From Aureimonas ureilytica (GTDB lineage: Bacteria; Pseudomonadota; Alphaproteobacteria; Rhizobiales; Rhizobiaceae): a stretch of DNA of 64,000 bases. Made by a program: the position numbers and the translations under genes. Location of the stretch: assembly GCF_001475935.1 (NCBI RefSeq), contig NZ_LDQA01000015.1:62001-126000 (forward strand). Reading direction: 5' to 3'. Every line of letters starts with the position of its first letter. The stretch's first letter is position 1. Shown here piece by piece: positions 1 to 64,000 of the stretch. The notes under the pieces are model-generated. The model worked only from the letters and a program-made list of their open reading frames with translations, was not told where the DNA came from and searched no databases.

Positions 1-72
1 CATCGCAAAGAGCGCCAAGTTTACTCGGGCTTTGCAGACGCGGGTGTAAGTCTGGAGCACGAACAGACGTAG
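1..72 (+). CDS. possible 3' end of an upstream gene (partial)
   Basis: Frame 1 is open from the first base to a TAG at 70-72 and encodes about 23 residues ending SLEHEQT. It could be the C terminus of a gene that starts outside the window and lies 51 bases before sthA. No family can be recognised from so short a tail, and an open stretch this short is also expected by chance. Confidence 0.3.
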   Translation, partial: HRKERQVYSGFADAGVSLEHEQT

Positions 73-123
73 GACGGCGGGGCGCTCACCCCTTTCCGTC
101 TCCCGAGCACCACGCGAGGCCGC

Positions 124-1569
124 ATGTCGACTTATGATCTCATCGTCATCGGAAGCGGGCCCTCCGGCCGCCGGGCTGCCGTACAGGCCGCCAAGCTCGG
201 CCGCTCCGTTCTCGTCGTGGAGCGCAATCGCCGCGTCGGCGGCGTGTCCGTCCACACGGGCACGATCCCCTCCAAGACCATGCGCGAGACCGTCCTGAAC
301 CTGTCGGGTTGGCGCGAACGCGGCTTCTATGGCCGAGCCTACCGCGTGAAACAGGACATCTCGGCCGCCGACATCCAGGCGCGCATGAGCAAGACGCTGG
401 AGCACGAGGTGGACGTGCTCGACCACCAGTTCGCGCGCAACGGCGTCAAGGTCATGCGCGGCGAGGCCTCCTTCCGCTCGCCGCACGAAATCGTCGTGCG
501 CAACGAGGGCGAGGACGAGCGCGTCGTCACCGGCCATTTCATCCTGATCGCGGTCGGCACCAAGCCGTTCCGCCCGGACTACGTGCCGTTCAACGGCACC
601 AATGTCTTCGATTCCGACGAGATCGTCTCCGTGCCGAAGCTGCCGCGCTCCATGACGGTGATCGGTGCGGGCGTCATCGGCGTCGAATACGCCACGATCT
701 TCTCCGCGCTCGAGGTGCAGGTGACGCTGGTCGAGCCGCGTGCCAGCTTCCTCGATTTCGTGGACAAGGAGCTGATGGAGGATTTCGTCCACGATCTGCG
801 CGACCGGAACCTGTCGCTGCGCTTGGGGGCGGAAGTCACCAAGATCGAGTTCGACGCCAATGGCCGCACGGTCTGCCGCATCGCCACGGGCCGCGACGTG
901 ACCAGCGACATGCTGCTCTTCGCCGCCGGGCGCATGGGCGCGACCGACAGCCTCAACCTCGAAGCCGCCGGGCTGGAGGTGGATCGGCGCGGGCGTATCA
1001 GCGTCAACGAGAAGACGCTTCAGACCAGCGTTCCGCATATCTACGCGGCGGGCGACGTGATCGGCTTTCCTTCGCTCGCTTCCACCTCGATGGAGCAGGG
1101 CCGCCTCGCCGCCTGCCACGCCTTCGGTCTTCAGCCGCCTCCGCCGCCCGAATTCTTTCCCTATGGCATCTATTCCGTGCCGGAGATTTCCACCGTCGGC
1201 ATGAGCGAAGAGGACGTGCGCAAGCGCGGCATTCCCTATGAATGCGGCATCGCGCGTTTCCGCGAGACCTCGCGCGGCCACATCATGGGCCTCGACCGGG
1301 GCATGATGAAGATGATCTTCTCCAAGAAGACCCGCCGTCTCCTGGGCGTCCATATCGTGGGCGAGGGCGCGACCGAGCTGATCCATATCGGTCAGGCCGT
1401 TCTCAACCTGAAGGGCACGATCGACTATTTCATGGACAATACGTTCAATTATCCGACGCTCGCCGAGGCCTACAAGATCGCCTCGCTCGATGCCTGGAAC
1501 CGCGCCTTCGCGCATTCCGCCGAGCCTCCCGTCGCGCCGATCTCGGCGGAGGACGAACTCGTCCACTGA
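124..1569 (+). CDS. sthA: soluble pyridine nucleotide transhydrogenase
   Basis: A 481-residue flavoprotein that moves hydride between NADPH and NAD+ in the cytosol to balance the two pools. The N-terminal FAD-binding Rossmann motif GSGPSG is at residues 10-15, and a second nucleotide-binding motif (IGAGVIGVEY) is near 180. The pyridine nucleotide-disulfide dimerisation domain fills the C terminus. The segment VSVHTGTIPSKT (about 41-52) occupies the place of the redox-active Cys-x4-Cys of lipoamide dehydrogenase but has no cysteine, which is what separates SthA from LPD and glutathione reductase. Length fits the family (about 465 residues). ATG start; a strong bidirectional hairpin follows the stop. 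Confidence 0.9.
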   Translation: MSTYDLIVIGSGPSGRRAAVQAAKLGRSVLVVERNRRVGGVSVHTGTIPSKTMRETVLNLSGWRERGFYGRAYRVKQDISAADIQARMSKTLEHEVDVLDHQFARNGVKVMRGEASFRSPHEIVVRNEGEDERVVTGHFILIAVGTKPFRPDYVPFNGTNVFDSDEIVSVPKLPRSMTVIGAGVIGVEYATIFSALEVQVTLVEPRASFLDFVDKELMEDFVHDLRDRNLSLRLGAEVTKIEFDANGRTVCRIATGRDVTSDMLLFAAGRMGATDSLNLEAAGLEVDRRGRISVNEKTLQTSVPHIYAAGDVIGFPSLASTSMEQGRLAACHAFGLQPPPPPEFFPYGIYSVPEISTVGMSEEDVRKRGIPYECGIARFRETSRGHIMGLDRGMMKMIFSKKTRRLLGVHIVGEGATELIHIGQAVLNLKGTIDYFMDNTFNYPTLAEAYKIASLDAWNRAFAHSAEPPVAPISAEDELVH

Positions 1570-1593
1570 CAGGCCGTCATCATTCAGCTCATG

Positions 1594-1628
1594 AAAAAGG
1601 CCGGGGCGGCGATCGCCCCGGCCTTTTT
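1594..1628. terminator. bidirectional rho-independent terminator
   Basis: Perfect 15-bp inverted repeat (arms 1594-1608 and 1614-1628, 5-base loop) beginning with A5 and ending with T5, so it can terminate in both directions. It lies between the convergent sthA and MFS genes. Confidence 0.85.
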
Positions 1629-1650
1629 CCATTACGGTTTTGAACGAGGT

Positions 1651-2928
1651 CTATTCGCGTGCGGCGAGGCTGCGGGCCTGCCGCAGCTGCGGGAAGGCGG
1701 CCGACCAGATGGCGGCGACCGCCACGGTCGCGATCCCGCCGATCACCACGGCTGGGACCGCGCCGAGCCATGCGGCCATCAGGCCGGCGCGAAACTCGCC
1801 CAGCTCGTTGGACGCGCCGACGAAAATGCCGTTTACCGCGTTGACGCGCCCGCGCACCTCGTCCGGCGTCCAGAGCTGGAGCAGGGTTTCGCGGATATAG
1901 ACCGAGATCATGTCGGCCGCACCCATGAGGGCGAGCGCGGGGATCGACAGCCAAGGCGTCGTGGACAGGCCGAACAGCGCCGTGAACACGCCGAACAGGG
2001 CGACAAAGACGAACATGATATGGCCCGCGCGGTCCCGCACGGGATGGGCGGCGAGCCAGGCGGCGGTCAGAATCGCGCCGACGCCGGGCGCGGACCGCAA
2101 AAGCCCCGCGCCCCAGGGGCCGACGCCCAGAACGTCATGCGCGAAGACGGGCATGAGCGCGACGGCTCCACCCAGCAGCACGGCGAAGAGATCGAGCGAG
2201 ATCGCGCCCAGCACCACCTTTTCGCGGAAGATGAAGCGGAAGCCCGCGACGACCGTTTGAAAGCTCGCGGGCTCGCCCGAGGAATGCTGCGCCGGCGCGG
2301 AGATGGACAGGACGAGACCCGAGCCCACCAGGAAAAGCGCGAGCGCCGTTCCATAGGCGATATGGGGCGACAGGCCGTAGAGCAGGCCGCCCGCCACGGG
2401 CCCGACGATCGAGGCGACCTGCCAGGAGGAGGAGTTCCAGGCGACCGCGTTAGCCAGTTCGTCCTTGGTCACGAGATTGACCACGAGCGAGGAGGCTGCC
2501 GGCCCGAAAAAGGCGCGCGCGATGCCGAAGCCGATCAGAATGACGAAGACCGGCACGGGCGATACGAGATCCATCCAGGTCAGCGCCAGAAGCAGCGCCG
2601 CGCCGATACCCTCCACCAGGGTCGAGAGGCCCATGATCCAGCGCCGCGAATAGCGATCGGCCACCGGGCCCGTCACCAGCACGAGCGCTAAGGCCGGCAG
2701 GAACTGGCACAGGCCGATCAGGCCGAGATCGAACGGGTCGCGCGTCAGGGCATAGATCTGCCACGTCACGGAGACCGAGACGATTTGCACAGCGAAGGCG
2801 GCGAAGAAGCGGGCCAGCCAGTAGCGAAGAAAGCGCTTGTTGCGGAAGGCGGCGAAGCGATCGTCCACCGGCGTATGGACCGGCGCGTCGCCGGAGGGAG
2901 AGGAGAGAGGTGCGTCGTCGCTCGGCAT
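1651..2928 (-). CDS. MFS transporter, EntS/MFS_3-like exporter
   Basis: A 425-residue inner-membrane protein with about 12 hydrophobic segments beginning near residue 30 after a soluble Ser/Asp/Pro-rich N terminus. The cytoplasmic loop GPVADRYSRRWIMG follows the canonical MFS loop 2-3 pattern (G-x3-D-R-x-x-R-R). Overall pattern resembles the MFS_3 (enterobactin exporter EntS) group, which pumps small molecules such as siderophores or drugs out with proton antiport. No siderophore genes lie next to it, so the substrate is unknown. It converges on sthA and diverges from the chemotaxis receptor across a 492-bp gap. Confidence 0.75.
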   Translation of the reverse strand: MPSDDAPLSSPSGDAPVHTPVDDRFAAFRNKRFLRYWLARFFAAFAVQIVSVSVTWQIYALTRDPFDLGLIGLCQFLPALALVLVTGPVADRYSRRWIMGLSTLVEGIGAALLLALTWMDLVSPVPVFVILIGFGIARAFFGPAASSLVVNLVTKDELANAVAWNSSSWQVASIVGPVAGGLLYGLSPHIAYGTALALFLVGSGLVLSISAPAQHSSGEPASFQTVVAGFRFIFREKVVLGAISLDLFAVLLGGAVALMPVFAHDVLGVGPWGAGLLRSAPGVGAILTAAWLAAHPVRDRAGHIMFVFVALFGVFTALFGLSTTPWLSIPALALMGAADMISVYIRETLLQLWTPDEVRGRVNAVNGIFVGASNELGEFRAGLMAAWLGAVPAVVIGGIATVAVAAIWSAAFPQLRQARSLAARE

Positions 2929-3420
2929 GATGGGTCCGGCCGTCTTGCGCGCCTGTCGCCCGGCCTTTGGCGCCTACCCTTATGGGGCCCGAGCCTTCGG
3001 CAAAGCGGGAGGTGGGGAAGGGGCCGCCTTTCGAGGGAACTGGGGACATGCGAATCGCCAGCGTCGCCCGGAGCTCCAGCCGGGGACGGCCGAAACTTCA
3101 CTGCAAACGCAGGCGTGGCCACGTGTCCGGATCAGATCGCGCGGTCGCGGCAGAGATTCATAACCGGAGGTCCGGCGTCAAGTCTTTGTGAGGCAATCGC
3201 GTCGGATCGGATGCTGGGTTTTGAACGAATCCCGTCCTCCGGCTTCATTCGCTTCCGGGAGTGAACCACACGTGCTGCGCGAGAAGATGCATTGATGCGT
3301 CGCTATGCCGCGTCGGACTACCGCAAGAAACGATTCACTGCGATTCGAGGTGTTCGCGCCGGCTTCACGGATTGGCAGTCTTCTCGGCTTCTACTCCCAT
3401 CAGAAGTTTAGGAGGGGTCC
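2929..3420. other. intergenic region, no gene seen
   Basis: This 492-bp gap separates the divergent MFS and chemotaxis genes and must hold both promoters. Short open frames in it have no recognisable product and no ribosome binding site. The only clear signal is AGGAGG at about 3411-3416, directly before the GTG start of the chemotaxis receptor. Confidence 0.6.
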
Positions 3421-5304
3421 GTGAAACTATCGATCCGTACCAAATTGGCCGGTGGCTTTGCCGTCATGGTGTGTCTCAGCCTGTTTCTGGGCGGGATCGG
3501 GGCCTATAACCTGAAAGCCTCGCAGGACCGGATGGAGGCTCTGCGAACCGGGCCCATTGCGCAGAACGAGCGGCTGCTCTCGGTTCGCACGTCCGTTTCC
3601 GACATCGGGCGCTTGGTCAACACTTTGCCTTCGGTAGACGGCAGCACGTTCGGCGACACGCAAAAGGCCATTCAGGATCGAGCCGACAGCGCGTTCGCCA
3701 CACTCGCGGAATATCGCGAACAGGCTCCCAAAACCGAGCGAGCGTCCGTTGATACGCTGAAGGGTGGTATCGAGACCTATCTGCGGATGACCAAGCAAGC
3801 TTCGGACTTGCTGACGACCCCCGCGAGCGATCCGACCCGGCGAGCCGAGGCTTTGGAGAGCGCGCGTTCGATCCTGGGCGGCGGAATGCAGCCGACCATG
3901 GTCGCCATGATCAGCCAGGTGAAGACGCAGCTGTCGCGCGAAAAGAAGCGCATGGACGCCTTGACGGCGGAAATCAACGCGGCCGACCACCAGACCTTCG
4001 TGCAATTGTCGGCTCTGGTCGGCGGCGCCGTCGTGATCGGTCTGGTTTTGGCGGCCTGGCTCGGCCTGTCGATCTCGCGCGGTCTGTCGCGCGCGGTTGA
4101 ACTGGCGCGGCGCATCGGCTCGGGCGACCTGACGCAGCGCATCGAGGTGAAGGGCCGCGACGAACTGGCCGACCTTCAGCGCGCCATGAGCGACATGACG
4201 GTCAAGCTCTCCGAGATCGTCTCGGGCGTGCGCGCATCCTCGTCCTTGGTTGCGGCCGGCTCCGCCCGCTCCGCGTCCACCGCCGAGAAGCTGTCGTCGG
4301 GCTCGACCGAACAGGCCGCAGCCTCCGAGCAGGCCTCGGCGGCGATCGAGGAGATGACCGCCAATATCCGCCAGAACGCCGACAACGCGTCCACCACCGA
4401 GAAGATCGCAGCGCAGGCCGCCGAACATGCCGGCACCACAGGCGATGCGGTAGCCCAGTCCACGCAGGCCATGCGTGAGATCGCCGAGAAGATCGCCGTG
4501 GTGCAGGAGATCGCCCGTCAGACGGACCTGCTCGCGTTGAACGCCGCCATCGAGGCGGCCCGCGCCGGACAGCACGGCAAGGGCTTCGCGGTCGTCGCCT
4601 CGGAAGTGCGCAAGCTCGCCGAGCGAAGCCAGGCGGCGGCGACCGAGATCGGCGATCTTTCCTCGCGCACGCTGATCGTCGCCGAGGATGCCGGCTCGCG
4701 TCTGGAAAAGCTGGTGCCGGACATTAAAAAGACGGCGGAGCTGGTTTCCGAGATTTCAGCGGCCTGCCGCGAACAGTCGATCGGCATCGAGCAGATCAAT
4801 CAGGCGATCGGGCAGTTGGATCAGGTCACGCAGGCCAATGCCGGCGCGGCCAACGAGATGACGGCGACGGCCGAGCAGCTGGCCTCGGAAGCAGGCCGCC
4901 TCGAAGAGCGCGCGGGCTACTTCCGCATGACGGATGCCGAGCGCGACGCGCTGATCCAAGCCGAAGCGCTGGAGATCGAAGCGACCAACCGCGAGACCGA
5001 AGCGCGCAAGACCGCGCGCAAGCCGGCATCCCCGGTCAAGACGGTGACCAAGGCGACGGCTTCGCCTGCCGCAAAGCCCGCCGCATCGGCCTCCGCCGCC
5101 GCGCCCAAGCCACAGCGCCCCGCCAAGGCCCCGGTGAAGCTGGCATCGGTCGAAGACGATCTTTTCGAAAGCGGCCCGGCCGCCAATCCCGTCCATTCGC
5201 TTCAAGCGCAGGCGGCGGGCTTTGCGGCGGCCAAGCCGGCGAGCAGCAGCGGCTTCTCGCTGGATCTCGACGGCGGAGACGGGTTCGAGCGCATGAGCCG
5301 CTAA
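3421..5304 (+). CDS. methyl-accepting chemotaxis protein
   Basis: A 627-residue membrane receptor that should signal through CheW/CheA to the flagellar motor. TM1 is at about residues 9-30, followed by an all-helical periplasmic sensor of about 165 residues, TM2 at about 197-219, a HAMP linker (about 215-270) and the coiled-coil MA signalling domain. The conserved hairpin tip [17 protein letters not shown] sits at about 367-383. The C-terminal 110 residues are an Ala/Pro/Lys-rich tail without a clear CheR-binding pentapeptide. The GTG start is fixed by AGGAGG a few bases upstream and by the [10 protein letters not shown] terminus. The ligand cannot be inferred; no other che gene is nearby. 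Confidence 0.92.
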
Positions 5305-5757
5305 GGCGCGCAAAGCCCTATCAGGACAGGCCGGGCGCGCAACAGTCCGGCCTGTATCGTTTCGGAGGGCTTTGTCTGCGTTGAGGGTCTCTCTGGAGAC
5401 TTGTTGGCTGGAGAGGGGGTTGGGGCGGGCCGGCGGCTTTTCGCCATCGCTTCGTTGCCAATCCTGGGCCTTGCCGCCGGCACCCACTGCATCGGAAGCC
5501 TCGCGGCATCGGAAAGGCGCTTGCTGGCTCTACCCGTCGTGTTGCCAGCAGACCTATACGCGCGGTGGATGATCGCAGGCCAAACGCGCAAGCGGTCATC
5601 AAGCGTCCTGGCGCGGGAGGAAGGCGCCGAGCAAACCGGGGAAGCGGAGCCTGAAGGCCAATTCCCGCGCCCGCCGCACGACCGCAACCCGGCCACGCTC
5701 GGCGCGCAGGTCTGCTTCGCTCGCTTCACTTCAAATCTGACTGGAAAGCCGGTGAAA
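5305..5757. other. intergenic region, no gene seen
   Basis: This 453-bp stretch lies between the chemotaxis receptor and the tRNA gene. Open frames on both strands (for example 5401-5769 plus and 5301-5729 minus) lack ribosome binding sites and have the Arg/Pro/Ser-rich composition of chance frames in GC-rich DNA. Apart from the hairpin at 5326-5355 I see nothing in it. Confidence 0.5.
5326..5355 (+). terminator. weak terminator-like hairpin after the chemotaxis gene
   Basis: Perfect 9-bp inverted repeat (arms 5326-5334 and 5347-5355, 12-base loop) 21 bases after the stop. Only a weak T-rich stretch follows, so termination there is uncertain. Confidence 0.35.
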
Positions 5758-5833
<76 letters not shown>

Positions 5834-6007
5834 GTCCACCGGTGAGAGCGGATTTAGATCGGGGAGGGGGTGACTGTCAAGCGGCCGCATCTGATTCGGC
5901 CCACGGCCTTCAAATTGGCGGCATGGGGATGGGCTGCGTTAGGAAAATCCCCATTTCCCTGACCGATTGTGCGATAGCACACAAGGTTCATCAGCCAGAG
6001 GCTCCCC

Positions 6008-6310
6008 ATGCTTGCCGTCGTTCAGGTCGTTCTTCTGATCCTCAACATCCTCTGGTGGATCATTATCGTCTCGGCCATCCTGTCCTGGCTGCTGGCCTTC
6101 AACATTCTCGACTATCGCAACAATTTCGTGCGCACGGTCACCGATACGCTCAATCGCATGACGGAGCCGCTCTATCGGCCGATCCGCAATATGCTGCCCA
6201 ATCTCGGCGGACTCGACCTGTCGCCGCTCGTGGTGCTGATTGCGATCTTCTTCCTGCAGCAGCTGATCTATCTCTACATCGTGCCGGCGATCTACCGCGC
6301 GGGCATCTGA
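6008..6310 (+). CDS. YggT family membrane protein
   Basis: A 100-residue integral membrane protein with hydrophobic segments at about residues 4-25 and 70-92 flanking a basic loop (NRMTEPLYRPIRNMLP) that is the signature of the YggT family. Family members are linked to osmotic-shock tolerance, cell division and membrane homeostasis, but the biochemical role is unresolved. Its TGA overlaps the ATG of the DUF167 gene by one base (TGATG), so the two are probably translationally coupled; the YggT-YggU pairing is common in proteobacteria. Confidence 0.85.
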   Translation: MLAVVQVVLLILNILWWIIIVSAILSWLLAFNILDYRNNFVRTVTDTLNRMTEPLYRPIRNMLPNLGGLDLSPLVVLIAIFFLQQLIYLYIVPAIYRAGI

Positions 6311-6663
6311 TGCTTCTGTCCGTGCGCCTGACGCCGCGCGCGTCGAGCGATCGGATCGACCGGATCGAGGCGTCTCCCGAGGGGTGGCGCATCGAGGCGC
6401 GGGTGCGGGCCGTGCCGGAAAAGGGTCTCGCCAACGAGGCCCTGATCCGTGTGATCGCGGACGGTCTCGGTGTTCCGAAATCCAGCCTCTCGATCGCCTC
6501 GGGCTCCAAGGGGCGGGAAAAGCGGTTGCGCTTCGAGGGCGACGAGGCGAGGCTGAACGAGGCGCTGCGCGCGCATCCGCTCACCCACTCCTCCCGAGCG
6601 CCTGAGGTCCGCCGTTCGGACGTACGAGACCGGCTTCGGTGCTTCCACAATGTCGGAACGTAA
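6310..6663 (+). CDS. yggU: DUF167 family protein (YggU-like)
   Basis: A 117-residue small soluble protein. The DUF167 core covers residues 1-95, with the typical N-terminal strand (MLLSVRLTPRASSDRI), the central motif PEKGLANEALI and the segment SGSKGREKRLRFEG. The family fold is known structurally but its function is not. About 20 residues after the core (THSSRAPEVRR onward) are not family-conserved and may simply be read-through to the next stop. ATG overlaps the YggT stop; a terminator hairpin begins right after this stop codon. Confidence 0.8.
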   Translation: MLLSVRLTPRASSDRIDRIEASPEGWRIEARVRAVPEKGLANEALIRVIADGLGVPKSSLSIASGSKGREKRLRFEGDEARLNEALRAHPLTHSSRAPEVRRSDVRDRLRCFHNVGT

Positions 6664-6696
6664 AAGGCGCGAGGCTCGATCGGAGCCCCGCGCCTT
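6664..6696. terminator. terminator hairpin between yggU and ppa
   Basis: Inverted repeat of 14 bp with one A-C mismatch (arms 6664-6677 and 6683-6696, 5-base loop), starting immediately after the yggU stop and lying before the ppa stop. The position between convergent genes suggests it serves both. Confidence 0.65.
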
Positions 6697-6728
6697 CTCA
6701 ATTTGTTAGCCCCAATGGGAGCACGCGA

Positions 6729-7304
6729 TCAGGCGTTTTCCTGGCCGACCGGCGTCTTGTTCTTTTCCTTTTCGGACGCTTCGTCGTAGCGCGTCACAGC
6801 TTCGGAAATGAGCTTGCGCGCTTCGGCCGCATCGCCCCAGCCGCCGATCTTCACCCACTTGCCGGGCTCCAGATCCTTGTAGTGCTCGAAGAAGTGCTCG
6901 ATCTGCTTGAGCGTGATTTCCGGCAGGTCGGTATATTCCTCGACCTTCACGTAGCGCTGCGTCAGTGCCGGCGAGGGAACGGCGATGACCTTCTCGTCCA
7001 GACCCTTGTTGTCCTCCATCTTGAGGACACCGATCGGGCGGCAGTTGATCACGCAGCTCGGGAAGAGCGGGCGCGTCGAGCAGACGAGAACGTCGATCGG
7101 ATCGCCATCGTCCGACAGCGTGTGGGGAACGAAGCCGTAGTTCCCGGGATAGGTCATCGGCGTGTACAGGAAGCGATCGACGAAGAGAGCGCCGGACTCC
7201 TTGTCCATCTCGTACTTGATCGGGTGGCCGCCGACCGGCACCTCGATGATGACGTTGATGTCCTCGGGCGGGTTCGTGCCCCGGGCGATGGCGTCGATGC
7301 GCAT
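6729..7304 (-). CDS. ppa: inorganic pyrophosphatase
   Basis: A 191-residue family I soluble pyrophosphatase that hydrolyses PPi to two phosphates and so drives biosynthetic reactions forward. The signature is intact: EIPxGxxxKYE ([14 protein letters not shown], about residues 20-33), [12 protein letters not shown], and the metal-binding DGDPIDVLV with its two key aspartates. Length is slightly above the 175 residues of the E. coli enzyme, with extra residues at the C terminus. ATG start with GAGGAG upstream. It stands alone, converging on yggU. Confidence 0.95.
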
Positions 7305-7465
7305 GGGAAAACTCCTCGAAAGCGTCGCGCGTGTCTAACCGCTCGCCGGCCCCGAGGCAATTGGAGGCCCTGATTTCCTTGCTGGACGGTTAAGATCGTC
7401 GCGGGCCAGTCTCAAACGAAGGCGACGCCGACCTCGCCTTCTCGAACCCCGATCGGAAACCTGCC

Positions 7466-7972
7466 TCAGGCGAAGGTAAAGGCCAGTTTGCGCAGGGTCA
7501 CGTCCTCGAAGGTTTCAGTGCCCGAGGCGACGTCGAGACCCCCTTCCGCCTCGTAGAAGCGAACCGCGCCGTCATTGTCCTCAAGCGCCCAGACGGCGGT
7601 TCCTGTCAGGCCGCGCGAGCGGAGCAACATACGCGCGGCCGAGAAGAGCCGCCGCCCATATCCGATGCCCTGGAACTCGGGCCGGAGATACAGCTCGTAG
7701 ACTTCGCCCTCCACACCCAGCGCGCGCGTGCGGTTTCGCCCAAGCGTCGCATAGCCGCCCATTTCGCCACCATATTGCAGGACGAGAATGGTCGCCTGAT
7801 TGTGGATCGCGCTCTCCCACCAGGCTGGATTGCGGCGCTCGATCATGCGCGACAAAGCCTTGTGGGGGATCAGCCCGGCATAGGTGCCGCGCCAAGACGC
7901 TTCGTGTGTACGGGAAAGACCCGCCGCGTCGCGGGCCTCGGCCAATCGGATCTCTGCGGCGATCGTCTTCAT
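7466..7972 (-). CDS. GNAT family N-acetyltransferase
   Basis: A 168-residue single-domain GNAT. The acetyl-CoA-binding motif A appears as LRPEFQGIGYGRRLF at about residues 95-108, preceded by the strand VEGEVYELY, and is followed by the C-terminal FYEAEGGLDVASG segment. The N-terminal IRLAEARDAAGLSRTHEASWRGTY is typical of the RimI/PhnO-like branch. Substrate is unknown. It is not obviously co-transcribed with ppa, which starts 161 bp downstream on the same strand. Confidence 0.85.
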   Translation of the reverse strand: MKTIAAEIRLAEARDAAGLSRTHEASWRGTYAGLIPHKALSRMIERRNPAWWESAIHNQATILVLQYGGEMGGYATLGRNRTRALGVEGEVYELYLRPEFQGIGYGRRLFSAARMLLRSRGLTGTAVWALEDNDGAVRFYEAEGGLDVASGTETFEDVTLRKLAFTFA

Positions 7973-8141
7973 CTGGCATTAACCATGATGGGCGATTTCC
8001 GATCCTGCGCGGGATAAAAAATCACGCGGCGATTCGGCAAGAGCATGGTTCATCGGGAAGGGTCGTACCCCCTCGGCGCCGGCTCGGCAACGGCTTGACG
8101 CGCGCGAAAATGCCTCGTCTGCTTCGCGCTTCGCCAGACCC

Positions 8142-8525
8142 TCAGCCGCGCCCGAGCACGCCGCCCGCCAGCGCCTTCTGAATGCCGGCAATGTTGGCCC
8201 CGCGCGACAGGTTCTGCGTGAAGGGCTGGGGCTGGCCCGACACCCAGATGCGCAATTCGGCATCCGTGTCGAACGAGCCGGCGGTTTCCACAGAGAACAT
8301 GGTGACGGCGCGATAGGGGATCGAATGATATTGCCGCTTGCGCCCGGTCATGCCCTGCTTGTCGATCAGGATGACGCGCCGGTCGGTGAAGACGAGCTGG
8401 TCCCGCATCAGCTGAAAGGCGATCTCGATCCCCTCGTTGGGCAGGAGAACCGGCTCCAGTTCCCTCGACAGGCTGCCGACATCGAGATCGCTGGCAAGGC
8501 CGAGAAGCCCGTTGAGAAAGCCCAT
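8142..8525 (-). CDS. bacterial PH-domain protein (YvbH/bPH_1-like)
   Basis: A 127-residue protein that matches the bacterial pleckstrin-homology fold in pattern: NEGIEIAFQLMRDQLVFTDRRVILIDKQGMTGRKRQYHSIPYRAVTMFSVETAG. Members are cytoplasmic or membrane-associated and of unknown function. The start at 8525 (MGFLNGLLGL) is preferred over one nine codons upstream because GGAG lies 9 bases before it. The N-terminal amphipathic GFLNGLLGLASDL might contact membrane; this is inference. No operon partner is evident. Confidence 0.7.
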   Translation of the reverse strand: MGFLNGLLGLASDLDVGSLSRELEPVLLPNEGIEIAFQLMRDQLVFTDRRVILIDKQGMTGRKRQYHSIPYRAVTMFSVETAGSFDTDAELRIWVSGQPQPFTQNLSRGANIAGIQKALAGGVLGRG

Positions 8526-8668
8526 GGTTCTGGTCTCCGTTGGAAATTCCATCCGCTCCGCCGGGCGGTCGCGAAGGAGATGGGAGCACCGGACGTCGAG
8601 CGCGAGCCGATCCGCGACGTTTCCCGGTCACGAAACCGTGCGGGTGGCCAGGTCGGCGCGCCCGGCGA

Positions 8669-9709
8669 TCAAGCGCTGCTGGCGTCCTTGTCCTCCCGCT
8701 CCGGCCAGCCGGCGACGACGACCTTGCCGAGCATCGTGCCGGTTTCGCTGAGCCTGTGGCCCTCGCGGATCGTCGCGGCCGAGATGGGGGAAAGCGTGCG
8801 CGTGCGGGTCGAGCGAAGCCGTCCGGCATCGACCAATCGCGAAATCTCCGACAGGAGGCGGTGCTGCTCGATCATGTCGGCGGTCTGGAAGAGAGGCCGC
8901 GTGAACATGTACTCGAAATGCAGCGAAACGGATTTGAAGCGGATCGGCGCGAGGTCCAGCGCGGCGCTGTCGATCACGCAGAGTTCGCCGAACGGGCGGA
9001 TCAGCGCTCCGATGTCATTCATATGTGCAGGGGTCTGGCTCAGGGCGAAAACATAGTCCACCGGCCCGAGGCCAAGTTCGGCGATCTGCGGGGCCATGGG
9101 CCGCGAATGATCGATCACATGGTGGCAGCCATGCTCCAGGGCGAAGGTGCGGGTCTCCTCGCGCGAGGCCGTGCCGATCACGGTGAGCGCCGTCAACTGG
9201 CGCGCCAGCTGCGTGGCGATGGAGCCGACCCCGCCGGCAGCCCCGATCACCAGAAGCGTGCCGCGTTCGGTCTCGTCGGGTTGAATGCGGAACCGGTCGA
9301 ACAGGGTTTCCCAAGCCGTGATGGCGGTCAGCGGCAGCGCCGCGGCGTCCGCGAAATCCAGGCGATCGGGCTTGCGCGCCACGATGCGCTCGTCCACCAG
9401 CTGGAACTCGGCATTGGAGCCCTGCCGATCCACCGCGCCGGCATAGAAGACAGCGTCGCCCGGCCGAAACAGGGTCGCGTCGTCACCCGCCGCTTCCACC
9501 ACGCCGCTGGCGTCGAAGCCCAGAACGCGCGGGAATCGACCGGGATCGTCCAGCGGTCCGCGCTGCTTGGTGTCCACCGGATTGATCGAGACCGCTTCCA
9601 CGCGCACCAGGAGATCGCGGCCCGTGGGAAGCGGGCGCGGCAGATCGAGATCGCTCAGATGCTCGACGGCCTTGTCGGGAGGCGAGGTTTCATATCCGAC
9701 TGCCCGCAT
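8669..9709 (-). CDS. zinc-type alcohol dehydrogenase-like / quinone reductase family oxidoreductase
   Basis: A 346-residue medium-chain dehydrogenase/reductase. The N-terminal GroES-like domain carries NPVDTKQR and LGFDASGVVEAAG, and the NADPH-binding motif is IGAAGGVGSIATQLAR at about residues 155-170. It lacks the structural zinc cysteines, so it belongs to the quinone oxidoreductase branch (the zinc-binding ADH family 1 subgroup by sequence feel). It probably reduces quinones or enones in the cytosol. Start at 9709 (MRAVGYET) is chosen because AGGACA lies just upstream; an in-frame start 15 codons earlier has weaker support. Confidence 0.8.
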   Translation of the reverse strand: MRAVGYETSPPDKAVEHLSDLDLPRPLPTGRDLLVRVEAVSINPVDTKQRGPLDDPGRFPRVLGFDASGVVEAAGDDATLFRPGDAVFYAGAVDRQGSNAEFQLVDERIVARKPDRLDFADAAALPLTAITAWETLFDRFRIQPDETERGTLLVIGAAGGVGSIATQLARQLTALTVIGTASREETRTFALEHGCHHVIDHSRPMAPQIAELGLGPVDYVFALSQTPAHMNDIGALIRPFGELCVIDSAALDLAPIRFKSVSLHFEYMFTRPLFQTADMIEQHRLLSEISRLVDAGRLRSTRTRTLSPISAATIREGHRLSETGTMLGKVVVAGWPEREDKDASSA

Positions 9710-9816
9710 GTTGTCCTGTCCTTCAGCCTCGACGCGTCCTGTCTCTCGTTCCACTTCGAGCTATCGCGGGGCGAGGTGGGATCAAGCGGGATGGCGTCAA
9801 AAACCGTTGGGCCGCC

Positions 9817-10362
9817 TCAGCCGGAGGGCGGGGCATCCTGTGTCATGTTCGTTGCGATCTGCCGGCCCGTTTCCAGAAGCACGACCTGAAGCAGGCGCGA
9901 GACGATATCGATGCCCAAGCCTTCCGCCAGATCATGGGCTCGAATCAGCGTATCCACGAGTTCGTCCTCCGGGGCTTCGGAGACGGCCAGCGAGGTGCGC
10001 GCGGAGAGGATGAGGCCGACATAGGACCGGCAGCTTCCATCCGCCTCGCGCACCGGCAGGCCGAAGCTTCGCACCCAAATCACGCTCTGGGCCGGACCGA
10101 GCACGCGATAAATCTCGAAAAACGGATCCTGCCGCCGCCGAACGGCCGCCACACGCGCCGTCAGGGACACCCGGTCCTGGTGATGAAGCTGCTCGAGAAA
10201 GCGCTCGGATGAAACGCCCAGTCGGCCCCAGGCGGAGGGGAGGTCGAACAAGCGGCAAACGCGCTCATCGGCAAAGAACAGACCGGCGTCGAAATCCCAG
10301 CGCCATGTACCCGTAATGCCGGTCGGAAGAGAGATCGACGGGAGGACTGAGGAATGAGGCAT
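9817..10362 (-). CDS. PAS domain protein without output domain
   Basis: A 181-residue protein with one PAS-fold-3 domain (GTWRWDFDAGLFFADERVCRLFDLP at about residues 14-38, through EIYRVLGPAQSVIWVRSFGLPV and YVGLILSART). The C-terminal 60 residues form a predicted helix-rich tail (EDELVDTLIRAHDLAEGLGIDIVSRLLQVVLLETGRQIA). There is no kinase, GGDEF or DNA-binding module, so it probably works as a sensory partner for another protein. Start at 10362 is supported by GGAA upstream. It lies downstream of typA, beyond the typA terminator. Confidence 0.7.
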   Translation of the reverse strand: MPHSSVLPSISLPTGITGTWRWDFDAGLFFADERVCRLFDLPSAWGRLGVSSERFLEQLHHQDRVSLTARVAAVRRRQDPFFEIYRVLGPAQSVIWVRSFGLPVREADGSCRSYVGLILSARTSLAVSEAPEDELVDTLIRAHDLAEGLGIDIVSRLLQVVLLETGRQIATNMTQDAPPSG

Positions 10363-10511
10363 GATGTTCCAAATCCCGCAGACACGACAAGTCCTACTTG
10401 AAACGCATTCCGCGTGGGGTGAAGCCAACTGTACGAAAAAGTTCGATAGGTGAGTAATTTCCAGCCGGAAAGTAAAGCGCGTTCGGGTTTATAAACATTC
10501 AGCCAACAAAA

Positions 10512-10540
10512 AAGGGACGCGGCCGAACGCCACGTCCCTT
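10512..10540 (-). terminator. typA terminator
   Basis: 8-bp perfect stem (arms 10512-10519 and 10533-10540, 13-base loop) followed on the minus strand by a run of seven T residues. It lies 26 bases past the typA stop. Confidence 0.8.
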
Positions 10541-10566
10541 CGAGTTTTACAGATCGACCAGAAGCC

Positions 10567-12396
10567 TCAGGCGACCTTGCGGCTCTTTTCGAAACGCTTG
10601 CGCTCGTTCGGATCGAGATAGAGCTTGCGCAGGCGGATGTTCTTGGGCGTCACCTCGACCAGCTCGTCGTCCTGAATCCAGGAGAGAGCGCGGTCCAGCG
10701 TCATGCGGATCGGCGTGGTGAGACGCACGGCCTCGTCCTTGCCGGCGGCGCGGATATTGGTGAGCTGCTTGCCCTTGAGGACGTTCACTTCCAGATCGTT
10801 GTCGCGCGAGTGAATGCCGATGATCATGCCGGCATAAACCTTGACGCCGGGATCGATCACCATCGGACCGCGATCTTCGAGGTTGAACATGGCGTAAGCC
10901 ACGGCCTCGCCCGCCGCGTTGGCGATGAGAACGCCGTTGTTGCGGCCCGGCAGCTCGCCCTTGTAGGGGGCGTAGGAGTGGAACAGGCGGTTCATGATCG
11001 CCGTGCCGCGCGTGTCGGTCAGGAGTTCCGACTGGTAGCCGATCAGGCCGCGCGTCGGCGCGAGGAAGACCAGACGCTGGCGGCCGCCGCCCGAAGGACG
11101 CAGCTCCTTCATCTCGCCCTTGCGCTCGCTCATCTTCTGAACGACGACGCCCGAATGCTCCTCGTCGACGTCGATCACGACCTCTTCGATCGGCTCCAGC
11201 GTCTCGCCCGTCGCTTCGTCCTTCTGCATGACGACGCGGGGACGCGACACGCCGAGCTCGAAGCCCTCGCGGCGCATGGTCTCGATCAGAACGGCAAGCT
11301 GAAGTTCGCCGCGACCCGAGACGAAGAACGAGTCCTTGTCCTCGGATTCTTCGATCTTGAGCGCCACATTGCCCTCGGCTTCCTTGAAGAGACGGTCGCG
11401 GATCACGCGGCTCGTCACCTTGTCGCCTTCGGTGCCCGCAAGCGGGCTGTCGTTGACGATGAAGCTCATGGTCACGGTCGGCGGGTCGATCGGCTGCGCG
11501 ACGAGCGGCTCGTTCACCTGCGGATCGCAGAACGTGTCGGCGACCGTGCCCTTCTGCAGGCCGGCGATGGCGACGATGTCGCCCGCCTCGGCGTAGTCGA
11601 TCGGCGTGCGCTCCAGACCCCGGAAGGCGAGGATCTTGGAGATGCGGCCCGATTCCAGCAGCTGGCCTTCGCCGTTCAGAACCTTGACGGCCTGGTTCGG
11701 CTTGATCGAGCCGGACTGGATGCGGCCCGTGATGAGGCGGCCGAGGAAGGGATTGGCTTCCAGGATCGTGCCGATCATCTTGAACGGCTCGTCCTTGCTG
11801 GCCGTGTCCGGCTCGGGAACGTGCTTCAGGATGAGGTCGAACAGGGGCTCCAGGCCCTTGTCCTGCGGACCATCGGGCGCATCGGCCATCCAGCCGCCGC
11901 GGCCCGAGCCGTAGACGACGGGGAAGTCGAGCTGGTCTTCGGTGGCGTCGAGATTGACGAAGAGATCGAAGATCTCGTTCAGAACCTCTTCGTGGCGCTC
12001 ATCCGGGCGGTCGATCTTGTTGATGGCGACGATCGGCTTGAGGCCGACCTTGAGCGCCTTGCCGAGCACGAACTTGGTCTGCGGCATCGGGCCTTCGGAG
12101 GCATCCACCAGGATGACGGCGCCGTCCACCATGTTCAGGATGCGCTCGACCTCGCCGCCGAAATCGGCGTGTCCCGGTGTGTCCACGATGTTGATGCGGA
12201 CATCCTTCCACACCACCGAGGTCGCCTTGGCGAGAATGGTGATGCCACGCTCTTTTTCGAGGTCGTTGGAATCCATCGCCCGCTCTTCGGTACGCTGGTT
12301 CTCGCGGAACGCGCCGGACTGGGCAAGGAGCTTGTCGACCAGTGTCGTCTTGCCATGGTCGACGTGCGCGATGATCGCGATGTTGCGAAGCTTCAT
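10567..12396 (-). CDS. typA: translational GTPase TypA/BipA
   Basis: A 609-residue ribosome-associated GTPase of the EF-G superfamily, implicated in 50S assembly and stress or low-temperature growth. G1 (AHVDHGKTTL) is at about residues 10-19, G3 (DTPGHADFGGE) at about 75-85, and G4 (NKIDRP) at about 128-133; EF-G-like domains II, III and V and the BipA-specific C-terminal domain follow (for example GRGELQLAVLIETMRREGFE and NVLKGKQLTNIRAAGKDEAV). Length matches the family. Single-gene unit with its own terminator. Confidence 0.96.
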   Translation of the reverse strand: MKLRNIAIIAHVDHGKTTLVDKLLAQSGAFRENQRTEERAMDSNDLEKERGITILAKATSVVWKDVRINIVDTPGHADFGGEVERILNMVDGAVILVDASEGPMPQTKFVLGKALKVGLKPIVAINKIDRPDERHEEVLNEIFDLFVNLDATEDQLDFPVVYGSGRGGWMADAPDGPQDKGLEPLFDLILKHVPEPDTASKDEPFKMIGTILEANPFLGRLITGRIQSGSIKPNQAVKVLNGEGQLLESGRISKILAFRGLERTPIDYAEAGDIVAIAGLQKGTVADTFCDPQVNEPLVAQPIDPPTVTMSFIVNDSPLAGTEGDKVTSRVIRDRLFKEAEGNVALKIEESEDKDSFFVSGRGELQLAVLIETMRREGFELGVSRPRVVMQKDEATGETLEPIEEVVIDVDEEHSGVVVQKMSERKGEMKELRPSGGGRQRLVFLAPTRGLIGYQSELLTDTRGTAIMNRLFHSYAPYKGELPGRNNGVLIANAAGEAVAYAMFNLEDRGPMVIDPGVKVYAGMIIGIHSRDNDLEVNVLKGKQLTNIRAAGKDEAVRLTTPIRMTLDRALSWIQDDELVEVTPKNIRLRKLYLDPNERKRFEKSRKVA

Positions 12397-12505
12397 GAAG
12401 GCTCACCGAAAGGAGTTGGAACGCGGCAAAGGGCGCGTCTCAAGGAAACGGCCCACCATTTCGCGGTCATTGGGTCGCTTCATAACGGATTTTTCGCAAA
12501 AGCGA

Positions 12506-12533
12506 AAGGGAGGGTCGGCAAAGACCCTCCTTT
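12506..12533 (-). terminator. terminator of the M3 peptidase gene
   Basis: 11-bp stem with one G-T wobble (arms 12506-12516 and 12523-12533, 6-base loop), just past the peptidase stop. A short T-rich stretch follows on the minus strand. Confidence 0.65.
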
Positions 12534-12563
12534 GCAGATTCGCGAGGGCTCCCGATCATGCCC

Positions 12564-14642
12564 TCAGGCGGCGAAGCCGCGCTTGCGCATCATGGCGTCC
12601 GGGTCCGGCGCACGTCCCCGGAACCGTTCGTAAAGAAGGGCCGGGTCGTCACTATTGCCAGCCGAGTAGATGAAGTCGCGAAGCTTGCGGGCCGTCTCGG
12701 GGTCGAATGCATCGCCGGTTTTCTCGAAGGCCTCGAAGGCGTCCGCGTCCAGGACTTCCGACCACATGTAGGAGTAATAGCCCGACGAATAGCCATCGCC
12801 CGAGAAGACATGAGCGAAATGCGGCGAGCGATGGCGCATCACCATTTCCGCCGGCATCCCGAGCCCGTCCAGAATCTCGCGCTCGCGCGCCATCGGGTCG
12901 GCGGGGGCTGTTCCCTCCTGGTGGAACAGAAGATCCACCAGCGCGGAGGACGTGTATTCCACCGTGTTGAACCCGGCATCATAGGTGCGCGCGGCCTTGA
13001 GTTTGTCGGCCTCCGTTTGCGGGAGCGGCTCGTCTGTCACCGCATGGCGCGCATGACGCTCCAGAATCTCGGGCACATCCAGCCAGTGCTCGAACAACTG
13101 CGAGGGCAGTTCCACGAAATCGCGCGAGACGGCGGTGCCGGCGAGCGAGGGATAGGTCACATCCGACAGGAGCCCGTGCAGGGCGTGGCCGAACTCGTGG
13201 AACAGCGTGCGCGCGTCGTCCACCGAGAGCAGCGCCGGCTCGCCCTTGGCCGGCTTGGCGAAGTTGCAGATATTGTAGATCACCGGCGTCTGGCCGCCGT
13301 CGATCCCGTGCTGCGAGCGCAGAGCGCTCATCCAGGCGCCGGAGCGTTTGGAGGAGCGGGCGAAATAATCGCCGATGAAGAGGCCGCGCGCCGTCCCGTC
13401 CCGATCCAGAACGCGCCAGCCTCGCGCATCCGGGTGCCAGGCCTTGAGACCGGGCAGGGGCTCGAAGCGCAGGCCGAACAGGCGGTTCGCCACGTCGAAG
13501 GCCGCCTCTATCATCCGATCCAGCGTGAAATACGTCTTGAGGGCGCTTTCATCGATGGCGAATTCGGCGTGCCGACGTTTCTCCGACCAGTAGCGCCAGT
13601 CCGCCGCCGTGAAGGGCGCGTTCGTGCCGCTGTCGGCCGCCAGGGCGCGCAGCGTCTCGGCATCGCGCAGCGCGGCGTCCCGCGCCTTCTCCCAGACGCG
13701 CGTCAGCAGCGCTTCCACGTTGGCCGGGGTCTTGGCCATCGTGTCGTCGAGCTTGTAATGCGCGAAACTCTCGAATCCGAGGAGCTTGGCCTTTTCGGCG
13801 CGCAGGCTGAGCATCTCGGTGATGAGCGGGCGGTTGTCATGCGCCGCGTCCATCTCGCCGCGCCGCGTCCAGGCCGCGAAGAGTTCGGTGCGCAGCGCCG
13901 GGTTCGGGCAGAAGGTCAGGAAGGGCACGATCACGGAGCGAGAAAGGGTGACGACGTGGCCCGTCAAGCCGCGCTCCTCGGCGGCATCCCGCATGGAGGA
14001 GAGGAGAAATCCGGGCAGACCGACCAGGTCCGCCTCCTCCACGGGACGCGCGAAGGCGCGCTCGTCATGCAGCACGTTTTGCGAGAACTGGGTTCCCAGT
14101 TCCGCCAGCCGGGCATTGATGTCGGACAGGCGCTCGCGCGCCTCGCCCTGGAGCTTGGCGCCCGAGCGCACGAAACTGGAATGCGTGCGCTCCAGAAGCC
14201 TTAGAGCCTCGGGCGAGAGGCCGAAATCGGCGCGCCGCGCGAAGACATGATCGATCCGCGCGAACAAGGCGGCGTTCAGCGTGATGCGAGAGGAATGGCG
14301 CGAAAGCTGAGGAGAAACAGTGCGTTCCACTGTCTGCAGATCGTCATTTGTATGGGCGCCGGCCAGAGCGTAGAACAGCGACGCGATGCGGCTGAGTGCG
14401 CGTCCCGACCGCTCCATAGCCAGAATCGTATTGTCGAAATCAGGCTCTGCCGGGTCCGCGGCGATGGCATCGATTTCCTCGGCGTGCAGCGCGATCCCCC
14501 GATCGAATCCTTGGGTGAAGTCCTGGGGCAACAGCGCGTCGAAATGCGGAAGGGTTTCCGGTGATTCGAAGGCCACACGAACGTCGAATTCGGCAATCTT
14601 TTGTTCGAGGGGGGCAGGTTCGATCATTTGCAGGCTTTTCAT
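12564..14642 (-). CDS. dcp: M3 family metallopeptidase (peptidyl-dipeptidase Dcp-like)
   Basis: A 692-residue cytosolic zinc peptidase. The M3 zinc motif HEFGHALH lies at about residues 477-484 within TLFHEFGHALHGLLSD, and the third ligand glutamate is expected in the following SRDFVELPSQLFEHW segment. N-terminal similarity (PDFDNTILAMERSGRALSRI, AGAHTND, QFSQNVLHDE) is closer to Dcp than to oligopeptidase A, but the two are hard to separate by eye. It degrades short peptides. It diverges from a MarR regulator across an AT-rich 141-bp gap, so shared control is possible. Confidence 0.88.
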   Translation of the reverse strand: MKSLQMIEPAPLEQKIAEFDVRVAFESPETLPHFDALLPQDFTQGFDRGIALHAEEIDAIAADPAEPDFDNTILAMERSGRALSRIASLFYALAGAHTNDDLQTVERTVSPQLSRHSSRITLNAALFARIDHVFARRADFGLSPEALRLLERTHSSFVRSGAKLQGEARERLSDINARLAELGTQFSQNVLHDERAFARPVEEADLVGLPGFLLSSMRDAAEERGLTGHVVTLSRSVIVPFLTFCPNPALRTELFAAWTRRGEMDAAHDNRPLITEMLSLRAEKAKLLGFESFAHYKLDDTMAKTPANVEALLTRVWEKARDAALRDAETLRALAADSGTNAPFTAADWRYWSEKRRHAEFAIDESALKTYFTLDRMIEAAFDVANRLFGLRFEPLPGLKAWHPDARGWRVLDRDGTARGLFIGDYFARSSKRSGAWMSALRSQHGIDGGQTPVIYNICNFAKPAKGEPALLSVDDARTLFHEFGHALHGLLSDVTYPSLAGTAVSRDFVELPSQLFEHWLDVPEILERHARHAVTDEPLPQTEADKLKAARTYDAGFNTVEYTSSALVDLLFHQEGTAPADPMAREREILDGLGMPAEMVMRHRSPHFAHVFSGDGYSSGYYSYMWSEVLDADAFEAFEKTGDAFDPETARKLRDFIYSAGNSDDPALLYERFRGRAPDPDAMMRKRGFAA

Positions 14643-14783
14643 TAGGTTGGAACACGGTTAGTCGATAAGTGCTTTCCCTTAGAAAGGGCTTCTGGTTAGG
14701 ACATTAGGCAAGTCTTCGGAAGATTACAAAAAATTTAGTAATTTGGGTCTATTATAAGTGACCCTGAGGAGCGTGGTCGCGAC
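14643..14783. promoter_or_regulatory. AT-rich divergent promoter region with inverted repeats
   Basis: This gap between the M3 peptidase and marR genes is far more AT-rich than its surroundings. It holds three short perfect inverted repeats: 14676-14688 (CCCTT-3-AAGGG), 14713-14723 (TCTTC-1-GAAGA) and 14731-14744 (AAATT-4-AATTT). A TATAAG -10-like element is at 14753-14758. The 14731 repeat overlapping the presumed promoter is the best MarR operator candidate; this is inference. Confidence 0.45.
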
Positions 14784-15281
14784 GTGTCTGAGCTTACAAC
14801 AGGGAATATGTTCGGGTTCTTGCTGACAGATACATCTAGATTGTTTCGTCAGTATTTCGAACGAATGGTCAGCGAGAGCGGTTTCGGTCTGACGCCGGGC
14901 GAAATCCGCGCTTTGACGCATGTCTTGCGCTTTCGCGGCTCCCGTCAGGCGCTTCTGGCCGAGCGAATGGGCGTCGAGCCGATGACGCTTTCGGCCTATC
15001 TCGATCGTCTCGAAGCGCGCGGTCTCATCAAGCGCATGATGGATTCCAGCGACCGGCGCGCCAAGCTGATCGAGCCGACCGACGCAGCCTTCGTCATGAT
15101 GAGCGAGCTGGAGCCGCTGTTCGGGCGCATCTTGCATCAGCTGATGCAGGGCATGAGCGAAGACGAGACCCTGGCCGTGACCAAGGGCCTGGAAAAGCTG
15201 CGCGCCAATCTCGTGTCCGACCCGCAACTCGTCTGCGCCTCCGCGTCCGCCATCGGCAACACGCCGCTCGCGGTGCTCTGA
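14784..15281 (+). CDS. MarR family transcriptional regulator
   Basis: A 165-residue winged-helix dimer-type regulator. The helix-turn-helix core is QALLAERMGVEPMTLSAYLDRLEARGLIKR (about residues 52-81) with the wing at DSSDRRAKLIEPTD. N- and C-terminal helices provide dimerisation. Starts with GTG; GAGGAG is 12 bases upstream. It probably represses itself and possibly the divergent peptidase or the nearby flavin monooxygenase. The ligand is unknown. Ends before two tandem hairpins. Confidence 0.88.
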   Translation: MSELTTGNMFGFLLTDTSRLFRQYFERMVSESGFGLTPGEIRALTHVLRFRGSRQALLAERMGVEPMTLSAYLDRLEARGLIKRMMDSSDRRAKLIEPTDAAFVMMSELEPLFGRILHQLMQGMSEDETLAVTKGLEKLRANLVSDPQLVCASASAIGNTPLAVL

Positions 15282-15323
15282 CCCCACCCTGTTCCCGGCG
15301 GTTCCGGCCGCTGGCGCCTCTCA

Positions 15324-15369
15324 GGCGGCAAGGATGCCGCCCTCTCCTCATAGCGGCAACAATGCCGCT
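15324..15369. terminator. tandem hairpins between marR and the monooxygenase gene
   Basis: Two similar 7-bp perfect hairpins: GGCGGCA/TGCCGCC at 15324-15341 and AGCGGCA/TGCCGCT at 15352-15369, each with a 4-base loop. The second touches the stop codon of the convergent monooxygenase gene. There is no T tract. Confidence 0.5.
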
Positions 15370-16379
15370 TATTCGGCCGCCATGGCCGACGCGCCCAGAC
15401 ACAACATCGCTTCGGCCGCGATGGCGAAGGAGCGCACTCTGGCCCGGTGGTCGTGGATCTGCCCGGTCAAGATGAGTTCGTCCGGCTTGTAGCGCTCGAT
15501 CAATGCGGCGAGCCCCGTCTGAACCGTCTCGCGCGAACCCGACACCGACACACGCAACGCCTCATCCACACCCGGCCGGAAGGCGGGGTCGATCACCGCG
15601 TCGATATCGTCCACAGGGCGGGGAAGCGGGCCGGGATGGCCCGAGCGTAGATTGGCGAAGGCCTGCTGCATGGAACTCTTGAGGCGCAACGCCTCCCGGT
15701 CCGTTTCGGCCGCGAAGACATTGGCCGCCAGCATGAAATAGGGCTTGTCCAGCGTCGGCGAGGGCCGGAACGTCTGGCGATAGACCTCGATCGCATCCTC
15801 CAGCGCGCCCGGCGCGAAATGGGAGGCGAAGGCATAGGGCAGGCCGAGATGGGCGGCGAGTTGTGCGCCGTAGAGGCTGGAGCCGAGAATCCAGACGGGC
15901 ACATGGGTGCCGACGCCCGGCACCGCGCGCAGTCGCTGGTGCGGCGCGGCCTCGTCGAAATAGCTCATCAATTCCACCACATCCTGCGGGAAATTGTCGG
16001 AGCTTTCCAGGTTTCGGCGTAGCGCGCGGGCCGTCAGCATATCCGTGCCCGGCGCACGGCCGAGACCCAGATCGATGCGACCGGGATGAAGCGTGGCCAG
16101 CGTCCCGAACTGTTCGGCGATCACCAGCGGCGCATGGTTCGGCAGCATGATGCCGCCCGCACCAACGCGGATGCGGCTGGTGCCGGTCGCGACATGGCCG
16201 ATCACCACCGCCGTCGCCGCGCTGGCAATGCCCGTCATGTTGTGGTGTTCGGCCAGCCAGAAACGGTTATAGCCGAGTCGCTCGGTCTCGCGTGCGAGGT
16301 CCAAGGTGTTGCTCAGCGCATCGGCCGCGGTGCTGCCGTCCGGAATGGGCGAAAGGTCGAGAACGGAATAGGAAATCAT
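15369..16379 (-). CDS. luciferase-like (LLM class) flavin monooxygenase
   Basis: A 336-residue TIM-barrel flavin-dependent oxidoreductase of the bacterial luciferase superfamily, MsnO8-like by overall pattern. Recognisable segments are [18 protein letters not shown] at the N terminus, [20 protein letters not shown] (about 45-65), and [14 protein letters not shown] (about 105-118), the region that binds FMNH2 phosphate. It likely uses reduced FMN supplied by a separate reductase; the substrate is unknown. Start at 16379 (MISYSVLDL) fits family N termini, whereas the 46 residues before it are Pro/Arg-rich. Confidence 0.85.
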
Positions 16380-16542
16380 CGTTCGGTCACCATATGGTTT
16401 TCTCCCAAGTGGGGAGGATGGTGGACGATGTGAAGACCGGGGAGCGAAAGCGGGCGGCGGAGCGGGCCGCTGCGGCGCTGGCTGCGCCGGGCGCTTGCGC
16501 CTCCAGCAGAGCGGCATCGAACGCGCTTCGATACCATGAAAA

Positions 16543-16568
16543 AGGCCGACGGATCGCTCCGCCGGCCT
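16543..16568 (-). terminator. argG terminator
   Basis: 11-bp stem with one mismatch (arms 16543-16553 and 16558-16568, 4-base loop), followed on the minus strand by T5. It lies about 20 bases after the argG stop. Confidence 0.75.
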
Positions 16569-16588
16569 CGTCTCTCAAGGGGATGGGA

Positions 16589-17809
16589 TCAGAGACCGTT
16601 GCGCTTGGCGAGCGTGCGCAGGCGGAGCGCATTCAGCTTGATGAAGCCGGCCGCGTCCTTCTGGTCGTAGGCGCCCTGGTCGTCCTCGAAGGTGACGAGC
16701 TTGTCGGAGTAGAGCGACTTGAGGCTCGTGCGGCCGGTGACCATGACATTGCCCTTGTAGAGCTTCAACGTCACCTCGCCCTCGACATGCTCCTGGCTCT
16801 TGTCGATCAGCGCCTGCAGCATCTCGCGCTCGGGGCTGAACCAGAAGCCGTAATAGATCAGCTCGGCATAGCGCGGCATCAGATCGTCTTTCAGATGCGC
16901 CGCGCCGCGATCCAGCGTGATGCTCTCGATGGCGCGGTGCGCAGCCAGCAGGATCGTGCCGCCGGGGGTCTCGTAGACGCCGCGCGACTTCATGCCGACG
17001 AAGCGGTTCTCCACAAGGTCGAGACGGCCGATGCCGTTGTCGCGGCCCAAATCGTTGAGCTTGGCAAGCAGCGTGGCGGGCGACAGGCGCTCGCCATTGA
17101 TCGACACGGCGTCGCCGCGCTCGAAGCCGACCGTGATGATGGTCGCCTTGTCGGGCGCGGCCTCGGGCGAGATCGTGCGCATATGGACATATTCCGGCGC
17201 CTCGACGCTCGGGTCTTCTAGCACCTTGCCCTCGGAGGAGGAATGGAGGAGGTTCGCGTCCACCGAGAAGGGGGCCTCGCCCTTCTTGTCCTTGGCGACC
17301 GGAATCTGGTGCTGCTCGGCGAAGTCCAGAAGGTCGGTGCGCGACTTGAAACTCCAGTCGCGCCAGGGGGCGATGATCTTGATGTCGGGGTTCAGCGCAT
17401 AGGCCGAAAGCTCGAAGCGGACCTGATCGTTGCCCTTGCCGGTCGCCCCATGGGCGATGGCGTCCGCGCCGGTGCGCTTGGCGATCTCGATGAGGTGCTT
17501 GGAGATGAGCGGGCGGGCGATCGAGGTGCCCAGAAGATAGACGCCCTCATAGACGGCGTTGGCGCGGAACATCGGGAACACGAAGTCGCGCACGAATTCC
17601 TCGCGCACGTCCTCGATGAAGATTTCCTTGATGCCGAGCATCTCGGCCTTGCGGCGCGCGGGCTCCAGCTCTTCGCCCTGGCCGAGATCGGCGGTGAAGG
17701 TGACGACCTCGGCGCCCAGCTCCGTCTGGAGCCATTTCAGGATGATCGAGGTGTCGAGGCCGCCGGAATAGGCGAGAACCACCTTCTTGACGTCGCGCGG
17801 AAGAGCCAT
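16589..17809 (-). CDS. argG: argininosuccinate synthase
   Basis: A 406-residue cytosolic enzyme that joins citrulline and aspartate with ATP to give argininosuccinate, the penultimate step of arginine synthesis. The N-terminal PP-loop motif AYSGGLDTS is at about residues 13-21, followed by conserved [14 protein letters not shown] and the citrulline/aspartate-site segments [13 protein letters not shown] (about 120-132) and APWRDW. Length matches the family. ATG start; it has its own terminator and is not clustered with other arg genes here. Confidence 0.96.
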
Positions 17810-17854
17810 GTTTCGGAAAGTCCCCGGAAAGATGAAACTGTCCTGCGGCTTAAC

Positions 17855-18730
17855 TCAGGCGGCGGCGCGAAGAAAGAGCCAGCGCGTCCGCACCCATGTC
17901 ATTCGGCCGGTTGAGGCGACATGCCGGGCCGCGCCGAGCAGCGGCTCGCGCCATTGCCCGTCCACACCGGCGTCGATCCGCGCGCCATAGGCATGGGTGA
18001 TCGAGCGCAGCGCCAAAATCGTGGCGGCGACGATCAGCCAGGAGATCACGACGTCGGACAGGAAATGGCTGCCGAAGGCGATGCGATTGAGCGAAAAGAC
18101 GAGGCCGGGCAGCGCGAGGGCAAGAGCGACCGGCGCCCGCCAGCCGCGCGGCGCGAGATAGGCCAGCGCCAGCATGGCCATGGCCGAGGCCGCTTCGCCT
18201 GAAGAAAAGGAGCAATTGCTGTGGCAGGCGTTCGATATCTGCCAGGGCAGGGTGAAGCTTTTGTCACCGCCGAAGGCCAGAATATGCTCCGGCCGCGCGC
18301 GGCCCATCGTGTTCTTCAGAATATGGACGATGCCAAGGCAAGCAACGAGATAGACGCCGAGCACATGAAGCAAGGCGTGGGGCGGGGGAAGGCGCGAGCG
18401 AGCACCCCAGACGCCGCGCCCGAGAAGCGCCACCAGAAGGGCGACCGCAATCCAGATCGGCAAGGCGCGGTTGAGATCGCGAATGGCGAGCAGCGTCTCG
18501 TTGCGCGCCAGCGGAAAGCCTTCGCCCGGAACAGCGAAAAGGCCGGATACGGCGAGGTCCAGCCCTGGAAACAGTGCGAAGGTGAGGCTGGCGAGGGCCA
18601 GAAGCACGAGGAGCGTGGCGACCGGCGCGCCTTGCGCGAGCGCCAAAGCGGCGCGGAGAGGCTGTCGCCGCGCGGGCGTACGGATGCGGGGTCTGCACCG
18701 ATCGAAAGCCGACCCATCCGCCCAGATCAT
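17855..18730 (-). CDS. PAP2 family membrane phosphatase (LpxE-like)
   Basis: A 291-residue membrane phosphatase with about six hydrophobic segments. The three PAP2 motifs are present: K-x6-RP (KNTMGRARP), SxE-type motif SSGEA, and SLNRIAFGSHFLSD with the catalytic His and supporting Arg/Asp. The conserved sequence order and membrane topology resemble lipid A 1-phosphatase or phosphatidylglycerophosphate phosphatases, so a lipid phosphate on the periplasmic face is the likely substrate. The exact lipid cannot be told from sequence. It lies 45 bp upstream of argG on the same strand. Confidence 0.82.
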   Translation of the reverse strand: MIWADGSAFDRCRPRIRTPARRQPLRAALALAQGAPVATLLVLLALASLTFALFPGLDLAVSGLFAVPGEGFPLARNETLLAIRDLNRALPIWIAVALLVALLGRGVWGARSRLPPPHALLHVLGVYLVACLGIVHILKNTMGRARPEHILAFGGDKSFTLPWQISNACHSNCSFSSGEAASAMAMLALAYLAPRGWRAPVALALALPGLVFSLNRIAFGSHFLSDVVISWLIVAATILALRSITHAYGARIDAGVDGQWREPLLGAARHVASTGRMTWVRTRWLFLRAAA

Positions 18731-19388
18731 CCGCCCGCTCCCGTTGTCGATTTCCTATGAGGCGCGGGAAAATCCGCGCGAAGCAGGGTCCCAATACCAG
18801 AGGCGGCTTAAGGCTTTTTATTAAATCGATGTCATCTTCATGAAGGATACTTAGAGATACTGAATATCATCTAGGAGGAAAAGTAGAGCTGGTCCGAAGG
18901 GAGAGCGCTGCTCCGACCCACGCAACCGCCGGAGTGAAAAGCGGTGCCGTGTCGAGGGCCGCAAAGCAGAGGCCGTCACCATCCTTCCGGCGCCTTGGGT
19001 TCGCTCGAGCGCTGCTCGGCCTTCAGTCTGCAGGCGCTTGCCCCCGCCAGCGGAGCGCATGGTCGCAGGCTGTCCACTGATGGGAATTTCGAGCGAAGGG
19101 CAGGCGAGGAAGCGGTCCCTCACGTTGGCGTGGAACCGAACCTGTGCCGCGCCTCCGCTGATAGGGAGGGCGGTGTCAACCAACCCGAGACCGCACAGGC
19201 CGATATGATGGAGGTCGTCCGCTGCCCTCGAGCCGTTGGGCAGAGTTCATCCTGATGATGCCGCGCCGTGCCCCGTCGCCAAGCTTCGGCCAGCCGCCGC
19301 CACACGGAATTGCCGCCCGCAAGATTCCGGTTGCCAGCCGGTCGGTTTCGCGCGAATCCAAAGGGCCTCGCGCTCGAAAGACACGCTC
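18731..19388. other. 658-bp intergenic region, no gene seen
   Basis: No convincing coding sequence is visible between the PAP2 and LysE genes. An AT-rich tract at about 18810-18885 contains AGGAGG-like sequence near 18872 without a following start codon in a long frame. A minus-strand open frame at 18851-19183 has no ribosome binding site and an Arg-rich composition. The region could hold promoters or a decayed gene. Confidence 0.5.
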
Positions 19389-20027
19389 TTGACCTTTCTG
19401 CCCGAATTCTCCGCCCTGCTCGCCTTCACGCTGGCTGCGATCGTTCTCACGGTCACGCCCGGCCCGGACATGACCCTGTTCCTCGGGCGCACGCTCGCGC
19501 AGGGGCGGCGGGCCGGAATCGCCGCCATGCTAGGGGCCTGCTCGGGCGTTCTCGTCCATACGACGGCGGCCGCGATCGGCCTGTCGGCTCTGGTGGCGGC
19601 CTCGCCGGAAGCCTTTCTGGCGCTGAAGGTCGCGGGCGCGGCCTATCTCGCCTGGCTCGCCTTCGGGGCGATCCGCAACGGTTCGTCCTTCTCGCTGGAC
19701 AAGGAAGCCGTGCCGCCGCAATCCTTCTTCCGCAACTGGCTCACGGGCGTCGGGATCAATCTTCTGAACCCGAAGATCATCCTGTTCTTCGTCACCTTCC
19801 TGCCGCCCTTCGTGGCGGCGGGCGATCCCTATGCCGGGCAGAAGCTCTTCTTCCTAGGCGTGTATTTCATCGTGATCGCCGTGCCCATGTCGATCGGCAT
19901 GATCTTCGCGGCCGACAGCATCGCCGCCACGCTCAAGCAGAAGCCGAGCGTCATGCGCGCGATCGACTGGGTGTTCGCCTCGGTCTTCTCCGCCTTCGCG
20001 GTCCACATCCTCCTGGCGCGCGCCTGA
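19389..20027 (+). CDS. LysE/RhtB family amino-acid exporter
   Basis: A 212-residue inner-membrane exporter with about six hydrophobic segments. The family N-terminal motif TVTPGPDMTLFLGRTLAQGRRAG is at about residues 18-40, and the NWLTGVGINLLNPKIILFFVTFLPPF segment is near 115-140. Members export lysine, threonine or homoserine, or related metabolites; the substrate here is unknown. The start is taken as TTG at 19389, which gives the standard N terminus (TFLPEFSALLAFTLAA). The upstream frame extends further but is not hydrophobic or conserved. Confidence 0.85.
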   Translation: MTFLPEFSALLAFTLAAIVLTVTPGPDMTLFLGRTLAQGRRAGIAAMLGACSGVLVHTTAAAIGLSALVAASPEAFLALKVAGAAYLAWLAFGAIRNGSSFSLDKEAVPPQSFFRNWLTGVGINLLNPKIILFFVTFLPPFVAAGDPYAGQKLFFLGVYFIVIAVPMSIGMIFAADSIAATLKQKPSVMRAIDWVFASVFSAFAVHILLARA

Positions 20028-20063
20028 GGGGCGCCGGGCTAGCGGAGATCGTCGGGGAGCCTC

Positions 20064-20481
20064 GTGGGCTGGTTCGGTTGGGCGCTGGCCTCCGCCGCCT
20101 TCGCGGCGCTGACGGCGATCTTCGGCAAGATCGGCGTGTCCGGCATCCAGTCCGACCACGCCACCTTCCTGCGTACGCTGGTAATCCTCATGCTGATCGC
20201 GGGCATCGTGAGCGTCGGTGGCCATTGGCGCAGCCCGGCCAACTGCCCGGCCGCTCGCTCGCCTTTCTCGCTCTGTCCGGCCTCGCGACGGGCGCATCCT
20301 GGCTCTGCTATTACCGCGCGCTTCAGAGGGCCAGGCGGCTCAGGTCGCTCCGATCGACAAGCTGTTTGTCGTGCTCGTGGCCGTTTTCGGCGTCCTGTTC
20401 CCTGCGGAGCGCTTGAGCCCCACCGGCTGGGCCGGTGTGGCGCTGATCGCGCTCGGCGCGGTTCTGGTGGCTTGGCGATAG
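20064..20481 (+). pseudogene. EamA-like transporter gene with two one-base frameshifts
   Basis: Read in three successive frames the region encodes a normal single-repeat EamA/DMT membrane protein of about 140 residues: MGWFGWALASAAFAALTAIF in frame A, GRSLAFLALSGLATGASWLC in frame B, and APIDKLFVVLVAVFGVLF in frame C. One missing C near 20239-20240 (CCC to CC) restores WRSPAQLPGRS, and one missing G at 20328-20330 (GGGG to GGG) restores RALQRGQAAQVAPIDK. GTG start with GGGAG upstream. Either a recent pseudogene or two sequencing errors; nothing else about the gene is decayed. Confidence 0.8.
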
Positions 20482-20487
20482 CGGGCG

Positions 20488-21147
20488 TCAGGCATACGCA
20501 TAAGGCCCACCGCGTGCGAGGGCTGCTCCGTAGGCCGGGCGGGCGTGGATGCGCTCCAGAAAGGCCGGCAGGTTCCGCCGGCCCTCGAAGCCGACGCGCG
20601 AGCCCGCCGCCTCCAGCGGGAAGCTCATCATGATGTCGGCAAGCGTCATGTTCGGCCCGGCGAACCAGCCCGTGTCCGCCAGCGCCGCATCCCAATAATC
20701 GAAGAGATCGGCCAGGCGGGGGGCCAGCAAATGCTGGTCCACCCCGCGCATCAGCGCCTTGGCGACCGGGCGCACGACGAGCGGGGCTTGGGCCGGGATG
20801 CGGGCGAAGACGAGCTTCATGAAAAGCGGCGGCATGGCCGAGCCCTCGGCGTGATGTAGGAAATGCTGCATCCGCCACCAATCGGGCGAGCCGCGCTCGG
20901 GCTGGAGCCGGCCCGCGCCATAGGTCTCAGCAAGATAGGTGACGATCGCACCCGTTTCGGCGAGCGTCAGGCCGCCATCGGTGAGGACGGGCGACTTGCC
21001 GAGCGGGTGGACCTGTTTCAGTTCCGGCGGCGCGGCGAGCGAGGGAAGGCGCTTGTAGGACTTCACCTCGTAGCGCAGGCCCAACTCCTCCAGCAGCCAG
21101 AGTATGCGCTGCGAGCGGGAGTTTTCGAGATGGTGGATCGTGATCAT
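20488..21147 (-). CDS. glutathione S-transferase family protein
   Basis: A 219-residue cytosolic GST-fold protein. The thioredoxin-like N-terminal domain contains the segment NSRSQRILWLLEELGLRYE with the usual catalytic Ser/Tyr region, the cis-proline motif LGKSPVL (about residues 49-55), and the glutathione-binding LAETGAIVTYLAETYG. The helical C-terminal domain follows. It likely conjugates or reduces electrophiles; the substrate is unknown. It is tail-to-tail with the broken EamA gene, 6 bp apart. Confidence 0.88.
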   Translation of the reverse strand: MITIHHLENSRSQRILWLLEELGLRYEVKSYKRLPSLAAPPELKQVHPLGKSPVLTDGGLTLAETGAIVTYLAETYGAGRLQPERGSPDWWRMQHFLHHAEGSAMPPLFMKLVFARIPAQAPLVVRPVAKALMRGVDQHLLAPRLADLFDYWDAALADTGWFAGPNMTLADIMMSFPLEAAGSRVGFEGRRNLPAFLERIHARPAYGAALARGGPYAYA

Positions 21148-21327
21148 CTGCGCCTCGGCTTCCCTGCCGTCCGATGCGCCTGAACCTGCGCCGCGCGCTC
21201 GCGCCGCAGGTAGCGCATGGGCGACCCCTGTGAAGCCGTAGAGCTAGGGCGGTCCTGGCAAAAGAGGATGGAGGGGCAAGAGCTAGGACGGCTTGCGCGT
21301 CGGCCCGTTCTGGCCGAACGTCGCGTC

Positions 21328-21792
21328 ATGAACGACGCTCCCACATTTCACCTTCGTCTCGCGACGGATGCCGACCGCGAGGCGGTCAACGCCGTCTGGC
21401 ACGCCAGCGCCAGCCTTCCCTCGGTCGGCCTTCCGGCCATGCCGAGTCGGGCGGCCCTGCGTGCGCGGCTGGATGTCGAATGGGTGTCGGGCTGGCGCGT
21501 GACACTGGCGGAGAGGGGGGATGAGATTCTCGGCTTTGCCGCGCTGAAACCCGCCGAGGCGATGCTGGATCAGCTTTTCGTGCATCCGGATGCGCTGGGG
21601 CAGGGCGTCGGGGCGGCGCTTCTGGACCATGCCAAGGCGGCGATGCCGGAGGGTTTCACGCTCTACACGATCTCCGCCAACACGCGGGCGCGCGCCTTCT
21701 ACGAGGCGTCCGGCCTGACGCTCCTGCGCCATGCCCCGCATCCGCAGCGCTTCTATTCCATCACCTATTACGGCTGGGGAAGCGCGATCTGA
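21328..21792 (+). CDS. GNAT family N-acetyltransferase
   Basis: A 154-residue GNAT. Beta-4 and motif A read MLDQLFVHPDALGQGVGAALLDHAKAAMP (about residues 83-111), with the acetyl-CoA pyrophosphate loop GQGVGAAL; the C-terminal ARAFYEASGLTLL segment is also typical. Start at 21328 (MNDAPTFHLRLA) puts the family N terminus first; earlier in-frame starts add unrelated residues. Substrate unknown. Its upstream region overlaps no other gene and diverges from the GST. Confidence 0.82.
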   Translation: MNDAPTFHLRLATDADREAVNAVWHASASLPSVGLPAMPSRAALRARLDVEWVSGWRVTLAERGDEILGFAALKPAEAMLDQLFVHPDALGQGVGAALLDHAKAAMPEGFTLYTISANTRARAFYEASGLTLLRHAPHPQRFYSITYYGWGSAI

Positions 21793-21842
21793 TCATGCGG
21801 TAGGCACCTCGCTCTTGCGGGAGCGAAGAGGTGGCGTTCCTC

Positions 21843-22067
21843 TTAGTCCAGCCGGGCCGCCTGACGCAGGGCGGCGTTGATGCGGTCCTGCCAGCCGGGG
21901 CCGTCCTCCTGAAACTTCTCCAGAACGTCGGCGTCGATGCGCAGCGTCACGCTTTCCTTCACACCCGGCACGCGCGGCGCTTCCGCCACGCGGGCGGCGG
22001 GCTTGGTGGTCGCGGATTTGAACGCCGCCTCGGCGGCATCGCGTGGGTTGATCGGGCGTCGGGCCAT
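21843..22067 (-). CDS. DUF4415/BrnA-like antitoxin, orphan
   Basis: A 74-residue basic protein. The C-terminal half (ESVTLRIDADVLEKFQEDGPGWQDRINAALRQAARLD) matches the ribbon-helix-helix DNA-binding pattern of BrnA/DUF4415 antitoxins. Those usually follow and repress a BrnT toxin gene, but no BrnT-like gene is adjacent. AAGGA precedes the ATG. It is the last gene of an rlmN-membrane protein-DUF4415 run, only 4 bp after the membrane gene. It may be a stand-alone repressor; function is inferred from fold alone. Confidence 0.7.
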   Translation of the reverse strand: MARRPINPRDAAEAAFKSATTKPAARVAEAPRVPGVKESVTLRIDADVLEKFQEDGPGWQDRINAALRQAARLD

Positions 22068-22071
22068 CGGG

Positions 22072-22518
22072 TCAGTCCTTCGAAGGGGCGGTGGTGGGAA
22101 GGCGGGCAACGGCTGGGCGGCGGCGGCCCGCGCCGTGGCCGGCCACGATCCAGTAGGTGAGGGCGAAGGCAAGCCCGGCGACGATCGTCGCGGTCTGCAC
22201 TCGCATGTCGGTGGCGGCCGTGCCGGCATGGGCGGCGATGGCCCCGCCGATGAGACCTGCGATCAGATGGATCAGAATGGAGCGCAGGCGCAGCGCCTCG
22301 CTCAACACCAGAAAGACCAGAAAGGGCACCAGCGCCGTCCATCCGACCTGCGCGGCCTGCAAGGTGAACAGGAACACGAGATCGGCGATTTGCGCGGGGT
22401 TGCTCAGCGCGGCACCGGGCAGTTCCACGAAGGGCAGGATCAGCGCCGCCGCCCCCGCGCAGCAGGCGAGAACGAAGCCCATCGGGATCAGGAACAGAAT
22501 GCGCAGGACGGCGCTCAC
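22072..22518 (-). CDS. hypothetical four-helix membrane protein
   Basis: A 148-residue protein not assigned to a named family. It has four hydrophobic stretches (about residues 4-30, 42-66, 75-98, 108-130) and a basic C-terminal tail ([17 protein letters not shown]). The GTG start overlaps the rlmN stop as GTGA, so translation is probably coupled to rlmN. Downstream the DUF4415 gene follows after 4 bp. A membrane role is clear from composition; nothing more can be said. Confidence 0.7.
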
Positions 22519-23735
22519 ACCGCGACAGCCGCCTCCAGCGCCAGACGATCGCCGCGCTTCATGCGCTCGGACTCGGACTTCAGCTGCCCGCAGGCGGCGA
22601 AGATATCCCGACCGCGCGGCGTGCGGATCGGCGAAGCGTAGCCGGCCTGATTGACGAGTTCGGCGAAGCGCTCGATCTGCTCCCAGTCCGAGCACTCATA
22701 GGGCGAGCCCGGCCAGGGATTGAACGGGATCAGGTTGATCTTGGCCGGGATGCCCTTGAGCAGGCGCACCAGCTCGCGCGCGTCGGCCAGGCTGTCGTTG
22801 ACGCCCTTCAGCATCACATATTCGAAGGTGATGCGCCGCGCGTTGGAGAGGCCCGGATAGGCGCGGCAAGCGTCCATCAGCTCCTTGATCGGATATTTCT
22901 TGTTGATGGGCACGAGCACGTCGCGCAACTCGTCCGTCACCGCATGGAGCGAGATGGCGAGCATGACGCCCATCTCCTCGCCGGTCTTGGGGATCATCGG
23001 CACGACGCCGGAGGTGGAGAGCGTGATGCGGCGCTTGGACAGGGCCAGCCCGTCCCCGTCCGAGACGACCGACAGAGCCGACTTGACGTTGTCGTAATTA
23101 TAGAGCGGCTCGCCCATGCCCATCATCACGACGTTCGACACGAGCCGGCCGTCGGACGGCACGATCGCGCCCTGCGGGGTGGACGCATCGGGAAAGTCGC
23201 CCAGGCGCTCGCGCGCCGTCAGAACCTGCCCGACGATCTCGGACGGCTCCAGATTGCGCACGAGGCGCTGCGTGCCCGTGTGGCAGAAGGTGCAGGTCAG
23301 CGTGCAGCCGACCTGGGACGAGACGCAAAGCGTGCCGCGCCCTTCCTCGGGGATATAGACGGTCTCGATCTCGACCGGCCGGCCGGCCCCCCGCGAGGGA
23401 AAGCGGAACAGCCACTTGCGCGTGCCATCGACCGAAATCTGCTCTTCCACGATCTCGGGCCGGCGGATTTCGAACTGCTCGTCCAGCGCCGCGCGCAGGT
23501 CCTTCGAGACATTGGCCATCTGGCCGAAGTCGGAGACGCCGCGCACATAAAGCCAGTGCCAGAGCTGCTGGACGCGCATCTTGGCCTGCTTGGCAGGAAT
23601 GCCGGCCTCGATCAGCGCCGCGCCCATGTCCTCGCGCGACAGGCCAAGCAGCGATCGCTTGGCGGCGGCCGGCTCGGAAGCCGCGGCCGGACGAGGGCGG
23701 GCAGTGGCGTCGGAAAGGTCGATCGTCGCGCTCAT
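22515..23735 (-). CDS. rlmN: 23S rRNA (adenine(2503)-C2)-methyltransferase / tRNA A37 methyltransferase RlmN
   Basis: A 406-residue radical-SAM enzyme that methylates C2 of A2503 in 23S rRNA and of A37 in some tRNAs. The [4Fe-4S] motif C-x3-C-x2-C is seen in [16 protein letters not shown] (about residue 130). Conserved [25 protein letters not shown], and the C-terminal catalytic cysteine region [12 protein letters not shown] are present. Start at 23735 ([10 protein letters not shown]) fits the family and is preceded by GGGA; an upstream in-frame extension of 40 residues is not conserved. Confidence 0.94.
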
Positions 23736-23874
23736 GGGCAAATCCCGTCGCGCGGCATCGTGCGGGGCCACGCTGGTCTCAAAAAGGTCGGTCAGGCTCG
23801 GATCGAGATCAAATGAGCCCAATTGGCCGAAATCGCAAGTCCCCCCGAGCTTCAAGCTTGATTTCGAACGCGAA

Positions 23875-23906
23875 AAGGCCGGCCCGGAACTGTCCGAGGC
23901 CGGCTT
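23875..23906 (-). terminator. terminator of the IalB-like gene
   Basis: GC-rich hairpin with complementary GCCGGCC and CGGA blocks around a 4-base loop and one bulge, followed on the minus strand by T4. It lies about 45 bases past the stop. Confidence 0.6.
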
Positions 23907-23949
23907 GGGACGCGCGAGTGTCAGGCTGCGAAAACCTCGCGGCCTGCGC

Positions 23950-24450
23950 TTACTTGCACTTGGTGATGGAGTTCAGCGCCGCCGTCACGCCGGCGAGCGA
24001 ATAGGTGTAGTTGGTCTTGGTGCCACGCTGGGACACGGCGTCCACCTTCAGCGACTTGCCGTTCTTGAGAGCCGCAACGAGCTTGGGCTCTTCGGCGGCG
24101 TTCTCCATCCAGGCGCTTTCGCCGCGCACGAACATGTTGAACTTCTTGCCGTCGACATCCACCACGACCTTGGAGCCCTCGCGCAGCGGATAGCCCATCA
24201 CGACCTGCGGCTCGTAGGAGGTCTTGGCGCCCGGCTTCTGCGACACGAGGAAGAAGATGTCGCCGTGATCGACGCTGGCGGGCTGCATCGTCTTGGGCGT
24301 CGAGAGGACGTAGCAGACCTTGCCGCCGCTCGCATCGTAGGAATAGCTGCCCCAGTCGTTGAACTGGTTCATGCGCGTCGGCGTCTGCGCAGCCTGTGCC
24401 GCACCCGAGAGCAGGAGCAGAGCCGCTGCAGCCGTCAGTAGATGTTTCAT
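23950..24450 (-). CDS. invasion-associated locus B (IalB) family secreted protein
   Basis: A 166-residue exported protein. Residues 1-20 ([20 protein letters not shown]) form a signal peptide with an AQA cleavage site. The mature part follows the IalB pattern: [23 protein letters not shown], a [18 protein letters not shown] strand block, and a C-terminal cysteine (TKCK) that could pair with the one in KVCYV. IalB proteins are periplasmic or outer-membrane associated in Rhizobiales and are linked to host entry in Bartonella, but most environmental members have no known role. GGAG precedes the ATG. Confidence 0.8.
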
Positions 24451-24738
24451 GGAGATCCTCTCCTGTCGCAAACCCGATCGCCGCGCGCTTCGATCCGTTC
24501 GAATCCGCACGAATTCATCGTGCGTATGGTGAACGAAACCCCTTTCCACAGGGTAAACGATCTGGAAACCGGAGGGCGGGAATGGTCGCAAACCCGTGTC
24601 CGGCCCCTATCGCCCGGCCGGTCCGGCCGGTCCTTCGAAGGCGGTGAAGCCTCGTGGAAGCGGGTAAATGGGGCATCAGTGTGTTGAGACCGGGGAGAAA
24701 ACCGGCCCGCCGCGCTAGGGAGAGCCGAGCCGACAGGT

Positions 24739-25209
24739 TCACACCTGTTTCGCTTGCCCCTCGGCCGGCGCTTCGTCCGGTGTCAGCACCTCACGCGCCT
24801 TGTCGTAATGCTCGGGGCGGATGTTGTTGCGCACGGCCGTGAAGGCGGCGAGCAGAATGGCCATGTCATCGGTATAGCCAAGGCCCACGATGAAATCGGG
24901 AATCGCGTCGAAGGGCAGCACGAAATAGGCAAGCGCGGCCAGAAGGATGCCGCGCGAGGCCGCCGGCGTCTTGGAATCCAGCGCGCAGTAGTAGGACGCG
25001 ACGACATCCTCGGCAAAGGGGATATGGCGCATGGCGCGCTTCATGGTCTTGAAGAAGCCGCGCCGCACGCTGGCCTCCTGCTGGCGCTGCTCGGCCTCGG
25101 AGCCCGGCGGCAGGATTTCACCGACCAGCCCCTCCGGCAGGGGCGCGAGCGTTCCGGCCGGTGCCGTGCCTGCGGGGATCTCGGACATCTCGTCGCCTTT
25201 GTCGCTCAT
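24739..25209 (-). CDS. YkvA/DUF1232 family membrane protein
   Basis: A 156-residue protein with a DUF1232 core: KTPAASRGILLAALAYFVLPFDAIPDFIVGLGYTDDMAILLAAFTAV (about residues 78-125), where the motif LPFDAIPDFIVGLGYTDD is diagnostic. It has one or two hydrophobic helices; the function of the family is unknown. The start at 25209 (MSDKGDEM) is preferred over the ATG three codons earlier because AGGAG is 10 bases upstream of it but only one base from the other. It stands about 90 bp downstream of thpR. Confidence 0.8.
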   Translation of the reverse strand: MSDKGDEMSEIPAGTAPAGTLAPLPEGLVGEILPPGSEAEQRQQEASVRRGFFKTMKRAMRHIPFAEDVVASYYCALDSKTPAASRGILLAALAYFVLPFDAIPDFIVGLGYTDDMAILLAAFTAVRNNIRPEHYDKAREVLTPDEAPAEGQAKQV

Positions 25210-25299
25210 ACCGCGCATTCTCCTGAAGACCCGACCGATATGGTGCGGGCTTTCGCGTTTCGAAAGCGGGCCCGAGCGGCCCGCTCCCGAAAGACGCGA

Positions 25300-25893
25300 T
25301 CAGCGGAAGGCGGGTTCCAGAAACGCGCCGCCGAGCGACGCTTCGCGCGCGGTCGAGCCGCCCTTCAGCGGGAAGGCTTCTTCCAGGACATAAGGCCCGC
25401 CGCCCACCGAATCGCGCGAGGACAGGAGAACGAAGCGCCCGACCGTGAAGGGCGCGGTGCGAAAATCGCCCCGACCGGCGAGATAGCGGGCGACATCCTC
25501 GTCCTTGGCGTTGCGCAGTCGGGCGAGCGTCACATGCGGCGTGAAGCGGCGCGGATCGGGGGCGAGCCCGACGCGCCGGGCCAGCTTGTCCATCTCGTCA
25601 TGCAGATGGTCGAGCGCGCGCGAGGGGTCGACGCCCGCATAGACCGAATGCGGCTTCTTGGAGCCGAAGGCTCCCATGCCGCGCAGGGCGAGAGGAAAGG
25701 ACGCCTGATGCACCCGGTCCAGCCCGGCGACCAGCTCGTCGGCCGTGCGCGCATCGACATCGCCGAAGAAGCGCAGGGTAATGTGGTAGTTCTCGGCGTC
25801 GATCCAGCGCGCGGCCGGCAGGCCGCCGCGCAGGAAAGACAGGCTCAGCGCGGCGTCGCGCGGGATCTCGAGGGCTGTGAAAAGTCGCGGCAT
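25300..25893 (-). CDS. thpR: RNA 2',3'-cyclic phosphodiesterase (ThpR/LigT)
   Basis: A 197-residue member of the 2H phosphoesterase superfamily. Both catalytic H-x-T motifs are present: YHITLRF (about residues 36-42) and PHVTLARL (about 118-125). The enzyme opens 2',3'-cyclic phosphates on RNA and can ligate tRNA halves in vitro. Start at 25893 (MPRLFTALEIP) has GGAAGGA upstream and gives the standard N terminus; the preceding in-frame ATG adds 12 unrelated residues. Confidence 0.88.
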   Translation of the reverse strand: MPRLFTALEIPRDAALSLSFLRGGLPAARWIDAENYHITLRFFGDVDARTADELVAGLDRVHQASFPLALRGMGAFGSKKPHSVYAGVDPSRALDHLHDEMDKLARRVGLAPDPRRFTPHVTLARLRNAKDEDVARYLAGRGDFRTAPFTVGRFVLLSSRDSVGGGPYVLEEAFPLKGGSTAREASLGGAFLEPAFR

Positions 25894-26126
25894 GCGTGAG
25901 ATCCTTCCCGCTGTGAGGGGCCATCTCATGCCGGGCGTCCCTTCGGGCGTCCCCGCGAGCCGATGGCCGTCTATGCCATTCCATCTTCATGATGTTCATC
26001 ACGCGCGCCTGACTTCAAGGTGACGCATGGGAGCCATGCATGTTGCCGGATTGCTGTTGCTGCGTTGCACTCTTAACCAATGGGTAACCCGAGCCGGTCT
26101 CGGCTCCTGTCACGCAGTCTCTCGCC

Positions 26127-26747
26127 ATGTCCTTGATCCAGCCTCCCCACCGCTCCGGTCCGTCCGACGCGGCGGTGCATATCCGGCGTCTGCGCCGGTC
26201 CGACCGGGCGGAATTCCTGGCCCATCTTCTGCGCCTCGATGGTGAATCGCGGCGTATGCGCTTCGGATCGGCGGTCAATGACGGGTTTCTGACGCGCTAC
26301 GCCCAATCGACGCTGGGGCCGGGCGGCATGGCCAAGGGCCTGTTCATCGACCGCACGCTGCGCGGCGTGGCGGAGCTGCGCGAGATCGACTCGCCCATGC
26401 CCGAGGCCGCGTTCAGCCTGGAGCCGCTCTGGCAGGGGCAGGGCTATGGAACGCGCCTGTTCTCCAGCCTGGTGGACGGGGCGCGCAATGCGGCGCTGCC
26501 GCATTTCAAAATTCAGTGCCTGCGCGATAATGTCGCCATGCAAAGGATCGCGCGCCGGCACGAGGCCGAGTTGCAATTTGCCGAGGGTGAGGTGGTTGCC
26601 GAACTGCGCCATCCCGGCGGCGACTTCGCCTCGCTGCTTCGGGAAGCGAGCGAGGAGCATTTCGCCCGCAGCCTCGCGGCCGCCGACCGCGCGCTGTATC
26701 GCATCGCCGCCGAGGCCGGCGTCGATCTGCGCCTGCGCCGGGCCTGA
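26127..26747 (+). CDS. GNAT family N-acetyltransferase
   Basis: A 206-residue GNAT with the early motif HIRRLRRSDRAEFLAHLLRLDGESRRMRFGSAVND, typical of the branch related to the acetyltransferase domain of protein acetylases. Motif A reads SLEPLWQGQGYGTRLFSSL (about residues 93-111). The C-terminal 40 residues (LLREASEEHFARSLAAADRALYRIAAEAG) form an extra helix. Substrate unknown. It converges with tesA with a 10-bp gap. Confidence 0.82.
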   Translation: MSLIQPPHRSGPSDAAVHIRRLRRSDRAEFLAHLLRLDGESRRMRFGSAVNDGFLTRYAQSTLGPGGMAKGLFIDRTLRGVAELREIDSPMPEAAFSLEPLWQGQGYGTRLFSSLVDGARNAALPHFKIQCLRDNVAMQRIARRHEAELQFAEGEVVAELRHPGGDFASLLREASEEHFARSLAAADRALYRIAAEAGVDLRLRRA

Positions 26748-26757
26748 CGCGAGCGGT

Positions 26758-27411
26758 CTAACCTTTCGCCAAGACCTGTTGGACGAGCGGCAGCATCCGC
26801 TCCACCACCACGGCCACCCCGTCCTTGTTGGGGTGCATATAGTCGGCCTGGTTCAGCGCCGCGACGGACGCCACCCCGTCCAGAAAGAACGGGTAATAGG
26901 CGACGCCATAGGTCTGGGCGAGTTCGGCATAGATCCGGTTGAAGCGCCGGGCGTAGTCCTCGCCCATGTTCGGCGGGCTGATCATGCCGGCCAGGATGAC
27001 CTTCGTGCTTGGGCGCGCGGTCAGGCGTTTCAGGATTTCGTCGAGATTGCGCCTGGTGACATCGGGCGAGATGCCGCGCAGCGCGTCGTTGGCGCCGAGT
27101 TCCACGATCACGAGATCGGCGCTCGCCGGCACCGACCAGTCGAGCCGGGCAAGGCCCCCGGTCGTCGTGTCGCCGGACACGCCGGCATTCACGACCTTCA
27201 CGTCCAGCCCCGCCTTGGCGAGCGCGGCCTGAAGCTGCTCGGGAAAGGATTCGCCCGGACCGACGCCGTAGCCGGCCGACAGGCTGTCGCCAAAGGCGAT
27301 GATCTCAGTGGGTTCGGCCGGCGGGGCCGATTGCGCCTGCGCGGAGGCGAGCGCGCCCCAACTGGCGAGGCCGATCGTCACGAAGGCGAGAAGCTGTTGG
27401 AACCGACCCAT
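26758..27411 (-). CDS. tesA: SGNH/GDSL-family arylesterase (TesA-like)
   Basis: A 217-residue exported hydrolase. Residues 1-27 are a signal peptide (LLAFVTIGLASWGALASAQAQ). Block I GDSLSAGYGVGPGES carries the catalytic serine (about residue 41), block III GANDALRG the oxyanion Asn, and block V DYMHPNKDG the catalytic Asp-x-x-His. It should act on esters or thioesters in the periplasm. Start at 27411 gives the signal peptide. It diverges from an ABC pair exactly as tesA does from ybbA-ybbP in E. coli. Confidence 0.88.
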   Translation of the reverse strand: MGRFQQLLAFVTIGLASWGALASAQAQSAPPAEPTEIIAFGDSLSAGYGVGPGESFPEQLQAALAKAGLDVKVVNAGVSGDTTTGGLARLDWSVPASADLVIVELGANDALRGISPDVTRRNLDEILKRLTARPSTKVILAGMISPPNMGEDYARRFNRIYAELAQTYGVAYYPFFLDGVASVAALNQADYMHPNKDGVAVVVERMLPLVQQVLAKG

Positions 27412-27509
27412 GTGCCATCCATATTTCAAGGACTGCGAAATTCTGGCGACCGCGTTCGACCGGACCCACGTCCGGCGCCGTTCCATCGCCATATAGGAAG
27501 GCAAGGCGC

Positions 27510-28244
27510 GTGGCAGAACCGGCGATCCGATTACGAAAGGTTCATCTGACGCTCGGCCAGGGCCGGGGCGCGGTGCATGTTCTCAAGGGAATCGACCTCG
27601 ACGTGGCGCGCGGCGAAAGCGTCGGCATCGTCGGCCCGTCCGGCTCCGGCAAATCGACGCTGCTGATGGTTCTGGCCGGTCTGGAGCGGGCCGACACGGG
27701 CGAGGTGGAGATCGCGGGCCAGCCGCTTCAGGGCCTCAGCGAGGACAAGCTCGCCGCTTTTCGCGGCCGCCATATCGGCATCGTCTTCCAGTCCTTCCAC
27801 CTGATTCCCAACATGACGGCGCTTGAAAACGTCGCCGTGCCGCTGGAGCTCGCGGGCCATCGAAACGCCTTCGAGCGGGCGGAGGCCGAGTTGCGCTCCG
27901 TCGGCCTCGGCGCGCGCGTGTCGCACTATCCCGGCGAATTGTCGGGCGGCGAGCAGCAGCGCGTGGCGCTGGCTCGCGCGCTCGCGCCCGAACCCGCGCT
28001 CCTGATCGCGGACGAGCCGACCGGCAATCTCGACGCCGACACGGGCGCGCAGATCGCCGACCTTCTGTTCGCCGAGCAGAAGCGGCGCGCCATGACCATG
28101 GTGCTGGTCACGCATGACAAGACGCTCGCCGCCCGCTGCGGGCGCGAGGTCGCCGTGCGCTCGGGCGAGATCGAGCGCGACGGCTTCGCGCCCGCTCGCG
28201 CCTCGGCGGTGCCGGAACCGATGGTGGCGGAGGCCGCGCGGTGA
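27510..28244 (+). CDS. ybbA: ABC transporter ATP-binding protein (YbbA/LolD-like)
   Basis: A 244-residue ATPase. Walker [10 protein letters not shown] is at about residues 44-52, the Q-loop at [15 protein letters not shown], signature LSGGEQQR at about 149-156, and Walker [13 protein letters not shown] at about 169-180. It belongs to the MacB/LolD-type group that works with FtsX-like permeases. GTG start. Its stop overlaps the start of the permease gene (GTGA), so the two are one operon. Role in E. coli is poorly defined; lipid or hydrophobic-molecule extraction is suspected. Confidence 0.92.
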
Positions 28245-30835
28245 GCCGCGCCGTCAGCGTTCCGGCCGCCGGCGCTGCCGCGTCTCCCCCCACCCGCCCC
28301 TCCGGCACGTTGAAGCTCGCCTGGCGTTTCGCGTTGCGCGAGATGCGCGGCGGCGTGCGCGGCTTCGTGATCTTCCTTCTCTGCCTGACGCTCGGCGTCG
28401 CCTCCATCGCCGCCGTCAATTCGGTGTCGGAGATGATGACATCGGGCATCGAGCGGGAAGGGCGCACGATCCTGGGCGGCGACATGCGCTTCGGCCTCAA
28501 CGGGCGCGAGGCGAGCGAGGCCGAGAAGAGCTTCCTCGCCCGCTTCGGCACGCTGGCCGAGACCGCCAATCTGCGCTCCATGGCGCGCCTGCCCGATGGC
28601 ACCAACCAGACGCTCTCCGAGGTCAAGGCGGTGGACGGGCAGTACCCGCTCTATGGGGCGGCGCAAACCGACCCGGCCGCGCCGCTCGGCGACCTCCTGG
28701 CAGAGCGGAACGGCCGCTTCGGGGCCGTCGCCGCGCCGGAATTCTTCGACCGTCTCGGCATCGAGCCCGGTGCGACCGTGCTTCTCGGCGGCATTGAGGT
28801 GGAGCTGCGCGGCCGGCTCACCCGCGAGCCCGATGTCCTGTCGGACGGTTTCATTTTCGCGCCGCGCCTTCTCATCTCGGGTGAGGCGCTGCGCGCGAGC
28901 GGGCTGATCCAGCCGGGCTCGCTTGTGGAATATGACTACAAGCTGCGCTTCACCGACCCCGCGCTCGACCCCGCCGGTGTCGAGGCGCAGGCCAAGGCCG
29001 ACTTCCCGCAGGCGGGATGGAGCATTCGCGATGCGCGCGAGGCCGCGCCCTCGCTTCAGCGCAGCATCGACCGCTTCTCGCAATTCCTGACCCTGGTCGG
29101 CCTCACCGCCCTGATCGTCGGGGGCGTGGGCATCGCCAATGCCGTGTCGGCCTATCTCGACGGCAAGCGCACGGTGATCGCCACGTTCAAGAGCCTGGGC
29201 TCGGGCGGCGGCTTCGTGGTCTGGATCTATCTCATCCAGATCGGGCTTCTGGCGAGTCTCGGCATCCTTGCCGGCCTTGTGCTCGGCGCGCTCGCGCCCT
29301 TTGCGGCGGCCGGCTTTCTGGAAGCCTATATCCCGGTTTCGACGCACCCGTCCGTTTATCCCGGCGCGCTCCTGCTCGCGACCGCCTTCGGCTACCTCAC
29401 GGCCTTCGCCTTCGCGATCCTGCCTCTCGGGCGCACCCGCGACATCGCGGCCACCGCCCTGTTCCGCTCCAACGAGGGGCCGGGCGCGCTGCGCACGCGG
29501 CTGAGCTATGCGCTGGCGGCCGGCGCGCTGGCGCTCGGCATCGCCGGCCTCGCCTTCGTGATGGCGGGCGACAAGCGCATCGCTTCGGTGTTTCTGGTTG
29601 CGACCGCCGTCGCCTTCGTCGTCCTGAGACTGGTCTCGGTCGCTATTCGCACGCTCGCCGCGCGCCTGCCGCGCGTGCGCTCCACGCCGCTGCGTTTGGC
29701 CATCGGCAACATCCACCGGCCGGGCGCGCTGACCCATTCGGTGGTCCTGTCGCTCGGACTCGGCTTGACGCTGCTGGTCACGCTGGCGACGATCGACAAT
29801 GCGCTGCGGCGCGAGATCGGAACCAGCATCGCGGCGCGCGCGCCGAACTTCTTCTTCGTGGACATCCAGTCCGCCGAGATCGACCCGTTCCGTGGGCGCA
29901 TCGCGGAGCTTGCGCCCGGCTCCTCGCTCGACGCCGTGCCCATGCTGCGCGGGCGCATCGTGAAGCTGAACGGCACCGATGTCTCGCAGCTTCAGGTGCC
30001 GCCCGAAGGCGCCTGGGTGCTGCGCGGCGACCGGGGCGTGACCTATGCCGCCGCGCCGCCCGAAAACACCACGGTGACGCAAGGGCAGTGGTGGGCAGCG
30101 GACTATGCCGGCGAGCCGCTTGTCTCCTTTTCGGCCAAGGAGGGCGGCGAACTCGGGCTGAAGCTCGGCGACACGATCTCCGTCAACGTGCTCGGCCGCG
30201 AGATCACGGCGCGCATCGCCAATTTCCGCGCGGTGGAATGGGAATCCATGTCGATCAACTTCGTCATGGTCTTCTCGCCCAACACGTTCGCGGGCGCGCC
30301 CCATGCCTGGCTCGCCACGCTTCAGATGCCGAACGCGACGGGCGAGGGCGAGCGCGCTGTCCTGCGCGGCATTTCCAACAGCTTCCCGGCGGTGACCACG
30401 GTTCGAGTGAAGGACGCGCTGGATGCCGTCAACGCGCTCGTCGCCCAGCTCGCGCTCGCCATTCGCGCGGCCGCCGCCGTGGCGCTGGTCTCCTCCGTTC
30501 TCGTCCTGTCGGGAGCGCTGGCCGCCGGCAACCGCACGCGCGTTCATGATGCTGTCGTGCTCAAGACCTTGGGCGCGACACGCGGCACGCTGATCCGGGC
30601 CTATGTCACGGAATATATGACGCTCGGCGCGGCGACGGCTCTCTTCGCCATCGGCGCGGGCGCGCTGGCGGCCTGGTATGTGCTGGCTCGCGTCATGCGC
30701 CTGCCTTTCGCTTTTGATGGCGGCGTGGCGCTCGGTGTCCTCGCGGCCGCCCTCGTGCTGACGGTCGGTTTCGGCCTTGCCGGCACATGGCGGGTGCTCG
30801 GCCAGAAGGCCGCGCCTGTCCTGCGCGAACTCTGA
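28241..30835 (+). CDS. ybbP: FtsX-like ABC permease (YbbP-like)
   Basis: An 864-residue permease. One TM lies near residues 40-62, then a large periplasmic domain; three TMs (about 285-305, 325-355, 380-405), a second block of TMs with another large periplasmic loop, and three final TMs (about 745-860) follow. The two FtsX repeats (FLTLVGLTALIVGGVGIANAV and RAAAAVALVSSVLVLSGALAA) are clear. Forms a transporter with the upstream ATPase, with which it shares a 4-base overlap. The topology without rotational transmembrane cavity suggests mechanotransmission or lipid extraction rather than classic import. Confidence 0.9.
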   Translation: MSRAVSVPAAGAAASPPTRPSGTLKLAWRFALREMRGGVRGFVIFLLCLTLGVASIAAVNSVSEMMTSGIEREGRTILGGDMRFGLNGREASEAEKSFLARFGTLAETANLRSMARLPDGTNQTLSEVKAVDGQYPLYGAAQTDPAAPLGDLLAERNGRFGAVAAPEFFDRLGIEPGATVLLGGIEVELRGRLTREPDVLSDGFIFAPRLLISGEALRASGLIQPGSLVEYDYKLRFTDPALDPAGVEAQAKADFPQAGWSIRDAREAAPSLQRSIDRFSQFLTLVGLTALIVGGVGIANAVSAYLDGKRTVIATFKSLGSGGGFVVWIYLIQIGLLASLGILAGLVLGALAPFAAAGFLEAYIPVSTHPSVYPGALLLATAFGYLTAFAFAILPLGRTRDIAATALFRSNEGPGALRTRLSYALAAGALALGIAGLAFVMAGDKRIASVFLVATAVAFVVLRLVSVAIRTLAARLPRVRSTPLRLAIGNIHRPGALTHSVVLSLGLGLTLLVTLATIDNALRREIGTSIAARAPNFFFVDIQSAEIDPFRGRIAELAPGSSLDAVPMLRGRIVKLNGTDVSQLQVPPEGAWVLRGDRGVTYAAAPPENTTVTQGQWWAADYAGEPLVSFSAKEGGELGLKLGDTISVNVLGREITARIANFRAVEWESMSINFVMVFSPNTFAGAPHAWLATLQMPNATGEGERAVLRGISNSFPAVTTVRVKDALDAVNALVAQLALAIRAAAAVALVSSVLVLSGALAAGNRTRVHDAVVLKTLGATRGTLIRAYVTEYMTLGAATALFAIGAGALAAWYVLARVMRLPFAFDGGVALGVLAAALVLTVGFGLAGTWRVLGQKAAPVLREL

Positions 30836-31032
30836 CCCGGCCCCCAATTTGGCCGGATGGAGGAAATTTAATGGCCGCAGCGTCCTGAAACGGCGCGCTG
30901 CGGCCCTTTCCGCCCTTGTTCGTTTCGGCTCCTCTTCGCATATTCAGAGCAAGAGGGCTTGGCTGGACGTCCCGCCAGCTAGGCCCGGCCGGCAACGGCC
31001 GAGAGGGCGGGATGCAAGAAAGGAAACTGTCC

Positions 31033-31815
31033 ATGGCTGACAAGTGGAACAGCGGCACACGCAGCGTCCCCCTGTCGCGGGGCCGCGCGGACGTCGCCAT
31101 CGATCAGGGCCTGCGGAGCTACATGCTCCGGGTCTACAACCTCATGGCCATCGGCCTCGCCATCACCGGCGTCGCCGCCTACGGCCTCTTCTCCATGGCG
31201 ACGACCAGCGATCCCTCGCTGGCGGTCGCCTCCATCCATGGCGTGGGGCTGACGCAGCTCGGCGTCACGGTCTTCACCTCGCCGCTGCGCTGGGTGCTGA
31301 TGTTCGCACCACTCGCGCTGGTGATGTTCCTGTCCTTCCGGGTCGATCGGATGAGCACGCAGACCGCGCAGACGACCTTCTGGGCCTATGCCGCGCTGGT
31401 GGGCTTCTCGCTCTCCACGATCTTCCTCGTCTACACGCAGGAATCGATCGTGCAGGTCTTCTTCGTGACGGCGGCTTCCTTCGGCGCTCTGTCGCTCTTC
31501 GGCTACACGACGAAGCGTGACCTCTCGGCCATGGGCTCGTTCCTGATCATGGGCCTCTTCGGCCTGATCATCGCCTCGCTCGTGAACATCTTCCTGGCGT
31601 CCTCGGCGCTCAGCTTCGCCATCTCGGCCATCGGCGTCCTGCTCTTCGCGGGCCTCACGGCCTGGGACACGCAGCGCATCAAGGAACTCTACTGGGAAGG
31701 CGACGACACGCTGGTTGCCGGTCGCAAGGCCATCATGGGCGCGCTGACCCTTTATCTCGACTTCATCAACCTGTTCATGTTCCTCCTTCGCTTCCTCGGC
31801 ACCAGCCGCAACTAA
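31033..31815 (+). CDS. Bax inhibitor-1/YccA family membrane protein
   Basis: A 260-residue integral membrane protein with seven predicted transmembrane segments starting near residue 38. The family features are the N-terminal QGLRSYMLRVYNLMAIGLAITG and the late QRIKELYWEGDD and LTLYLDFINLFMFLLRFLG segments (BI-1 signature). Related proteins are calcium or proton leak channels or protease-FtsH modulators; the specific role here is unknown. Start at 31033 has GAAAGGA upstream. A UUCG-loop terminator follows. Confidence 0.92.
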   Translation: MADKWNSGTRSVPLSRGRADVAIDQGLRSYMLRVYNLMAIGLAITGVAAYGLFSMATTSDPSLAVASIHGVGLTQLGVTVFTSPLRWVLMFAPLALVMFLSFRVDRMSTQTAQTTFWAYAALVGFSLSTIFLVYTQESIVQVFFVTAASFGALSLFGYTTKRDLSAMGSFLIMGLFGLIIASLVNIFLASSALSFAISAIGVLLFAGLTAWDTQRIKELYWEGDDTLVAGRKAIMGALTLYLDFINLFMFLLRFLGTSRN

Positions 31816-31846
31816 AGCCAAGGGGAACCGGACGGTTCTGAGACAG

Positions 31847-31871
31847 GGGCGGCCTTCGGGTCGCCCTTTTT
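31847..31871 (+). terminator. UUCG-tetraloop terminator
   Basis: 8-bp stem with one G-T wobble (arms 31847-31854 and 31859-31866) closed by a TTCG loop and followed by T5. It ends the Bax inhibitor-1 transcript. Confidence 0.85.
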
Positions 31872-31971
31872 CGTATGTGCCGTGCGGATCGAGATGGGGT
31901 ATTTGACGGATTGAGGCGGACGCCACGCCCGCCTATGGTCCGCCCGGTTCACTCCGTAAGGCATCCCATTC

Positions 31972-32529
31972 ATGAGCGCGTTCACCCTTCGCGAGGCCAC
32001 TCTCGCCGACATTCCCGCCCTGTGCCGCATCTACGAACACGCGGTTCTCCATGGCACGGCGACATACGAGCTGACCCCGCCCGACGAGACCGAGATGACG
32101 GCGCGCTTTCTCAATCTGACGCGGCAGGACTATCCCTATCTCGTCGCCTGCAATGGGGAGGGGCGCGTCGTCGCCTATGCCTATGCCGGCCCCTTCCGCG
32201 CCCGCCCGGCCTATCGCTGGTCGGTGGAGGATTCGATCTATCTGGAGCCCGAAGCGCAGGGCCAAGGCATCGGCACGGCGTTGCTCGGCCGCCTTTTGGA
32301 GCTGTGCGAGGAGAAGGGCTTCCGGCAGATGATCGCGGTGATCGGCGGGGCCGACAATCACGGCTCCGTCAAGCTGCATCAGAAGCTCGGCTTCAAGCCG
32401 ATCGGCCTGTTCGAAGGCTCGGGCTTCAAGTTCGGACGCTGGATCGACACGGTGCTGATGCAATACACGCTGAACGGCGGCAAGGAGACGCTGCCGGATG
32501 AAAGCCGCTATCCCGGCACGCTGGTCTGA
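31972..32529 (+). CDS. GNAT N-acetyltransferase, phosphinothricin-type (Pat/YncA-like)
   Basis: A 185-residue acetyltransferase of the PAT branch: FTLREATLADIPALCRIYEHAVLHGTATYEL at the N terminus, motif A YLEPEAQGQGIGTALLGRLLELCEEKGFRQMIAVIGG (about residues 84-120) and HQKLGFKPIGLFEGSGFKFGRWIDTVLMQ. Family members acetylate phosphinothricin, methionine sulfoximine or related amino acids; substrate specificity cannot be set from sequence. It has a weak AAGG upstream of the ATG and is probably expressed independently of the Bax inhibitor gene. Confidence 0.85.
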   Translation: MSAFTLREATLADIPALCRIYEHAVLHGTATYELTPPDETEMTARFLNLTRQDYPYLVACNGEGRVVAYAYAGPFRARPAYRWSVEDSIYLEPEAQGQGIGTALLGRLLELCEEKGFRQMIAVIGGADNHGSVKLHQKLGFKPIGLFEGSGFKFGRWIDTVLMQYTLNGGKETLPDESRYPGTLV

Positions 32530-32634
32530 GCCCGTCCATTAGGTGGGGCTGATAGCTCCATGAGATGCACGGTCGCCGCCTCGGGCGGCCGTTCGTGGGT
32601 ATGTAGGACTAATCTGAGTGCCAGAACGTCCCGG

Positions 32635-33006
32635 TCAGGTGTCCGCCAGCTTCAGCGACTTGTCGAACACGCGCAGCACCTGCGGCAGATCCTGCCCGCG
32701 CTTCATCACCAGCCCGCCTGCGGCGTGGACGCTATAGGCCCCCTGGCGGCGCGCCAGTCGCGGCTCCTTCTCGATGCGAAACAGCGGCATTTCGGAACTG
32801 CGCCGGAAGATGGAGAACACGGCCCGGTCCTTGAGCGTGTCGATGGCGTAATCGCGCCATTCGCCCGCCGCCACCATGCGCCCGTAGATTCGAAGGATTT
32901 CGCCGAGTTCATGCCGATCGAAACTGACGACGGGCAGGGCGTTGGCAGCGCGCACCTCCGAGAGGTGGATCAGCGAGGCGGAGCGTTCGGTCGTGGGTTC
33001 GGTCAA
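32635..33006 (-). CDS. DUF2794 family protein
   Basis: A 123-residue conserved alphaproteobacterial protein of unknown function. The pattern SFDRHELGEILRIYGRMVAAGEWRDYAIDTLKDRAVFSIFRRSSE followed by MPLFRIEKEPRL and GLVMKRGQDLPQVLRVFDKSLKL is typical of DUF2794. The start is a TTG at 33006, chosen because GGAGG lies 8 bases upstream; another in-frame TTG two codons earlier sits too close to the same site. Located near acnA, as commonly seen in Rhizobiales. Confidence 0.8.
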   Translation of the reverse strand: MTEPTTERSASLIHLSEVRAANALPVVSFDRHELGEILRIYGRMVAAGEWRDYAIDTLKDRAVFSIFRRSSEMPLFRIEKEPRLARRQGAYSVHAAGGLVMKRGQDLPQVLRVFDKSLKLADT

Positions 33007-33296
33007 TCGCAATCCCTCCGGGGAACGCCGCAGGGCGCGGCGAGCCCTTCATCATCCTGTCATGGAAATGGGACCGCGCGAAGGGCGTTGCAACCGGACA
33101 GGCTGATGGCTCAAGCCTCGGGGCAGCGTATCGGCTGAGCCGCTGCGCTCGGGAGCGGGTCGGGATACAGAGTCGGACCAATCGTCCGAGGCTGCTGCGC
33201 CTTCTTTGTCAGCCGCTGTCGCCGTCCCCCTGGGGCGTCCCGCGACAGCGGAACATCCCACGCCCACCCGTCGCGGTTTGATCGCTCGGCAGACGC

Positions 33297-34073
33297 TCAG
33301 AAGGGCAGGGCCGCCGCTGCCAGAATCGGCCCCGGCCGGTCGTCCCGGTCCATCGCCTGGAGCAGCGCGACGCAGCCGCCCGGCTGCGTGTCGGGGTCGG
33401 CGATGAGGCCGAGCGGCATATCCACCGCGAGCCGGCCGTCGGCTCCGAGCAGGCCGACCGCGCGCCAGTCGCGCACCGCATGAGTGTTCAGGAGTTGGCG
33501 TCCCTCGTTTTCGCCGCGCGCGACCTCGGTGCGCGTGGTCTTGGCATAGGTCGCCAGAATCAGCGCCGGGGGCCTCGCGCCCTCCGGCAGCGCGCCGGCT
33601 TCGACGCGTAGGTGCAGGGTCTCGCCCCGAAGGCGCATCTCGATGCGGGGCGAGCCGTCCGCGCCGGCCAGCGGAGCCTTGGCCGTCGCAGCCTCGATCG
33701 CCGCCGCATCGAAGCCGGCCACCACCGCCTTGCCGTTGACGATGGCCTGGGGCGTCGTCAGCCCGCCGAGCCGCAGCGCCTTGGAATAGCTCTTCTGGCG
33801 CTCGGCATTGCGGCGCGAGCCGAGCGGGTCTTCCCAGCCGATATAGTCCCAGTAGTCCACGTGATAGGCGAGGGCGACCACATCGGGCCGCGCGGCGAGT
33901 TCCGCCAGAACCGCGTCGGCCTTCACGCATTCGCTGCATCCCTGGCTCGTGAAAAGCTCCACGATGCCGCGCACATTCTGGCTCGACGCTTCGTCGCTGC
34001 TCTCGTCGGCATGGGCGAGGCCGAGCGGCAGGACAGCGGCAAGGAGCAGGACGAACAGGGTCGGCGGGCTCAT
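33297..34073 (-). CDS. DUF1223 secreted thioredoxin-like protein
   Basis: A 258-residue exported protein. Residues 1-22 form a signal peptide (LFVLLLAAVLPLGLAHA). The DUF1223 core begins VELFTSQGCSECVKAD (about residues 35-50) with a C-x-x-C pair, then a domain with YHVDYWDYIGWEDPLGS and RNAERQKSYSKALRLGG. The fold is thioredoxin-like, but a reductase role is not proven. It lies just downstream of acnA on the same strand, past two hairpins. The start at 34073 has GGAG 9 bases before it. Confidence 0.85.
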   Translation of the reverse strand: MSPPTLFVLLLAAVLPLGLAHADESSDEASSQNVRGIVELFTSQGCSECVKADAVLAELAARPDVVALAYHVDYWDYIGWEDPLGSRRNAERQKSYSKALRLGGLTTPQAIVNGKAVVAGFDAAAIEAATAKAPLAGADGSPRIEMRLRGETLHLRVEAGALPEGARPPALILATYAKTTRTEVARGENEGRQLLNTHAVRDWRAVGLLGADGRLAVDMPLGLIADPDTQPGGCVALLQAMDRDDRPGPILAAAALPF

Positions 34074-34202
34074 GGATCGGCATCTCCTTGGCTCCGGGAT
34101 GGCCCGAAGAGAGATGGGACCATGGCGGGATAACCCCACGGAAGGCGAGCCTTGCGCCGTTCAATTGAGGGTGAGCCGGGCGCGAGGCGAGGCACATGAA
34201 AA

Positions 34203-34233
34203 CGCCGCCGCCCTTGCGAGGAGGGCGGCGGCG
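34203..34233 (-). terminator. distal terminator of acnA
   Basis: Perfect 12-bp stem (arms 34203-34214 and 34222-34233, 7-base loop) followed on the minus strand by GTTTTC. It lies about 150 bases past the acnA stop, before the DUF1223 start. Confidence 0.65.
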
Positions 34234-34350
34234 CGAAAGCCAAGCGAAACAGCCCGAGGGTTGGCTCGCGAGATCGTGTGAACGGCTCGAGCCTTCGGGC
34301 CGAACTGGCGTTCGCCCTCAAGACCCATGTCCAGCCCTCAAGAGAGGGCA

Positions 34351-34376
34351 CCGCCGAAGCGCGGAGGCTTCGGCGG
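34351..34376 (-). terminator. proximal hairpin after acnA
   Basis: Perfect 10-bp stem (arms 34351-34360 and 34367-34376, 6-base loop) eight bases past the acnA stop. No T tract, so it may protect the 3' end rather than terminate. Confidence 0.5.
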
Positions 34377-34384
34377 GTGAGGCC

Positions 34385-37138
34385 TTAGGCCGCCAGCTGG
34401 CGCAGCACGTAGTGCAGGATGCCGCCGTTCTTGAAGTATTCCAGCTCGTCCAGCGTATCGATGCGGCAGAGCAGGGGAACCTTGACCACTTCGCCATTGG
34501 CGCGGGTGATCGTGGCGTCCATGGTCTGGCGCGGCTTGACCTCGGTCAGGCCTTCGATCGTCACCGTTTCCTCGCCCGTGAGGCCGAGCGACTGCCAGCT
34601 CGTGCCTTCCTGGAAGACGAAGGGCACGACGCCCATGCCCACCAGGTTGGAGCGGTGGATGCGCTCGAAGCTCTGCGCGATAACGGCGCGAACGCCCAGA
34701 AGCACGGTGCCCTTGGCCGCCCAGTCGCGCGAGGAGCCGGTGCCGTATTCCTTGCCGGCGAAGATCACCAGCGGAACCTCTTCCTGCTGGTACTTCATCG
34801 CCGCGTCGTAGATCGCCAGCTGCTCACCGGAGGGGAAGTGCTTGGTGATGCCGCCTTCCACGCCCGGAACCATCTGGTTCTTGATGCGGATATTGGCGAA
34901 GGTGCCGCGCATCATGACTTCGTGGTTGCCGCGACGCGCGCCGTAGGAGTTGAAGTCCACCGGGCGCACCTGGTGCGAGACGAGATACTCGCCCGCCGGG
35001 CCGTTCTTCTTGATCGAACCGGCCGGCGAGATGTGGTCGGTCGTGATCGAGTCGAGGAAGAGCGAGAGGATGCGCGCGCCCTTGATGTCGGTGACGGGCT
35101 TGGGCGTCATCGACATGCCCTCGAAATAGGGCGGGTTCTGCACATAGGTCGAACGGTCGTCCCACTCGTAGGTGAGGCCGCCCGAGACGTCGATCTTCTG
35201 CCAGTTCGGGTCGCCCTTGAAGACGTCCGAATAGCGGCTCTCGAACAGGTCGCGCGTGACCGTCTTGCGGACGATCTCGGAGACTTCCTGCGTGGTCGGC
35301 CAGATGTCCTTGAGGAAGACGTCCTTGCCGTTCTGGTCCTGGCCGAGCGGGTCCTTGGTGATGTCCACGAACATCGAACCGGCAATGGCGTAGGCGACGA
35401 CGAGCGGGGGCGAGGCGAGATAGTTCGCGCGCACGTCCGGGTTCACGCGGCCTTCGAAGTTGCGGTTGCCCGAGAGCACCGAGCAGGCCACGAGGTCGTT
35501 CTTGTTGATGGCTTCCGAGATCGCTTCGGGAAGCGGGCCGGAATTGCCGATGCAGGTCGTGCAGCCATAGCCGACGAGGTTGAAGCCCATCGCGTCGAGA
35601 TCGGTCTGGAGACCGGCCTTTTCGAGATATTCGGTGACGACCTGAGAGCCGGGGGCCAGCGAGGTCTTCACCCAGGGCTTCACCTTGAGGCCGAGCGCGT
35701 GCGCCTTGCGGGCGACGAGGCCGGCGGCGACCAGCACGTTCGGGTTCGACGTGTTGGTGCAGGAGGTGATGGCCGCGATCACGACGTCGCCGTCGGCGAT
35801 GCCATGGTCCGCGCCTTCGACGGCGTGGCGAGCGGTCTCGGGCGTCTGGCCGGGGGCCGTCGCGCCTTCGTCCATGAAGCGCGAGTCACCGGTGGATGCC
35901 GGCAGCTCGTTCTTCTTGCGGCCGCCCTGAAGTTCGGCGAGCGCGGTGCGGAACTTCGGCGCGGCCTCGGTGAGGGCGACGCGGTCCTGCGGGCGCTTGG
36001 GGCCGGCGAGCGAGGGAACGACGGTGGAAAGGTCGAGCGACAGCGTGTCGGTGAAGACGGGCTCTTCCGACGAGGCGTCGAAATACATGCCCTGCGCCTT
36101 GGCATAGGCTTCGACCAGCGCGATGCGGTGCTTGTCGCGGCCGGTCGCTTCCAGATAGGCGATCGTGTCCTTGTCGACCGGGAAGAAGCCGCAGGTCGCG
36201 CCGTATTCCGGGGCCATGTTGGCGATGGTCGCCTGGTCTTCCAGTGTGAGGTTGGCGAGGCCCGGTCCGTAGAATTCCACGAACTTGCCGACGACGCCCT
36301 TCTTGCGCAGCATCTCGGTGACGGTGAGCACGAGATCGGTCGCGGTCGTGCCCTCGGGCAGCTTGCCGTCGATGCGGAAGCCGATGACCTCGGGGATCAG
36401 CATGGAGATCGGCTGGCCGAGCATGGCCGCTTCCGCCTCGATGCCGCCGACGCCCCAGCCCAGAACCGCGAGACCGTTGACCATCGTGGTGTGCGAGTCG
36501 GTGCCGACCAGCGTGTCGGGATAGGCGATCGTCTCGCCGTTCTCGTCCTTGGTCCAGACGGTCTGGGCCAGATATTCGAGGTTCACCTGATGGCAGATGC
36601 CGGTGCCGGGAGGCACGACGCGGAAATTCTGGAAGGCGCCCGAGCCCCAACGCAGGAAGGTGTACCGCTCACCGTTGCGGTCGTACTCGACCTCGACGTT
36701 CTTCTCGAACGAATCGGGCTGGCCGAAATAGTCCACCATCACCGAGTGGTCGATCACGAGATCGACGGGGACGAGCGGATTGATCTTCTGGGGGTCGGCG
36801 CCGAGATTGGCGGTCGCATCGCGCATGGCGGCGAGATCGACGACGGCCGGAACGCCCGTGAAGTCCTGCATCAGGACGCGGGCCGGGCGATAGGCGATCT
36901 CGTGACCGGCCGAGCCCTTGTCGTTCAGCCAGTTGACCACGGCGCGGATGTCGTCGGCCAGAACCGTGCGGCCGTCTTCGTTGCGCAGGAGGTTCTCGAG
37001 AATGACCTTCATCGAGTAGGGCAGGCGCGAAGCGCCCGACAGGCCGTTCTTTTCGGCCTCTTTCAGGTCGAAATAGACATAGGGCTTCCCGTCGACCGTC
37101 AGGGTCTTGCGGCTTTTGAAGCTATCGGGGTGGGACAT
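34385..37138 (-). CDS. acnA: aconitate hydratase AcnA
   Basis: A 917-residue [4Fe-4S] enzyme that interconverts citrate and isocitrate in the TCA cycle; the apo-form of related enzymes binds mRNA. The cluster ligands are in AITSCTNTSNP and GYGCTTCIGNSGPL; the C-terminal swivel domain has KEYGTGSSRDWAAKG and the arginine-containing QSFERIHRSNLVGMG. Start at 37138 (MSHPDSFKSR) is supported by an AAGGA element and by the AcnA N terminus; 142 in-frame upstream residues are unlike aconitase. Divergent from the ccm operon across 559 bp. Confidence 0.96.
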   Translation of the reverse strand: MSHPDSFKSRKTLTVDGKPYVYFDLKEAEKNGLSGASRLPYSMKVILENLLRNEDGRTVLADDIRAVVNWLNDKGSAGHEIAYRPARVLMQDFTGVPAVVDLAAMRDATANLGADPQKINPLVPVDLVIDHSVMVDYFGQPDSFEKNVEVEYDRNGERYTFLRWGSGAFQNFRVVPPGTGICHQVNLEYLAQTVWTKDENGETIAYPDTLVGTDSHTTMVNGLAVLGWGVGGIEAEAAMLGQPISMLIPEVIGFRIDGKLPEGTTATDLVLTVTEMLRKKGVVGKFVEFYGPGLANLTLEDQATIANMAPEYGATCGFFPVDKDTIAYLEATGRDKHRIALVEAYAKAQGMYFDASSEEPVFTDTLSLDLSTVVPSLAGPKRPQDRVALTEAAPKFRTALAELQGGRKKNELPASTGDSRFMDEGATAPGQTPETARHAVEGADHGIADGDVVIAAITSCTNTSNPNVLVAAGLVARKAHALGLKVKPWVKTSLAPGSQVVTEYLEKAGLQTDLDAMGFNLVGYGCTTCIGNSGPLPEAISEAINKNDLVACSVLSGNRNFEGRVNPDVRANYLASPPLVVAYAIAGSMFVDITKDPLGQDQNGKDVFLKDIWPTTQEVSEIVRKTVTRDLFESRYSDVFKGDPNWQKIDVSGGLTYEWDDRSTYVQNPPYFEGMSMTPKPVTDIKGARILSLFLDSITTDHISPAGSIKKNGPAGEYLVSHQVRPVDFNSYGARRGNHEVMMRGTFANIRIKNQMVPGVEGGITKHFPSGEQLAIYDAAMKYQQEEVPLVIFAGKEYGTGSSRDWAAKGTVLLGVRAVIAQSFERIHRSNLVGMGVVPFVFQEGTSWQSLGLTGEETVTIEGLTEVKPRQTMDATITRANGEVVKVPLLCRIDTLDELEYFKNGGILHYVLRQLAA

Positions 37139-37697
37139 AGGGTTCTCGTTCCTTCTCGAACCAAAAAATGTCCGAAAGGCGAACGACCGCGGCACGCGGC
37201 GAAGCGCGCCTTGGAAAATGCGGGTGCGACCATTTCCGCCCGTCCGCCTCAGTCCTCGCCGGGGAGGCGGGGCACGTGAGATCGGCGCTATGTGATCCAC
37301 GCCGGTCGCTGGAGTGGGTGAGCGCCTTATAGGCAAGTTTGTAATTGCTATAAAGGGCCTTCTCGCATTCGCGCGCACCCATTCGGGGGAGCGCTCCTGC
37401 CTCACGCCATCTTCATTCGCCTTGCCTGGACAGCCTGACGGAGCCTCAAGGGGGCGGTGTACCGGGCCTCTCTCACCGCGCCGTCTCGCCGATGCTCGTC
37501 CCATGCCGGTGGCATGGGTGACATTCGGCGCGTCGCTGCGGCGAGAGATTCGCCAGTGTTCCACCCTGAGGTTCTGTCAGACCTTCGGGACGTCGCTCGC
37601 TCCGCCTTGCCGCTTGCCTTTCGGGTCCCGCCTCTCCACAACGAAGCCTTGGGATTGGAGCCCTTATAGCGCTCCAAAGTTGAGGAGTGGTTCCGGC
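37139..37697. other. divergent acnA/ccmA control region
   Basis: 559 bp between the divergent acnA and ccmA genes. No credible gene is visible in any frame; in-frame extensions of acnA and ccmA into it are Arg/Ser-rich and unlike their families. It must hold both promoters. A run of T/A around 37325-37355 is the most AT-rich part. I could not identify specific operator sites. Confidence 0.5.
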
Positions 37698-38387
37698 GTG
37701 GCGGGCAGGCTCGTGATCAGAGGGCTGGCTTGCGGCCGGGGCGGGCGGCTGGTCGTGCCGCCGCTCGATCTGGCTCTATCGGCCGGCGAGGCCGTACTGG
37801 TGACGGGCGAGAACGGCGCGGGCAAATCGACCCTGCTGCGCACGCTGGCCGGCCTTCTGCCGCCGCTCGCCGGAGGCGTTCGCGTCGAGGGCTTGCCCGC
37901 TGCCGACGGCGAGCCGGCCCGAAGCCTCGCCGACATCGCCCACTATATCGGCCATCGCAACGCGCTGAAGGGCGCGCGCCGCGTTGGGGCGGAACTCGCC
38001 TTCTGGGCACGCTTTCTAGGAGGCGCGGGCGGCCTCTCGCCCGAAGCCGCGCTGGGTGCGCTCGGCCTGCCGGAGGGCGTGGCCCGGCTGCGCTGCTCCG
38101 ATCTTTCGGCGGGGCAGGCGCGGCGCGCGGCGCTCGCCCGGCTTCTGGTCGCCCCCCGCCCGCTCTGGCTTCTGGACGAGCCGACCAATGCGCTGGACGC
38201 CGCGACGCAGGCGCGCTTCGCCGCGCTTTGCCGGCACCATCTCTCAAGCGGGGGCATGATTCTCGCGGCCACGCACCAGCCTGTCGATCTCGGGCCCGCC
38301 GCCCGCACGCTTGTTCTGGAGCCGCAGCCGGCAGGCCTGGCGCTCGCCGAATCGGGCGAGGACGAGGGCTGGGAGGCGATCGGCTGA
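37698..38387 (+). CDS. ccmA: heme ABC exporter ATP-binding protein CcmA
   Basis: A 229-residue ATPase of the CcmAB complex that drives release of holo-CcmE during cytochrome c maturation. Walker A GENGAGKST is at about residues 36-44, the segment IGHRNALKG follows the family pattern, the signature is LSAGQARR (about 137-144) and Walker B LWLLDEPTNALD (about 156-167). GTG start at 37698 has GAGGAG 10 bases before it. The gene overlaps ccmB (TGATG), marking an operon. Confidence 0.92.
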   Translation: MAGRLVIRGLACGRGGRLVVPPLDLALSAGEAVLVTGENGAGKSTLLRTLAGLLPPLAGGVRVEGLPAADGEPARSLADIAHYIGHRNALKGARRVGAELAFWARFLGGAGGLSPEAALGALGLPEGVARLRCSDLSAGQARRAALARLLVAPRPLWLLDEPTNALDAATQARFAALCRHHLSSGGMILAATHQPVDLGPAARTLVLEPQPAGLALAESGEDEGWEAIG

Positions 38388-39046
38388 TGCTGGCTCTGTT
38401 TCGGCGCGATCTCGCGCTGCTCCTGTCCGGCTCGGGCGGCGGCGCGCCGGGCGTCGTGTTCTTTCTGGCTGTCGTCGCCGTCATCCCCTTCGGAGTCGGC
38501 CCGGACCTCCAGCTTCTCTCGCGCATCGGCCCGGCCTTTCTGTGGATCGGCGCGCTGCTTTCCACGCTCCTGTCGCTCGACCGCTTGTTTCAGGCCGACC
38601 GGGACGACGGCACGCTCGACCTGCTCCTCACCGGCCCCTTGCCGCTGCCGCTCGTGGTGCTCGCCAAATGTGCCGCGCTCTGGGTCGCGAGCTGCCTGCC
38701 GCTGGTTCTCGCCGCGCCGCTGCTGGGCCTCCTTCTGGCGCTGGAGCCGCTGGCGCTGGGGGCGAGCGCGCTGACGCTGCTGGTCGGCACGCCGGCACTC
38801 GTCTTGATCGGCGCGGTCGGCGCGGCGGTGGCCGCTGGCCTGCCACGCGGGGGCGTTCTCGTCTCGGTGCTGACCCTGCCGCTCGCGATCCCGATTCTCA
38901 TCTTCGGCGTCGCTGCCACCAGCGGGGCTGTGAACGATCTCGCCCCCTTTCGCGCGCCCTTCCTGATCCTTCTGGCGCTGACACTGCTGTACGGCGTCCT
39001 CGGCCCCTTCGCCGCCGCGCTCGCGCTTCGCCAATCCAGCGATTGA
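38387..39046 (+). CDS. ccmB: heme exporter permease CcmB
   Basis: A 219-residue inner-membrane protein with six hydrophobic segments. The N terminus MLALFRRDLALLLSGSGGGAPGVVFFLAVVAVIPFGVGPD and the segment LDRLFQADRDDGTLDLLL are typical CcmB. Pairs with CcmA. The ATG overlaps the ccmA stop by one base. The gene ends 8 bases before a GNAT gene that intrudes in the operon. Confidence 0.92.
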   Translation: MLALFRRDLALLLSGSGGGAPGVVFFLAVVAVIPFGVGPDLQLLSRIGPAFLWIGALLSTLLSLDRLFQADRDDGTLDLLLTGPLPLPLVVLAKCAALWVASCLPLVLAAPLLGLLLALEPLALGASALTLLVGTPALVLIGAVGAAVAAGLPRGGVLVSVLTLPLAIPILIFGVAATSGAVNDLAPFRAPFLILLALTLLYGVLGPFAAALALRQSSD

Positions 39047-39054
39047 GACGTTCC

Positions 39055-39486
39055 ATGCCCCGCTTCGACCCCGCGCTCTATTCCTTCCACGTCGAGACGC
39101 CCGACAGCGAAAGCTATCGCCGCCTGCGCGCCGTCTCTGGTCTCAGCCCCAAGAGCGAGGAAGCCGCCCGGCGCGGCTTGCCGAACACGCTCCATGCCGT
39201 GATTGCGCGCTTCGAGGGACGCACCGTCGCCATGGGCCGCGTCGTGGGCGATGGCGGGGCCTTCTTTCAGATCGTGGACATGGCGGTGGAGCCTGCCCAC
39301 CAGGGGCAGGGGATCGGCAAGGCGATCTTCGCCGCGCTGGTGGATTGGCTGCGCGAGACCGCGCCCGACAGCGCGCGAGTCAGTCTGACTGCCGGTGGCG
39401 ATGCCCGCCATCTCTATGCCCAGTTCGGCTTCGAGCCCGTCATGCCGGAGGCGATCGGCATGGCGCTGATGATCCGGCGAGGCTGA
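39055..39486 (+). CDS. GNAT acetyltransferase inside the ccm operon
   Basis: A 143-residue GNAT between ccmB and ccmC. Motif A reads VDMAVEPAHQGQGIGKAIFAALVDWLRE (about residues 75-102), the C-terminal end DARHLYAQFGFEPV. Only 8 bp separate it from ccmB, so it is co-transcribed; ccmC starts 130 bp further on. GNATs are not part of the cytochrome c maturation machinery, so this looks like an inserted or recruited gene. Substrate unknown; it may acetylate small molecules unrelated to heme. Confidence 0.85.
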   Translation: MPRFDPALYSFHVETPDSESYRRLRAVSGLSPKSEEAARRGLPNTLHAVIARFEGRTVAMGRVVGDGGAFFQIVDMAVEPAHQGQGIGKAIFAALVDWLRETAPDSARVSLTAGGDARHLYAQFGFEPVMPEAIGMALMIRRG

Positions 39487-39616
39487 CGGCTGGTCGCGCT
39501 CAGCCATGCGATGGCTGCGGCGGGTCGCCGTCCATGAGCCGTTTCGTCAATTCGTCCGCGCCTCGTGCGACGCCCAGCCAATTCCGCTTCGGCTGGAAAT
39601 GCTCTAGAACGGCGGC

Positions 39617-40372
39617 ATGAGCGATCTCGCCGCCCGTCCCTCGCGCTTTGCGCTTCTGGCCAACCCGACGCGGTTTCTGGACCTGTCGGGCCGTCTCCAG
39701 CCCTGGCTCTATGCGCTGGCGCTGGCGCTTCTGGCGGTTGGCCTCGGCCTCGGCCTCGCCGCCCCGGAAGACTATCAGCAGGGCGCGACGGTTCGCATCC
39801 TCTTCATCCATGTGCCCTTCGCCTGGATCGCGATGATGGGCTGGACGGTCATGTCGGCCTCCGCGCTCGGCCTTCTCGTCTGGCGCCATCCGATCGCGGA
39901 AGTCTCGATCCGCGCCGCCGCGCCCATCGGCGCGGTGTTCACGTTTCTGTGTCTCTTCACCGGCTCGGTCTGGGGCCGGCCCATGTGGGGCACGTGGTGG
40001 GTCTGGGACGCGCGGCTGACCTCCGTTTTCGTGCTCTTCCTGATGTATCTCGGGCTGATCGCGCTGACGCGGGCCTTCGAGGAGCCGCAGCGGGCCGGGC
40101 GCATGGCCTCGGTCTTCGTCCTGGTCGGCTTTCTCCTGATCCCGGTGATCAAGTTCTCGGTGGACTGGTGGTCCACGCTGCACCAGCCGGCCAGCGTCCT
40201 GCGCCTGGGCGGCTCGACGCTGGACGATGCCTATCTCTACCCTCTCTTGATCTCGGCCGCCGGTTTCACCACGCTCTTCTTCGCGCTGCATCTCACCGCC
40301 ATGCGTACGGAAATTCGCCGTCGTCGCCTGCGCAACATGGAGCGACGCCGGATGGGTCTGGCGGAGGGCTGA
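39617..40372 (+). CDS. ccmC: heme lyase component CcmC
   Basis: A 251-residue membrane protein that loads heme onto CcmE. Six hydrophobic segments surround the tryptophan-rich WWD heme-binding motif GRPMWGTWWVWDARLTS (about residues 118-134), flanked by periplasmic histidines (FIHVPFAW and WWSTLHQPAS). It belongs to System I cytochrome c maturation. Start ATG at 39617; ccmD begins 4 bp after the stop. Confidence 0.95.
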   Translation: MSDLAARPSRFALLANPTRFLDLSGRLQPWLYALALALLAVGLGLGLAAPEDYQQGATVRILFIHVPFAWIAMMGWTVMSASALGLLVWRHPIAEVSIRAAAPIGAVFTFLCLFTGSVWGRPMWGTWWVWDARLTSVFVLFLMYLGLIALTRAFEEPQRAGRMASVFVLVGFLLIPVIKFSVDWWSTLHQPASVLRLGGSTLDDAYLYPLLISAAGFTTLFFALHLTAMRTEIRRRRLRNMERRRMGLAEG

Positions 40373-40376
40373 CATC

Positions 40377-40535
40377 ATGCAATCCAGCTATTTCGGCTTC
40401 ATCGCCGCCGCCTATGGCATGGCGGCTTTCGCGCTCGGCGCCTTGGGACTCTGGACCTTTCTCGACGCGCGCTCGGTCTCGCGCCGCCTGAAGGCGCTGG
40501 AGAGCGAGCGCGGGGCGCGGCGCAAGCTGCCATGA
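40377..40535 (+). CDS. ccmD: heme exporter protein CcmD
   Basis: A 52-residue small membrane protein that holds CcmABC and CcmE together. One transmembrane helix (SYFGFIAAAYGMAAFALGAL, about residues 4-23) is followed by the basic helix ARSVSRRLKALESERGARRK typical of CcmD. It starts 4 bp after the ccmC stop, and its TGA overlaps the ccmG ATG (ATGA), so it sits in the right operon position. Confidence 0.9.
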   Translation: MQSSYFGFIAAAYGMAAFALGALGLWTFLDARSVSRRLKALESERGARRKLP

Positions 40536-41149
40536 GCGAGATGTCCGCCACCCCACCGCGCCGCCGTCGGCCGTTTCTCGTCGCCCTGCCGCTTCTCGTC
40601 TTCGGCGGGCTCGCCGCGCTGTTCCTGACACAGCTCGTCTCTGGCCATGATCCGAGCCAGCTTCCTTCCGCGCTGATCGGCCAGAAGGCTCCCGCCACCA
40701 GCCTGCCGCCGCTGGCCGGCCTACAGGGGGCCGATGGTGCGCCCGTGCCGGGCCTCGCCGTTTCGCCGGAGGGCGACGGCGCGCCGCGCCTCGTCAATGT
40801 CTTCGCTTCCTGGTGCGGCCCCTGCCGGCAGGAGCATCCGCTGCTCATGGCGCTGGCGAGCGACCCGGCGGTGCGTAACTCCGGCCTGCGCATCGAGGGG
40901 CTGAACTACAAGGACAAGCCGGATCAGGCGCTCGGCTTCCTCACCTCGCTCGGCAACCCTTACGCCCGCGTCGGCACGGACGAGCGCGGCACGGCAGCGA
41001 TCGACTGGGGCGTCTATGGCGTGCCGGAAACCTTTCTCGTGACCGGTGACGGGCGCATTCTCTGGAAGCAGACCGGCCCGCTCGACGTCAAAGCCATCCG
41101 TGAGGGGCTGTTACCCGCGCTCGCCAAGTCAGGCTCACCCGCGCCCTGA
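40532..41149 (+). CDS. ccmG: thiol:disulfide interchange protein CcmG/DsbE
   Basis: A 205-residue periplasmic thioredoxin-fold reductase tethered by one N-terminal TM (about residues 15-37). The active site WCGPC is at about residues 93-97, and the cis-proline segment GVYGVPETFLV near 166-176 marks the CcmG class. It keeps the apocytochrome CXXCH cysteines reduced for heme ligation. ATGA overlap with ccmD. The remaining genes ccmE, ccmF and ccmH are not in this window. Confidence 0.92.
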   Translation: MSEMSATPPRRRRPFLVALPLLVFGGLAALFLTQLVSGHDPSQLPSALIGQKAPATSLPPLAGLQGADGAPVPGLAVSPEGDGAPRLVNVFASWCGPCRQEHPLLMALASDPAVRNSGLRIEGLNYKDKPDQALGFLTSLGNPYARVGTDERGTAAIDWGVYGVPETFLVTGDGRILWKQTGPLDVKAIREGLLPALAKSGSPAP

Positions 41150-41156
41150 ACGGGCA

Positions 41157-41282
41157 CTAAAGGCAGAAGCCGAACAGCATCAGCCCCACCAGGCGCGGCC
41201 CCTCGCTGAGCCAAAGCAGAGCGCCGACGCCGGACAGGAGCGCCAGCCCGGCGGGAAACAGAAACTCGGCCCGCGCCTTCAT
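41157..41282 (-). CDS. 41-residue membrane protein coupled to an MFS gene
   Basis: A very short gene encoding MKARAEFLFPAGLALLSGVG followed by a second hydrophobic stretch (LVGLMLFGFCL), 41 residues in all. Its ATG overlaps the TGA of the upstream MFS gene (ATGA at 41279-41282), a strong sign that it is translated by coupling. It has one or two membrane helices and no recognised family. It could be a small accessory subunit of the transporter or a remnant; function is unknown. Confidence 0.5.
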   Translation of the reverse strand: MKARAEFLFPAGLALLSGVGALLWLSEGPRLVGLMLFGFCL

Positions 41283-42499
41283 GCCGGCGCGCCCGCCGGA
41301 GTGAGCTTCGCATCGCGGATCGGCAGATTGGCCACGCCCGCCAGAAGCGCCAAGGCGATCGAGATCGTCCAGGCTGCGTCGTAGCTTCCCGTCCAGGCGA
41401 AGACGAGGCCCGCGCCCCAGGCCCCGAAAAACGCGCCGATCTGGTGGCTCATGAAGACGATGCCGAACAGGGTCGAAAGGTAGCGCACGCCGAAGATCTG
41501 GCCGACAAGCCCGCTCGTCAGTGGCACCGTGCCGAGCCAGAGAAAGCCCATGGCGCAGGCGAAGATCGTGACCGAAAGCGGCGTGAAGGGCACCGCGAGA
41601 AACAGCGCGATCACCACGGCGCGGCCGAAATAGAGCGCCGCCAGCACATATTTCTTGCGCAGCCGGTCGGCCGAAAGGCCGAAGACATAGGAGCCGAGAA
41701 TGTTGAACAGGCCGATCAGCGCCAGCGCCCGCGCGCCGACCGATGGGTCGATCGCCTGATCGGCCAGAAAGGCCGGCAGATGCGTCGCGACGAAGGCGAC
41801 GTGAAAGCCGCAAACGAAGAAGCCGACATTCAGGAGCCAATAGCCGGGATGGCGCGCGGCAAGCCGCAGGGCCGCGCCGAGGCTTTCGCTCTGGGCCGCG
41901 CCCGCGCTGGGAGCCGCCTGAGGCCGCCCGGCAATGCCGATCGCCAGAAACACCATGAGCGAGGCGAGGGCCGCGCCGAAGAGAAGCGCACCGCGCCAGC
42001 CGAAAGCCTCGACGGCCATCTGCGTGACCGGCACCAGAAGGAATTGCCCGACCGAGCCGCCCGCCGTCACGATGCCGAAGGCCATGCCGCGCCGCTCGGC
42101 CGGCACGAAGCGCCCGACCGCGCCGAGCACGACCACGAACGTGACGCCCGTCATGGCAAAGCCGACGAGAACGCCGAGCGACAGGTCGAGCGCCAGGGCG
42201 CTCGCCGCCGTGGAAGCCAGAACGAGACCCAGCGCATAGAGAAGCCCGCCGACGGCCGCGACGCGCCCCGCGCCGTGCCGATCGGCCAGCGCGCCGACAA
42301 AGGGCTGGCCGAGGCCCAGAACGAGATTCTGCAGCGCGATGGCGAGGCCGAACGCCTCGCGCCCGACGCCGATCTCCAACTCGACGGGCCGGAGCAGAAG
42401 GCCGAAGCCCTGCCGCAGACCCATGGCGATGGTGACGATCGTCGCCCCGCAGAGAAGCGCGATCCAGGGATTGCGAAGGGAGGCGGGGGCTGGGGTCAT
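41279..42499 (-). CDS. MFS transporter, oxalate/formate antiporter-like or YbfB-like
   Basis: A 406-residue permease with 12 hydrophobic segments. The loop 2-3 motif GALADRHGAGRVAAVGG and the central segment VPAERRGMAFGIVTAGGSVGQFLLVP belong to the family MFS_1 related to OxlT and monocarboxylate porters. Substrate unknown. The start at 42499 (MTPAPASLRN) is picked because translation of the 13 upstream residues is unlike a membrane protein N terminus; no strong ribosome binding site decides it. Its stop overlaps a 41-residue membrane gene. Confidence 0.82.
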   Translation of the reverse strand: MTPAPASLRNPWIALLCGATIVTIAMGLRQGFGLLLRPVELEIGVGREAFGLAIALQNLVLGLGQPFVGALADRHGAGRVAAVGGLLYALGLVLASTAASALALDLSLGVLVGFAMTGVTFVVVLGAVGRFVPAERRGMAFGIVTAGGSVGQFLLVPVTQMAVEAFGWRGALLFGAALASLMVFLAIGIAGRPQAAPSAGAAQSESLGAALRLAARHPGYWLLNVGFFVCGFHVAFVATHLPAFLADQAIDPSVGARALALIGLFNILGSYVFGLSADRLRKKYVLAALYFGRAVVIALFLAVPFTPLSVTIFACAMGFLWLGTVPLTSGLVGQIFGVRYLSTLFGIVFMSHQIGAFFGAWGAGLVFAWTGSYDAAWTISIALALLAGVANLPIRDAKLTPAGAPA

Positions 42500-42635
42500 C
42501 TGCGGCTCGCGAACAGGTGTCTGACAGGCGTAGCGCAAATGCCGTGCGCTGCCGAGCCCTGATTCGTCAGTCGAGCTTTCGAATTCGGTGCGGCCAGCTA
42601 TCTGTCTGATCGGTACGCGCCTCGACCGGCCACGC

Positions 42636-43109
42636 TCAGGCGATCAGGGGGGCAGCCTTGGCGCCGAGCACATCGCAGATCGCCTGCGGGGCGAGATGGA
42701 TCTGCAAGCCGCGCTGGCCGCCATTGACGAAGACCTGTGCGTGCCGCAGCGCCTGCTCTTCAATCACCACCGGCACCCGCTTCTTCTGGCCGAAGGGGCT
42801 GATGCCGCCGACCACATAGCCCGTTGTCCGCTCGGCCTCGGCAGGCGGCATCATCTGCGCCGACTTGCCGCCCACGGCGCTGGCGAGGCGCTTCATCGAA
42901 ACCTCCCGGTCGGAAGGCACGACCACGCAGACCGGCTTGCCGTCCACCAGCGTCATCAGGGTCTTCAGGACGAGATCGGGCGAAACGCCGATCGCTTCGG
43001 CCGCCTGCAATCCGATATGCTGGGCGTGCGGGTCGTAGGCGTATTCTTGCGTGGTGAAGGCGATGCCCGCTTGCGTCAGGGCCAGCGTGGCGCGTGTCGA
43101 CTTGGACAA
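42636..43109 (-). CDS. ybaK: Cys-tRNA(Pro)/Cys-tRNA(Cys) deacylase YbaK
   Basis: A 157-residue INS-family trans-editing enzyme that hydrolyses Cys-tRNA(Pro), protecting translation fidelity. YbaK hallmarks are TRATLALTQAGIAFTTQEYAYDP, VLKTLMTLVDGKPVCVVVPSDREVSMKRLA with the conserved KTL lysine, and GYVVGGISPFGQKKRVPVVIEE. The start codon is TTG at 43109, supported by GAGG 7 bases upstream. It diverges from the following GST by about 85 bp. Confidence 0.9.
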   Translation of the reverse strand: MSKSTRATLALTQAGIAFTTQEYAYDPHAQHIGLQAAEAIGVSPDLVLKTLMTLVDGKPVCVVVPSDREVSMKRLASAVGGKSAQMMPPAEAERTTGYVVGGISPFGQKKRVPVVIEEQALRHAQVFVNGGQRGLQIHLAPQAICDVLGAKAAPLIA

Positions 43110-43193
43110 AGCTCGGCCTCATTCGTGGAGATGGTTCGGCGTGTCGCCCGTTCGGCCTATGCCTTCCGGGCGCAAAACGAAACGGGGTTCGCC

Positions 43194-43811
43194 ATGAAAA
43201 TCTGGGGTCGCAACAATTCCACCAATGTCCGCAAGGTTCTCTGGTGCGCGGCGGAACTCGGGCTCGCTTACGAGCACATTCCAGCGGGCGGCGCGTTCGG
43301 GCAGGTCCAGTCCCCGGCCTATCTTGCCCTGAACCCCAACGGCCTCGTGCCCTGCTTGGAGGATGAGGGGCTGGTTCTCTGGGAATCCAACGCGATCGTG
43401 CGCTATCTCGCCCGCCAATACGGAGCCGCGCCCTTCGCGCCCGGCGACCCGCGCGCCTTTGCCGTCGCCGACAAATGGATGGACTGGACCTCGCTCTCCT
43501 TCTCCGGTCCCTTCCGCGATCTGTTCTGGAACCTCGTTCGCGTCGCGCCCGATCAGCGGGACGACGCCGCGATGGAGCGAGGGGCGCACCAGTGCGCGGA
43601 GTTGATGCGCCGAGCCGACGCGGCCCTGCAAGGCTCGCCCTACCTGTCCGGCCCCGATTTCGGCATCGGCGACATCCCGCTCGGCTGCATCGCTTATGCC
43701 TGGTTTTCGCTCCCGATCGAGCGTCCCAGCCTTCCAGCGCTCGAAGCCTGGTACGAACGGATCGCGGCCCGGCCGGCTTTTCGCACGGGCGTCATGACCG
43801 GGATTTCCTGA
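43194..43811 (+). CDS. glutathione S-transferase family protein
   Basis: A 205-residue GST-fold protein. N-terminal MKIWGRNNSTNVRKVLWCAAELGLAYEHIP provides the catalytic Asn/Ser region, NPNGLVPCLEDEGLVLWESNAIVRYLARQYG the cis-Pro and glutathione-binding residues, and the helical C-terminal domain has GIGDIPLGCIAYAW. Distinct from the other GST in the window. Likely electrophile detoxification; the substrate is unknown. Start at 43194. Confidence 0.88.
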   Translation: MKIWGRNNSTNVRKVLWCAAELGLAYEHIPAGGAFGQVQSPAYLALNPNGLVPCLEDEGLVLWESNAIVRYLARQYGAAPFAPGDPRAFAVADKWMDWTSLSFSGPFRDLFWNLVRVAPDQRDDAAMERGAHQCAELMRRADAALQGSPYLSGPDFGIGDIPLGCIAYAWFSLPIERPSLPALEAWYERIAARPAFRTGVMTGIS

Positions 43812-43993
43812 GAGCGAACCGCTTCGATCGAGAGATTTCCCGCTCCTTCGCCCAGCCGGGGCTTGCGGCGAAGGGGCAAGCCGTCGCAAGAGGCTGGCGT
43901 CCATAAGGCGGGCGAACGATCTTGTGAATCGAGACCACCCGCCATTTTTCCTCGCGCTCCCAAGCGCTGAGGTATGAACCGGAGCCTCGCGCC

Positions 43994-44881
43994 ATGTCTC
44001 ACGCCCTGACCCGCCGCCGCTTTGCCGCTCTCGCCGGCGCAGGGTTGGCGCTTGGACTTACCGGCCTGACCTCCAGGCCCGCCCGCGCCGAAGCGGATTT
44101 GGACGCGCTCTGGGCCGAGATCGAAAGCCGCTTCTCGGCCCGGCTCGGTGCCTTCGTCTGGGACATGGAAACGGATCGGCGCTGGGCGCGGCGCGCGGAC
44201 GAGCGCTTTCCGCTGTGCTCGACCTTCAAGCTCGTGGCCGCCGCCGGCCTCCTGGCTCGCGTGGATGCCGGCCAGGAAAACCTGTCGCGACGTGTGGTGA
44301 TCGCAAAATCCGATCTCGTGACCTATTCGCCCGAGACCGAAAAGCATGTCGGCGGCGAAGGCATGACGCTCAGTTCCATCGCCGAGGCGGCGCTGACGCA
44401 GAGCGACAACACGGCCGGCAATGTGCTGATCGACCTTCTGGGCGGGCCGGAGGGCGTGACCCGGACGGCGCGCGGCTTCGGCGACGAGAGCTTCCGGCTC
44501 GACCGGCGCGAAACCGCGCTGAACGAGGCGAAGCCTGGCGACCCCAGGGACACGACCAGCCCGGCGGCCATGACAAAGACGCTCCACGCGCTTCTCTTCG
44601 GCAAGGCGCTGAAACCGGACTCGCGCCGCCAGCTGGCGGACTGGATGGTCGCGAACCGGACGGGCGACGCCAAGCTGCGCGCGGGCCTGCCGAAAGACTG
44701 GCGCGTCGGGGACAAGACGGGCGGTGGCGATTTCGGGACGATGAACGATGTCGCGGTGATCTGGCCGCCCGCAGGAAAGCCGATCCTGATCAGCCTGTAT
44801 CTGACGGAAACGAAGGCCAGTTTCGACGAGCGCAACGCGGCCTTCGCCGAGATCGGCCGCGCGCTCGCCATGCTTCGCTGA
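43994..44881 (+). CDS. class A beta-lactamase
   Basis: A 295-residue serine beta-lactamase. A twin-arginine signal is visible at residues 5-35 (TRRRFAALAGAGLALGLTGL then an AXA site near PARAEA). All class A motifs are present: S-x-x-K as CSTFK (catalytic Ser), SDN in TQSDNTAGN, the omega-loop E-x-x-LN as ETALNEAKPGDPRDT, and KTG in VGDKTGGGDFGT. A Cys precedes the catalytic Ser, but no cysteine follows the KTG, so the carbapenemase-type disulfide is absent. Hydrolyses penicillins and perhaps early cephalosporins. Probably chromosomal and intrinsic; no AmpR/LysR regulator is adjacent. Confidence 0.93.
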   Translation: MSHALTRRRFAALAGAGLALGLTGLTSRPARAEADLDALWAEIESRFSARLGAFVWDMETDRRWARRADERFPLCSTFKLVAAAGLLARVDAGQENLSRRVVIAKSDLVTYSPETEKHVGGEGMTLSSIAEAALTQSDNTAGNVLIDLLGGPEGVTRTARGFGDESFRLDRRETALNEAKPGDPRDTTSPAAMTKTLHALLFGKALKPDSRRQLADWMVANRTGDAKLRAGLPKDWRVGDKTGGGDFGTMNDVAVIWPPAGKPILISLYLTETKASFDERNAAFAEIGRALAMLR

Positions 44882-44887
44882 AGACCG

Positions 44888-44920
44888 CGGGCGGCTTCGG
44901 GGCAGCCCCAAAGCCGCCCG
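44888..44920. terminator. bla/VOC convergent terminator hairpin
   Basis: 15-bp stem with one mismatch (arms 44888-44902 and 44906-44920, 3-base loop) immediately after the beta-lactamase stop and before the convergent VOC stop. No T tract on either side. Confidence 0.6.
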
Positions 44921-44930
44921 TAAACCGGCC

Positions 44931-45320
44931 TTAGCCGTTGAAGACCACGGCGATCTTGTTGCCGCAGGGATCGCGCAGATAGGCGGCGTACCAGTCCGGC
45001 CCATATTGCGGGCGCAGGCCCGGCGCGCCTTCGTCCGTGCCGACCTGCGCCATTCCAGCGGCGTAGAAGGCGTCCACTTCGGCTTGCGAGGCGGCGGGAA
45101 AGCCGACCATCGCGCCGTTTCCGGCGCTGGCCGGCGCGCCGTCGAAGGGTTTCAAGACCCAGGCCGAAAAGCCTTCGCCCGTGCCGCCTCGAGAGTAGCC
45201 GCGCCCGCCCGCGAAGCTCGCATGGCTGCTCCAGCCGATCGCCGCCAGAACCGCATCGTAAAAGGCAGAGGACGGCTCGACCGGCGACGCGCCGATCGTG
45301 ACATAGGGATGCATCGCCAT
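44931..45320 (-). CDS. VOC (glyoxalase/bleomycin resistance) family protein
   Basis: A 129-residue single VOC domain: HPYVTIGASPVEPSSAFYDAVLAAIGW at the N terminus and WYAAYLRDPCGNKIAVVFNG at the C terminus are the beta-alpha-beta-beta-beta halves. Such proteins are often metal-dependent lyases, dioxygenases or binders of toxic metabolites; without a defined metal ligand set I cannot assign one. Start with ATG and GGAG upstream. Confidence 0.8.
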   Translation of the reverse strand: MAMHPYVTIGASPVEPSSAFYDAVLAAIGWSSHASFAGGRGYSRGGTGEGFSAWVLKPFDGAPASAGNGAMVGFPAASQAEVDAFYAAGMAQVGTDEGAPGLRPQYGPDWYAAYLRDPCGNKIAVVFNG

Positions 45321-45430
45321 GGTTGGGGCTCCGTTGGACCAGAGCCGAAGCGTAAAAGGGCGAACTGGTGCCGAGCCTGACCTAAGGGAAGGCCATGGCC
45401 AAATGCGCGATGGCCTCCATCTTGCCTCGC

Positions 45431-46000
45431 ATGAGTGATCTTACCCCTGCCTTCTCCCTTCGCATTCCCGAGGACGATGCTCTCGCGCGGCGCGTCTGCG
45501 ATCATTGCGGCTTCGTCGCCTATGAGAACCCGAAGATTGTCGTCGGCTCGGTCGTGCGGTTCGAAGATCGCATCCTCCTGTGCCGCCGCGGCATAGAACC
45601 GGGGCGAGGGCGCTGGACGATTCCGGCCGGCTATCTCGAACTGAACGAGACGCCCGATGCCGGCGCGGCGCGCGAGGCTCTCGAGGAGGCCGGGGCGCGG
45701 ATCGACATTTCGCGGCTTCTGGCGGTCTATTCCGTGCCCCGCATCAGCCAGGTGCAACTGATCTACCGCGCGCGCCTCCTCGACCCCGCCATCCTGGCCG
45801 GCCCGGAAAGTCTGGAGGTCAAGCTAGTGCACCCGGACGACATCCCGTGGGACGACCTCGCCTTTCCCACAGTCCATTGGGCGCTGCGCCATGATGCGGA
45901 GGCGGAAGCGGGCGCGCCGCCGGTGCCTTTCGGCAATCCAGCCGGCGAGGCAGGAGACCGCCTGCCGGATGGAACGCCGGTGGGCGAGGACGCGCTGTAG
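45431..46000 (+). CDS. NUDIX hydrolase with zinc ribbon
   Basis: A 189-residue NUDIX enzyme. An N-terminal half zinc-ribbon (RRVCDHCGFVAYENPKIVVG) precedes the NUDIX box GYLELNETPDAGAAREALEEAGARI (about residues 70-95), which contains the G-x5-E-x7-R-E-x2-E-E-x-G-U signature. Many relatives cleave NADH or nucleoside diphosphate linked compounds. Start at 45431 (MSDLTPAFSL) is an assumption; no clear ribosome binding site. It converges with TerB across a hairpin and a parS-like site. Confidence 0.85.
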   Translation: MSDLTPAFSLRIPEDDALARRVCDHCGFVAYENPKIVVGSVVRFEDRILLCRRGIEPGRGRWTIPAGYLELNETPDAGAAREALEEAGARIDISRLLAVYSVPRISQVQLIYRARLLDPAILAGPESLEVKLVHPDDIPWDDLAFPTVHWALRHDAEAEAGAPPVPFGNPAGEAGDRLPDGTPVGEDAL

Positions 46001-46048
46001 CGGGGCGCAAACTTTCGGGCCGATCCGCCCGGTTTTTCAATTGAGGCG

Positions 46049-46077
46049 GCGCCGAGTTGCCGGAGACGGCTCGGCGC
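46049..46077. terminator. hairpin between NUDIX and TerB genes
   Basis: Perfect 8-bp stem (arms 46049-46056 and 46070-46077, 13-base loop) between convergent genes. No clear T tract. It touches the parS-like site. Confidence 0.4.
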
Positions 46078-46093
46078 TGTTTCACGTGAAACG
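46078..46093. other. parS-like chromosome partition site (ParB binding)
   Basis: The 16-mer TGTTTCACGTGAAACG matches the parS consensus TGTTNCACGTGAAACA at 15 of 16 positions and has a perfect 14-bp palindrome (GTTTCACGTGAAAC, 46079-46092). It lies in the gap between two convergent genes, the usual kind of place for parS. It is the only such site I found in the window. In bacteria parS sites cluster near the origin, where ParB loads and spreads. Confidence 0.85.
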
Positions 46094-46113
46094 TTAAAGA
46101 AGACCGAATCCGA

Positions 46114-46977
46114 TCAGTCCCGCGCCTCGTCCGTCGTGCGACGAATTTCCGAAACGAGTTCGGACGGCAGCTGAAGACGGGCGGCGAGAAGGTCGAGATA
46201 GGCGCGCTCGGCCGGCTGGTCCGGGTCGATGGCGAGGAGCGACGCGGTGTAGAGTTCGACCGCCACCTCCTGCGTCGTCGCATGGCGCACCAGCTCGTCC
46301 ACCGAGAGCGGACGGCGGATTTCGTCCATCAGCAGGCCCTTTTCCTCGGCGTCGAGATCGAGATCCTCGATCCGCCCGAAGATGCGGCGCTCCTCGTTGG
46401 CATCGAGCGTGCCGTCCGCCTTGGCCGCCGCGATCATTGCTGACAGGAGAAGCTTGGCGCGGCGCTCGGCGTCCGAGCCGGCGGGGTGAAAGTTCGGGTC
46501 GCTCACCTCGGGAATGTCGCTGGCGGCGATGGGGCGGATCGGGCCGGGCTGCGAGGGCGCGAGACTTGGCTGGTTCTGCGCCTGCCAATTGGTCCAGGCC
46601 TTGTAGCCGAGACCGGCGATCAGGGCGAGGCCGCCGAGCTTCACGGCCTGTCCGCCGAAACCCTTCATGCTCTTCCCGCCGCCCCGGCGCAGAAGCTGCG
46701 AGACGAGACCGCCCGCCAGCGCGCCGCCGATGGCCTTGCCGGCGAGCGAGCCGCCGCCCGAGCGCCCGCCCGACAGGACGCTGGCGGCGAGATCGCCGAT
46801 GCCGCCCCCTGAGCGCGCGCCGGTCCCGCCGAGCGCGCCGCCGAGCAGCTTGCCGAGCCCGTCCTGAAGCGTTTCGCCGGTGGAGGCGCGGCCGGTGCCC
46901 GATGGGAAAGGACTGCGCGTGCCGGCGGCGCGTCCCGTGCCGAGGAACTGGTCGAGAAGTTTCTGCGCGTCGATCAT
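46114..46977 (-). CDS. DUF533/TerB-like protein
   Basis: A 287-residue protein. N-terminal half is Gly/Ala/Ser-rich (GKLLGGALGGTGARSGGGIGD, with GKAIGGALAGGLVSQLL and GLALIAGLGYKAW hydrophobic segments); the C-terminal half (about 180-285) has a TerB fold: AKLLLSAMIAAAKADGTLDANEERRIFGRI and LAIDPDQPAERAYLDLLAARLQLPSELV. The DUF533 family is inner-membrane associated, of unknown function. Start at 46977 (MIDAQKLLDQFL) has GGAGG 8 bases before it, which rejects the upstream in-frame start. Confidence 0.82.
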   Translation of the reverse strand: MIDAQKLLDQFLGTGRAAGTRSPFPSGTGRASTGETLQDGLGKLLGGALGGTGARSGGGIGDLAASVLSGGRSGGGSLAGKAIGGALAGGLVSQLLRRGGGKSMKGFGGQAVKLGGLALIAGLGYKAWTNWQAQNQPSLAPSQPGPIRPIAASDIPEVSDPNFHPAGSDAERRAKLLLSAMIAAAKADGTLDANEERRIFGRIEDLDLDAEEKGLLMDEIRRPLSVDELVRHATTQEVAVELYTASLLAIDPDQPAERAYLDLLAARLQLPSELVSEIRRTTDEARD

Positions 46978-47061
46978 TCCAAGGGCCTCCGGATCAGGGA
47001 TCAGAAGGCGCATTTGGGGAGCGCGAGGCGCGCGGCCAAGCGGCCGGCCCTCGCGATGCGA

Positions 47062-47718
47062 TCACGGTTTCTTGTCGAAGAGCGGCTCCAGCGCATGGCG
47101 CTTGAGCAGCGGAAACTGCATCAGCATGAAGATCATAGTGATGGGCATGGTGCCCCAAACCTTGAACGCCACCCAGAAATCCGTCGAGAAGCAGCGCCAG
47201 ACGACCTCGTTGAGGATGGCGAGGAAGACGAAGAACAGGCCCCAGCGCAGCGTCAGCTTGCGCCAGCCCTCGTTGTCCAGCTTGAAGGCCTGATCGAAGA
47301 CATAGCCGAGCAGCGGCTTGCCGAAAGCGAGGCCCCCGAGCAACACGGCGGCGAAGAGCGCGTTGACGATGGTCGGCTTCATCTTGATGAAGACGTCGTC
47401 CTGCAGCCAGAGCGTCAGCGAGCCGAAGATCAGCACCACCGCGCCGGACACGATCGGCATGATCGGCAGGGTTCTCACCAGCACCCAGGAGGCAATGAGC
47501 GCCGCCACGGTCGCCGCCATGAACAGGGCGGTGGCCACGAAGAGCGGGCCGCCGAGCTTGGCCAGCGACGGGAAGGCCGTGACGATCGCCTCGCCCCGAT
47601 TGTTGGCGAAGAAGAAGACGACAAGCGGCCCGAGTTCGAGCGCGAACTTGACGAGCGGGTTCATCTCGCGCCGGCCCGGCGTGTTCGGGGCCTTTTCGAT
47701 GATCGGATCGGAGGACAT
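47062..47718 (-). CDS. yciB: septation protein A (YciB/IspZ)
   Basis: A 218-residue inner-membrane protein, about six TMs. The N-terminal [22 protein letters not shown], the segment [29 protein letters not shown], and [39 protein letters not shown] are typical YciB. It affects cell division and envelope homeostasis in E. coli and Shigella. It follows ftsY by about 90 bp on the same strand, a common arrangement in Rhizobiales. Confidence 0.92.
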
Positions 47719-47809
47719 GGACGGGTTTCCCTTTCGGGGATGGTGTCGGGCGGCGAGGCGGCGAAATTCAGGCGGTGAGGTCTTCGGTCGGTTTCAGCGC
47801 GGCCGAGTT

Positions 47810-49887
47810 TCAAACCGTGCCGGCGCGGCCGGCGATGGCATCGGCGAAATCGCGCGCCTTGAAGGGCTCGAGATCGTCCACGCCTTCGCCGACACCCACG
47901 AAGAAGACCGGCAGCTTATGCTTGGCGGCGATGGCGACCAGAATGCCGCCGCGCGCCGTACCATCGAGCTTGGTCATGACGAGGCCGTTGACGCCCGCCA
48001 CATTGCGGAAAATCTCGACCTGATTGAGCGCGTTCTGGCCCGTCGTCGCGTCCAGCGTCTGGAGCACGGTGTGCGGCGAGTCGGGGTCGCGCTTCTGGAG
48101 AACACGCACGATCTTGGCGAGCTCGTCCATCAGCTCGGCGCGGTTCTGGAGCCGGCCGGCGGTGTCGATGATGAGAACGTCCGACCCGTTGGCGACCGCC
48201 TCGTCATAGGCCTCGAAGGCGAGGCCCGCCGCATCGGCGCCGATCTGCCGGGCGACGACGGTGGAGCCGGTGCGCTCGCCCCAGATTTTCAACTGCTCGA
48301 CGGCGGCGGCGCGGAACGTGTCGCCCGCGCCCAGCGTGACCTGCAGGCCGCCGCGCGTCAGCTTGGCGGCGAGCTTGCCGATGGTCGTGGTCTTGCCCGT
48401 GCCGTTGACGCCGACCACGAGAATAACGTGCGGCTTCACTTCGAGGTCGAGTTCGAGGGGCTTGGCGACAGGCGCCAGCGCGCGCTCCACCTCGTCGGCC
48501 AGGATCTGGCGCACGGCCTCGCCCGAGATTTCCTTGCCGAAGCGCCCGTCCGACAGACGATCCGTAATGCGCATCGCCGTCTCGACGCCGAGATCGGCCT
48601 GGATCAGCACGTCCTCGAATTCCTGAAGCGTTTCTTCGTCCAGCTTGCGCTTGGTAAAGAGCGCGGTGATCTGGCCGGACAACTGGTTGGAGGAGCGTGC
48701 AAGACCTTCGCGCAGGCGCTGGAAGAAGGGCTTTCGCACCTCCGGCGCGGTCTGTTCGGCCCGTTCGCGCTCGCGCAGCGCCCAGCCTTCGCCATCGGTC
48801 GGCTGGCGCAGAGGGGAAAGCGGCGGCGCGACGAGGCCGGGCAGGGCGCCCGCCGCCGCCGGCAGGGCGACATCGGCGCGGTCCGGTGCGTCGGAGCCGA
48901 GCGCGGAGGACGTCGCCGTCTCGCTGGGTTCCTCGGGCGGCAGCGGCGCGTCGAGCCAGGCGAACTCGTCGCGCTCGCTCGTGTCTTCGGCGGCCGGAGC
49001 TAGGACCGGCGCGGCATCATGGATCGGCTCGGCCGGATCGACGGGCAGACGCGCCTCGGCGAGACTGCCGCCATCGCCCGCGACGATCGCGGCTTCCGCC
49101 GGGGCGAGGGGCGTGTCGGAGGCAGGCGCATCGTCCGCTTCGTCCTCCGCCGGCTCCGGCGCGTCCAGCCAGGAGAAGTCGGCCTCCGGCTCGGCCTCGG
49201 ACGGGCGGGCCTCGTCCAGGAAGGCGAGGTCGTCGCTCTTGTCCTCAGCGCGGGGCTCAGGTTCGACAGGGGCGGCAAAGGTGGTTTCCACCGGCGTCGG
49301 CGTGGGAGCCAATGCGACGGGCGCGTCGGTCGGCGGTGTGGCGGGTGCGACGGAATCCTGCGTCAGGGGCGCGCGCGATTCGGGCGCGCGCTCTTGTTCG
49401 ACGGGCCAGACAGTTTGAGCGGGCTCGACGTGCACGGCTTCTGCGGGGGAAGCGTCCACCGGCGAGGGGTTCGGAGCCCGCGAGACGGGCTCGTCGGCGG
49501 GCGCGAAGGGGCGCTCGAAACTCTCATCCACCTGCGGGCCGCGCGGTTCGGGCGCGATCCCCGCGTCAGGGGCGAGATGAACCGGCGCGGGTTGCGCCGG
49601 CTCCGGCTCAATTACGGAGTTTTTTTTTCAGCCGCGACGCCGTCCGCGTCTTCGCCGCTCTTCAGGGGGATGATGCCGCCTTCGTCCGGCGTCTGGACGG
49701 AGGCCCCGGCCTCGGTGTCGGTGTCGGTCGATGCGGCGGCGGGCTGGTGAATCTCGGGCGCGCTGGAATCGGGCCGGGCGGCCGTCGTGTCCTGCGTGCG
49801 CGCAAGGCCGCCTTCGTGCTGCGTGCGGTCCTCTTCCTTCGCTCCGAAGGAAAAGAGGCGGCGGAAAAAGCCCTTGTTCTCGGCCAT
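47810..49887 (-). CDS. ftsY: signal recognition particle receptor FtsY, split by a -1 frameshift
   Basis: FtsY docks SRP-ribosome complexes at the inner membrane. The N-terminal amphipathic targeting helix (MAENKGFFRRLFSFGAKEED) starts at 49887 and its frame stops at 49612. The rest, in the -1 frame, continues from about 49621: a Glu/Ala/Pro-rich acidic region to about residue 380, an N domain (KPFFQRLREGLARSSNQL) and the G domain with P-loop GVNGTGKTTT (about 490), DTAGR and TKLDGTARGG. A -1 shift, or one extra A, gives a continuous 692-residue protein. Either the A9 run is slippery or one A is missing from the sequence. An internal GTG at 49531 has no good ribosome binding site. Confidence 0.9.
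49579..49627 (-). promoter_or_regulatory. candidate -1 frameshift site in ftsY (A9 run plus hairpin)
   Basis: In the zero frame the codons are GAA AAA AAA ACT CCG TAA, so the heptamer A-AAA-AAA (49627-49621) is in the slippery register. A 10-bp stem with one G-T wobble (arms 49594-49603 and 49579-49588, 5-base loop) lies about 17 bases downstream. After a -1 slip the next codons are AAC TCC GTA, in phase with the FtsY NG domain. The spacing is longer than in classic frameshift sites; the dnaX-like sequence is the key sign. Confidence 0.5.
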
Positions 49888-49909
49888 GGCGGTCTGATCC
49901 GATCGAATG

Positions 49910-51205
49910 TCAGGCCGCCGCGCGGGCAGCCGAGGAGGGGACGGCGAGCAGGCGCTCGCCTGTCTCGCCCGTAATGGTAGCGTTCACGATCTCGCCGGGG
50001 AGGCCGCTGTGCAGTTCGGTCACGGTAAAGTCTTCCGTCCGACCCAGCCCCTCGCGCTCGATCAGCACCTTGGCCGTGCGCCCGACGGAGCGCTGGAGGT
50101 GCTGGCGATAGGCCGCGTCCCCGCTCGCGCGAAGCCGGGCGGCCCGTTCCTTGCCCACCGCTTTGGGAAGCTGTGGCATGCGCGCGGCAGGCGTTCCCTC
50201 GCGCGGTGAAAACGGGAAGACGTGAAGATGCGTCAGGCCGCAATCCTCCACGAGACGGAGCGTGTTCTCGAACATCTCGTCGGTCTCGGTCGGGAAACCG
50301 GCGATCAGATCGGCCCCGAACACGATGTCGGGGCGGGCTTGGCGCAACTCGGCGCAGAAGCGGATCGAATCCTCGCGCGCATGGCGGCGCTTCATGCGCT
50401 TCAGGATCATGTTGTCGCCGGCTTGGAGCGACAGATGGAGATGGGGCATGACGCGCGGCTCGGAGCCGATGGCCTCCACCAGGGCTTCGTCCGCTTCCAC
50501 CGAATCGATCGAGGACAGGCGTAGGCGCTGGAGATCGGGCACATGGCGCAGGAGGCTTTGCACCAGCGCGCCGAGGCGGGGGCTGCCCGGCAGGTCCGCG
50601 CCCCAACTCGTCATGTCGACGCCCGACAGCACCACTTCGCCATAGCCGTTGCCGACGAGGCGCTTCACCTGTTCCACCGCCGCGCCCATGGGCACGGAGC
50701 GCGAATTGCCTCGCCCATAGGGGATGATGCAGAAGGTGCAGCGATGGTCGCAGCCGTTCTGCACCTGCACGATGGCGCGCGCGCGGCCCTCGATGGCGTC
50801 CACCATGTGGCCCGCCGTCTCGCGCACGCTCATGATGTCGTTGACGCGGATCTTCTCGGACGCCGCGACGCCGAAATCGGGCAGGGCGCGATAGCTCTCC
50901 GCTTGTAGCTTTTCCTCGTTGCCGATCACGGCGTCCACTTCCGCCATGGCGGCGAAGGTCGCGCCTTGCGTCTGCGCGGCGCAGCCGGTGACGACGATGC
51001 GAGCATTGGGATTGTCGCGCCGGGCGCGGCGCACGCTCTGGCGCGCCTGCCGCACGGCCTCGGCCGTGACGGCGCAGGTGTTGATGATGATGGCGGTCTG
51101 GCCATCCGCGCCGAGCCCGGCCGCGCCGGCCTCGCGCTTCATGACTTCCGCCTCGAACGTGTTGAGGCGGCAGCCGAAGGAAATGACCTCGATCCCGCCG
51201 CTCAT
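49910..51205 (-). CDS. mtaB: tRNA (t6A37) methylthiotransferase MtaB
   Basis: A 431-residue radical-SAM enzyme that converts t6A37 to ms2t6A in tRNAs reading ANN codons. The N-terminal UPF0004 domain supplies the auxiliary-cluster cysteines ([26 protein letters not shown]), the radical-SAM motif C-x3-C-x2-C is [17 protein letters not shown], and a TRAM-like C terminus is present. ATG at 51205 overlaps the dapF stop (ATGA), so dapF and mtaB are coupled. Ends 22 bp before the ftsY start. Confidence 0.93.
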
Positions 51206-52095
51206 GACGCGGTCTCCAAGGCCGCCTCGTCGCGTGAAAAGGCGCCCGTCTCGGGGTCCAGCGTGCCGGACCATTCCCACTCGGCCGGGCCGGTCATCAG
51301 CACGTGGTCGTTATCCAGCCATTCGATCAGAAGCTCTCCGCCGGCGGGCACGGTGATGGTGACGCTGCGCCCGGTGCGCCCGGTGCGCGCGGCGCAGACG
51401 GCGGCAGCGCAGGCGGCCGAGCCGCATGCCTTGGTGAGGCCGACGCCGCGCTCCCAAGTGCGCAGGTCGAGGCTTGCCTTCGACGTTACGCGGGCGAGCG
51501 AGATATTGGCGCGCTCGGGAAACAGCGGATGATGTTCGAGGATCGGCCCGAAGCGATCGAGCTGATAGGACCAGACATCCTCCGACACCCAGAAGATCGC
51601 GTGGGGATTGCCCATGGAGGCGACCGAGGGCGAATGGAGAATCGGGGCGTCGATCGGGCCGATCTGAAGTTCGATGGCGCGCGTGTCGGCGAATTCTTCC
51701 GAGAGGGGAATGGCCTGCCAGTCGAAGCGCGGCTTGCCCATGTCCACCGTGAGCATCCCGTCCTCGCGCTCACGCGCTTCCAGCAGCCCCGCGCGTGTTT
51801 CGAACACGAAGTCGCGCTCGCCCGTCTCTGCCGCCAGCGCCTGCACCACGCAGCGCATGCCGTTGCCGCAGGCGCCCGATTCCGAACCGTCCGAATTGAT
51901 GATGCGGATATAGGCCGATGTTCCCGGCGTGACGGGATCGTGGATCGCCATGATCTGGTCGAAATGCGTCTCGGCCCGCGCCGCCAGCGCGCGGGCGGCG
52001 TCCGGCGTGATCCGCTTTGTCTGGCCGCGCAGATCCGCCACGAGAATCTCGTTGCCGAGCCCGTTCATGCGGGCAAAGGGAATCGCGTGGGCCAT
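51202..52095 (-). CDS. dapF: diaminopimelate epimerase
   Basis: A 297-residue cofactor-independent epimerase that converts LL- to meso-diaminopimelate for lysine and peptidoglycan synthesis. Both catalytic cysteines are visible: one in [13 protein letters not shown] (about residue 80) and one in [13 protein letters not shown] (about residue 225). N-terminal [14 protein letters not shown] is the family motif. Start at 52095 ([10 protein letters not shown]) is an assumption because no strong ribosome binding site precedes it. Head of the dapF-mtaB-ftsY-yciB series. Confidence 0.95.
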
Positions 52096-52190
52096 GGCGT
52101 TTGAAACCGAAACGGGGGCGGAATTCCCGCCTATATGGCAAGAACGCCCCCGCAATGCTACCCGCCCCGCTGTTTCAGGGCGTTCGGCGC

Positions 52191-52565
52191 TTACATCTCC
52201 TCGTGCAGCGCATAGACGCGCAGGCGGTGGCCGTCCGGGTCGAGCGCGACGAAGGAGCGGCCGAACTCGAGATCGACGGGGGCCAGCGGGATCCGCGCGC
52301 CCTTGGCCTGCCATTCGGCATGTGTGGCATCCACCGCCGCATCGTCCGCCAGCTTGAAGCCGATCTCGCAGCCGCCGGGCGCCACATCAGGAGCGGGTTG
52401 GACGCTCTCGCGCTTCCAGAGCCCGAGCATCATCCCCTCGCTGAGCGGCAGAAGGGCGAAGCCGGGGCTTTGCTCCACCGGCGCACGGCCGAGGATCGAC
52501 TGGTAGAAAGCGGCGCTCCGGGCGGGCTCCGTGACATAGAGAAGGATGTTGGATGCGGTGAGCAT
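52191..52565 (-). CDS. VOC family protein
   Basis: A 124-residue single VOC domain: [90 protein letters not shown]. The final DPDGHRLRV segment is the classical VOC metal/substrate corner. Likely a drug-binding or glyoxalase-like protein; its substrate is unknown. Start with GAGGA upstream. Confidence 0.82.
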
Positions 52566-52634
52566 GGGCTCGTCCTCGTTGGGGTGACGAGGCGAGCTTT
52601 AGGGGGCGTGAGTGTCAGCTTCTGTCAGCAGTCT

Positions 52635-53396
52635 TCAGCCGGCATTGCGGTGGAAGTAATAGGCCGCGAGCGCGAGGCCCACCGCGATCACGACGCCGCG
52701 AACGACGCCCTGCGGCAGGCGGCGCGCCGCCCAGACGCCGCTCCAGCCGCCCAGCGCCACGCCCGGCGCCATGAGCGCGGCATGAAGCCATGCCACGACG
52801 CCGCCCGACACGAAGACGGCGATGGCGACGATGGCGATCACCGTCGCCAGCATGTTCTTCAAGGCGTTCAGCCGGTGGTAGTCGCCGCTCTCCGTCAGGC
52901 CGAGCGTCGCCAGCATCATGATGCCCATGCCCGCGCCGAAGAACCCGCCATAGATGGCGGTGAAGAACTGGAGAAAGGGGCTCGCGAGGCTGCGGCCTCG
53001 GCTGGCCTCGTCCTGATGGGCGCGCTTGGGTGTCAGCCAGGGGCCGGCGGCAAACAGCGCGGTGGCGGCGACGAGCAGCCATGGGACCATGCTCTGGAAC
53101 TGTGGGTTGTCGAGCGAGAGAAGAATCATCGCGCCGCCGAGCGACCCGAGCACCGAGACGAGCGCCAGAACCAGCGCGCCGCGCCACATGCGCTTGATGT
53201 CGCTCCAATAGGCCAGCGTCGAGGTGACATAGCCCGGAAACTGGACGATCGAGGAAGTCGCATTGGCCGAGATGGGCGAGATGCCACCGAGTGTCATGGC
53301 GCCGAAGGTGAGGAACGTGCCGCCCCCCGCCACCGCGTTGATCGCGCCCGCGAAGAAGCCGGACAGAAAGAGAAGCACGGCTTCGAGAAGGGACAT
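52635..53396 (-). CDS. TauE/SafE family sulfite/organosulfur exporter-like protein
   Basis: A 253-residue membrane protein with seven or eight hydrophobic segments. The motif GAINAVAGGGTFLTFGAMTLGGISPISANATSSIVQFPGY (about residues 17-56) is characteristic of TauE/SafE, and the second repeat IYGGFFGAGMGIMMLATLGL is also clear. Members export sulfonates, sulfite or taurine derivatives. No sulfur metabolism genes are adjacent, so the substrate is open. Divergent from rplS. Confidence 0.88.
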   Translation of the reverse strand: MSLLEAVLLFLSGFFAGAINAVAGGGTFLTFGAMTLGGISPISANATSSIVQFPGYVTSTLAYWSDIKRMWRGALVLALVSVLGSLGGAMILLSLDNPQFQSMVPWLLVAATALFAAGPWLTPKRAHQDEASRGRSLASPFLQFFTAIYGGFFGAGMGIMMLATLGLTESGDYHRLNALKNMLATVIAIVAIAVFVSGGVVAWLHAALMAPGVALGGWSGVWAARRLPQGVVRGVVIAVGLALAAYYFHRNAG

Positions 53397-53518
53397 GGCA
53401 ACCGGATTGAACAGGCGGGACGTGGCGCGAACTTAGGCAAGGCGATGTGGCGCGGAAAGAGGCGAAGAAACGCAAAGCGAGACCAGGCGCGCCGCGCGAC
53501 AAAATGGTGACGCCCGTC

Positions 53519-53547
53519 TCGACAAGCGGGCGCATGGCGTGTATAGG
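53519..53547 (+). promoter_or_regulatory. candidate sigma70-like promoter of rplS
   Basis: A TCGACA -35-like hexamer (53519-53524) and TATAGG -10-like hexamer (53542-53547) are separated by 17 bases, 85 bp before the rplS start. The -10 is good, the -35 only fair; this is a pattern match, not proof. Confidence 0.35.
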
Positions 53548-53631
53548 CCGCCTCGTTTTCCTCAGAAAAACTTGACCGTTCCGACGGCCATGACCGGGCA
53601 ACCGGCATGTAACGAAGATGAGGCTATCGCC

Positions 53632-54090
53632 ATGAATATCATCGCTGAACTGGACGCCCAAGAGGCCGCCCGCATCGCCGCTATCCGCACGCTTCCGGCC
53701 TTCTCGCCGGGCGACACGCTGCGCGTCAACGTGCGCGTCACGGAAGGCACCCGTACCCGCGTGCAGGCCTATGAAGGCGTGTGCATCGCGCGTTCGGGCG
53801 CAGGCTTCCAAGAGAGCTTCACCGTCCGCAAGATCTCCTACGGCGAAGGCGTCGAGCGCGTGTTCCCGGTCTACTCCCCGCAGCTGGAGTCGGTCGAAGT
53901 CGTGCGCCGTGGCCGCGTTCGTCGCGCCAAGCTCTACTACCTGCGTGACCGTCGCGGTAAGTCGGCCCGTATCGTCGAGGCCACCAACGTTCGCGCTCGC
54001 AAGCTGAACGACGATGCCCGCGCGGTGGCCGCCGAAGAGCGCGCCGCGAAGGAAGCCGCGAAGACGGCCGCCAAGAACGCTGCCGAATAA
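53632..54090 (+). CDS. rplS: 50S ribosomal protein L19
   Basis: A 152-residue ribosomal protein at the 30S-50S interface. The L19 core ([60 protein letters not shown] through [25 protein letters not shown]) fills residues 21-125. The C-terminal 27 residues are an alanine/lysine-rich helix common in alphaproteobacteria. ATG start at 53632, with GAGG upstream. It is separate from rpsP-rimM-trmD, which are not in the window. A perfect terminator follows. Confidence 0.95.
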
Positions 54091-54118
54091 TCGGGTCCGC
54101 TCCCGAATCGAGTTTTGA

Positions 54119-54146
54119 GAAAGGGCGGCCTTCGAGCCGCCCTTTC
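54119..54146 (+). terminator. rplS terminator
   Basis: Perfect 11-bp stem (arms 54119-54129 and 54136-54146, 6-base loop) directly downstream of rplS, with a T-rich tail within the stem end. Confidence 0.75.
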
Positions 54147-54189
54147 GCGTTTCGAGCCTATCTTGCCGCTTCGAACCTCGGAGGCTGTT

Positions 54190-55008
54190 ATGGACGAGCA
54201 TTTCGCGGCCAATCTGGCCAACTGGAACGAGCGCGCGCGGCTCCACGCCAGCGACACGACCGGCTCCTACCGGATCGCGCAGGTTCTCTCCGGCGGTTCC
54301 TCGCTTCACGCGATCGAAGCCGGCGAGATCGGCGATCTGGCTGGGCTCGATGTCGTGCATCTGCAATGCCATATCGGGCTCGACACCCTGTCGCTGAAGC
54401 ATCTGGGCGCGCGGTCCGTCACCGGGCTCGACTTCTCGCCCGACGCGCTGGCCGCCGCGCGGGACTTCGCGGCGCGCGCGGGAACGAACGCCCGCTTCGT
54501 CGAAGCCTCCCTCTATGACGCGCCAGAGGCGCTCGGCGCGCAGTATGATCTGGCCTTCGTCACCTGGGGCGCGATCAACTGGCTGCCGGAGATCGCGGCC
54601 TGGGCCAAGGTCGTGGCCGATGTTCTGCGCCCCGGCGGGCGGCTTTATCTTCTGGAAGGGCACCCCGTTCTCAACCAGTGCGAATGGCGCGACGGGCAAC
54701 CGGTCCTCACCTACGACCACCGCACGCCCACGGCCCAGCCGCTCGTCTTCGACGAGACGCAGACCTATACGGGCGATGCCCGGCCACTGACGCAGACGCG
54801 CAATTACGAGTGGATTCATGCGCTGAGCGACATCGTGAACGCGCTGATCGGCGCGGGCCTGCGGCTCGACTTTCTGCGCGAGCACGATCAGATCGCCTGG
54901 CGCGCCTTTCCCGATATGATCGAGACCGGCGTCGATCTGTTCTCCCTGCCGCCTGGCGTGCCGCGCCTTCCCATGAGCTTTTCGATCGGAGCGACCAAGC
55001 CGCTCTGA
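54190..55008 (+). CDS. class I SAM-dependent methyltransferase
   Basis: A 272-residue methyltransferase. Motif I appears as DVVHLQCHIGLDTLSLKHLGARSVTGLDFSPDAL (about residues 52-85), with the acidic residue LDF at the end of strand 2; AQYDLAFVTWGAINWLPEI (about 115-133) is the motif IV region. The C-terminal half resembles small-molecule methyltransferases related to UbiE/YcgJ type. Substrate unknown. Start at 54190 (MDEHFAANLANWNERA). Possibly co-transcribed with the BASS symporter 72 bp downstream. Confidence 0.82.
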   Translation: MDEHFAANLANWNERARLHASDTTGSYRIAQVLSGGSSLHAIEAGEIGDLAGLDVVHLQCHIGLDTLSLKHLGARSVTGLDFSPDALAAARDFAARAGTNARFVEASLYDAPEALGAQYDLAFVTWGAINWLPEIAAWAKVVADVLRPGGRLYLLEGHPVLNQCEWRDGQPVLTYDHRTPTAQPLVFDETQTYTGDARPLTQTRNYEWIHALSDIVNALIGAGLRLDFLREHDQIAWRAFPDMIETGVDLFSLPPGVPRLPMSFSIGATKPL

Positions 55009-55080
55009 TCTTCCCCCAAGCGCCGGCTGACCTCCATCGGGCCGGCGCACTCACCGCAGACCGACGAGGATGCGCGTCTC

Positions 55081-56139
55081 ATGAGTTTCACCAGCCGCCT
55101 TCGGGCCATTCCCGTCGATCGCTTCCTTCTGATGCTGATCGCGACCGTCGGTATCGCTGCCGTCCTGCCGGCGCGGGGCGAGGTGGCGGAAGCCTTCGAC
55201 TGGATCACCTACGGCGCCATCGCGCTTCTGTTCTTTCTGTATGGCGCGCGCCTGTCGCCGCAGGCCGTCTGGGCGGGCCTCCTCCATTGGCGTCTGCAAG
55301 GCCTCGTGTTTCTTTCGACCTTCGCACTGTTTCCCATCGTCGGGCTGCTCGTCGCGCCGCTGGCGGACCGCGTCATCCCGGGCGAACTGGCGCTCGGTCT
55401 TCTCTACCTCACGCTTCTGCCCTCCACGGTGCAGTCCTCCATCGCCTTCACCTCGATCGCGGGCGGCAACGTGCCGGCGGCGCTGACCAGCGCTTCGGTC
55501 TCCAACATGCTGGGCGTCATCGTCACGCCCGTTCTCGTGCTTCTGCTGGCGAGCGGCAGCGGCGACGGGGCCTTTTCCTTCGACGCCATCGAAAAGATCG
55601 CGCTTCAGATCCTCGCGCCCTTCGTCGCCGGCCAGATCGTCCGGCCGCTGATCGGCGGCTGGCTGGCGCGCCACAAGCCGGTGACGGTCGTGGTGGATCG
55701 CGGCTCGATCCTTCTCGTCGTCTATGCCGCTTTTTCGGAGGGGGTCGTCGCCGGCGTCTGGTCGAGCCTCGACTGGCAGGATCTCGCGATCGTCGTGCTG
55801 TTCGATATCGCGATCCTTGCCGTCTCGCTGTCGGTCACGACGCTCGCGGCCCGCAAGCTCGGCTTCAATCGCGAAGACGAGATCGCCATCGTCTTCTGCG
55901 GCTCCAAGAAGAGCATGGCGACCGGCATTCCCATGGCGGGCATCCTGTTCGCCGGCCATGCCATGGCGCTCGTCGTCCTGCCGCTGATGCTGTTCCACCA
56001 GATCCAGCTCTTCGCCTGCGCCGCGCTGGCGCAGCGCTATGCCCGGCAGACCAAGGCCGTGCCGACGCCCAGCGTTACGGAGGCTGCCGCCGAGGAGCGT
56101 GACAGCGTGGACAAAGCGGCCGCCACGACCAATCCTTGA
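55081..56139 (+). CDS. BASS family transporter (YfeH-like)
   Basis: A 352-residue bile acid:sodium symporter superfamily protein with about 9-10 hydrophobic segments (for example [30 protein letters not shown] and [32 protein letters not shown], the characteristic signature near residue 115-145). It belongs to the YfeH/SLC10A7-like branch. Likely takes up an organic anion with Na+. Adjacent to a binding protein and permease of an amino-acid ABC system, with a hairpin between them. Confidence 0.88.
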
Positions 56140-56161
56140 GAGACAGGCTTTCTCTCTCAAA

Positions 56162-56194
56162 GCCCTGCCGCGAACGCTTCGTTCTTGGCAGGGC
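56162..56194 (+). terminator. hairpin between the BASS gene and the ABC binding-protein gene
   Basis: 8-bp perfect stem (arms 56162-56169 and 56187-56194) with an inner 5-bp stem GAACG/CGTTC. It may end the BASS transcript or act as the leader of the binding-protein mRNA. No T tract is present. Confidence 0.4.
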
Positions 56195-56246
56195 CGCCTC
56201 TGCCATGACACTTTCCCCGAGCCCGACCATCGCGGAACCCCAGCCC

Positions 56247-57053
56247 ATGATCCACCGCCGCCTTTTCCTCGCCGCCGCTGCTCTCGCCCTCGCGGTGCCG
56301 GGCACGGCCTTCGCGCAAGGGGCCGCGCTGCCGGACCTCAAGGGCCGCGAGATCGTGGTGGTGACGGAGAATGCCTATCCGCCGCTGCAATATCTCGACG
56401 CCGCCAGCGGGCAGGCGGTGGGCTGGGAATATGACGCGATGAACGAGATCGCCCACCGGCTGAACGCCAAGGTCCGCTACGAGAACGCCTCTTGGGACGC
56501 GATGATCACGGCCGTCTCGGCCGGCCAGTACGATATCGGCATGACCGGCATCACCATTCGCGAGGATCGCAAGGAGAAGGTCGACTTCTCCGATCCCTAC
56601 ATGCTCTCGCAAATGGTCATGATCGTGCGCGCCGACGAAAACCGATTCTCGGACGCCGCCTCCTTCAAGGCGATGGACAAGGGGCTGGTGGGTTCGCAGG
56701 CGGGCACGACGCCCTTCTACACCGCCGTTTACGAGGTGCTGGACGGCAACGAACAGAACCCGCGCGTCAAGCTGTTCGAGACCTTCGGCGCGCAGATCCA
56801 GGCGCTGCGCGCGGGCGATGTCGATCTCGTCTTGAGCGATCTCGCCGGCGGTCAGGCCTCCGTCGCCGCGTCCAACGGCGCGCTCAAGATCGTGGGTAAA
56901 CCGCTCGGCAAGGACGAGTTCGGCTTCATCTTTCCCAAGGGCTCCGATCTCGTCGCGCCCGTCAACGCCGCCATTGCCGCGCTCAAAAGCGATGGCACGC
57001 TCGACGCTCTCACGCAGAAATGGTTCGTGGACGCCAAGCTCGGTCAGCCGTGA
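56247..57053 (+). CDS. amino-acid ABC transporter substrate-binding protein
   Basis: A 268-residue periplasmic binding protein of the polar amino-acid (family 3) type. Signal peptide is residues 1-24 ([21 protein letters not shown]). Conserved segments are [64 protein letters not shown] (about residues 85-115), [15 protein letters not shown], and [14 protein letters not shown]. Ligand likely an amino acid or opine; cannot be told. GTGA overlap with the permease. Confidence 0.92.
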
Positions 57054-57871
57054 GCCGCTTGCCCTTGGGGTTCAGGCTTCGTGCCCGGCTCGCCGCGCCG
57101 GATTTTCCCTGGTGGCTCGTCGCCCTGGCCGTGCTCGCTCTCGCCGCAGCCCTCGTCATCGCGGCCGAGGCTGGGCTGCGGCAGACCCTCGCGATTCTCG
57201 CCACGGGACTTCTGACCACCGTCGAAGTCACCGCGCTGGCCTTTGCCGGTGCGCTCGGGCTCGGCTTTCTCGTGGCGCTCGCCGGGCGCTCGCGCCGCCG
57301 CCTTCCTCGCAATCTCGCGCGCCTCTATGTCGAGATCGTTCGCGGCGTACCCGTGCTCGTGCTCCTGTTCTGGATCGCCTTTGCCGGCGTTCCCGGCACG
57401 GTCGCCGCCTGGAACTGGCTGGTGACACCCCTACGCGAGGCCGGCCTTCTCTCCGAACTCCTCGTGCGCGACGTCTCGCTGCTGATGCGCGGCGTTCTCG
57501 CCCTCGTCATCGCCTATTCCGCCTTTATCGCCGAAATCATCCGCGCCGGTCTCGAATCCGTGCCCAAGGGCCAGACCGAAGCCGCCGAAGCCTTGGGTCT
57601 CTCGCCCTTCCAGCGCCTGCGCCTCGTGATCCTGCCGCAGGCGATCCGCACCGTTCTGCCCCCGCTCGGCAACGATCTGGTTTCCATGGTCAAGGACTCC
57701 TCGCTCGTCTCCGTGCTCGGCGTCGCCGACATCACCCAGATGGGCAAGGTCTATGCCTCCGGCTCCTTTCGCTTCTTCGAAACCTATTCCGTCGTCGCCT
57801 ATCTCTACCTCCTCATGACTGTCTCCCTCTCGCTCGCCGCCCGCGCGCTGGAGCGCCGCTTGCGGCGGTGA
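57050..57871 (+). CDS. amino-acid ABC transporter permease
   Basis: A 273-residue inner-membrane permease of the His/Glu/Gln/Arg/opine type with about five TMs. The signature EAA motif [40 protein letters not shown] (about residues 180-220) for ATPase contact is intact, and [22 protein letters not shown] marks the N-terminal family domain. GTG at 57050 overlaps the binding protein stop. No ATP-binding gene follows, so the ATPase must be supplied from elsewhere. Confidence 0.9.
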
Positions 57872-57884
57872 GGCGAGAGCCCGG

Positions 57885-58064
57885 CGGGGCTGCCGCCCCG
57901 AACCCCGCTCGGGAAGGACTTCCCGAACCCTTCCTTTCTCTTGGAACTTTTCCGAGATCAGGACGGGCCATCGGCCCGCCCTGATCTCGGACACATGCCA
58001 AGAGAAGAGGGGTCCAGGGGAAATCATTTCCCCTGGCTGGGGTGCAGGGGACGGCGTCCCCTGC
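57885..58064. repeat. array of six inverted repeats (palindromic element)
   Basis: A 180-bp noncoding stretch that is mostly inverted repeats: 57885-57900 (6-bp arms, 4-base loop), 57909-57926 (8-bp, 2-base gap), an outer 9-bp pair 57936-57944 with 57998-58006 enclosing an 18-bp pair 57952-57969/57973-57990 with one mismatch and a 3-base loop, then 58014-58036 (11-bp) and 58044-58064 (9-bp, 3-base loop). It has no open frame of note. It may be a dispersed palindromic element or a multi-hairpin mRNA stabiliser or terminator between the ABC permease and leuC. Confidence 0.75.
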
Positions 58065-58130
58065 CATGCCGTAACCTCACCCGCGCAACAGGGCATTGCG
58101 CAGCCGGGCGGGTGGGCGTATTTTGGAACG

Positions 58131-58259
58131 ATGCGAAAGAGCGCGAAGTCCGAGGGCCGTTTGCCGACCACGCTGGGGTTTTCCCCGGTGGAGGATCGCG
58201 CACGGATGCCCGGCCGCTTTTTCTACCGGCAGATTTCGGCCGTACTGCTGACGCGCTGA
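58131..58259 (+). CDS. possible 42-residue small protein upstream of leuC
   Basis: An ATG-started open frame encodes about 42 residues (MRKSAKSEGRLPTTLGFSPVED and onward) and ends TGA at 58257-58259. Third codon positions are mostly G or C, as in the surrounding genes, and GGAA lies 4 bases upstream. No family is recognised and short frames are frequent by chance here. The rest of the 58065-58355 gap holds nothing I can identify apart from the leuC start region. Confidence 0.2.
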   Translation: MRKSAKSEGRLPTTLGFSPVEDRARMPGRFFYRQISAVLLTR

Positions 58260-58355
58260 CGCCGCGCGGCCTCGGGGCCGCCGCCTTCTTCCTGTTCGAT
58301 ACTGTCAGGCGCGGTGGCCCTTGGGCCGACCGGCCGTTTTGAAGACGATAAGCTC

Positions 58356-59771
58356 ATGAGCCAGACTGTGAAACCTCGCACGCTCTACGACAAGATCTGG
58401 GACGATCACCTGATCTCGACCGACGAGAACGGCGGCAGCCTTCTCTATATCGACCGTCATCTCGTGCATGAGGTGACGAGCCCGCAGGCCTTCGAGGGCC
58501 TACGCGCGGCGGGGCGCAAGGTGCGCCACCCGCAGCGCACGCTGGCGGTGGTGGATCACAACGTGCCGACCTATGACCGGCGCGGCGGCATCCACAACGA
58601 GGAAAGCCGCATCCAGGTCGAGACGCTGGCCAAGAACGCGGCCGAGTTCGGCGTCGAATATTTCAACGAGGTCGACAACCGCCAGGGCATCGTCCACATC
58701 ATCGGGCCGGAGCAGGGCTTCACGCTGCCGGGCATGACGATCGTCTGCGGCGACTCGCACACTTCGACGCACGGGGCCTTCGGCGCGCTGGCGCATGGCA
58801 TCGGCACGTCCGAGGTCGAGCACGTGCTCGCCACGCAGACGCTGATCCAGCAGAAGGCCAAGAACATGCTCGTCCAAGTGGACGGGGCGCTGCCCGAGAG
58901 CGTGACGGCCAAGGACATCATCCTCGCCATTATCGGCCAGATCGGCACGGCGGGCGGCACGGGCTATGTCATCGAGTTCGCCGGGGAGGCGATCCGCGCG
59001 CTTTCCATGGAAGGGCGGATGACGATCTGCAACATGACGATCGAGGGCGGCGCGCGCGCCGGCCTGATCGCGCCCGATCAGACGACCTTCGACTATATCG
59101 AAGGCCGTCCGCGCGCGCCGCAGGGGGCGGCGTTCGAGCAGGCCCTGTCCTACTGGAAGACGCTGCACACGGACGAGGGCGCGCATTTCGATAAGGTGGT
59201 GCGCCTCGACGCGGCGAACTTGCCGCCCATCGTCTCCTGGGGCTCCTCGCCGGAGGACGTCGTGTCGATCGACGGGGTGGTGCCGAACCCGGACGAGATC
59301 GCCGACGAGGCCAAGCGCGACACCAAGCGCCGTGCGCTGGACTATATGGGCCTCCAGGCCGGCACGAAGATGACGGACATCGCGATCGACCGCGTCTTCA
59401 TCGGCTCCTGCACCAATGGGCGCATCGAGGATCTGCGCGCGGTGGCCAAGGTCGTGGAAGGTCGCAAGGTGGCCGATAGCGTGTCGGCCATGATCGTGCC
59501 GGGCTCAGGTCTCGTGAAGCTTCAGGCGGAGGCCGAGGGGCTGGACAGGATCTTCCGCGAGGCCGGGTTCGACTGGCGCGAGCCGGGCTGCTCCATGTGC
59601 CTTGGCATGAACGAGGACCGGTTGAAGCCGAACGAGCGCTGCGCCTCGACCTCGAACCGCAATTTCGAGGGCCGTCAGGGCTTCAAGGGCCGCACCCATC
59701 TCGTCTCGCCCGCCATGGCGGCGGCGGCGGCGGTGGCGGGCCGCTTCGTCGATATCCGCGAGTGGAAGTGA
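58356..59771 (+). CDS. leuC: 3-isopropylmalate dehydratase large subunit
   Basis: A 471-residue [4Fe-4S] isomerase that converts 2- to 3-isopropylmalate in leucine synthesis with LeuD (not in the window). Cluster ligands lie in [16 protein letters not shown] (about residue 350) and [11 protein letters not shown] (about 410-415). Conserved [30 protein letters not shown] is present. Start at 58356 ([18 protein letters not shown]) gives the standard N terminus; 14 upstream codons in frame are unlike it. A strong hairpin ends it. Confidence 0.95.
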
Positions 59772-59777
59772 TCTGAC

Positions 59778-59813
59778 GCGTGAGCCCTTCCGGTGCGCCG
59801 GATGGGCTCACGC
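59778..59813 (+). terminator. leuC terminator hairpin
   Basis: 16-bp stem with one mismatch (arms 59778-59793 and 59798-59813, 4-base loop), six bases past the leuC stop; no T tract follows. Confidence 0.6.
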
Positions 59814-59832
59814 AGGGTCTTGAGAGCGTTGG

Positions 59833-59860
59833 ACCGGCGAAGCGCAGTCGCTTCGCCGGT
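59833..59860 (-). terminator. GGDEF gene terminator hairpin
   Basis: Perfect 12-bp stem (arms 59833-59844 and 59849-59860, 4-base loop) just past the GGDEF stop on the minus strand; no T tract is present. Confidence 0.6.
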
Positions 59861-59862
59861 TG

Positions 59863-61047
59863 TCAGGCGGCCCGCCGGACCGGCCCTGCCGCCACTGCGA
59901 GCGTTGGAGCGATCTTGTCGGCCTCGACGCGGTTTCTCCCATGCGACTTGGCGATGTAGAGCAACTTGTCGGCGCGGCTCACCGCGTCCCAAAGGGACTC
60001 GTCCCGCTCGAGCGCGACGACGCCGAAGCTGGCGGTGATTTGCCGATCCTGAAGGTCGAACGGCCATTGAACCTGGCAGAGCGCCTTTCGGATCCGGTTG
60101 GCGAGGTCGCGCGCTTCGCCCAGCCTCATGTTCCTTTGGAACAAGGCGAATTCTTCGCCGCCGAAGCGACACACGCAACCCTGCGGCTTCGCCATTTCGC
60201 CCATGAGCGCAGCAAAGCCGCAGATAACGGCATCGCCCGCCTCATGGCCGTAACGGTCGTTGATCTGCTTGAAGAAGTCGAGATCGGCGACGATCAGGGC
60301 CGACGTCACGTCTGAAGAGGCGCCGCGCCGCAACTCCGTTACCCGCCGTTCGAAGCCGCGCCGGTTCAGGGCCAAGGTCAACGCGTCGAGATCGGACGAG
60401 CGGCGGTGGTGCTCGATCAGATCGAGGCCGATGGCCAGCAGCACCGCAAAGGCCATGGCGACGCCCGAGATCGCGCCGCTCAACTGAAACACGAAGGCCC
60501 ATTGGGAGTCGCGCCAGTTGAGGCTCGTCAGGGGAACATCCTGAGGCAGGGCCATCAGGAGGACGTTCTGGAGCCCGAGGCTCGCGGCCACCATGACGCA
60601 AAGCCAGAAGAGCACGCGGTCGATACGGCGTTCCGCGCGCGGACCCATGCAGGTCGCGGCCAAAAGCATGAGCAGAGCGCAACCGGTCTGCACCACGAGA
60701 ATATCGAGCGTCGCGCTACCGATTGGCCCCATCGCCAAACCGGACAGGATGCCTGTCACGACGATGATACCGGCAATGGCACCCAGCCGCGGCCGGCGTC
60801 CCATGCGGGCAGCCAGTGCGAGATTGGCACCGCCCAGAGCCAGGAGAAATACCATCGACTCGAAAACCGGCTTCAGGAAGGCGTGTTCCGCCGCAGGAAG
60901 GATGGTCGAGGCGAAGCCGATGGCGACGAGGGAGAAGCAAAGGCTCCACCCGTGCAGGCTGCGGTCGAAGCGCCCCAGCACGGCGAATCCAATTCCGAAT
61001 GCCAGGAAGACAGCGGGAACCGCCCAAGCCAAGATGCTCGCCTGCAT
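59863..61047 (-). CDS. membrane diguanylate cyclase (GGDEF)
   Basis: A 394-residue protein with about seven hydrophobic segments (residues 1-215) and a C-terminal GGDEF domain (about 225-385). The active site is FGGEEFALF, so the GG[D/E]EF motif is intact and c-di-GMP synthesis from two GTP is expected. The inhibitory I-site (R-x-x-D five residues before) is absent: the residues there are QGCV. Catalytic-site support comes from DALTLALNRRGFERRV and LIVADLDFFKQINDRYGHEAGD. Start at 61047 is chosen because GAGG is four bases upstream; ATG at 61068 and TTG at 61074 are alternatives. Confidence 0.88.
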   Translation of the reverse strand: MQASILAWAVPAVFLAFGIGFAVLGRFDRSLHGWSLCFSLVAIGFASTILPAAEHAFLKPVFESMVFLLALGGANLALAARMGRRPRLGAIAGIIVVTGILSGLAMGPIGSATLDILVVQTGCALLMLLAATCMGPRAERRIDRVLFWLCVMVAASLGLQNVLLMALPQDVPLTSLNWRDSQWAFVFQLSGAISGVAMAFAVLLAIGLDLIEHHRRSSDLDALTLALNRRGFERRVTELRRGASSDVTSALIVADLDFFKQINDRYGHEAGDAVICGFAALMGEMAKPQGCVCRFGGEEFALFQRNMRLGEARDLANRIRKALCQVQWPFDLQDRQITASFGVVALERDESLWDAVSRADKLLYIAKSHGRNRVEADKIAPTLAVAAGPVRRAA

Positions 61048-61295
61048 GGAACCTCGATATTTCGTCATGATCAATGCGGGGTCGGATGATCAACGGTTCA
61101 GAAAGGATGTTTGCTGATCTCGTCCGGCCACTGCACCTTTGACCGATGTAAGTTATGGCGGTGTTAACGGGCCTCTGATGGCGCGTTCCATCCGTATCGG
61201 CGCGCTGTCTTCCTGGGCGTGTCAGCCGTGCCCCGGGCCGGCGGACTCTACGAAAGCGCCTTGACCGGAGCCGCGTTCCGCCGCACATCGGGAGC

Positions 61296-61766
61296 ATGAG
61301 CGCGAGCGAGCCCCTTCCTGATATCGAGATCGGCCTTCTCCGGCTGAAGGACGCGCGCGACCTGGCACCCCTGCTTTCAGCCTATAACCAGGCGATGTTC
61401 CGGGGCGCACCCGGCGCGCCCGATACATTCTATGCCGAGCAATTGCTACAGGACCGCACGGGCGAGATCCTGGGCGCGCGGGTGGATGGCGCGCTGGTCG
61501 GATTTCTCGTCTTCTACGATCTGCCCGATCCCTGGACCGGAATGCGCGCCGGCATGGCCGATCATGTGTTCGTGGATCAGGCGCATCGGCGCAAGGGCAT
61601 CGCCAAGGCCATGGTCGATCTTTTGGCCGAGGAGGCCGATGGGCGGGGCTGGTCCCGGCTCGTGCTCCACGCGCCGCGACATGGCGGGTCGGGCCGCCAT
61701 CTCTACGAGAAGGTGGCCGAGCCCGCCGACTGGTCGAGCTACGTCATCCGCTTTCTGGATCGCTAG
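61296..61766 (+). CDS. GNAT family N-acetyltransferase
   Basis: A 156-residue GNAT. Motif A is MADHVFVDQAHRRKGIAKAMVDLLAEEADGRGWSRLVLHAPRHG (about residues 87-130) with acetyl-CoA-binding R-x-x-G-I-A; the C-terminal LYEKVAEPADWSSYVIRFLD segment is present. Start at 61296 has GGGAG only two bases away. Substrate unknown. Upstream region shared with the divergent GGDEF gene. Confidence 0.8.
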   Translation: MSASEPLPDIEIGLLRLKDARDLAPLLSAYNQAMFRGAPGAPDTFYAEQLLQDRTGEILGARVDGALVGFLVFYDLPDPWTGMRAGMADHVFVDQAHRRKGIAKAMVDLLAEEADGRGWSRLVLHAPRHGGSGRHLYEKVAEPADWSSYVIRFLDR

Positions 61767-61846
61767 CGCGCAGCGGCCGCGCGTCGCACACGCGGCGATA
61801 TAATCGGTTTGGATCGTGCGCGGGCCTGAAACCTCGATTCTGCGGC

Positions 61847-61875
61847 TTGATTTCGCGCTGCGAAGGGGCTTTTAG
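61847..61875 (+). promoter_or_regulatory. candidate sdh operon promoter
   Basis: TTGATT (61847-61852) and TTTTAG (61870-61875) are separated by 17 bases about 95 bp before sdhC. The -35 is fair and the -10 weak. A perfect TATAAT at 61799-61804 lacks a -35, so the true promoter is uncertain. Confidence 0.3.
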
Positions 61876-61967
61876 AAATTCTCCAGATGCTGGGGACGGT
61901 CTTTTGCCGGCCGCGGCCGAACCGATTCACGACCGCAACCCATCAGCGACTGCTTCAGGAGCCGTTC

Positions 61968-62357
61968 TTGTCCAAGATCCAATCCCAACGGCCATTGTCG
62001 CCGCACCTGTCGGTGTATCGTTTCCGCCCGACCATGGCGATGTCGATCCTCCACCGCATCACCGGCGGCGCGCTCTATTTCGGCACCGTGCTCGTGGTCT
62101 GGTGGCTGATGGCGGCGGCGAGCGGGGAAGCCTCGTTCCACCATGCCTCGGCCTTCTTCGGCTCGATCTTCGGCCGTCTCATCCTGTTCGGCTATACCTG
62201 GGCGCTCCTGCACCATGCCGCCGGCGGCATCCGCCATCTGATCTGGGACACCGGCACCGGCCTCGGCCGCGAGGAGTCCACCCGTTTCGCCATCGCCACG
62301 CTGGTCGCCTCGCTCGTCGGGACGGTTCTTCTGTGGCTCGTCGTCGCCATCTTCTAA
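61968..62357 (+). CDS. sdhC: succinate dehydrogenase cytochrome b556 subunit
   Basis: A 129-residue membrane anchor of complex II. The signature RPLSPHLSVYRFRPTMAMSILHRITGGALYF (about residues 9-38) binds quinone/heme, and HHAAGGIRHLIWDTG (about 85-99) holds the heme-b histidine. Three TMs are clear. The start is TTG at 61968 with AGGAG seven bases upstream; the ATG further upstream adds 27 residues unlike SdhC. Followed by sdhD after 11 bp. Confidence 0.92.
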   Translation: MSKIQSQRPLSPHLSVYRFRPTMAMSILHRITGGALYFGTVLVVWWLMAAASGEASFHHASAFFGSIFGRLILFGYTWALLHHAAGGIRHLIWDTGTGLGREESTRFAIATLVASLVGTVLLWLVVAIF

Positions 62358-62368
62358 GGATCAGCGCC

Positions 62369-62746
62369 ATGGATATGAGAACGCCCCTGAAGCGCGTGCG
62401 CGGCTCCGGCGCGACCGGCGAAGGCACCGGCCATTTCTGGCTTCAGCGCCTCACCGCCGTCGCCAACCTCTTTCTGATCGCCTTCTTCATCGTGCTGCTG
62501 ATCTCGCTGCACGACGAGGGCTACGACACGGTGCGCGCGGCGCTCGCCAACCCGATCGTCGGCCTCGTGATGGCGCTTGTGGTGGTGGTGCCCTGCATCC
62601 ATATGCGCCTTGGCATGCAGACGATCATCGAGGATTATTTCCACGGCGCGCTGAAGCTGCCGCTGATCATCCTCAACACCTTCTTCGCGTTCCTGGTCGG
62701 CGCCGCCGCCGTGTTCGCGATCATCAAGATGAGCTTCGGAGCCTGA
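62369..62746 (+). CDS. sdhD: succinate dehydrogenase membrane anchor subunit
   Basis: A 125-residue three-TM subunit. Core segments are [50 protein letters not shown] and [33 protein letters not shown]; the conserved H of [13 protein letters not shown] is a heme-ligand candidate. AAGGA precedes the ATG by 8-9 bases. The stop is one base from the sdhA ATG. Confidence 0.92.
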
Positions 62747-62747
62747 T

Positions 62748-64000
62748 ATGGCCACAGCACAGCCGCATCGCACCGCCGCGCCGGGCCAGAACGGCAAGGC
62801 CTATGAGTTCGTCGATCACGTCTTCGACGTCGTGGTCGTAGGCGCCGGCGGCGCGGGCCTTCGCGCCACGCTCGGCGCCGCCCAGGCCGGCCTGAAGACC
62901 GCCTGCATCACCAAGGTCTTCCCGACCCGCTCGCACACGGTCGCAGCCCAAGGCGGTGTCGCCGCCTCGCTCGGCAATATGGGCGAGGACAACTGGCGCT
63001 GGCACATGTACGACACCGTCAAGGGGTCGGACTGGCTGGGCGATCAGGACGCCATCGAATATCTGGTGCGCAACGCGCCCGCCGCCGTCTACGAGCTGGA
63101 GCATTTCGGCGTGCCCTTCTCGCGCACGCAGGACGGCAAGATTTATCAGCGCCCCTTCGGCGGCATGACCACCGATTTCGGCAACGGCCCGCCGGCGCAG
63201 CGCACCTGCGCCGCCGCCGACCGCACCGGCCACGCCATTCTGCACACGCTCTATGGCCAGTCGCTGCGCTACTCGTCGGAATTCTTCATCGAGTATTTCG
63301 CGATCGACCTGATCATGGACGAGGACGGCGCCTGCCGCGGCGTTGTCGCCCTCAACATGGATGACGGCTCGATCCACCGCTTCACCGCCAAGAAGACGAT
63401 CCTGGCGACCGGCGGTTATGGCCGCGCCTATTTCTCGGCGACCTCGGCCCATACCTGCACGGGCGACGGCAACGCCATGGTGCTGCGCGCCGGCCTGCCC
63501 TTGCAGGACATGGAGTTCGTGCAGTTCCACCCGACCGGCATCTACGGCGCGGGCTGCCTCATCACGGAAGGCGCGCGCGGCGAGGGCGGCTATCTGACGA
63601 ACTCGGAAGGCGAGCGCTTCATGGAGCGCTATGCCCCCTCGGCCAAGGATCTGGCGTCGCGTGACGTCGTGTCCCGTTCGATGACGATGGAAATCCGCGA
63701 AGGGCGTGGCGTCGGCAAGAACAAGGACCACATCTTCCTGCATCTCGACCATCTCGACCCGAAGATCCTGCACGAGCGGCTGCCGGGCATTTCGGAGTCG
63801 GCGCGCATCTTCGCGGGTGTGGACGTGACCAAGGAGCCGATCCCGGTTCTGCCGACCGTTCATTACAACATGGGCGGCATCCCGACGAACTATCACGGCG
63901 AAGTCCTGACCAAGAAGGACGGCAATGCCGACACCGTCGTGCCCGGCCTGATGGCCGTCGGCGAGGCGGCCTGCGTGTCCGTCCACGGCGCCAATCGCCT
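62748..64000 (+). CDS. sdhA: succinate dehydrogenase flavoprotein subunit (partial, runs off window)
   Basis: The N-terminal 417 residues of about 600. FAD-binding [20 protein letters not shown], the covalent FAD histidine in [17 protein letters not shown] (about residue 60), [26 protein letters not shown] (active-site region, about 260-287), and [19 protein letters not shown] are intact. It oxidises succinate to fumarate. ATG at 62748 lies one base after the sdhD stop. The sdhB gene should follow outside the window. Confidence 0.96.

Follow-up and report, generated by a model that had tools for sequence, protein, structure and literature searches.

In dnaX of Escherichia coli, two products are made from one gene by -1 ribosomal frameshifting on an A-rich heptamer lying in register, and at sites of this type the spacer to the downstream stem is usually shorter than 16 nt. 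According to the part covered here of a review that also mentions the E. coli case, runs of nine A's or T's give efficient slippage in bacteria in vivo, and dnaX of Thermus thermophilus shows transcriptional slippage on a run of nine, with early stops in both other frames (PMC5009743). The same part of the review treats spa13 of Shigella type III secretion, a plasmid accessory gene in which slippage after a short 5' ORF adds a C-terminal extension needed for function, and the IS630-type transposase of Roseiflexus, in which slippage requires a nascent-RNA stem-loop that abuts a T5C5 tract (PMC5009743). Furthermore, in the AT-rich, reduced genomes of the symbionts Blochmannia and Buchnera, essential genes with frameshifts at poly(A)/poly(T) tracts are thought to be rescued by slippage, and earlier work cited in the part of the source covered gives about 30% full-length transcripts (PMC3017870).

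The ftsY locus analyzed here, in which the reading frame changes at a run of nine A's (A9), resembles dnaX of T. thermophilus in the run of nine, the early stops in both other frames, the two tRNA-Lys species and the two products predicted from one essential gene (PMC5009743, part covered). However, it is another gene, its short product has a stand-alone family, and slippage would be needed for the essential long product, whereas in T. thermophilus a single frame encodes the long product and the short one arises by slippage. As in spa13, slippage after a short 5' ORF would provide the C-terminal part needed for function, but ftsY is a chromosomal housekeeping gene and the arrangement is found across a family (PMC5009743, part covered). 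A putative stem lies 5' of the slippery tract as in the Roseiflexus transposase described there, but it ends about 6-10 nt away from the run and is absent or short in many genes. The likeness to the Blochmannia and Buchnera genes lies in the apparent rescue of an essential gene, with the difference that GC-rich genomes keep a rare A9 here, family-wide and unchanged (PMC3017870, part covered). The open-access titles and abstract starts listed yielded no description of slippage or programmed frameshifting for ftsY or the SRP receptor, including Aurantimonas and Aureimonas. In the part of PMC3017870 covered ftsY occurs only as a search threshold, it is absent from the main text of a survey of conserved frame transitions (PMC3711429), and the part of the review PMC5009743 covered has no mention of it.

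The ftsY locus

The window, i.e., the whole stretch of 64,000 nucleotides that was analyzed, belongs to a 183-contig draft genome of 5.01 Mb, which contains a single ftsY and one further SRP54 protein, presumably ffh. A frame of 91 codons starts with the ATG at 49887 of the minus strand and has the tail GAA AAA AAA ACT CCG TAA (stop codon at 49612-49614), and the SRP54_N and SRP54 GTPase domains of ftsY follow in the -1 frame, which is open from the A9 run to 47810 (Table 1). The NCBIfam ftsY equivalog TIGR00064 is matched at 309.3 bits with a cut-off of 260.7, and thus the N and G domains (NG) of FtsY are recognized above curated cut-offs. Joined at the run, the predicted FtsY has 89 + 603 = 692 residues. 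The gene is essential in bacteria where tested, and we take its N-terminal helix, as in the FtsY literature, to have a membrane role. The original prediction had placed the junction at an A9 run followed by N and G domains in the -1 frame, and this was confirmed with a run of exactly nine A's; the A-AAA-AAA heptamer in zero-frame register and the downstream GC-rich hairpin, which it had also named, are both present as described.

Table 1. Features of the ftsY locus; positions are counted from the first nucleotide of the window.
Feature	Position	Strand	Remark
Zero-frame ORF, 91-residue short product (FtsY helix and small-protein domain)	49612..49887	-	TAA 5 nt past the run
FtsY membrane-targeting helix MAENKGFFRRLFSFG (presumed membrane role), start of the 91-codon frame	49843..49887	-	N-terminus conserved among aligned family members
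Small-protein domain, homologous to 74-86-residue stand-alone genes of relatives	49654..49848	-	profile A3, E 6e-28
5-bp stem GACGC/GCGTC, 7 nt ahead of the run	49636..49650	-	possible nascent-RNA stimulator, suggestive only
A9 slippery run, GAA AAA AAA AC (plus strand: nine T's)	49620..49628	-	0 changes at 9 sites, 35 genes
10-bp GC-rich hairpin, begins 16 nt past the run	49579..49603	-	not conserved
-1 frame: FtsY acidic linker, N domain, G domain; 603 residues past the junction	47810..49621	-	domain matches; NG dN/dS 0.06

Both parts of the locus are under purifying selection. For the short product, dN/dS is 0.18 in the helix and 0.22 in the small-protein part (17 pairs), and for FtsY NG it is 0.06 (17 pairs, with species shared between pairs). 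The linker is less constrained, with values of 0.61 for the first 30 codons past the run and 0.38 for its entire length (17 pairs sharing species). The genome encodes tRNA-Lys(UUU) as well as tRNA-Lys(CUU) (26 tRNA loci scanned out of 30 retrieved, among 54 matches).

Conservation of the A9 run

All 21 genomes available for the genus were searched, and a wider sample was drawn from the best 80 named relatives and from a family search of 394 genomes, 50 of which had a match. Within the genus, 17 of 21 genomes carry the A9 at the ftsY junction, and the frame relation to NG, readable in 16 of these 17, is -1 in all 16. In the remaining genome (G020) a contig end cuts ftsY; its register, its short ORF of 90 residues and the open -1 frame past the run agree with the others. 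Frameshifted ftsY genes with A9 are also present in Aurantimonas, Jiella, Fulvimarina, Mangrovicella and related genera. In a midpoint-rooted tree of 62 FtsY NG sequences, 50 rows form the clade of the family (Aurantimonadaceae), and 35 of these 50, with one gene per genome, share run, register and frame offset, which is the outcome that the original prediction had named as support in its check on relatives.

Run length is nine in these 35 genes except for one A10 (Fulvimarina manganoxydans) and one A11 (G180), the latter with two bases ahead of the run turned to A and an unaltered frame; none is shorter, and a homopolymer of at least nine A's therefore stands at the frame junction in 35/35 frameshifted rows. 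By parsimony on the tree, 0 changes were counted at all nine A sites, so that the first and the last A, which are not part of the heptamer, vary no more than the middle seven. Of the 51 other sites within 30 nt of the run (median 8, maximum 16 changes), 50 are variable, the lone invariant one being a C at position -3 from the run. The C just past the run is nearly invariant, and as the sites adjoining the run are the least changed (1 to 3), the wider context may matter as well. The frame offset and this conservation can be read directly from the sequences, as can the early stops, the selection on both parts and the stand-alone homologues.

The presence of the frameshift requires 7 changes on the tree, 5 of them forced by well supported branches; shuffled labels gave a mean of 20 changes, and 0/500 shuffles were as low as 7. 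As several in-frame lineages branch early on the midpoint-rooted tree, a history of one gain and several losses is likely. Uniqueness of the run within a genome carries less information. A9/T9 occurs once in the 5.01 Mb of the window genome, at ftsY, and the ftsY run is the sole A9 in 9 of the 17 A9 genomes of the genus, beside which 16 further runs of A9 or longer were looked at. This proves little, since base composition alone predicts about one per genome by our own estimate, and rarity as a proof of avoidance was dropped for this reason.

Probable transcriptional slippage and alternative explanations

Past the run, both frames that do not encode FtsY are closed early. A zero-frame stop within 8 codons is present in 31 of 35 genes, where more distal parts of this frame predict 9%, and the stop lies at different positions in different clades; the third frame, which is entered only after loss of one A or gain of two, has a stop within 8 codons in 28/35 genes (7% expected). 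A mixed transcript pool accounts for early stops in both frames, whereas a ribosomal -1 shift needs the zero-frame stop only. With a probability of about 0.72, we assume that in this Aureimonas, as in most of the Aurantimonadaceae sampled, ftsY gives two products via programmed transcriptional slippage. RNA polymerase would copy the A9 faithfully in some transcripts, and zero-frame reading would give a short protein, composed of the FtsY membrane helix and the small-protein domain, before an immediate stop. In other transcripts the polymerase would add one A, or drop two, which would lead into the NG frame and to full-length FtsY, 692 residues in this case. Both products would be used, FtsY for the delivery of membrane proteins and the small protein for a separate task. 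We infer the transcriptional level of the slip, its ratio and the task of the small protein; the invariant outer two A's and the early closure of the third frame fit slippage of the transcript, and by the likeness to T. thermophilus dnaX this appears to be the best supported mechanism.

The original prediction had put a dnaX-type -1 ribosomal frameshift on A AAA AAA first, by which shifted ribosomes would make full-length FtsY and unshifted ones the short product, and had offered transcript slippage as the alternative. We now regard the ribosomal shift as unlikely. It is true that the heptamer is whole and in the exact zero-frame register in every frameshifted gene, as is the A-rich heptamer of the two-product gene dnaX in E. 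coli, and this counts against the slippage reading. A ribosomal shift would also be in line with the 45 nt downstream of the run, which fold slightly more strongly than shuffles (mean z -0.57, p 0.02, n 31), and with a downstream stem excess of 0.77 bp over shuffles (p 0.03, n 35), both values being uncorrected for kinship. However, a strong downstream stem of at least 8 bp is found in only 5/35 genes (the window, A. ureilytica and three others), which does not amount to a conserved structure, and the downstream hairpin was therefore rejected as a general stimulator; in the window it follows after a spacer of 16 nt, which is above the usual length. A Shine-Dalgarno-like stimulator upstream showed no excess over shuffles (p 0.24, n 35). 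In contrast to E. coli dnaX, neither Shine-Dalgarno nor conserved stem stimulators were found in ftsY, and its second codon is AAA, not AAG. Furthermore, the heptamer has no need for the outer two A's, yet both never change, and a ribosomal shift has no need for early third-frame stops, yet they are present.

FtsY NG could also be made by internal initiation past the run, without any frameshift and with the N-terminal helix unattached. GTG, ATG or TTG codons do exist in the NG frame past the run, and FtsY shortened at its N-terminus is functional in E. coli, but the nearest of these codons is 20 to 234 codons past the run, at no conserved place (31 genes; ribosome sites judged by eye), and the frozen A9 would be left without explanation, which makes this possibility very improbable. 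An assembly error might be suspected in a 183-contig draft, as homopolymers are error-prone, and the gene might alternatively be decaying. Both are practically ruled out, since run and offset recur in 35 genomes, among them the single-contig genomes G003, G007 and G243, and since dN/dS is 0.06 for NG.

Transcriptional slippage as the preferred reading has to account for some observations that do not fit easily. Run length alone leaves the invariant C at -3 and the nearly invariant C past the run without explanation, the linker past the run is weakly constrained, and there are exceptions (A. fodinaquatilis, J. flava, G012, G011 and G020). An upstream stem could act as a nascent-RNA stimulator, although it is not universal and the evidence is suggestive only. 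In 22 of 35 genes, a stem of at least 5 bp leaves a spacer of 4-10 nt to the run, and for this spacer, which was chosen after viewing the sequences, stems are 1.5 bp longer than in shuffles (p 2e-5). In a clade-weighted scan the best upstream stems were found at spacer 6-10 (4.46 against a mean of 3.04, sd 0.54, top of 126 windows), whereas a second measure in the same scan places another site above it. Covariation consists of one compensatory pair in 11 Aureimonas sequences, the other four pairs never varying, and the folding of the 34 nt upstream is not stronger than that of shuffles (mean z -0.30, p 0.11, n 31). For the folding analyses, Jiella flava, with ftsY in frame 0, was omitted from the mean of the 32 A9-bearing genes, which gives n 31.

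A single-copy housekeeping gene thus appears to be slippage-dependent throughout a family of bacteria whose genomes are GC-rich and of ordinary size, and this would weaken the view of slippage as mainly an oddity of insertion elements, plasmids or symbionts. In practice, annotations of these genomes may list ftsY as a broken gene.

The small-protein family and the possible history of the fusion

Residues 14-78 of the short product match profile A3, to which stand-alone proteins of other genera, 74-86 residues long, also belong. The length of the short product varies between 46 and 117 residues across species (91 in the window). Up to E 1, neither the short product nor two of three stand-alone members had a Pfam or NCBIfam match, and the third had one Pfam match at chance level only (E 0.24); in the order the profile is uncommon, with matches in 4 of 397 genomes, among them the window genome and a Jiella. 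The members are small and acidic with the core ...SPDPD.H.EA.A...TDSEAGA...EGGI.PL (L150 1504-1752 (-), L223 2971-3216 (+) and others; further loci are L149, L151-L154, L171-L177, L179 and L220-L222). The locus points to an unnamed small-protein family linked to the membrane-targeting machinery. The short zero-frame product is probably functional and not waste, and because stand-alone homologues exist in relatives, the site probably makes two functional proteins. The original prediction had assumed a short peptide and a fraction of full-length FtsY as a control of the receptor; the recoding site does specify the short peptide, but it probably does more than limit FtsY.

Among the 47 tree rows for which both traits are known, the stand-alone gene is absent in 33/34 frameshifted rows and present in 11/13 in-frame rows, the latter side being biased since in-frame genomes outside the genus mostly entered the census by matching the small-protein profile. 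For the genus, where the search was complete, a stand-alone copy is present in 3 of 4 in-frame genomes, compared with 2 of 17 with the ftsY A9. An independent-pairs test gave p 0.25 with only 4 pairs on supported branches. As exceptions, G011 has both the shift and a stand-alone gene, G012 and J. flava lack both, G020, which is not in the tree, has two further copies besides the one in ftsY, and A. fodinaquatilis keeps the shift with a short product of 46 residues that is missing the motif and has no stand-alone copy.

Several related arrangements bear on the origin of the fusion. In two genomes of genus g73 (G092 and G184; L182 (-), L183 (+)) the small gene is a separate ORF that ends 26 and 25 nt before the start of ftsY, and in G102 of genus g83 (L180 (-)) the small-gene segment lies inside ftsY, in frame; both are possible intermediate states. 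In the in-frame clade of the genus, which probably lost the shift, two separate copies retain an FtsY-like helix and a third one a trace of it. The stand-alone copies of A. altamirensis (G014) and G005 start with MAKRSLLNRIFSFG, an FtsY-like helix, and in the rest of their sequence they closely resemble the frameshifted short product of G007; therefore, they probably derive from a frameshifted ftsY. The dN/dS between these two copies is 0.09, and the trace in the A. frigidaquae copy is IERLHSFG. An uncultured Aurantimonas (L049) has kept the motif with ftsY in frame and no run at the junction. In Jiella flava (L050) the A9 is kept, ftsY reads on in frame 0 and the motif is mostly lost, so that slippage there would truncate FtsY and not complete it.

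It is possible, although we put this forward tentatively and with some doubt, that slippage arose by fusion of the small gene with the adjacent ftsY and was undone when the small protein regained its own gene. Slippage might then serve as a regular splitter by which the SRP receptor and a membrane-tethered, perhaps stress-related small protein are produced in a proportion that is either fixed or dependent on conditions; the two would share the helix and be co-dosed at RNA polymerase. Since the natural states range from a neighbor gene through in-frame and slippage fusions to a separate gene, it can be tested how recoding arises and is lost.

A stress role of the small protein is a guess with partial support from its gene neighborhoods, nine of which were analyzed. 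Within about 3 kb of the stand-alone gene, a manganese catalase, a DUF892 or a DUF2383 ferritin-like protein is encoded in G005, G015 and G020, and ORFs of the same kinds are found in G014. MarR-like ORFs are present in the neighborhoods of G015 and G396 by our own reading of the sequence. G208, G011, G067, G240 and G126 showed no catalase, ferritin-like or MarR-like pattern.

In G020, contigs C66 and C109 (L221, L222) carry near-copies of the small gene, and in each case a HAD-type hydrolase comes next. In L220, L221 and L226, the stand-alone small gene is adjoined by a conserved protein of about 100 residues (MGTT.L.AQFE.RREAEMT.ERLVQEHG), the G396 copy of which had no Pfam match. The acidic domain of ftsY contains long CCAGAG-type repeats in Nitratireductor pacificus (L111) and in G032 (L025); the frame seems to be offset across the repeat in the former and an N stretch is located there in the latter, which perhaps reflects miscounting of the repeats.
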